Shown here piece by piece: positions 1 through 19,587 of a DNA stretch of 19,587 bases. Every line of letters begins with the position of its first letter. Position 1 is the first letter of the stretch. The notes below the pieces were generated by a model. That model was not told the DNA's origin. It saw only the letters and a list, made by a program, of their open reading frames with translations, and did not search any database. Origin of the DNA: a bacterium (lineage in GTDB: Bacteria > UBA9089 > CG2-30-40-21 > SBAY01); the NCBI GenBank assembly GCA_040757115.1, contig JBFLYA010000056.1, positions 1 to 19,587 of the forward strand, given 5' to 3'. Made by a program: the position numbers and the translations under genes.

Positions 1-15
1 TAAAGAAGTAATCAT
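1..15 (-). CDS. 5' end of an unidentified gene leaving the window
   Basis: An ATG on the minus strand at 15-13 is preceded 7 nt upstream by an AAGGAG ribosome binding site (28-23). Further upstream lies a consensus promoter (94-66). Only five codons (M-I-T-S-L) are inside the window, so the product cannot be named. The start is supported by the ordered promoter, palindrome, ribosome site and ATG rather than by protein similarity. Confidence 0.5.
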
Positions 16-42
16 AATTGGTCTCCTTTTTATGTTAACTTT

Positions 43-58
43 AGTGGTATCAACCACT
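43..58 (-). promoter_or_regulatory. Possible operator: palindrome AGTGGT-N4-ACCACT
   Basis: Perfect 6-bp arms with a 4-nt centre sit at the predicted transcription start, between the -10 box and the ribosome binding site of the minus-strand gene. This is a usual place for a repressor operator. The regulator is unknown. Confidence 0.3.
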
Positions 59-65
59 TAGATAA

Positions 66-94
66 AGTATAGCATAGAAGGAGGCCAATGTCAA
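66..94 (-). promoter_or_regulatory. Consensus sigma-70 promoter (TTGACA-17-TATACT)
   Basis: Read on the minus strand, the -35 box TTGACA (94-89) and the -10 box TATACT (71-66) are separated by exactly 17 nt. The promoter drives the gene starting at 15. A short palindrome lies just downstream (43-58) and a longer AT-rich one just upstream (104-127), so both flanks carry possible operators. Confidence 0.65.
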
Positions 95-103
95 TCATTT
101 TTG

Positions 104-127
104 TTAAAAAATCTACAGATTTTTTAA
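104..127. promoter_or_regulatory. 24-bp near-perfect AT-rich palindrome
   Basis: Arms TTAAAAAATCT and AGATTTTTTAA are perfect 11-bp inverted repeats around a 2-nt centre. The palindrome lies just upstream of the -35 box of the minus-strand promoter and next to the point where MacB permease homology is lost. It could be an activator or operator site or a breakpoint scar. It is too G+C-poor for an ordinary intrinsic terminator. Confidence 0.3.
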
Positions 128-135
128 TAGATTAA

Positions 136-822
136 CTACTGATATATCAAGGGGTTAACGCTATTCTGGTTAGCTCACTTGCCGATTGCAGGTATAAATC
201 TACCATAAGTGTAGGTGAAGGAGGTCTAGCTTATTTACCTTTTACCACCTTTCAGAAAATATTCAAGACATTGTCACCCCAGATGATTTATGCTCAAGCA
301 ATAAACTCATCTTCTATAGAAGAGGCTTGTGCTCAAACTAAAAGGGTATTAATGTTTAGACATAAACAAAAAGGGGTAGAATTTGTTGCCCATTCGTTGG
401 TAGAAACACTTCAGGCTACTCAACGACTAATCAGATTAGCTACCTTAGTAATTGGCGGAATTGCGGCTATATCTTTGATAGTTGGAGGAATTGGAATAAT
501 GAACATAATGTTAGTTTCGGTTACAGAGAGGACTAAAGAGATAGGCATAAGATTAGCCATTGGAGCCAGAAAGAGGGATATTTTATGTCAATTTTTAATT
601 GAGGCAGTAGTATTAAGTGTAAGTGGTGGGGTAATTGGAATTATGGTAGGAATAATCATTGATTATTTCGTCGCACCATTATTTAACGTGCCTATAATAT
701 TCCCACTCTGGGCAATAATAGTAGGTTTTATATTTGCGGTCATTATTGGAATACTATCAGGATTTTACCCGGCTAAAAAGGCAGCAAACCTTACTCCGAT
801 TGAGGCATTGAGATATGAGTAA
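136..822 (+). pseudogene. MacB-type ABC transporter permease, 5'-truncated
   Basis: This is the C-terminal part of a MacB/FtsX-type permease, which normally has about 400 residues. The reading frame is open from 136, after a TAA at 133-135, with no good ATG or ribosome site. Recognisable homology begins near 208 with the end of the periplasmic domain (G-L-A-Y-L-P-F-T-T-F-Q). It is followed by three membrane helices, the family motif G-G-I-G-I-M-N-I-M-L-V-S-V-T-E-R-T, the E-I-G-I-R-L-A-I-G-A coupling region, and the usual ending A-x-L-x-P-I-E-A-L-R-Y-E. A TTG at 271 could start a 183-aa product, but the N-terminal helix and most of the periplasmic domain are missing. The matching ATPase follows 43 nt downstream, so the exporter is probably inactive. 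Confidence 0.8.
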
Positions 823-865
823 TCTGGAGACTGAATAACCAAAGAACTAAAGGATTGAAGAACAA

Positions 866-1552
866 ATGGATAAAGTAATCATCAGTTTAGAAAACATATC
901 AAAGATTTATAAATTAGGTAACAATGTCTATGTAGAGGCATTAAAGGATGTATCTGTAGAGATTAAAAAGGGTGAATTTGTGGCTATTATGGGTCCATCA
1001 GGTTCAGGTAAATCTACTCTCCTTAACATTATTGGTTGTCTGGATAGACCAACTCAAGGGGTTTACTTGTTAGAAGGAACAAATGTGTCTAAACTTTCAG
1101 ACAATCAACTTGCAGAGATAAGATTAAAGAAAATAGGTTTTGTCTTTCAAACATTCAATTTACTCAATAGATTTACTGCCTTACGAAATGTAGAATTACC
1201 TCTTATTTATACCGGTATTGACCGTAGAGATAGACAAAACCAGGCATTAAAATTATTAGAAAAAGTTGACCTGAAGATAAGGACAAATCATAAACCGACA
1301 GAATTATCAGGTGGAGAGGCACAACGAGTCGCAATTGCCAGGGCATTGGTTAATAACCCAGGGATTATATTAGCGGATGAACCAACCGGGAATTTAGATA
1401 CTAAAACCTCTACGGAAATTATGCAAATTTTTCAAAGACTTAACCAGGAAGGAATTACTATCCTTTTAATTACCCATAATGAACTAATTGCTAATTTTGC
1501 TCATAGGAAAATATCTCTTTTAGATGGTGAGATAAGTAAAGGACAAGCGTAG
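866..1552 (+). CDS. MacB/LolD-type ABC transporter ATP-binding protein
   Basis: A complete 228-aa ATPase subunit, the usual length for the MacB/LolD/FtsE class that powers mechanotransmission-type efflux or lipoprotein release at the inner membrane. Visible motifs in order: Walker A G-P-S-G-S-G-K-S (43-50), Q-loop F-Q-T-F-N (Q95), signature L-S-G-G-E-A-Q-R (147-154), Walker B I-I-L-A-D-E-P (D171/E172), D-loop region G-N-L-D, and the H-loop histidine at 204. All catalytic residues are present. It follows the truncated permease on the same strand after 43 nt, consistent with a former permease-ATPase operon. No periplasmic adaptor gene lies in the window, so the substrate is unknown. Confidence 0.93.
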
Positions 1553-1754
1553 TAAGTAGAGAAGGTAAGTAATAGCGAGTCTTTTTGTGTTTTCTTAAAC
1601 TGATAGGAATTTGATAATATGTAAAGATGGGCATCCTTTAATAGATTGACAGGTATGTTATACTGATATAACAAAATCTAAAAGGTAATGTCAAAAACTT
1701 TTACCTAAATTCCTTTTAACTCTCTATATTTTTAGACAGTTATGTAAATTGGGC

Positions 1755-1783
1755 TTGCCTCCCCCCATTTTTTGTGATATAAT
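1755..1783 (+). promoter_or_regulatory. Candidate promoter (TTGCCT-17-TATAAT) without a downstream gene
   Basis: A perfect -10 box TATAAT (1778-1783) lies 17 nt after TTGCCT (1755-1760). No open reading frame follows on the plus strand; the next gene is convergent. A short non-coding transcript is the simplest use. Confidence 0.35.
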
Positions 1784-1789
1784 GGGAAA

Positions 1790-1910
1790 AAATATATGTG
1801 TCTGGTTTCTCTCAAAACCACTAAAAGAGCAAGACAGCAGAATATTGTCTCTGGCATCATCGTTACAAAGAGAAAAACCTAATAAAAGTTTCCCAAAACA
1901 TATACCTTAA
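1790..1910 (+). ncRNA. Possible structured small RNA
   Basis: Downstream of the promoter at 1755-1783, TATATGT (1793-1799) can pair with ACATATA (1898-1904) to close a domain of about 110 nt. Inside it are two local hairpins: GGTTT/AAACC (about 1804-1819) and AGACA/TGTCT (about 1832-1850). No known riboswitch or 6S RNA signature is recognised. The rest of the 457-bp convergent intergenic stretch (1553-2009) holds no gene that can be supported. The call rests on hand pairing only. Confidence 0.2.
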
Positions 1911-2009
1911 TCTGTCAAAAAGCAACTTTTATCCATTTCCGATTTTTTCATAATTCTTTCATGTTATTTTTGACACTACCTTATGTCAACAGCCTGTCAA
2001 GGTTTGACT

Positions 2010-3329
2010 CTAAGCCACTAAGCCATATTCTTTTATTTTCTTCTGTAGGGTTTTACGGTCTACTCCAATGGCTTTGGCGGCTTTTGTCCGATTACCGCCA
2101 ACTTCCTGTAGGACTTTAATCAACAATTCCCGCTCAAGTTGTGCCTTTGCTTGATATACTGACTCTTTAAATGATAGATTCTTCTCTTTTGCCTTAATTA
2201 TATTATTTGGAATATCCTCAATATCTATTTTATCACCTTTAGCCAACACTACCATTCTTTCAACTACATTCTCAAGTTCTCGAATATTTCCAAACCAATC
2301 ATATGAAGTCAATAATTCTTGTGCCTCTTTTGTAATCCCAAGTATATTTTTATTAGTCCGAAGATTAAATATCTTTAAAAAATGCTCTAATAAAATAGGA
2401 ATGTCATCCTTTCTTTCTCGCAAAGGAGGTAAAAATATTGGGACAACATTTAGTCGATAGAACAATTCTTCTCTATATTTTCCTTCTTTAACCGCCTTTT
2501 CTAAATCACGATTAGTAGCGGCAATAACCTTGACATCTACTTTGATAGTTTTAGTGCCTCCAACTCGTTCAAACTCCCTTTCTTGCAACACACGCAGTAA
2601 CTTAATCTGCATAGGTATATCCATCTCTCCCACCTCATCTAAAAATATAGTTCCTGTATTAGCCAGTTCAAATCTACCCAGTCGTTGGTTTATTGCCCCT
2701 GTAAATGCACCCTTTTCATGTCCAAATAATTCACTCTCTAATAGATTTTCTGGTAATGCCACACAATTAACTGGTATAAAAGGTTTATCTTGCCGCAGAC
2801 TTAATCGATGTATTGCCTTTGCCACTAACTCTTTACCTGTCCCGGTCTCGCCTCTAATCAGAACAGTAGTATCGGTTTTAGCTACCTGGTTAATTAATTC
2901 ATGTATCTCTTTTATCTTTTGACTTTTGCCAATAATCTCGTCAAACTTTGCCTCTTTTTTTATTTCTTTATGTAGTTGAAGTGCCTTTGAAACAACTATG
3001 GTTATCTCATCTAATTCAAAAGGTTTGGTGATATAATCATAAGCCCCTTGTTTCATTGCCTCAATTGCTGTCTTAAGAGTTCCAAAGGCAGTAATCATAA
3101 TCACAATTACATCCGGGGAGATTTTCTTAGCCCTTTTTAAAAGCTCTAATCCGTCCATCTGAGGCATCTTTAAATCAGTAATTATTAATGAGAACTCCTG
3201 TATTGGTTTATTTAGTGCCTCTTGCCCATTCTTGGCAGTAGTTACTAAGTAACCTTCTTTAGTAAGAATAGTAACTAATGCATTGCGAATTTTTTCCTCA
3301 TCCTCTACTACTAAAATCTTTTTCTTCAT
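2010..3329 (-). CDS. Sigma-54-dependent response regulator, NtrC/AtoC family
   Basis: A complete 439-aa activator of sigma-54 RNA polymerase. The N-terminal receiver (about 1-120) has acidic E9/D10, the phospho-acceptor D52 in T-D-L-K-M-P, and K102 in T-K-P-F. The central AAA+ domain (about 130-370) has Walker A G-E-T-G-T-G-K-E (160-167), the sigma-54 contact loop G-A-F-T-G-A (207-212), Walker B I-F-L-D-E (to D231/E232), and arginines in P-L-R-E-R. A Fis-type helix-turn-helix closes the protein (about 398-435, N-R-T-K-A-A-K-A-I-G). An AAGGA site precedes the ATG by 9-10 nt. No kinase is adjacent. The soluble kinase at 6541-7302 is on the same strand about 3.2 kb upstream, separated by elements and relics, so it could be a displaced partner. 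Target genes are unknown. Confidence 0.95.
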   Translation of the reverse strand: MKKKILVVEDEEKIRNALVTILTKEGYLVTTAKNGQEALNKPIQEFSLIITDLKMPQMDGLELLKRAKKISPDVIVIMITAFGTLKTAIEAMKQGAYDYITKPFELDEITIVVSKALQLHKEIKKEAKFDEIIGKSQKIKEIHELINQVAKTDTTVLIRGETGTGKELVAKAIHRLSLRQDKPFIPVNCVALPENLLESELFGHEKGAFTGAINQRLGRFELANTGTIFLDEVGEMDIPMQIKLLRVLQEREFERVGGTKTIKVDVKVIAATNRDLEKAVKEGKYREELFYRLNVVPIFLPPLRERKDDIPILLEHFLKIFNLRTNKNILGITKEAQELLTSYDWFGNIRELENVVERMVVLAKGDKIDIEDIPNNIIKAKEKNLSFKESVYQAKAQLERELLIKVLQEVGGNRTKAAKAIGVDRKTLQKKIKEYGLVA

Positions 3330-3352
3330 CCTGGATTATCCTTAAAAAATTA

Positions 3353-3395
3353 GTAATTATTCAGGTGTAAGCAAGGAAAAATGGAAAAGTTGGAA
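3353..3395 (+). repeat. Solo arm of a GTAA(N3)TTCAGG element
   Basis: GTAATTATTCAGG (3353-3365) followed by a G/A-rich stretch resembles the left arm of the element at 5494-6182, which also has GTGTAA-CAAGGA-AAATGG-like text. No matching right arm is seen, and it abuts the end of the next element at 3396. It lies just upstream of the NtrC-type gene and probably marks a truncated insertion. Confidence 0.5.
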
Positions 3396-3399
3396 GTAA

Positions 3400-3818
3400 C
3401 TATTCACCACGAAGAGCACGAAGGACACGAAGATTGGACAGAACAAATCTCTTTATGCCTTCTTTCAATCTTTCCACATTGAAATTTATCAATAGATCAA
3501 CCTTGATATTTGCCAATTTCATATATGGTAATGGGTCAGTGAAATGGGGGATTCTCCTGAAAGTAGGAAGTAGGAGAGTAGGAAAGTAGGAAAGGGGGAG
3601 ACATTACCCCCAGAAGAGGAATACCGGGCACATCCTTTAGCCCTTTCCTACTTACCTACTACCTACTTGCCTACTATTTTCATTGCTCTGTCCTCCGCAG
3701 GTTAATGTTCATTCCCCCAAATAACTGACTTATTACCATATATGTCAATATTTGAGCTTCATGAATTCGATAATTCATCAAATTTCACTTCGTGCTCTCC
3801 GTGCCCTTCGTGGTGAAT
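3400..3818 (-). pseudogene. GxxExxY family protein, middle lost (copy 1)
   Basis: GxxExxY proteins are small members of the PD-(D/E)XK nuclease-like superfamily (about 125-135 aa) of unknown function. Only the two ends remain. The N-terminal piece (3818-3762) reads I-H-H-E-G-H-G-E-H-E-V-K-F-D-E-L-S-N and then stops. The C-terminal piece (3522-3400) contains L-L-I-N-F-N-V and ends R-V-L-R-A-L-R-G-E before a TAG. The core with the GxxExxY and E-x-K motifs is missing and replaced by a palindromic insertion. The first residues of the N-piece and the last residues of the C-piece are encoded by the terminal repeats of the surrounding element, which explains the odd HEGHGEHE head and RVLRALRGE tail. 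Confidence 0.75.
3520..3744. repeat. Palindromic insertion inside GxxExxY copy 1
   Basis: Terminal inverted repeats CATATATGGTAAT (3520-3532) and ATTACCATATATG (3732-3744) enclose inner G/A-rich and C/T-rich arms built from GTAGGAAA-like units (about 3558-3595 and 3641-3676). A long hairpin is possible. It takes the place of the middle of the GxxExxY gene, so insertion was accompanied by deletion. No coding potential is seen. Confidence 0.55.
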
Positions 3819-3820
3819 AG

Positions 3821-3957
3821 TTACACTACCTTTAACAGTAATCGGTTTTCTTCATATCCTTTTACCACAAGATGGCTATCGTGAAATACTTTGATGGTCT
3901 CTTATTCACGAAATCAAACCCTAAATCTCCACTTTCATCAAGATATAAGTATAGCAT
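3821..3957 (-). pseudogene. DUF3800 protein, N-terminal fragment with frameshift
   Basis: From ATG 3957, after a GGAAGG ribosome site, the frame reads M-L-Y-L-Y-L-D-E-S-G-D-L-G-F-D-F and then K-Y-F-T-I-A-I-L. This is the diagnostic start of DUF3800 proteins, whose Y-L-D-E-S-G-D motif resembles RNase H-fold active sites. A TAA comes 31 codons in. The expected continuation (I-L-V-V-K-G-Y-E-E-N-R) appears in another frame immediately before it, so one frameshift broke the gene. It then ends at the edge of the repeat element at 3824. Family proteins usually exceed 200 residues, so this is a short 5' relic. Between it and the hsdR fragment (3958-4153) nothing recognisable is seen. Confidence 0.7.
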
Positions 3958-4153
3958 CTATACCTTCCTTACCTTTCTCTTTATAGGACGCAGATGACCG
4001 CAGATTGTCAGGATAAAGAGGATGATGTCAAGCAATTCAATTTCGGCTCTCTTATGAGCCTGTGCCTCTTTGACCTGAACGAATCAATAAATTCAAGAAC
4101 GCCTCCTTAAATCCCCCTTTATCTTCTCCTTTCCCTTCGCTTATCTCCCTTCC

Positions 4154-4258
4154 TTAAGAGTTGAATAATATGGCGATGGGACGGTGGGATATACTCTGTT
4201 CTTTGAGATAGTTTGCTGTTGTCTGTTGCACCAGTGTGTCTTCATTTAAAGAAGTCAT
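4154..4258 (-). pseudogene. hsdR: hsdR, first ~21 codons only (type I restriction endonuclease)
   Basis: The frame M-T-S-L-N-E-D-T-L-V-Q-Q-T-T-A-N-Y-L-K-E-Q is the standard start of HsdR, the ATP-dependent motor/nuclease subunit of type I restriction systems, normally about 1000 residues. Homology stops after about 21 codons; an unrelated tail leads to TAA at 4156-4154. Its ATG overlaps the rhuM stop codon as ATGA, typical of a translationally coupled operon, so the order was hsdS-rhuM-hsdR. The rest of hsdR is absent, so restriction activity from this locus is lost. Confidence 0.8.
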
Positions 4259-5301
4259 AGTTTTTCCCTTTTAGTTTCAAGTAATTTTTTAACCTCTCGG
4301 TCAAAGTCGGATTCAAAGAGCCGATCTTGAACAATCCTATATTTTTCGTATTCGCTTTCCGCTAAAGCAAGGGCTACTTCATGGCTGATTTTACCGCTAT
4401 CTTGTAAAATTTCCTTTTCATTGAATTGCAAGAAAGCATCCAGCTTTTCCACCCAATCTTTCATATACATAACAATGCCTTTTTGCGCCTGCATTTCAGC
4501 ATAGTCCAGATACATCGTTACAATACGGTTAAGGCTGTCTAACTCCTTTTCGTTTAAATAATTTTTGGCTATGCCTACATCCATTTTGCGGATTGCTCCT
4601 TTGGGGCTGTTTTTCCAGGAGGTTAACCCCATATTAGGCTTTTTGCTGTCAACTCTCTGGTAAATAATTTCCGCAGCAGTCTGGCCGCTTATCGCAAAGT
4701 GTAATTTATTCTGCACCGTGGCAAAAAACTGTTTGGTTATATCGGTATTGGGATCATAATCAGCGCTGCATTGAGCGTAAATATCCGTGATCTTTTGATA
4801 GAACCTCCGCTCGCTGCTGCGGATATTTCTGATGCGTGCCAGTTGTTCTTCAAAATAATCCTGTCCAAAAATATTGTTTGGATTTTTCAACCGCTCATCA
4901 TCCATAGCAAAGCCTTTAATGATGTATTCCTTGAGCACCTGCGTCGCCCATTTCCTAAAATGCGTTGCTCTTAGCGAATTGACCCGATAACCTATGGATA
5001 TAATTGCGTCAAGGTTATAAAACTCTACTTTTCTTGATACTTGTCTTTGACCCTCTTTTTGAACTTGTGCAATTTTTACACAAGTTGAATCTTTATTCAG
5101 TTCGCCTTCAGAAAAAATGTTTAGAAGATGTTTGGTAACCACACTTCTGTCCACATCAAAAAGCTCGGCAATCTTTGCCTGTGTGAGCCACACGGTTTCA
5201 TCGCGTAAGAATATCTCCACCTTTACCTTACCGTTTGGCGCGGTGTAGAGCAAAAATTCCGTGAAGCTGTTTTGTGGAACAATCTGCTTGTTTCTTCCCA
5301 T
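4255..5301 (-). CDS. rhuM: RhuM family protein associated with type I restriction operons
   Basis: A complete 348-aa member of the RhuM family, first noted in Salmonella pathogenicity island 3 and often found inside type I restriction-modification operons. The N-terminal region (about 25-115) looks like a winged-helix DNA-binding segment, with W-L-T-Q-A-K-I-A-E-L-F-D-V-D-R-S-V-V-T-K-H and the family motif V-E-F-Y-N-L-D-A-I-I-S-I-G-Y-R-V-N-S. The conserved F-R-K-W-A-T-Q-V-L-K-E-Y follows. The C-terminal half is helical and ends in a charged tail. It starts 3 nt after the hsdS stop and overlaps the hsdR start, so it was co-transcribed with both. It is the only intact gene left in that operon. 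Its biochemical role is unknown. Confidence 0.9.
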   Translation of the reverse strand: MGRNKQIVPQNSFTEFLLYTAPNGKVKVEIFLRDETVWLTQAKIAELFDVDRSVVTKHLLNIFSEGELNKDSTCVKIAQVQKEGQRQVSRKVEFYNLDAIISIGYRVNSLRATHFRKWATQVLKEYIIKGFAMDDERLKNPNNIFGQDYFEEQLARIRNIRSSERRFYQKITDIYAQCSADYDPNTDITKQFFATVQNKLHFAISGQTAAEIIYQRVDSKKPNMGLTSWKNSPKGAIRKMDVGIAKNYLNEKELDSLNRIVTMYLDYAEMQAQKGIVMYMKDWVEKLDAFLQFNEKEILQDSGKISHEVALALAESEYEKYRIVQDRLFESDFDREVKKLLETKREKL

Positions 5302-5304
5302 TCT

Positions 5305-5493
5305 TTACACCTCGATTTCTCCACTCATCAGCCGCGGCAGGAGCAAATCGCGGGCTTGAGCGAGTTTTTGGTTTTGGTCAAACAAAGTCAGAATTTCATC
5401 GATCATGGGTTCAACAATTGCGCCGAATTTATCGATTGGGATAATTATCACTATATTTGGCTCACGGTCATCTTGAACCTTTAAAATATGTTT
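5305..5493 (-). pseudogene. hsdS: hsdS, C-terminal fragment (type I specificity subunit)
   Basis: The frame ends with A-R-D-L-L-L-P-R-L-M-S-G-E-I-E-V-stop, the signature C-terminus of HsdS, preceded by the helical conserved region (F-G-A-I-V-E-P-M-I-D-E-I). HsdS determines the DNA sequence recognised by type I systems and normally has about 400 residues with two target-recognition domains. Here only about 60 codons remain, cut at 5493/5494 exactly where the GxxExxY-carrying element begins. The stop lies 3 nt before rhuM. Confidence 0.82.
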
Positions 5494-5566
5494 GTAACCG
5501 TTCAGGGCTATACATTAGAAGTGTAAACAAGGAGAAATGGGGAAAAGGGAGAACTGGAGAAATGGC

Positions 5567-6140
5567 TCAAACTTTTTCTTGCTCCACCCTTCGGACATCA
5601 ATCCTGGAATCTGCGAAATTTACCAGTAACCCTATTTCTTTATCCACTGCTCTAATGTATAATCTAACCTGATTATAATACTTCCCACTTATCTCCTCAA
5701 CAGTTTTAATCTCTACCACAATCTCATCTTCAACAAAAAGATCAAGTCTATGAATCCCAACCTCAACACCTTGATAGAATATCTTGACTTCTTTTTCTGA
5801 TTCAAAGATGATGTTGTGTCTTGCAAACTCAACCTTCAAAGCATTGTGATAGATGCTCTCCAGAAAACCAGGTCCTAATGTCGTGTTGAACAAATAACGC
5901 ACGGAATTCGATTCTGGTAACTGGTGATTGGTAACTGGTAATTAAATACCGTTGGGCTGAGCTCAGGACGAAACTATTTAACCAATTACCAATTACCAGT
6001 TACCAATTATCCGTTTGCAGGTTACGAAACCTGATGATGCCCCGTGCAAAACTTACTCAACACGACACTAACTTTTTATGGACATTAATACAGGCATTAA
6101 TAATCCTATCAGTTAACTCTTCTTTTCTCCATTTCTCCAT
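5567..6140 (-). pseudogene. GxxExxY family protein split by a 189-bp insertion (copy 2)
   Basis: From ATG 6140, with AAGGAGAAAGGGAG just upstream, the frame reads M-E-K-W-R-K-E-E-L-T-D-R-I-I-N-A-C-I-N-V-H-K-K-L. It is then interrupted by the element at 5879-6067. Removing that element and one copy of its CTAA duplication restores H-K-K-L-G-P-G-F-L-E-S-I-Y without a frameshift, giving a 126-aa protein of normal length. The name motif G-x-x-E-x-x-Y is G-F-L-E-S-I-Y. The nuclease-like core R-L-D-L-F-V...V-V-E-I-K supplies the D and E-x-K residues of the PD-(D/E)XK fold. As it stands, a 111-residue piece starting at GTG 5902 could be made. Cellular role unknown. Confidence 0.85.
5879..6067. mobile_element. 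189-bp MITE-like element with 4-bp target duplication CTAA
   Basis: Terminal inverted repeats TGTCGTGTTGA (5879-5889) and TCAACACGACA (6057-6067), extending inward to GCACGG/CCGTGC, are flanked by CTAA on both sides (5875-5878; 6068-6071). The interior has a second palindrome built of GGTAACTGGT/ACCAGTTACC units and no coding potential. It interrupts GxxExxY copy 2 exactly between codons for L and G. Its ends and 4-bp duplication differ from the GTAA family, so a different transposase is implied. Confidence 0.8.
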
Positions 6141-6191
6141 CTTCTCCCTTTCTCCTTATTTTTATCCTACCTGAACCCTTACAAAAAATTG

Positions 6192-6406
6192 GTAACTATT
6201 CACCATTCACAATTTCTTCCCTAAATTTCCTTAATAATGGTGAATTGTGAATTGTCAATTGTGAATGGTGAATTATCACTCTTCACGGTGTTAAGCAAAC
6301 CTGGTCCAAGAGTTCGATGCACCGCTATAGCGCATCCAATGACTCTATTCGATAATTCATCAAATTTCACTTCGTGCTCTCCGTGTCCTTCGTGGTGAAT
6401 AATTAC
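6192..6406. mobile_element. GTAA(N3)TTCACC element with residual GxxExxY start
   Basis: Ends GTAACTATTCACC (6192-6204) and, inward from the right, GTAATTATTCACC (6406-6394). AAAAATT lies outside each end (6184-6190; 6408-6414), separated from the GTAA by one base, which looks like a slightly altered 8-bp target duplication. Inside are the CACGAAG arm and N-terminus of a GxxExxY gene, plus a TTCACCATTCACAATT palindrome (to 6279). It appears to be an internally deleted passenger-carrying element, one step from a MITE. Confidence 0.55.
6221..6406 (-). pseudogene. GxxExxY family protein, N-terminal third only (copy 3)
   Basis: The frame reads H-H-E-G-H-G-E-H-E-V-K-F-D-E-L-S-N-R-V-I-G-C-A-I-A-V-H-R-T-L-G-P-G-L-L, the N-terminal part of a GxxExxY protein up to the residues before the name motif. 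It then runs into palindromic repeat sequence and stops at 6223-6221. There is no ATG; the frame opens within the terminal repeat. The first 18 residues match copy 1 almost exactly, so copies 1 and 3 belong to the same element subfamily. Confidence 0.75.
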
Positions 6407-6428
6407 CAAAAATTATAAATATCAATTT

Positions 6429-6534
6429 TGGAGTGCGAGAGTAGGAGAGATATTATCTACTTGCTCTATCTTTGGCAGACCAAAGCCTTACTTCTGCGGT
6501 AACCCTCAAAGCGGTGGCAAGCCACAGCACTCCA
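6429..6534. repeat. Palindromic element with TGGAGTGC ends
   Basis: TGGAGTGC (6429-6436) and GCACTCCA (6527-6534) bound a 106-bp non-coding stretch that includes AAAGCGGTGGCAAGCCACAG near its right end. It lies just downstream of the histidine kinase stop at 6541. Single copy in this window; G+C-richer than its surroundings. It could also act as a bidirectional terminator. Confidence 0.5.
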
Positions 6535-6540
6535 TAAACC

Positions 6541-7302
6541 TTAACCGCTTATAACTCTTGTCCCTTTGGATATTGGTAATGTAAAATAAAATGTACTGCC
6601 TTTATTTAACTCACTCTCTACCCAAATCTTGCCTTTGTAGTGCATTACAATCTCTTTACATAAAGCTAATCCCAATCCTGCTCCTTGATATTCTGAGGGA
6701 AGAATATTATCCTCTACCTTTTTAAACTTCTCAAATATTACCTCAAAATTTTGTGTGGCAATCCCGATACCCGTATCTTTTACGCTAATTTGAATCGCTT
6801 CTTTAGGTTCTTTTAGTAGTACTGCTTTAATTTCTACTAATCCGCTATCTTTATTAAATTTAATCGCATTGTTTAACAAATGGGTCATTAGTAGAGTAAG
6901 TTTTTCCTCATCTGCGATTAAAGCAGGTAATTTTTCTTCTAAATCGGTTTTTATCTCAATATTTCTTTCCCTGGCAAATGAATTAACTGCATCAATTGCA
7001 GATTTTACAATCTCCTCGATTATTAACTCCTTTTCCTCAAATTCCATTTTACCCGCTTCCATCATTGTCAAGTCCAACAGGTCATTAATCAATGCAGTTA
7101 ACCTATCAATTTCACTATTGATTATATTCAAATATTCTACTCGTGTTTTAAGATTTCCATCAAGGTCAGATAATAATAATTGAGTGAATGCCTTGATAGA
7201 TGTTAAAGGTGTCCTTAACTCATGCGAAATAGTGGATAAAAAATCAGACTTTGCTAATAATAGTTCTTTGTTTTTATTAGTCAATGTATCTTCTGTTTGC
7301 AT
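6541..7302 (-). CDS. Soluble histidine kinase (HisKA-HATPase), leader interrupted
   Basis: A sensor kinase core of 253 aa from ATG 7302. A short coiled-coil lead-in precedes the H-box S-H-E-L-R-T-P (H27), followed by the N-box L-L-N-N-A-I-K-F-N (N145), G1 D-T-G-I-G-I (D176) and G2 Q-G-A-G-L-G-L. There is no sensor or membrane domain, so input must come from a partner. The frame stays open upstream to 7461, but those codons lie in the inserted element at 7324-7560, so 7302 is preferred. AAGGA precedes it by 8 nt, and a promoter on the far side of the element (7627-7599) would place transcription start about 45 nt away if the element were removed. Its cognate regulator may be the NtrC-type protein on the same strand. 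Confidence 0.85.
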   Translation of the reverse strand: MQTEDTLTNKNKELLLAKSDFLSTISHELRTPLTSIKAFTQLLLSDLDGNLKTRVEYLNIINSEIDRLTALINDLLDLTMMEAGKMEFEEKELIIEEIVKSAIDAVNSFARERNIEIKTDLEEKLPALIADEEKLTLLMTHLLNNAIKFNKDSGLVEIKAVLLKEPKEAIQISVKDTGIGIATQNFEVIFEKFKKVEDNILPSEYQGAGLGLALCKEIVMHYKGKIWVESELNKGSTFYFTLPISKGTRVISG

Positions 7303-7323
7303 CTCTTCATTCCTTAATTTATT

Positions 7324-7560
7324 GTAACCGTTCAGGCTATATATCAAAAGTGTAAGAAAGGGGATAAGGAGATAAGGACGATATGGAGATAAGATAATAG
7401 AAATAGATTGAAATTTATAGAAATAGGTAGAAATTGATTGTGGGAAACAACAAATTTCCATAAATTTCTATTAGTTTCTACTAATTTCAATTTTTTTAAT
7501 AATATCCCCTTATCTCCTTTATCTCCATATCTCCTTTTCTTACACCACCTGAACGCTTAC
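7324..7560. mobile_element. 237-bp MITE with GTAA ends and 8-bp target duplication AATTTATT
   Basis: Ends GTAACCGTTCAGG (7324-7336) and, inward from the right, GTAAGCGTTCAGG (7560-7548) are flanked by identical AATTTATT (7316-7323 and 7561-7568). The arms are purine-rich (GGAGATAAGGAGATA) and the centre is another palindrome of TAGAAATT-like units, so the whole can fold into a long hairpin. There is no coding potential. A second copy begins at 19462 in the opposite orientation. GTAA ends with 8-bp duplications match the IS66 family; the transposase must be elsewhere. It separates the kinase gene from its promoter. Confidence 0.88.
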
Positions 7561-7598
7561 AATTTATTTTATAATCCTTCTTCACTTAACTTTATTTT

Positions 7599-7627
7599 AT
7601 AATAGCATATTTTATTGGAATTGTAAA
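7599..7627 (-). promoter_or_regulatory. Promoter of the soluble histidine kinase (TTTACA-17-TATTAT)
   Basis: On the minus strand TTTACA (7627-7622) and TATTAT (7604-7599) are 17 nt apart. It faces the kinase gene but is now separated from it by the 237-bp element, so the transcript would carry a long, highly folded leader. Confidence 0.55.
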
Positions 7628-7644
7628 GAAAAATTAAAAAATTA

Positions 7645-7673
7645 TTGACAATAACATAATTAATGGATATAAT
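7645..7673 (+). promoter_or_regulatory. Perfect sigma-70 promoter (TTGACA-17-TATAAT), apparently orphaned
   Basis: TTGACA (7645-7650) and TATAAT (7668-7673) with a 17-nt spacer match the consensus exactly. In the other copy of this block the same promoter directly precedes a histidine kinase. Here the next gene is the membrane protein at 7883, beyond a repeat and an attC-like hairpin. Confidence 0.6.
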
Positions 7674-7698
7674 TTTTAGTTAGAATAATAAAAAATAA

Positions 7699-7784
7699 TC
7701 ACACAAAGAACACAAAGATGGAATATCAAGAATAGTCAATGGAGAAATAGAATAAATCTTTGTGTGCTTTGAGGCTTTGTGTGA
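7699..7784. repeat. ACACAAAG inverted repeat
   Basis: TCACACAAAGAACACAAAGA (from 7699) pairs with a complementary CTTTGTGTG-rich arm (7756-7784) around a roughly 36-nt centre. It is a small palindromic intergenic repeat of a type common in environmental genomes. It separates the promoter at 7645-7673 from the next gene. Confidence 0.5.
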
Positions 7785-7802
7785 GAAAATAAAAGAAAAA
7801 TT

Positions 7803-7860
7803 ATAACCAATCGCTGCACTTGACCCTCGCTTCGCTCGGGCAGGTGAGCTTGGTTGTTAT
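7803..7860 (+). repeat. attC-like recombination hairpin 1
   Basis: ATAAC (7803-7807) pairs with GTTAT (7856-7860). Inner arms GCT-CAC-TTG-CCC and GGG-CAG-GTG-AGC pair with two unpaired bases on the left arm (G7816, A7823). Outer core boxes plus an imperfect stem with bulged bases are the hallmarks of integron attC sites. The outer boxes deviate from the GTTRRRY consensus, so this is tentative. Confidence 0.35.
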
Positions 7861-7882
7861 CTGTCATGAGGATGTGAGATAG

Positions 7883-8311
7883 ATGAAAAGTTTGAAGATA
7901 GCTCTCTGGATTTGTGGCATAGGGTGTTTGACTGCTATTCCATTTATGGTATTGCCATGGGCAATGATAGAAAATATCTATCGGTGGTTTGGCTACGAAC
8001 CAATTCCTGATGTCCCATCGGCAATGTACCTTTTTAGAATTGCTTGTGGGGTCTTTGGATTGATTGGTGTATATTTCATAATCCTTGCTCGAAATCCTCT
8101 GCGGTATGGTCCAATGCTGATTTTGAGTGCATATGGTCTGATATTCTTTGGCTTGTTGTGCTTGATTGTTGGGCTGACTCTGGGAATGTCTCCTATGTTT
8201 TATATTGGAGATGTACTATTTACCTTAGTGCTTGGGATTATAATTGCTATCCTTTCTTCTAAGGCACAAAGGATTTCGGGAGTAGAGGAAGAAACGGGCA
8301 CCAGCAGATAA
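7883..8311 (+). CDS. Hypothetical four-helix membrane protein
   Basis: A 142-aa protein with four hydrophobic segments (about residues 5-25, 46-66, 75-97, 105-127) and a short polar C-terminus. Helix one contains a cysteine-bearing C-G-I-G-C stretch, and a polar Y-R-W-F-G-Y-E-P-I-P-D-V-P loop follows it. No catalytic motif or known family is recognised. The start has only a weak GAGG ribosome site. It sits alone between two attC-like hairpins (7803-7860 and 8309-8366), the layout of an integron gene cassette. The perfect promoter at 7645-7673 may drive it. Confidence 0.65.
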   Translation: MKSLKIALWICGIGCLTAIPFMVLPWAMIENIYRWFGYEPIPDVPSAMYLFRIACGVFGLIGVYFIILARNPLRYGPMLILSAYGLIFFGLLCLIVGLTLGMSPMFYIGDVLFTLVLGIIIAILSSKAQRISGVEEETGTSR

Positions 8312-8366
8312 CGAATTAAGAATTTGTGTGGAGCAACGCCGACACACAATTCTGGGTTGAACTAAC
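8309..8366 (+). repeat. attC-like recombination hairpin 2
   Basis: It begins at the stop codon of the membrane-protein gene. AGAATT (8319-8324) and GTGTG (8326-8330) pair with CACAC (8343-8347) and AATTCT (8348-8353), leaving T8325 unpaired. The right box GTTGAAC (8356-8362) fits the attC core GTTRRRY, and AAC (8310-8312) can pair with its GTT. A stop codon merging into attC is typical of cassettes. The left box is a poor match. Confidence 0.35.
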
Positions 8367-8589
8367 GCAATGGAGTATTATTTGGAATTTGAATAAAAGG
8401 CTATTTTGTATTTGGCGGGTTTAGTTGTCTATTTTTGAGACTTCTATAGTCCGCTTTAATCCAGGTGTGAATGATTTTAATCAGCATAAATGGCAAAATC
8501 CCCTTGAAAAATCTATAAACTAACCACAAGTCCCAAATTGTGAACGCTCTCTAACTAACGCATTACCACAATACTAAATTTTAAGTTGA

Positions 8590-9209
8590 CAGAATGTGTT
8601 GGTTTTGGCAGCGGTGAGGTGTGTAGAATTAAATCCAGTCAGGGCGAAGGTGGTAGAATCAGCGTGGGAATATAAGTGGTCAAGTGCTGGTGCCCATGTA
8701 AGAGGTAAAGACGATAAGTTAGTAAAGGCAGGAGTAACTATTCAGCCACTGATTAACACGGATTAGCACGGATAAATACAGAGGGCAGAAGGCAGAGGAG
8801 GGCAGAGCCGGGGTGTCCCCCGCTGGCGGGGGTTAGGGGGTGGAAATTTCCTCTACTGGCAGAGAATCAAGAAGGATAGAAGATAAAAGTCAGAAGGAGA
8901 AAAACCCTTCAGTCTTCAGCCTGATTACGGACACGGAAAACGGACACGATTCACGAATTTTCTGTGTTTCATCCGTGTTCATCCGTGGCTGAACAATTAC
9001 AGGCAGGAAGGCTATTAGAGGTAATAAGTGATTGGAGTGGATTTTTGGGGAATGGATTAAAAGAGGAGGAGATGGAAGTTATGCGTAGTCACAGATGCAC
9101 CGGCAGAGTGCTTGGTAGTGAGGAATTTATAAGACAGGTAGAGGTGGATATAGGACTGGTCTTATGTCCATTGAAACGGTGACCAAAGGGTCTATGGAAG
9201 AATAAATAA
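8590..9209 (+). pseudogene. REP-associated tyrosine transposase (RAYT/Y1), C-terminal relic split by insertion
   Basis: The frame from 8590 reads V-L-A-A-V-R-C-V-E-L-N-P-V-R-A-K-V-V-E and W-S-S-A-G-A-H, the diagnostic C-terminal half of RAYT/IS200-like transposases. The stretch before 8734 (L-V-K-A-G) joins perfectly to R-L-L-E-V-I-S-D-W-S-G-F-L after 9008 if the element 8734-9000 and one 8-bp repeat are removed. The tail L-G-S-E-E-F-I...G-P-K-G ending is also recognisable, but a TGA at 9180-9182 replaces the glycine codon before P-K-G. The N-terminal HUH motif and catalytic tyrosine are absent, so the gene was already dead. No intact RAYT lies in the window. Confidence 0.82.
8734..9000. mobile_element. 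267-bp MITE with GTAA ends and 8-bp target duplication AGGCAGGA
   Basis: Ends GTAACTATTCAGCCAC (8734-8749) and, inward from the right, GTAATTGTTCAGCCAC (9000-8985) match at 14 of 16 positions and are flanked by identical AGGCAGGA (8726-8733; 9001-9008). Next to the ends are ACACGGAT-type tandem units. The centre holds other repeat text, including a G/C-rich GTCCCCCGC/GCGGGGG hairpin around 8816-8832. There is no coding potential. Removal restores the interrupted transposase frame. Confidence 0.88.
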
Positions 9210-9262
9210 TTTAGTATTGTGTCCCCGAAATTCCCCAGAGGAACAAAGAGGAGGAACTTATT

Positions 9263-9694
9263 ATGCCTGAAAAAGAAATTCAAGCAACACCTGCACCACC
9301 AGATACTAAAACCTGGCTTGAATATTCATGGAAATTACAACAGGATATTCCCAACCGTTTTGAAGATGCCGCCAAATTCTTAGCCACTATTATCTCTCTT
9401 TCCTTAACCATTATTATTACCGCCATTGACAAACTCAAACTCATCCTCATCCATCCTATCTGGCTCTTTGTGGTGCTTGTATTCTGGCTTAGCTCACTAA
9501 TATTTGCTTTCTTGGTGCTATTTCCTGAAAAATATAGGTTCCATTCCCAATCTGTGGACAGTATTAAATCTGTCCAGGCAAAAATTGTCCAAACAAAGCA
9601 GCGCCGATTCATCATCTCTACGGTGCTCTATTTTATCCCGCTTGTGCTCCTGACATTTTTATATCTCATCTCTATTATGGAGGGTAAACCATGA
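9263..9694 (+). CDS. Three-helix membrane protein of the CHAT operon
   Basis: First gene of a three-gene operon; 143 aa with a strong AGAGGAGG ribosome site. A proline-rich, likely cytoplasmic N-terminus (1-35, with W-L-E-Y-S-W-K-L-Q-Q-D-I-P-N-R-F-E-D) precedes hydrophobic segments at about 39-55, 64-87 and 115-138. Helices two and three are joined by a basic, glutamine-rich stretch of about 28 residues. No enzyme motif or named family is recognised. Its stop overlaps the next start as ATGA, indicating coupled translation. Small multi-helix membrane proteins are common effectors in operons built around CHAT proteases and STAND NTPases, so a membrane-disrupting role is possible, but that is inference from context. 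Confidence 0.8.
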   Translation: MPEKEIQATPAPPDTKTWLEYSWKLQQDIPNRFEDAAKFLATIISLSLTIIITAIDKLKLILIHPIWLFVVLVFWLSSLIFAFLVLFPEKYRFHSQSVDSIKSVQAKIVQTKQRRFIISTVLYFIPLVLLTFLYLISIMEGKP

Positions 9695-9897
9695 AAAAGG
9701 TAACTCATACCGTAGTCTGTCCATACAACAAAGACCACAAATTCCCTGTTGTCCTGGAATTAAAGGATGAATCAAAGGGCACTAAAAGCTCTATAGACAC
9801 ATTCTGCCCTTTTTGTGATAAGATTGTTCGGGTAGAGATTGAGGGGGAATTATCACCTGATACTGTGATTATGCGCGGCAAGGAGGAGTACCTATGA
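9691..9897 (+). CDS. Small zinc-ribbon-like protein of the CHAT operon
   Basis: 68 aa, overlapping both neighbours by 4 nt (ATGA at each junction), so the three genes are translated together. C10-P-Y-N-K-D-H16 and C39-P-F-C42 form a likely Cys-His/Cys-Cys zinc-binding ribbon. The segment between is acidic and beta-rich, and the C-terminus is charged. It has no membrane segment or catalytic motif. It could be an adaptor linking the membrane protein and the large protease, or a substrate or inhibitor of the protease. The function is not known. Confidence 0.78.
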   Translation: MKKVTHTVVCPYNKDHKFPVVLELKDESKGTKSSIDTFCPFCDKIVRVEIEGELSPDTVIMRGKEEYL

Positions 9898-12800
9898 TAT
9901 TTAAGCGGATTGAGCTGAAGCTGTCAGATACTGAAACTAAAGCCCTGAAGGCAAGTTTTGGCAAAGCAATTGCTTCCATAGAAAGTGCCGGTCGGCTGCA
10001 TAAAGGCAGCTCTCTGGATATCAGCATGTTGGATGAACTTCGCACAAGCCTTTCCAGCATCGTTAAAAAGACCCCACCTCTTGTTTCTATCCTTGAAGAC
10101 ATCTCAAAAAGCAATAATTTTTACCACATCAATCTATACCACCTTGATACAGAGATTCTGAATATACCCTGGGGAATAGCTATTGACCCTGTGTCTGACC
10201 GGCCACTTAACCAAAATCCTCAGCTCTTTATAAGCAAAAACACACTCCTGGCTGAGCCGAGACCTAAACCACCAACCCCCGGCCCACTTAAAATCCTGAT
10301 CATGCTCTCTTCTCCCAAAGATATAACTATTGAAGGTCGGCTGAATTATGAAGAGGAAGAGCGGCTGATTCTAAGTGCCTTTGAGCCACTGTTTACAAGT
10401 GGCCAGGTGCAGGTGGACTTTACTGATGATGGTTCTCTTTCCTCACTTAAACGCAAGATTGATAAGAATAACTACCATATCCTGCATTTTAGCGGCCACG
10501 GTATCTTTGATGAGGAAAAGGGGGAAGCCCGCTTGCTGCTGGAAGATGCCTTGAGCCTGAAGGCAGAATATGCTAAGCCTCTGGAATTTGCCGAGGCGAT
10601 TCTTAAAGATGACCATACCATTCCCCTGGTTTTCCTCTCTTCCTGCCAGAGTGCCCAGGCAAAGTTTGAAAAAGGTATGGCTGGGCTCACTGGCACATTA
10701 TTGCAAAAGGGCATCACGGCAGTGGTCTCCATGGGTATGTCCATTTCCGACCAATATGCCACTCTGTTTGCTTACCATTTTTATCAGAAAATAGCTGATA
10801 AAAAGACCCTGACCCTGCCTGAGGCATTTGCCTATGCCCAGAACGAGATAAGAAATGCAGAAGCCAATGAAATTATTCGCCAGGGGAATTGGCAGCGACA
10901 GCCAGCCCAGTGGATAATCCCCAACCTATACCTCAGTTGTGACACCCAAATTGTTGACTGGGACAATAAAGACTTTGAGCCACTGGTGCCGGATGATACA
11001 AACATCATCTTTGCCAATACTACTATGGGAAAAACAGGTATAGAAAAAGACCAGTTTGTTGGCCGCCGGGAAGACCTTGCCCGGATTATGCCTGTTTTGT
11101 ATGAGAAAAAGCATGTTCTCCTCAATGGCCAGGGAGGTATTGGCAAGACAACTATGGCCCGTAAGCTTATCCTGAGGCTTATTGCCTTTCAACCTGATCT
11201 AACTCCCTTTATCTTTAACCAGGAAGGTACAGAGTTTGCCTTAAGCACTGTCCTTGACCAACTTAAAAGATTCTGCCTACGAAAGGACAAAATACAATGG
11301 GTGGATGCCCTGGTGCATCTTAAGGATAATCTCATAGAACAGATCAACTTCTTGCTGGACAGGATAGGCAGGGAATTTAAGGTTGTCCTGCTCTTTGATA
11401 ATGTGGAATCATTCCAGGATGAGCGAACCGGGGAGTTTCTCTCAGACCATGAGCCAACCCTCTCAGTAATGGCCTATGCCGCCAAACACCCAAAGATTTT
11501 CACCATCTTTACCTGCCGCTATCCGATAAAGGAATTAGAAGAAGCCCTGATATCCTTTGATTTAAACGATATTGAGCTTAACGACTTTATCCGCAAATGC
11601 TATAACCTTGAGCTAAAGCTTGACCAGAACCAGATGGAATTCTTATACCAGGCCATTGGTGGTAATTTCCGCTATATCGAGTTTTTCCATAAGGCATTTT
11701 CTAAGGCAGATAAGGAAATGGACAAGACCCTTGAGGAGTTTGAAGAAAAGGACAGAGAAGTGACTAAGGAGGTCTTACAGAAGATGGCTGAGAATCTGAT
11801 CTTTGATAGACTCTGGGAAAAGACATGCCCGAAAGAGAAAGAGCTGGCTAACCTCCTGTATCACTTTAGCCTGCCTGTGATTGAAACAGCCTTTCACCTG
11901 CAAGGTTATCCTGCTGATGCCTTGAAAGCACCCCTTGAGCACCTTAAAGACCTCACCCTTATTCAGGTCTATCTGGACCGGGAGCTAAGTCTTGTCTATT
12001 ACTTTATGCCGCCCTTAGTCAAAAACCTTCTGAAGCGTATCAAGGTAATAGAAAAGATGCCTGCCCAGTTTCACGAAAATGCCGGCAGATACCATTATTA
12101 CATGCTCTCCGAAGTCCAGCATGGTAACATAAACGAGCTTGAAGCAGCCTTCTGGCAGTTTTATCATGCCAGGAACAAGGAGCGGATGGATGAACCTGGC
12201 GATCGCCTGGCCTGGTTTTACTATAGCCGCTCATTCTACGAAAACTCATTAAAGGTCTGCCAGGCAGTTTATGAGTTGTTTGGAGAAGATATGCCCTGGT
12301 GGTGTGGGAATAGAATGGGAACTATTTTTTTAAGCACCGGGCAATATGACCAGGCTCTACCATTTTACGATAAAGCCCTTAAGGCATTTGATACCCTGCC
12401 CACCCTTACTGATGAAGACAAAGAGAATAAAGGGGCAACCCTGAACAATATCAGTCAGATTTGCTCTGCAAGAGGAGATTACGATACCGCTCTTGACTAT
12501 CTTAACCGCTCATTAAAGATATTCAAGGAAGGTGGGAATAAATATGAAGAAGGGGCAACCCTGAACAATATCAGTAGTATTTATTATGCAAGAGGAGATT
12601 ACGATACCGCTCTTGACTATCTTAACCGCTCATTAAAGATTCGCCAGGAAATCGGGGGTAAAAGTGGTGAAGGCACAACCCTGTCAAATATGGGCAGCAT
12701 TTCTTATGGCCGAGGAGATTATGATACCGCTCTTGACTATCTTAACCGCTCATTAAAGATTCGCCAGGAAATCGGGGATAAAAGTGGGGAAGGCACAACC

Positions 12801-13307
12801 CTGGCAAATATTGGTAATATTTTCTATGCAAGAGGAGATTACGATACTGCCCTTGACTATCTTAACCGCTCATTAAAGATTCGCCAGGAAATCGGGGATA
12901 AAAGTGGTGAAGGGACAACACTGAACAATATTTGTGCGATTTATCATGCCCGAGGAGATTACGATACCGCTCTTGACTATCTTCACCGCTCATTAAAGAT
13001 TAGCCAGGAAATCGGGGATAAAAGTGGACAGATTCCAACGCTTCACAATATCGCTATGATTGAGGCTGAAAGGGAAAATATGGAAGCGGTATTAGAACTG
13101 GAGATGGAGGCTTACCGACTGGCTGTGGAAACAAACGATGCCATGGGGTTGTTTCAGGTAGGGCAGGTATTTGGGCAACTGTTGGTTGGTATAGGCCAAA
13201 GAGAAGAAGGCACAGCCATTCTGCAGCGGGCGTTTGAGATTGGCCAGGCAGCCGGACTGCCTGGTACGGAACAAATCAGGGATATTTTAGCCCAGCCTGG
13301 TGTGTAG
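9894..13307 (+). CDS. CHAT protease-STAND NTPase-TPR protein
   Basis: 1137 aa in three parts. Residues about 75-350 form a CHAT (caspase-like) domain. Its catalytic histidine is H202 in H-F-S-G-H-G and its catalytic cysteine is C251 in L-S-S-C-Q-S, so the dyad looks intact. Residues about 386-720 form a STAND/NB-ARC-like NTPase: F-V-G-R-R-E (388-393), Walker A G-Q-G-G-I-G-K-T (412-419), Walker B V-V-L-L-F-D (D502), a T-C-R sensor motif, and G-G-N-F-R near the GxP position. Residues about 790-1120 are TPRs, including five 40-residue repeats (847-1046) almost identical at DNA level. Family logic: TPRs sense a ligand, the NTPase oligomerises, and the protease is switched on. It is the last gene of the coupled operon, and the operon looks richer in G+C than its flanks, suggesting transfer. 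Substrate and trigger are unknown. Confidence 0.93.
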   Translation: MIFKRIELKLSDTETKALKASFGKAIASIESAGRLHKGSSLDISMLDELRTSLSSIVKKTPPLVSILEDISKSNNFYHINLYHLDTEILNIPWGIAIDPVSDRPLNQNPQLFISKNTLLAEPRPKPPTPGPLKILIMLSSPKDITIEGRLNYEEEERLILSAFEPLFTSGQVQVDFTDDGSLSSLKRKIDKNNYHILHFSGHGIFDEEKGEARLLLEDALSLKAEYAKPLEFAEAILKDDHTIPLVFLSSCQSAQAKFEKGMAGLTGTLLQKGITAVVSMGMSISDQYATLFAYHFYQKIADKKTLTLPEAFAYAQNEIRNAEANEIIRQGNWQRQPAQWIIPNLYLSCDTQIVDWDNKDFEPLVPDDTNIIFANTTMGKTGIEKDQFVGRREDLARIMPVLYEKKHVLLNGQGGIGKTTMARKLILRLIAFQPDLTPFIFNQEGTEFALSTVLDQLKRFCLRKDKIQWVDALVHLKDNLIEQINFLLDRIGREFKVVLLFDNVESFQDERTGEFLSDHEPTLSVMAYAAKHPKIFTIFTCRYPIKELEEALISFDLNDIELNDFIRKCYNLELKLDQNQMEFLYQAIGGNFRYIEFFHKAFSKADKEMDKTLEEFEEKDREVTKEVLQKMAENLIFDRLWEKTCPKEKELANLLYHFSLPVIETAFHLQGYPADALKAPLEHLKDLTLIQVYLDRELSLVYYFMPPLVKNLLKRIKVIEKMPAQFHENAGRYHYYMLSEVQHGNINELEAAFWQFYHARNKERMDEPGDRLAWFYYSRSFYENSLKVCQAVYELFGEDMPWWCGNRMGTIFLSTGQYDQALPFYDKALKAFDTLPTLTDEDKENKGATLNNISQICSARGDYDTALDYLNRSLKIFKEGGNKYEEGATLNNISSIYYARGDYDTALDYLNRSLKIRQEIGGKSGEGTTLSNMGSISYGRGDYDTALDYLNRSLKIRQEIGDKSGEGTTLANIGNIFYARGDYDTALDYLNRSLKIRQEIGDKSGEGTTLNNICAIYHARGDYDTALDYLHRSLKISQEIGDKSGQIPTLHNIAMIEAERENMEAVLELEMEAYRLAVETNDAMGLFQVGQVFGQLLVGIGQREEGTAILQRAFEIGQAAGLPGTEQIRDILAQPGV
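12432..13031 (+). repeat. Five in-frame 120-bp tandem repeats encoding TPRs
   Basis: Units start at 12432, 12552, 12672, 12792 and 12912. Each contains a nearly invariant core beginning GAGGAGATTACGATACCGCT and encoding G-D-Y-D-T-A-L-D-Y-L-N-R-S-L-K-I. Identity extends to synonymous positions, so the units were recently duplicated or are kept alike by gene conversion. Only the helix-A residues facing the groove vary between units. Confidence 0.92.
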
Positions 13308-13427
13308 GTTAAGCAAGTCGGAGTGAAGAAATGCCAGCTATCACGGATGAGCAGCCCGGTGTGGGTATGTACGCTTAAAACGGAAGAACGCCGTACCAGA
13401 TCTCAACATTTATCAATGATTTTTTGC

Positions 13428-13456
13428 TTGACTTAGCCATTTCTATAGGCTATAAT
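13428..13456 (+). promoter_or_regulatory. Promoter of the toxin-antitoxin pair (TTGACT-17-TATAAT)
   Basis: TTGACT (13428-13433) and TATAAT (13451-13456) are 17 nt apart and lie 57 nt upstream of the first gene's ATG. The pair is therefore transcribed independently of the CHAT operon. Confidence 0.65.
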
Positions 13457-13512
13457 ATAGAACTGGTGGAGGGAAGAATTTTTGTAGGGATGAGAGGAGG
13501 TATAACAGCAAT

Positions 13513-13809
13513 ATGACTTTACAGGAGATTATGGCTGATATTCACGCACTTCATGAAGATTTGGAAGCATACGAGCGCAAGTATGGAGTGCTTTCGGAAA
13601 CATTCTATGAATCCTACACCAGCGGGGAAGAGCCAGAGGATGATGACTGGGTGTTAGATTGGGCTGACTGGGCTGGGGCATACAAAATCATGCTCCGGCG
13701 CCGAGAACAATATTATCGGGCTATTCAGGACTTGCGAAAACAGTCACAAAGTCTGGTTAATGTTATTGAAAGGACGCTCCGTCATGAACCCATTCCAATC
13801 GCTTCATGA
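13513..13809 (+). CDS. Small coiled-coil protein, likely antitoxin partner of the TumE-like toxin
   Basis: 98 aa, almost entirely charged helix. It has an N-terminal heptad-like segment (L-H-E-D-L-E-A-Y-E-R-K-Y-G), a conserved-looking S-E-x-F-Y-E-x-Y motif, an acidic W-V-L-D-W-A-D-W-A-G stretch and a basic helix (L-R-R-R-E-Q-Y-Y). No DNA-binding domain is obvious. An AGGAGG site precedes the ATG by about 12 nt. The next gene starts inside its last codons, the usual antitoxin-first arrangement. The antitoxin call rests on position and partner; family assignment is not certain. Confidence 0.65.
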   Translation: MTLQEIMADIHALHEDLEAYERKYGVLSETFYESYTSGEEPEDDDWVLDWADWAGAYKIMLRRREQYYRAIQDLRKQSQSLVNVIERTLRHEPIPIAS

Positions 13810-14197
13810 CTATGAAGAATTCATTTATACCCTTAGACAATGCTTCCCTTCTGTTCAGAGGTCTACTCTAATAATTGTGCAACATGGTAAAAGGACAGCC
13901 ACTCTACAGGGGGAGATTGCCTTTACCCAGGGATATCGGATCACGCTTAAAGAGCGCCTGTCATTTGACGAAGGGCCTGTTGTGATTGAAGATTATGGGT
14001 ATGAATTATGGAATAAAGGGGACAAAATAGCCTGGTATGATGCACAACCGCATCCTGACGACTCAACCCTTGCCAGGACTTATCCTCACCATAAGTATAT
14101 CCTTCCTGATATTAAGCATCATCGCATCCCTGCATCAAATATGAGCTTCTCGCACCCCAATTTGCCAGCTCTTATTCAAGAAATTGAAAAATTGTGA
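13784..14197 (+). CDS. TumE-like toxin (DUF6516 family)
   Basis: 137 aa from ATG 13784 (M-N-P-F-Q-S), preferred over the in-frame ATG at 13760 because AAAGGA lies about 10 nt upstream. It overlaps the preceding gene by 26 nt. It has the family layout: beta strands with L-Q-G-E-I-A-F-T-Q-G-Y-R-I-T-L-K-E-R, then D-Y-G-Y-E-L-W, W-Y-D-A-Q-P-H-P, a P-H-H-K-Y-I-L histidine cluster, and a helical end. DUF6516 proteins include TumE toxins of type II toxin-antitoxin pairs; their target is not established. Intact, with its own promoter shared with the partner. A CACGAAG-type repeat follows its stop. Confidence 0.7.
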   Translation: MNPFQSLHDYEEFIYTLRQCFPSVQRSTLIIVQHGKRTATLQGEIAFTQGYRITLKERLSFDEGPVVIEDYGYELWNKGDKIAWYDAQPHPDDSTLARTYPHHKYILPDIKHHRIPASNMSFSHPNLPALIQEIEKL

Positions 14198-14217
14198 CCT
14201 GTGCAGTTAAGATAAAC

Positions 14218-14243
14218 CACGAAGGGCACGAAGACCACGAAGA
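14218..14243 (+). repeat. CACGAAG heptamer cluster
   Basis: Tandem CCACGAAG/GCACGAAG units as in the arms of the elements at 3396-3824 and 6192-6406, here without GTAA ends or a mirror arm. They lie between two imperfect direct copies of ACCTGTGC-GTTA (about 14204 and 14253). Probably an arm left by a lost element. Confidence 0.5.
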
Positions 14244-14265
14244 AAAAATATCCACCTGTGCGGTT

Positions 14266-14539
14266 ATAGCAGTTATTAACTGGAAGTTTACATAGGATAA
14301 TATCCATAAATAAGGCATGAGAATAATCGTTCCGTTAGGAACATAATATCGGTAGGAATAGATAGACAAATCAATCAGTTCCGTAGGAACGATATATTGG
14401 TAGAAAATTTATGGAAAGCCATTTACCGATATATTGTCCCTACGGGACATTATTTGTGTGATATTTATTTCTACCGATATGTTGTCCCTATGGGACATTA
14501 TTTGTATTTCTAAGTAAAGTTTTGAATAATAACTGCTAT
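14266..14539. repeat. 274-bp palindromic element with four REP-like hairpins
   Basis: Ends ATAGCAGTTATTA (14266-14278) and TAATAACTGCTAT (14527-14539) are perfect inverted repeats. Inside are four hairpin cores: GTTCCGTTAGGAAC (14329-14342), GTTCCGTAGGAAC (14378-14390), GTCCCTACGGGAC (14436-14448) and GTCCCTATGGGAC (14484-14496). The first two are followed by, and the last two preceded by, an ATATCGGTAG-like tail in mirrored orientation. The arrangement resembles paired REP/BIME units mobilised by RAYT proteins. It is non-coding and fills the gap between the toxin gene and the convergent pRiA4b gene. Confidence 0.7.
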
Positions 14540-14546
14540 AGGTGCT

Positions 14547-15782
14547 TTATTCATCCCAAATTGGATACTGTTGTGGGGGGCTACCATGAGATTCAAGAAT
14601 AATGGGGCTCTTGATTTTAGGGTCTACCGGGTCGATACGCTCTAATTTTACATCAAATTTCCAATTATCACCAAAATCATACAGGTAGGTCATAGTTGTA
14701 CCAGGCTTAATGTCTAAATCACCAATAATCACTTCATCAGCCAATAATGGTTCCTCTTCCATATACGGATGATTTACATTGATAGAGACACCAAAACGAT
14801 TTCTGTAGGTGAAACAGTAGAGGTGATCGAAGTCAAAATTAAAGGTTTTCAGAATAATGTTACTTAGACTTTGTAAGTCATTTTCGCCTGGTATGGCAAT
14901 AAGTCGCCATACATTTCTCAGGGATACCTTAAAAATATAGATACCATCTTGAAACTCAGGCTTTGGAAGACTTAGATTCTTACGCCACTGTGGGAAAAAA
15001 GGCTGGATAATCGGTTGCAATTCCCCAAAACAAACATCCATTTCGCTTTCCTTGTAAAAATATTTCGGATGATTTAGCACATTACCGAGTAACTGCAAAA
15101 GTGCATCTCCAAATGGTGTTCGATGCACCATAGCAATACGCCATCCTTTTCCCTTTTCAGGTTTACCGTGCTGCACAGATATGCACCCAAACAGCTCTAA
15201 CAGGGCAACAGTATATAATCCTATAATGTAACTTATAAACTCCTCTTTATCTTTATTTCCTACAAGTTTTAGTCCTTGAGCCGGTATCTCCTTGAAGAAA
15301 CTTAACCACTTAAAGATAGGAATATCGAATGAGGTGCTGTGCTCTCCGAGAACTTCTGGATTTACTTTGAGTAGCCATGTCTCCAGCAGAGTAAAATACC
15401 GCTCTGTTGAGTTAAGTTTTTGCCACTCTTGAAGTACTGGCTCATTCAAAACTAAAACCTGTTCTGTCTTAGCTACTTCTATATATGCCAGCCTGGTAGT
15501 CCGTAACAAAAGGTACAGTCCATTTATATAAGGATATGACTTTTGAAGTGGACGGTCAAGACCAATCTCAATTGGATGGGTGAGTTGTGCATTGAGTTGA
15601 CTTAGTAAGTCCATTGGCAAAAGATTATTTTTACTGCTAACCTGGCACCTCTTTGACCCTATAAAACCCAGTAGTATCTCAAAATCACGCAAAACAGTCC
15701 CCGGACCATTCTCATCAATAACCTGATTGCGAAGAATCTGTTTGTTTTCAGACGATAAAGAATGTATTTTGGGATTGTTCAT
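14547..15782 (-). CDS. pRiA4b ORF-3 family protein
   Basis: A complete 411-aa protein. The C-terminal region (about 275-400) is the plasmid pRiA4b ORF-3-like domain: I-Y-I-F-K-V-S-L-R-N-V-W-R near its start, L-S-N-I-I-L-K-T-F-N-F-D-F-D-H-L-Y, the hallmark Y-L-Y-D-F-G-D-N-W-K-F, and the common ending P-P-Q-Q-Y-P-x-W-D-E. The long N-terminal part (about 1-270) is helical and unrecognised. Such proteins are frequent on plasmids and near transposons and restriction loci; their biochemical role is unknown. A G-rich AAGGGGG site precedes the ATG. It is convergent with the toxin-antitoxin pair, separated by the REP-like element. Confidence 0.85.
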   Translation of the reverse strand: MNNPKIHSLSSENKQILRNQVIDENGPGTVLRDFEILLGFIGSKRCQVSSKNNLLPMDLLSQLNAQLTHPIEIGLDRPLQKSYPYINGLYLLLRTTRLAYIEVAKTEQVLVLNEPVLQEWQKLNSTERYFTLLETWLLKVNPEVLGEHSTSFDIPIFKWLSFFKEIPAQGLKLVGNKDKEEFISYIIGLYTVALLELFGCISVQHGKPEKGKGWRIAMVHRTPFGDALLQLLGNVLNHPKYFYKESEMDVCFGELQPIIQPFFPQWRKNLSLPKPEFQDGIYIFKVSLRNVWRLIAIPGENDLQSLSNIILKTFNFDFDHLYCFTYRNRFGVSINVNHPYMEEEPLLADEVIIGDLDIKPGTTMTYLYDFGDNWKFDVKLERIDPVDPKIKSPIILESHGSPPQQYPIWDE

Positions 15783-15896
15783 CTTTATTACCCCCTTTTA
15801 TCTATAAAAAATATTTCGACCTGTGAAATAGATCAACATGGGAAAACAAAATTATACCACACTACCTGGTGTCCGAAAAGGAGATAGGGAGATTAA

Positions 15897-16108
15897 CTGT
15901 GATTCAGACATTGGACATCAGACACAAGACTATAGACTCTATTTATGCAGGAAATTAGCGACATTTGGGAAACCATCCTTAAAACCTCACTCCCTGAATT
16001 TTTTCCTAAGCAGAAGTATAGGCAGGTCTCCCAAGCCTTCATTCTTCTGCAATTTCTGCCCGCTTTAGTCTGATGTCTGATGTCTATAGTCTACTGTTTG
16101 AATCACAG
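15897..16108. mobile_element. 212-bp element with CTGTGATTCA ends and a 42-codon frame
   Basis: Ends CTGTGATTCA (15897-15906) and TGAATCACAG (16099-16108) are perfect inverted repeats. They continue inward as ACATCAGAC/GTCTGATGT and ACTATAGAC/GTCTATAGT arms. The unpaired centre contains ATG 15945 to TGA 16073, reading M-Q-E-I-S-D-I-W-E-T-I-L-K-T-S and on for 42 residues, without a ribosome site or known family. Matching 8-mers are not seen outside. A solo arm of the same family is at 18753. It directly abuts the duplicated promoter block at 16110. Confidence 0.6.
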
Positions 16109-16109
16109 G

Positions 16110-16213
16110 TAATCCTTCTTCACTTAACTTTATTTTATAATAGCATATTTTATAGGAATTGTAAAGAAAAATTAAAAATTTATTGACAATAACATAATTA
16201 ATGGATATAATTT
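16110..16213. repeat. 104-bp duplicated divergent promoter region, copy 2
   Basis: Differs at two positions from 7572-7675. It contains the minus-facing promoter TTTACA (16165-16160) to TATTAT (16142-16137) and the plus-facing promoter described separately. On the minus side nothing remains to be transcribed except the abutting CTGTGATTCA element. Confidence 0.85.
16183..16211 (+). promoter_or_regulatory. Perfect sigma-70 promoter of the kinase-receiver cluster
   Basis: TTGACA (16183-16188) and TATAAT (16206-16211) are separated by 17 nt, matching the consensus at all 12 positions. It lies 23 nt before the kinase ATG, with AGGAG at 16221-16225 as ribosome site. Strong constitutive expression is expected unless a repressor acts. 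Confidence 0.75.
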
Positions 16214-16234
16214 AATCAAAAGGAGTAATACTTA

Positions 16235-18004
16235 ATGGAAGAGCTTAATCAGATAGAAAAAGAAGAGTTAGCTAAACGGATAAAATGGCTGATAAATATC
16301 AGATGGGTAGCCGCTACATTCCCATATTTTATATTTGTTTTATCTGCACAGCGTGGCGAGGTACAAATTGGCTTTCCTGAAATTTTTCCTTTAGTTGAAT
16401 ATGCACTTAATATATTTTATATCATAATGGTTCGATTAAAAAAATGTTTACGATTTATTGCCTATTTCCAATTAATTGTAGACTTACTTCTTATTACCGC
16501 AGGGGTACATTTTACAGGTGGCCTGGGCAGTTGGTTTGATATATTTATCTATTTTATAATCATTATTGCTGCCCGGGCTCTACTATCATTACGAGCAAGT
16601 ATTATCTTTGCAGGTCTGAGCAGTATTTTATACACCACTATTATTAGTCTTGAATTCCTCGATATTTTACCACCAATATCTATCTTAGCATTTAAAACTC
16701 CTTTACCTGAAGATGTTGAATATTTTATCACCTCGGTAATTGTGCGGGTAGTATTTTTCTTCTGGATTGCTATCATAGCAGGACATCTGGCAGATATTAT
16801 TCGCAAAAGGAGTGAAGAATTAATGGAGTCAAACATCAGGTCTGAAAGATTAGAAAGAACTAATAAAGAACTTGAAGAACTAAATAGAATGAAATCAGAA
16901 TTTGTCTCTATTGTCTCGCATGAACTTCGGACACCTCTTACTACTATGAAAGAATTTGTCTCACTTATCTTAGATGAAATTCCAGGTAAGATTAATAAAG
17001 AACAAAATGAGTTTTTATCTATTATTAATGAGAACATTAATCGTTTAGCTCGATTAATTAACAATATGTTGGACCTATCAAGGATAGAATCTGGCAGGAT
17101 GGAATTAAATCGTAAGGAAATTGATATAACTACTGTTGCAGAACAAGTAATTAAATTCCTACATGCTCAAGCAAAAGAGAAAAACATTTTAATAGAAAAT
17201 TTATTACCTGCGGATTTATCTGTATATGCGGATATGGATAAAACCTCACAAATATTGACAAATCTTGTAGATAATGCTATTAAATTTACTCAAAAAGGTG
17301 GTAAGGTAACTATAGAAGGTAAAAGGGTAAATAATCAGGTACAAATTAGTATAATCGATACCGGGATAGGTATAGCAAAAGAGAGTATTCCCCAGATATT
17401 TGAGAGATTTCAACGGATTGAGCTTCTTGCTGACCAACAAGCACGAGGTACTGGTTTGGGACTAAGTATTTGTAAAGCACTTATTGAAATGCATCATGGT
17501 AAAATATGGGTAGAAAGTGAAGTAGGCAAAGGAAGTAATTTTACCTTTTCTTTACCTGAATTTGATGAAGATATATTCTTTAAAAATGCTTTGACGCAAA
17601 AATTTAACCGTGCTTTGCGAAATCAATTGTTTTTATCATTATTTATAGTAAGTATAGAGAGTGAATCTGGGGCGATTGATGGAATATTACAAGATGTAGA
17701 AAATGTAGTCAAAGAGATATTACGAGGGGAAACAGATGTAATTATAGGAATAAAAAAGAATAAATCGGTTCTCATTCTGTCAGAAGTAAACAGTAAAGAT
17801 GCCTTGTCAATAAAAAATAGAATATTAAATGCATTAGTAGAACATGAATTTTTAACTCAAGAAGGTAAACATATCGATGTAACTATAAACTTAGGAATAG
17901 CTACTTATCCTGATGATGCGACTACTAAAGATGAATTGATGGCTAAAGCAAAAGAAGATTCGAAAAGGAGAAAACACCATGTCCAAAATATTAGTTGTAG
18001 ATGA
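16235..18004 (+). CDS. Membrane histidine kinase with degenerate GGDEF-like C-terminus
   Basis: 589 aa. Several hydrophobic segments (about residues 20-185, probably six helices) form an integral-membrane sensor with few extracytoplasmic residues. A coiled coil (about 190-220) leads to HisKA with the H-box S-H-E-L-R-T-P (H229), then HATPase with N-box (N-L-V-D-N-A-I-K-F), D-T-G-I-G-I and G-T-G-L-G-L-S. The last ~140 residues resemble a GGDEF fold: the closing I-N-L-G-I-A-T-Y-P-D-D-A-T-T-K-D-E-L is typical, but the GGDEF signature is replaced by lysine-rich sequence, so no cyclic-di-GMP synthesis is expected. The stop overlaps the first receiver gene by 26 nt. Likely partners are the two downstream receivers. 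Confidence 0.9.
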   Translation: MEELNQIEKEELAKRIKWLINIRWVAATFPYFIFVLSAQRGEVQIGFPEIFPLVEYALNIFYIIMVRLKKCLRFIAYFQLIVDLLLITAGVHFTGGLGSWFDIFIYFIIIIAARALLSLRASIIFAGLSSILYTTIISLEFLDILPPISILAFKTPLPEDVEYFITSVIVRVVFFFWIAIIAGHLADIIRKRSEELMESNIRSERLERTNKELEELNRMKSEFVSIVSHELRTPLTTMKEFVSLILDEIPGKINKEQNEFLSIINENINRLARLINNMLDLSRIESGRMELNRKEIDITTVAEQVIKFLHAQAKEKNILIENLLPADLSVYADMDKTSQILTNLVDNAIKFTQKGGKVTIEGKRVNNQVQISIIDTGIGIAKESIPQIFERFQRIELLADQQARGTGLGLSICKALIEMHHGKIWVESEVGKGSNFTFSLPEFDEDIFFKNALTQKFNRALRNQLFLSLFIVSIESESGAIDGILQDVENVVKEILRGETDVIIGIKKNKSVLILSEVNSKDALSIKNRILNALVEHEFLTQEGKHIDVTINLGIATYPDDATTKDELMAKAKEDSKRRKHHVQNISCR

Positions 18005-18377
18005 TGACACAGAGCTTGTTGAAGCACTTAAGATTAGATTAGAAGTAAATAATTATAAAGTAATGACTGCGTTAAATGGGATAGAGGCATTAGATAAGGT
18101 ATATAAAGAAATGCCTGATCTGGTACTTTTAGATGCCTGGCTGCCTAAGATGAGTGGGTGGGAGGTCTGCCGTAAGATTAAAGAAAGTGAAGAACTTAAT
18201 TCTATTAAAGTGATTTTTCTTACTGCTCGGACAGAACTGAGTAATAGATTAATAGCCACTCAAATACTAAAGGCTGATGGTTATATCACTAAACCATTTA
18301 AATCAGAAAAGTTAATTGCTACAATAAAGGAAGTGTTAGAGGAAAATGTCAAAGAAAAAGGTATTAGTAATAGATGA
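17979..18377 (+). CDS. Single-domain response regulator (receiver 1)
   Basis: 132 aa, a stand-alone CheY-like receiver. The acidic cluster D8-D9-D10, phospho-acceptor D52 in L-L-D-A-W-L-P, T82 in F-L-T-A and K105 in T-K-P-F are all present. A short basic-acidic tail follows the domain, with no output domain. AAGGAG lies just upstream of the ATG, inside the end of the kinase gene, and the gene overlaps the next receiver by 32 nt. The unusual tryptophans after the acceptor aspartate (D-A-W; S-G-W) set it apart from receiver 2. It probably takes phosphate from the kinase and signals by protein contact. Confidence 0.92.
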   Translation: MSKILVVDDDTELVEALKIRLEVNNYKVMTALNGIEALDKVYKEMPDLVLLDAWLPKMSGWEVCRKIKESEELNSIKVIFLTARTELSNRLIATQILKADGYITKPFKSEKLIATIKEVLEENVKEKGISNR

Positions 18378-18717
18378 TGAGCCTTTCCTGGTTAAGGCAT
18401 TAAAAATCAGACTGGAAATGTCAGGATATGAGGTAATTACTGCATACGATGGATTAGATGGATTGAATAAGGCAATAGAAGAAAGGCCTGATTTGATTCT
18501 CCTTGATGTGATGCTGCCTAAAAAAAATGGCTATCAGATATGTCAACGCCTAAAATCTGATGAACAATACAAACATATTCCTATTGTTATGTTAACTGCT
18601 AAGGGACAGAAGAGTGATAAAGAATGGGGAGAGCGCACAGGGGCAGATGTCTATATTACGAAGCCTTTTGATGATAAAGAATTATTAGCAAAAATAAAGG
18701 AATTATTGGGAGAATAG
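18346..18717 (+). CDS. Single-domain response regulator (receiver 2)
   Basis: 123 aa, a second CheY-like receiver with D10-D11, acceptor D54 in L-L-D-V-M-L-P, T84 in M-L-T-A and K106 in T-K-P-F. It starts within the last codons of receiver 1 after a GAGG site, so the two are co-translated. It is similar to receiver 1 in the alpha1 helix (A-L-K-I-R-L-E), suggesting tandem duplication followed by divergence. With the kinase it makes a one-kinase, two-receiver module in which one receiver may act as a phosphate sink or as the start of a relay. Confidence 0.92.
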   Translation: MSKKKVLVIDDEPFLVKALKIRLEMSGYEVITAYDGLDGLNKAIEERPDLILLDVMLPKKNGYQICQRLKSDEQYKHIPIVMLTAKGQKSDKEWGERTGADVYITKPFDDKELLAKIKELLGE

Positions 18718-18752
18718 ATGAGGTAAAGTCAAAAATCATAATGAATATATTG

Positions 18753-18783
18753 CTGTGATTCAGACACTGGACATCAGACACCA
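18753..18783 (+). repeat. Solo arm of the CTGTGATTCA element family
   Basis: CTGTGATTCAGACACTGGAC and the following ACATCAGACAC match the left arm of the element at 15897 with one difference. No right arm is present. It lies between receiver 2 and the HPr gene and separates the two groups. Confidence 0.65.
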
Positions 18784-18845
18784 CTGAAATTTGCAGGAAT
18801 ATGGGATTATGGAATGGGCTATCAATATTTAATTGGAGTAGTTCA

Positions 18846-19148
18846 ATGAATACAACTCAAATTCAAACTAATTCTTTACAACAGACAATTGTTATTAAAA
18901 ATAAGTTAGGGTTACATGCGCGAGCTGCGGCTGCTTTTGTTAAGATAGCACACGAGTTTCAATCAAAAATTCACCTTAAAAAAAATACTAATCCAGGTTG
19001 GGTGGATGGTAAAAGTGTTTTAAGTATCATGACATTAGAGGCATCATCTGGTAGTCAAATAATAATCAGTGCACAAGGACCTGATGCCAAACAGGCTTTA
19101 AATAAATTAATACAATTAATAAATGATAAATTTGGAGAGAAAGAATGA
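18846..19148 (+). CDS. ptsH: HPr phosphocarrier protein
   Basis: 100 aa from ATG 18846, chosen because GGAG lies 8 nt upstream; the longer frame from 18801 adds codons next to a repeat. HPr carries phosphate from Enzyme I to sugar permeases or, in many bacteria without PTS permeases, to regulatory targets. The active-site histidine is H24 in G-L-H-A-R-A. S57 in D-G-K-S-V-L-S-I-M-T-L sits at the regulatory Ser46 position used by HPr kinase, with the typical surrounding sequence. An extension of about 11 residues precedes the domain. The stop overlaps the ptsI start (ATGA). Its position after a kinase-receiver cluster suggests a regulatory rather than transport role. Confidence 0.93.
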   Translation: MNTTQIQTNSLQQTIVIKNKLGLHARAAAAFVKIAHEFQSKIHLKKNTNPGWVDGKSVLSIMTLEASSGSQIIISAQGPDAKQALNKLIQLINDKFGEKE

Positions 19149-19335
19149 CTTCTTCTATGGTAAAACTTAAAGGTGTAATTGCTTCACCAGGAGTAGTAAT
19201 TGGTAAAGCTTATTTATTAGATATGGCTAATCTGCATGTAACTCGTAAAAGAATTCCTCCTGAGGAAATAGATAAACAATTAAGAATTTTATAGAGGCTG
19301 TCTCACGCACCGAAAAGGAGATTATGAAGGTAAAT
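19145..19335 (+). pseudogene. ptsI: ptsI (PTS Enzyme I), frameshifted and truncated
   Basis: From ATG 19145 the frame reads M-T-S-S-M-V-K-L-K-G-V-I-A-S-P-G-V-V-I-G-K-A-Y, the standard start of Enzyme I, the protein that phosphorylates HPr from phosphoenolpyruvate (normally about 570 aa). It stops at TAG 19292-19294. The expected continuation F-I-E-A-V-S-R-T-E-K-E-I-M-K follows in another frame, so one base was lost in the T-run at 19287-19290. Homology then ends near 19330, and repeat-like AT-rich sequence follows. Without Enzyme I, the HPr encoded just upstream would need another phosphate donor, unless an intact ptsI exists elsewhere. Confidence 0.85.
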
Positions 19336-19461
19336 TAATAAACTATATAGAATGAAAAAAAATAGGGCTTCACGAAATTCCCTCACCCAAATATTATAGT
19401 TAATTGACAATTATCAATTAGCCATTATCAATTCACAATTAATATTTGATGTTGACAAAAT

Positions 19462-19587
19462 GTAAGCGTTCAGGTGGTGTAACAAAAGGAGATGTGGAGA
19501 TTAAGGAGATAGGGAGATATTATTAAAAAATTGAAATTAATAGAAACTAATAGAAATTTATGGAAATTTGTTGTTTTCCACAATCAA
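19462..19587. mobile_element. One arm of a second copy of the 237-bp GTAA element (runs off the window)
   Basis: From GTAAGCGTTCAGG (19462-19474) to the window end, the sequence is about 90% identical to the complement of 7560-7436, including the TAGAAATT-rich centre. The other arm and flanking duplication lie outside; the left-flank 8-mer is GACAAAAT (19454-19461). It sits 3' of the broken ptsI. Confidence 0.85.

Follow-up and report, generated by a model that had tools for sequence, protein, structure and literature searches.

Mirrored short-word arrays around GxxExxY genes in what look like tiny mobile elements

Related repeat systems

REPIN-RAYT systems combine REP sequences with a Y1 transposase gene, rayt. 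The GxxExxY loci considered here resemble them in having one gene between mirrored short repeats, in the way the repeat follows the protein lineage, and in the presence of scattered gene-free hairpins. Unlike RAYTs, however, the GxxExxY protein is modeled with a PD-(D/E)XK fold, not as a Y1 HUH transposase; each arm repeats one word in an array; and the elements are spread across bacterial and archaeal phyla.

Mirrored or complementary ends around a small ORF are also found in the 23S rRNA intervening sequences that carry an S23 ORF. The Coxiella example, which has a 28-bp terminal stem and GACAGAT heptamers in tandem ahead of its S23 ORF (PMC4990558), fits with the 7-bp arms of the S23-like genes described below for the phylum of the present genome. 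The GxxExxY elements differ in lying between protein genes (e.g., fabD and fabG), in carrying another gene, in their 8–12-bp spacing, and in showing no sign of selection at the RNA level. Insertion sequences and MITEs of the IS66 family share with part of this material GTAA(N3)TTCA ends and 8-bp target duplications, the latter also seen in ISPpa5a and ISPpa7 (PMC3281130), and IS66 transposase genes with the same ends occur in this phylum; the cargo here, though, is a GxxExxY or four-helix hairpin rather than transposase genes, and this outer layer is found in this phylum only. Heptamer repeats with no linked gene described include inverted pairs of GGGAATC in Xanthomonas (PMC4692102) and TAACTGA repeats in the Beggiatoaceae (PMC4679880). 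These are likewise short-period intergenic arrays, partly in mirrored pairs, and as a class they fit the four-helix elements rather than GxxExxY. In the open-access literature searched, the name GxxExxY itself occurs in two papers, each mentioning it in passing.

GxxExxY copies in the window

The window is a 19,587-nt stretch of contig JBFLYA010000056.1, from an assembly of 4.3 Mb in 462 contigs. A pattern search found GTAANNNTTCA 12 times in it, against 1.1 expected, a count reached in none of 200 shuffles. The GTAA(N3)TTCA sites are mostly arranged as mirrored ends, and the GTAA elements have 5'-GTAA ends in inverted repeat, as in IS66-family MITEs. A first-pass annotation had described three GxxExxY genes between positions 3396 and 6406, each framed by such ends. 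The mirrored ends are real, but the genes amount to a single one split by a 189-bp MITE plus two remnants, and in all three copies the GxxExxY gene is broken or incomplete. No Rfam match was found in the window.

Copy 1 (3396–3824, minus strand) is a GTAACTATTCACC...GGTGAATAGTTAC element with 37-nt inverted arms, 89% complementary, and a decayed GxxExxY gene recognized from tblastn remnants and six-frame translation. It is abutted directly by a solo IS66-type end (GTAATTATTCAGG...) with a G/A-rich arm fragment (3353–3395, plus strand; pattern search and sequence). The left word-array arm (3396–3432, plus strand) is made up of CACGAAG units, and its minus strand encodes ...RVLRALRGE-stop, as previously annotated; the right arm is at 3788–3824 (minus strand). 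All that remains of the gene is its start, VKFDELSNS, and its C-terminal end (LLINFNVERLKEGIKRFVLSNLRVLRALRGE-stop), with a second hairpin nested between them (3520–3744; arms at 3520–3551 and 3713–3744, inner AGTAGG arrays at 3562–3596 and 3641–3675).

Copy 2 (GTAACCGTTCAGG...CCTGAACCCTTAC, minus strand) has its ends at 5494 and 6182. Most of its GxxExxY coding region lies at 5585–5887 (minus strand; profile matches to TIGR04256 and PF13366), and the N-terminal part is at 6069–6119 (minus strand; tblastn), beyond the inserted MITE (5879–6067), which has TGTCGTGTTGA ends, a CTAA duplication, and its own hairpin (5914–5943/5991–6020). With the MITE left out, copy 2 is one open frame, MEKWRKEELTDRIINA...RVEQEKV-stop, and the earlier description of a start codon and ribosome site in one arm and a stop codon abutting the other then applies. 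Its intact relatives are two units elsewhere, L012 and L015, considered below. This MITE, with its inner TGGTAACTGGTAATTGG hairpin, represents a transposable family distinct from the GTAA elements, and it is also found on its own in the sister species G001, close to the L015 site (L145).

Copy 3 (6191–6407, minus strand; GGTAACTATTCACC...GGTGAATAATTACC) retains an N-terminal GxxExxY remnant of about 24 aa (tblastn), with an arm at 6370–6406 and a 7-bp flanking repeat, AAAAATT. The terminal repeats of copies 1 and 3 had been proposed to encode an N-terminal HHEGHGEHE. This stretch is in frame, but the conserved start of relatives, (V/M)KFDELS, is downstream of it, so the GxxExxY protein probably does not include it. 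Protein ends encoded by the arms are a minority feature overall, with the C-terminus so encoded in about 6 of 78 loci.

Gene-free elements were also mapped. The one at 7324–7560 is IS66-type, and its hairpin core is made up of GGATAAGG-type arrays; it has the same ends as copy 2, as already noted in the first-pass annotation, and a perfect 8-bp duplication, AATTTATT. The second (8734–9000), also IS66-type with GTAA ends, has arrays of a CACGGAT word at its ends and a perfect 8-bp duplication, AGGCAGGA. A partial further copy of the 7324–7560 element (19462–19587) is cut by the contig end. Together with those of L012 and L015, these two make four 8-bp target duplications seen; none was seen at copies 1 and 2, and that of copy 3 is 7 bp.

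The GxxExxY protein

In profile searches, the gene in the window and a distant relative both match PF13366 and TIGR04256 (105.6 bits for TIGR04256, against a curated cut-off of 35; E 3e-29 for PF13366). The structure model (pLDDT 95.5) has a PD-(D/E)XK fold. Its best match in the PDB is Cas4 (4ic1, Z 9.5), with archaeal Hjc resolvases next (Z ~7); no solved homologue was found by sequence. Of the D...ExK residues, D62 and K74 do not vary, and E72 is nearly invariant. GxxExxY is thus modeled as a Cas4/Hjc-like PD-(D/E)XK protein and is a predicted nuclease. Wolbachia Cin/Cid proteins and viral endonucleases are in the structure list as well (Z 6–7), and were taken to reflect the common PD-(D/E)XK arrangement.

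Mirrored word arrays across phyla

The general feature of these loci is a set of two to four copies of a 7-nt word, CRCNNA[G/T], 8–12 bp apart and in mirror image around the GxxExxY gene. In a first survey of 80 loci from bacteria and archaea (about 20 phyla), which favors proteins close to the query consensus, close inverted-repeat framing was found for 56 of 77 testable genes, as against 5 of 723 random intervals from the same loci. The arms consist of CRCRRAG units spaced 8–12 bp apart and start with TT(C/A)AC, where conservation ends. The second survey eases this bias, with genomes drawn from the first: copies were taken from an HMM search of 13 of those genomes instead of from best hits to a query, and 40 of 60 have mirrored arms at the same mirror-score threshold (18, arbitrary, fixed before the second survey), and 48 of 60 at a slightly lower one. 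The assemblies surveyed are mostly metagenome bins. Words in the second survey vary (CGCAGAT, CGCGAAT, CGCCAAG, CGCAATG, and others), each being repeated within its element and mirrored.

At least two chained CRCNNA[G/T/A] units are present on both sides of 102 of 188 genes, compared to none of 932 random intervals, and none of 29 HEPN control genes from the same genomes has mirrored arms. Where both arms have three units or more (35 loci), the first two word spacings agree between arms in 34 (permuted mean 7.7). Some 20–35% of GxxExxY copies have no recognized arms. Rhodopila globiformis (G070) has 11 GxxExxY matches, and recognizable arms were found in none of the five copies examined (L356–L360); these are possibly domesticated, or have another mode of spread.

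GxxExxY is the only gene between the arms; there is no encoded transposase, as there would be in an autonomous DDE or HUH insertion sequence. No consistent target duplication was found at the ends of the word arrays, nor did the sequence outside them show transposon ends shared by all phyla. Insertion into the loops of existing palindromes was also considered; mirrored flanks are not in excess outside the arms, apart from a few double-hairpin loci.

The elements lie between genes, more often co-directional with both neighbors (++ 33, -- 11). In Sphingomonas parapaucimobilis there is one in the gap between fabD and fabG, while in S. paeninsulae this gap is about 30 bp, with the element absent. 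A complete gene-free hairpin with these words is found in Bacteroides ovatus, between gmd and a GDP-fucose synthase gene. For elements of the present phylum without GTAA ends, no recent empty site within one genus was found; the L006 site, for example, has another hairpin in G001. Spread by phages or plasmids was set aside, with no phage record and eight plasmid records of the gene.

A second gene family in mirrored arms

Genes of the four-helix family TIGR02436 are in mirrored arms as well (34 of 40; L031–L050 and L208–L234, from this phylum and others). This is the S23 ORF family of the rRNA intervening sequences; it is unrelated to GxxExxY. The period is 7 bp in 57 of 68 four-helix arms, whereas GxxExxY arms peak at 8–10 bp (175 of 196), and each four-helix locus has a different heptamer. 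Two of the genes, L034 and L035, are inside the same GTAA ends as the GxxExxY units. The four-helix hairpins seem to be the same class of element as the rRNA intervening sequences, outside rRNA.

Word type and protein lineage

The last base of the word (G in 75 rows, T in 16, each from several phyla) requires just two changes on the protein tree, which is based on 117 columns and poorly resolved; the shuffled mean is 14.9, and none of 500 shuffles was as low. Spacing and the fifth base of the word also cluster on the tree, more weakly. Even with pairs restricted to different phyla, the more identical two proteins are, the more similar are their arms (Mantel r 0.46, permuted maximum 0.18). Part of this linkage comes from gene and arms having descended together as a unit, and the two could track each other merely through being inherited and transferred together. 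The word is, however, kept at about one change per column, unlike unconstrained DNA, so the arms are under selection. The simplest reason would be recognition by the GxxExxY protein. Because the word array matches the protein clade, the gene is more than chance cargo.

IS66-type ends in this genome and phylum

The genome that contains the window has 68 GxxExxY matches, mostly fragments, with 45 above the cut-off. It also has 27 matches to TIGR02436 and five to IS66 transposases. GTAA(N3)TTCA ends are found near IS66 transposase genes here and in related genomes (L058, L269, and others); no intact autonomous IS66 copy with these ends was found. The gene-carrying units L012 and L015 are both intact, with 8-bp duplications TTATACAC and GATAGGTG, respectively. 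The sister species G001 has a clean empty site for L015, where GATAGGTG is present once, and the L012 site is likewise empty in both G002 and G003, with a single TTATACAC. Duplications and empty sites, named in the first-pass annotation as what to look for, are thus present at both, and GTAA-ended GxxExxY units therefore transpose in this lineage.

Gene-free forms occur (L281 and L164), in two cases as deletion derivatives: G001 has the L002 element with its gene internally deleted, and the L196 element of G001 is a bare hairpin in G000 that retains the gene's final codon and stop. Deletion is thus how gene-free forms arise. The earlier suggestion that passenger elements and MITEs form one series is borne out here by the duplications, the empty sites, and the IS66 genes with the same ends. 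That GxxExxY is mobile cargo of GTAA elements is supported for this genome, where some copies travel within IS66-type transposon ends, but not as the general picture: GTAA ends are on both sides of 9 of 50 loci in this phylum and of none of 78 in other phyla. The outer wrapper is therefore peculiar to this lineage. Its TTCA coincides with the TTCACC that begins the inner element, an overlap that may have made capture easier. Four further GxxExxY units (L008, L009, L010, and L020) have GGATAAGG-type arms within a different outer inverted repeat (CGACCTGTGAAATAGG), so that one core hairpin is found with two or more kinds of outer ends.

Possible origin and spread

Overall, the GxxExxY hairpin looks like a kind of tiny mobile element not yet described, as judged within the open-access literature. 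The reading we favor, with a probability of roughly 0.6, has two layers, an inner and general one consisting of a nuclease hairpin with its own word arrays, and an outer one, specific to this genus, resulting from capture by IS66. The inner element (about 430–600 bp) is one gene of Cas4/Hjc-like nuclease fold between two mirrored arrays of a word that belongs to the element, being identical in both arms and following the protein clade. The protein would bind its own arrays, as duplex or as extruded hairpin, and nick or process them, with the result that the hairpin is copied or inserted into intergenic gaps and the element mobilizes itself. Gene-free hairpins would be deletion derivatives, persisting or moving in trans. 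In this genus, some hairpins lie between GTAA(N3)TTCA ends and are moved by an IS66 transposase, leaving 8-bp target duplications. The nuclease and its own word-array hairpin would then form a partnership like that of REPIN-RAYT. A bolder version, which we put forward tentatively and consider somewhat doubtful, makes the mobile hairpins an autonomous class with GxxExxY proteins as their only enzymes: the Cas4/Hjc-like nuclease would recognize the mirrored arrays that end its own element, with a specificity coevolving with the word, and would drive transposase-free intergenic insertion; the four-helix/S23 elements, including the rRNA intervening sequences, would be a parallel class with a 7-bp period.

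GxxExxY could instead be a pure passenger of IS66-type and other MITEs whose ends the transposase recognizes, with no role in their spread. The ends, duplications, empty sites, and same-ended IS66 genes of this phylum would all be expected, as would the four-helix genes L034 and L035 within the same ends. This seems unlikely given that GTAA ends are lacking on both sides at every locus surveyed in other phyla, where no shared transposon ends take their place outside the arrays, and that the word arrays occur generally and track the protein clade. Another possibility is an intervening element acting at the RNA level, whose arms pair in polycistronic RNA and whose stem is excised by RNase III, making it harmless between co-transcribed genes, the protein being incidental or an RNA enzyme. 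The intergenic and mostly co-directional placement fits this, as do the equal spacing in both arms, which a stem would require, and an anatomy shared with the rRNA intervening sequences that have heptamers and an S23 ORF (PMC4990558). Differences between arms, however, have no G-U bias in the sense RNA (112 wobble-compatible, 102 not), which speaks against selection on an RNA stem, and the word type itself is conserved between phyla beyond what complementarity demands; we consider this explanation quite improbable. Least credible, and very improbable indeed, is that the arrays are operators or terminators of a nuclease useful to the host, for example in defense or repair, that spreads by ordinary horizontal transfer. 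They do flank the gene closely, and the fold is of a repair or defense nuclease type, but the same arrays occur elsewhere as gene-free hairpins, one genome has many degraded copies among its 68 matches, no regulatory function is evident for the mirror array downstream, and the gene is nearly absent from plasmids and phages.

GxxExxY genes are widespread, and the word arrays give the family a candidate partner. On the two-layer reading, the arrays may explain scattered short repeats and hairpins of the CACAGAG, CGCAAAG, CACGAAG, and CACAGAT types, as well as heptamer repeats, and would link these to the rRNA intervening sequences. They also suggest a minimal class of mobile element built on a repair-type nuclease rather than a transposase.

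Other genes in the window

Between copies 1 and 2 is a RhuM-family gene (4255–5301; PF13310), and the sequence upstream of it resembles, by eye, a remnant of a type I restriction specificity gene. At 9894–13307 there is a gene for a 1137-aa protein with CHAT protease, STAND-like ATPase, and TPR regions, the last with five similar 120-bp units; it resembles a caspase-like defense or signaling protein. The small gene pair that follows (13513–14197) is likely a toxin-antitoxin pair, the second gene matching the toxin TumE family (PF20126) and overlapping the short gene upstream. Finally, a 104-bp direct repeat, 98% identical, is found at 7572–7675 and 16110–16213, beside two sensor histidine kinase genes.
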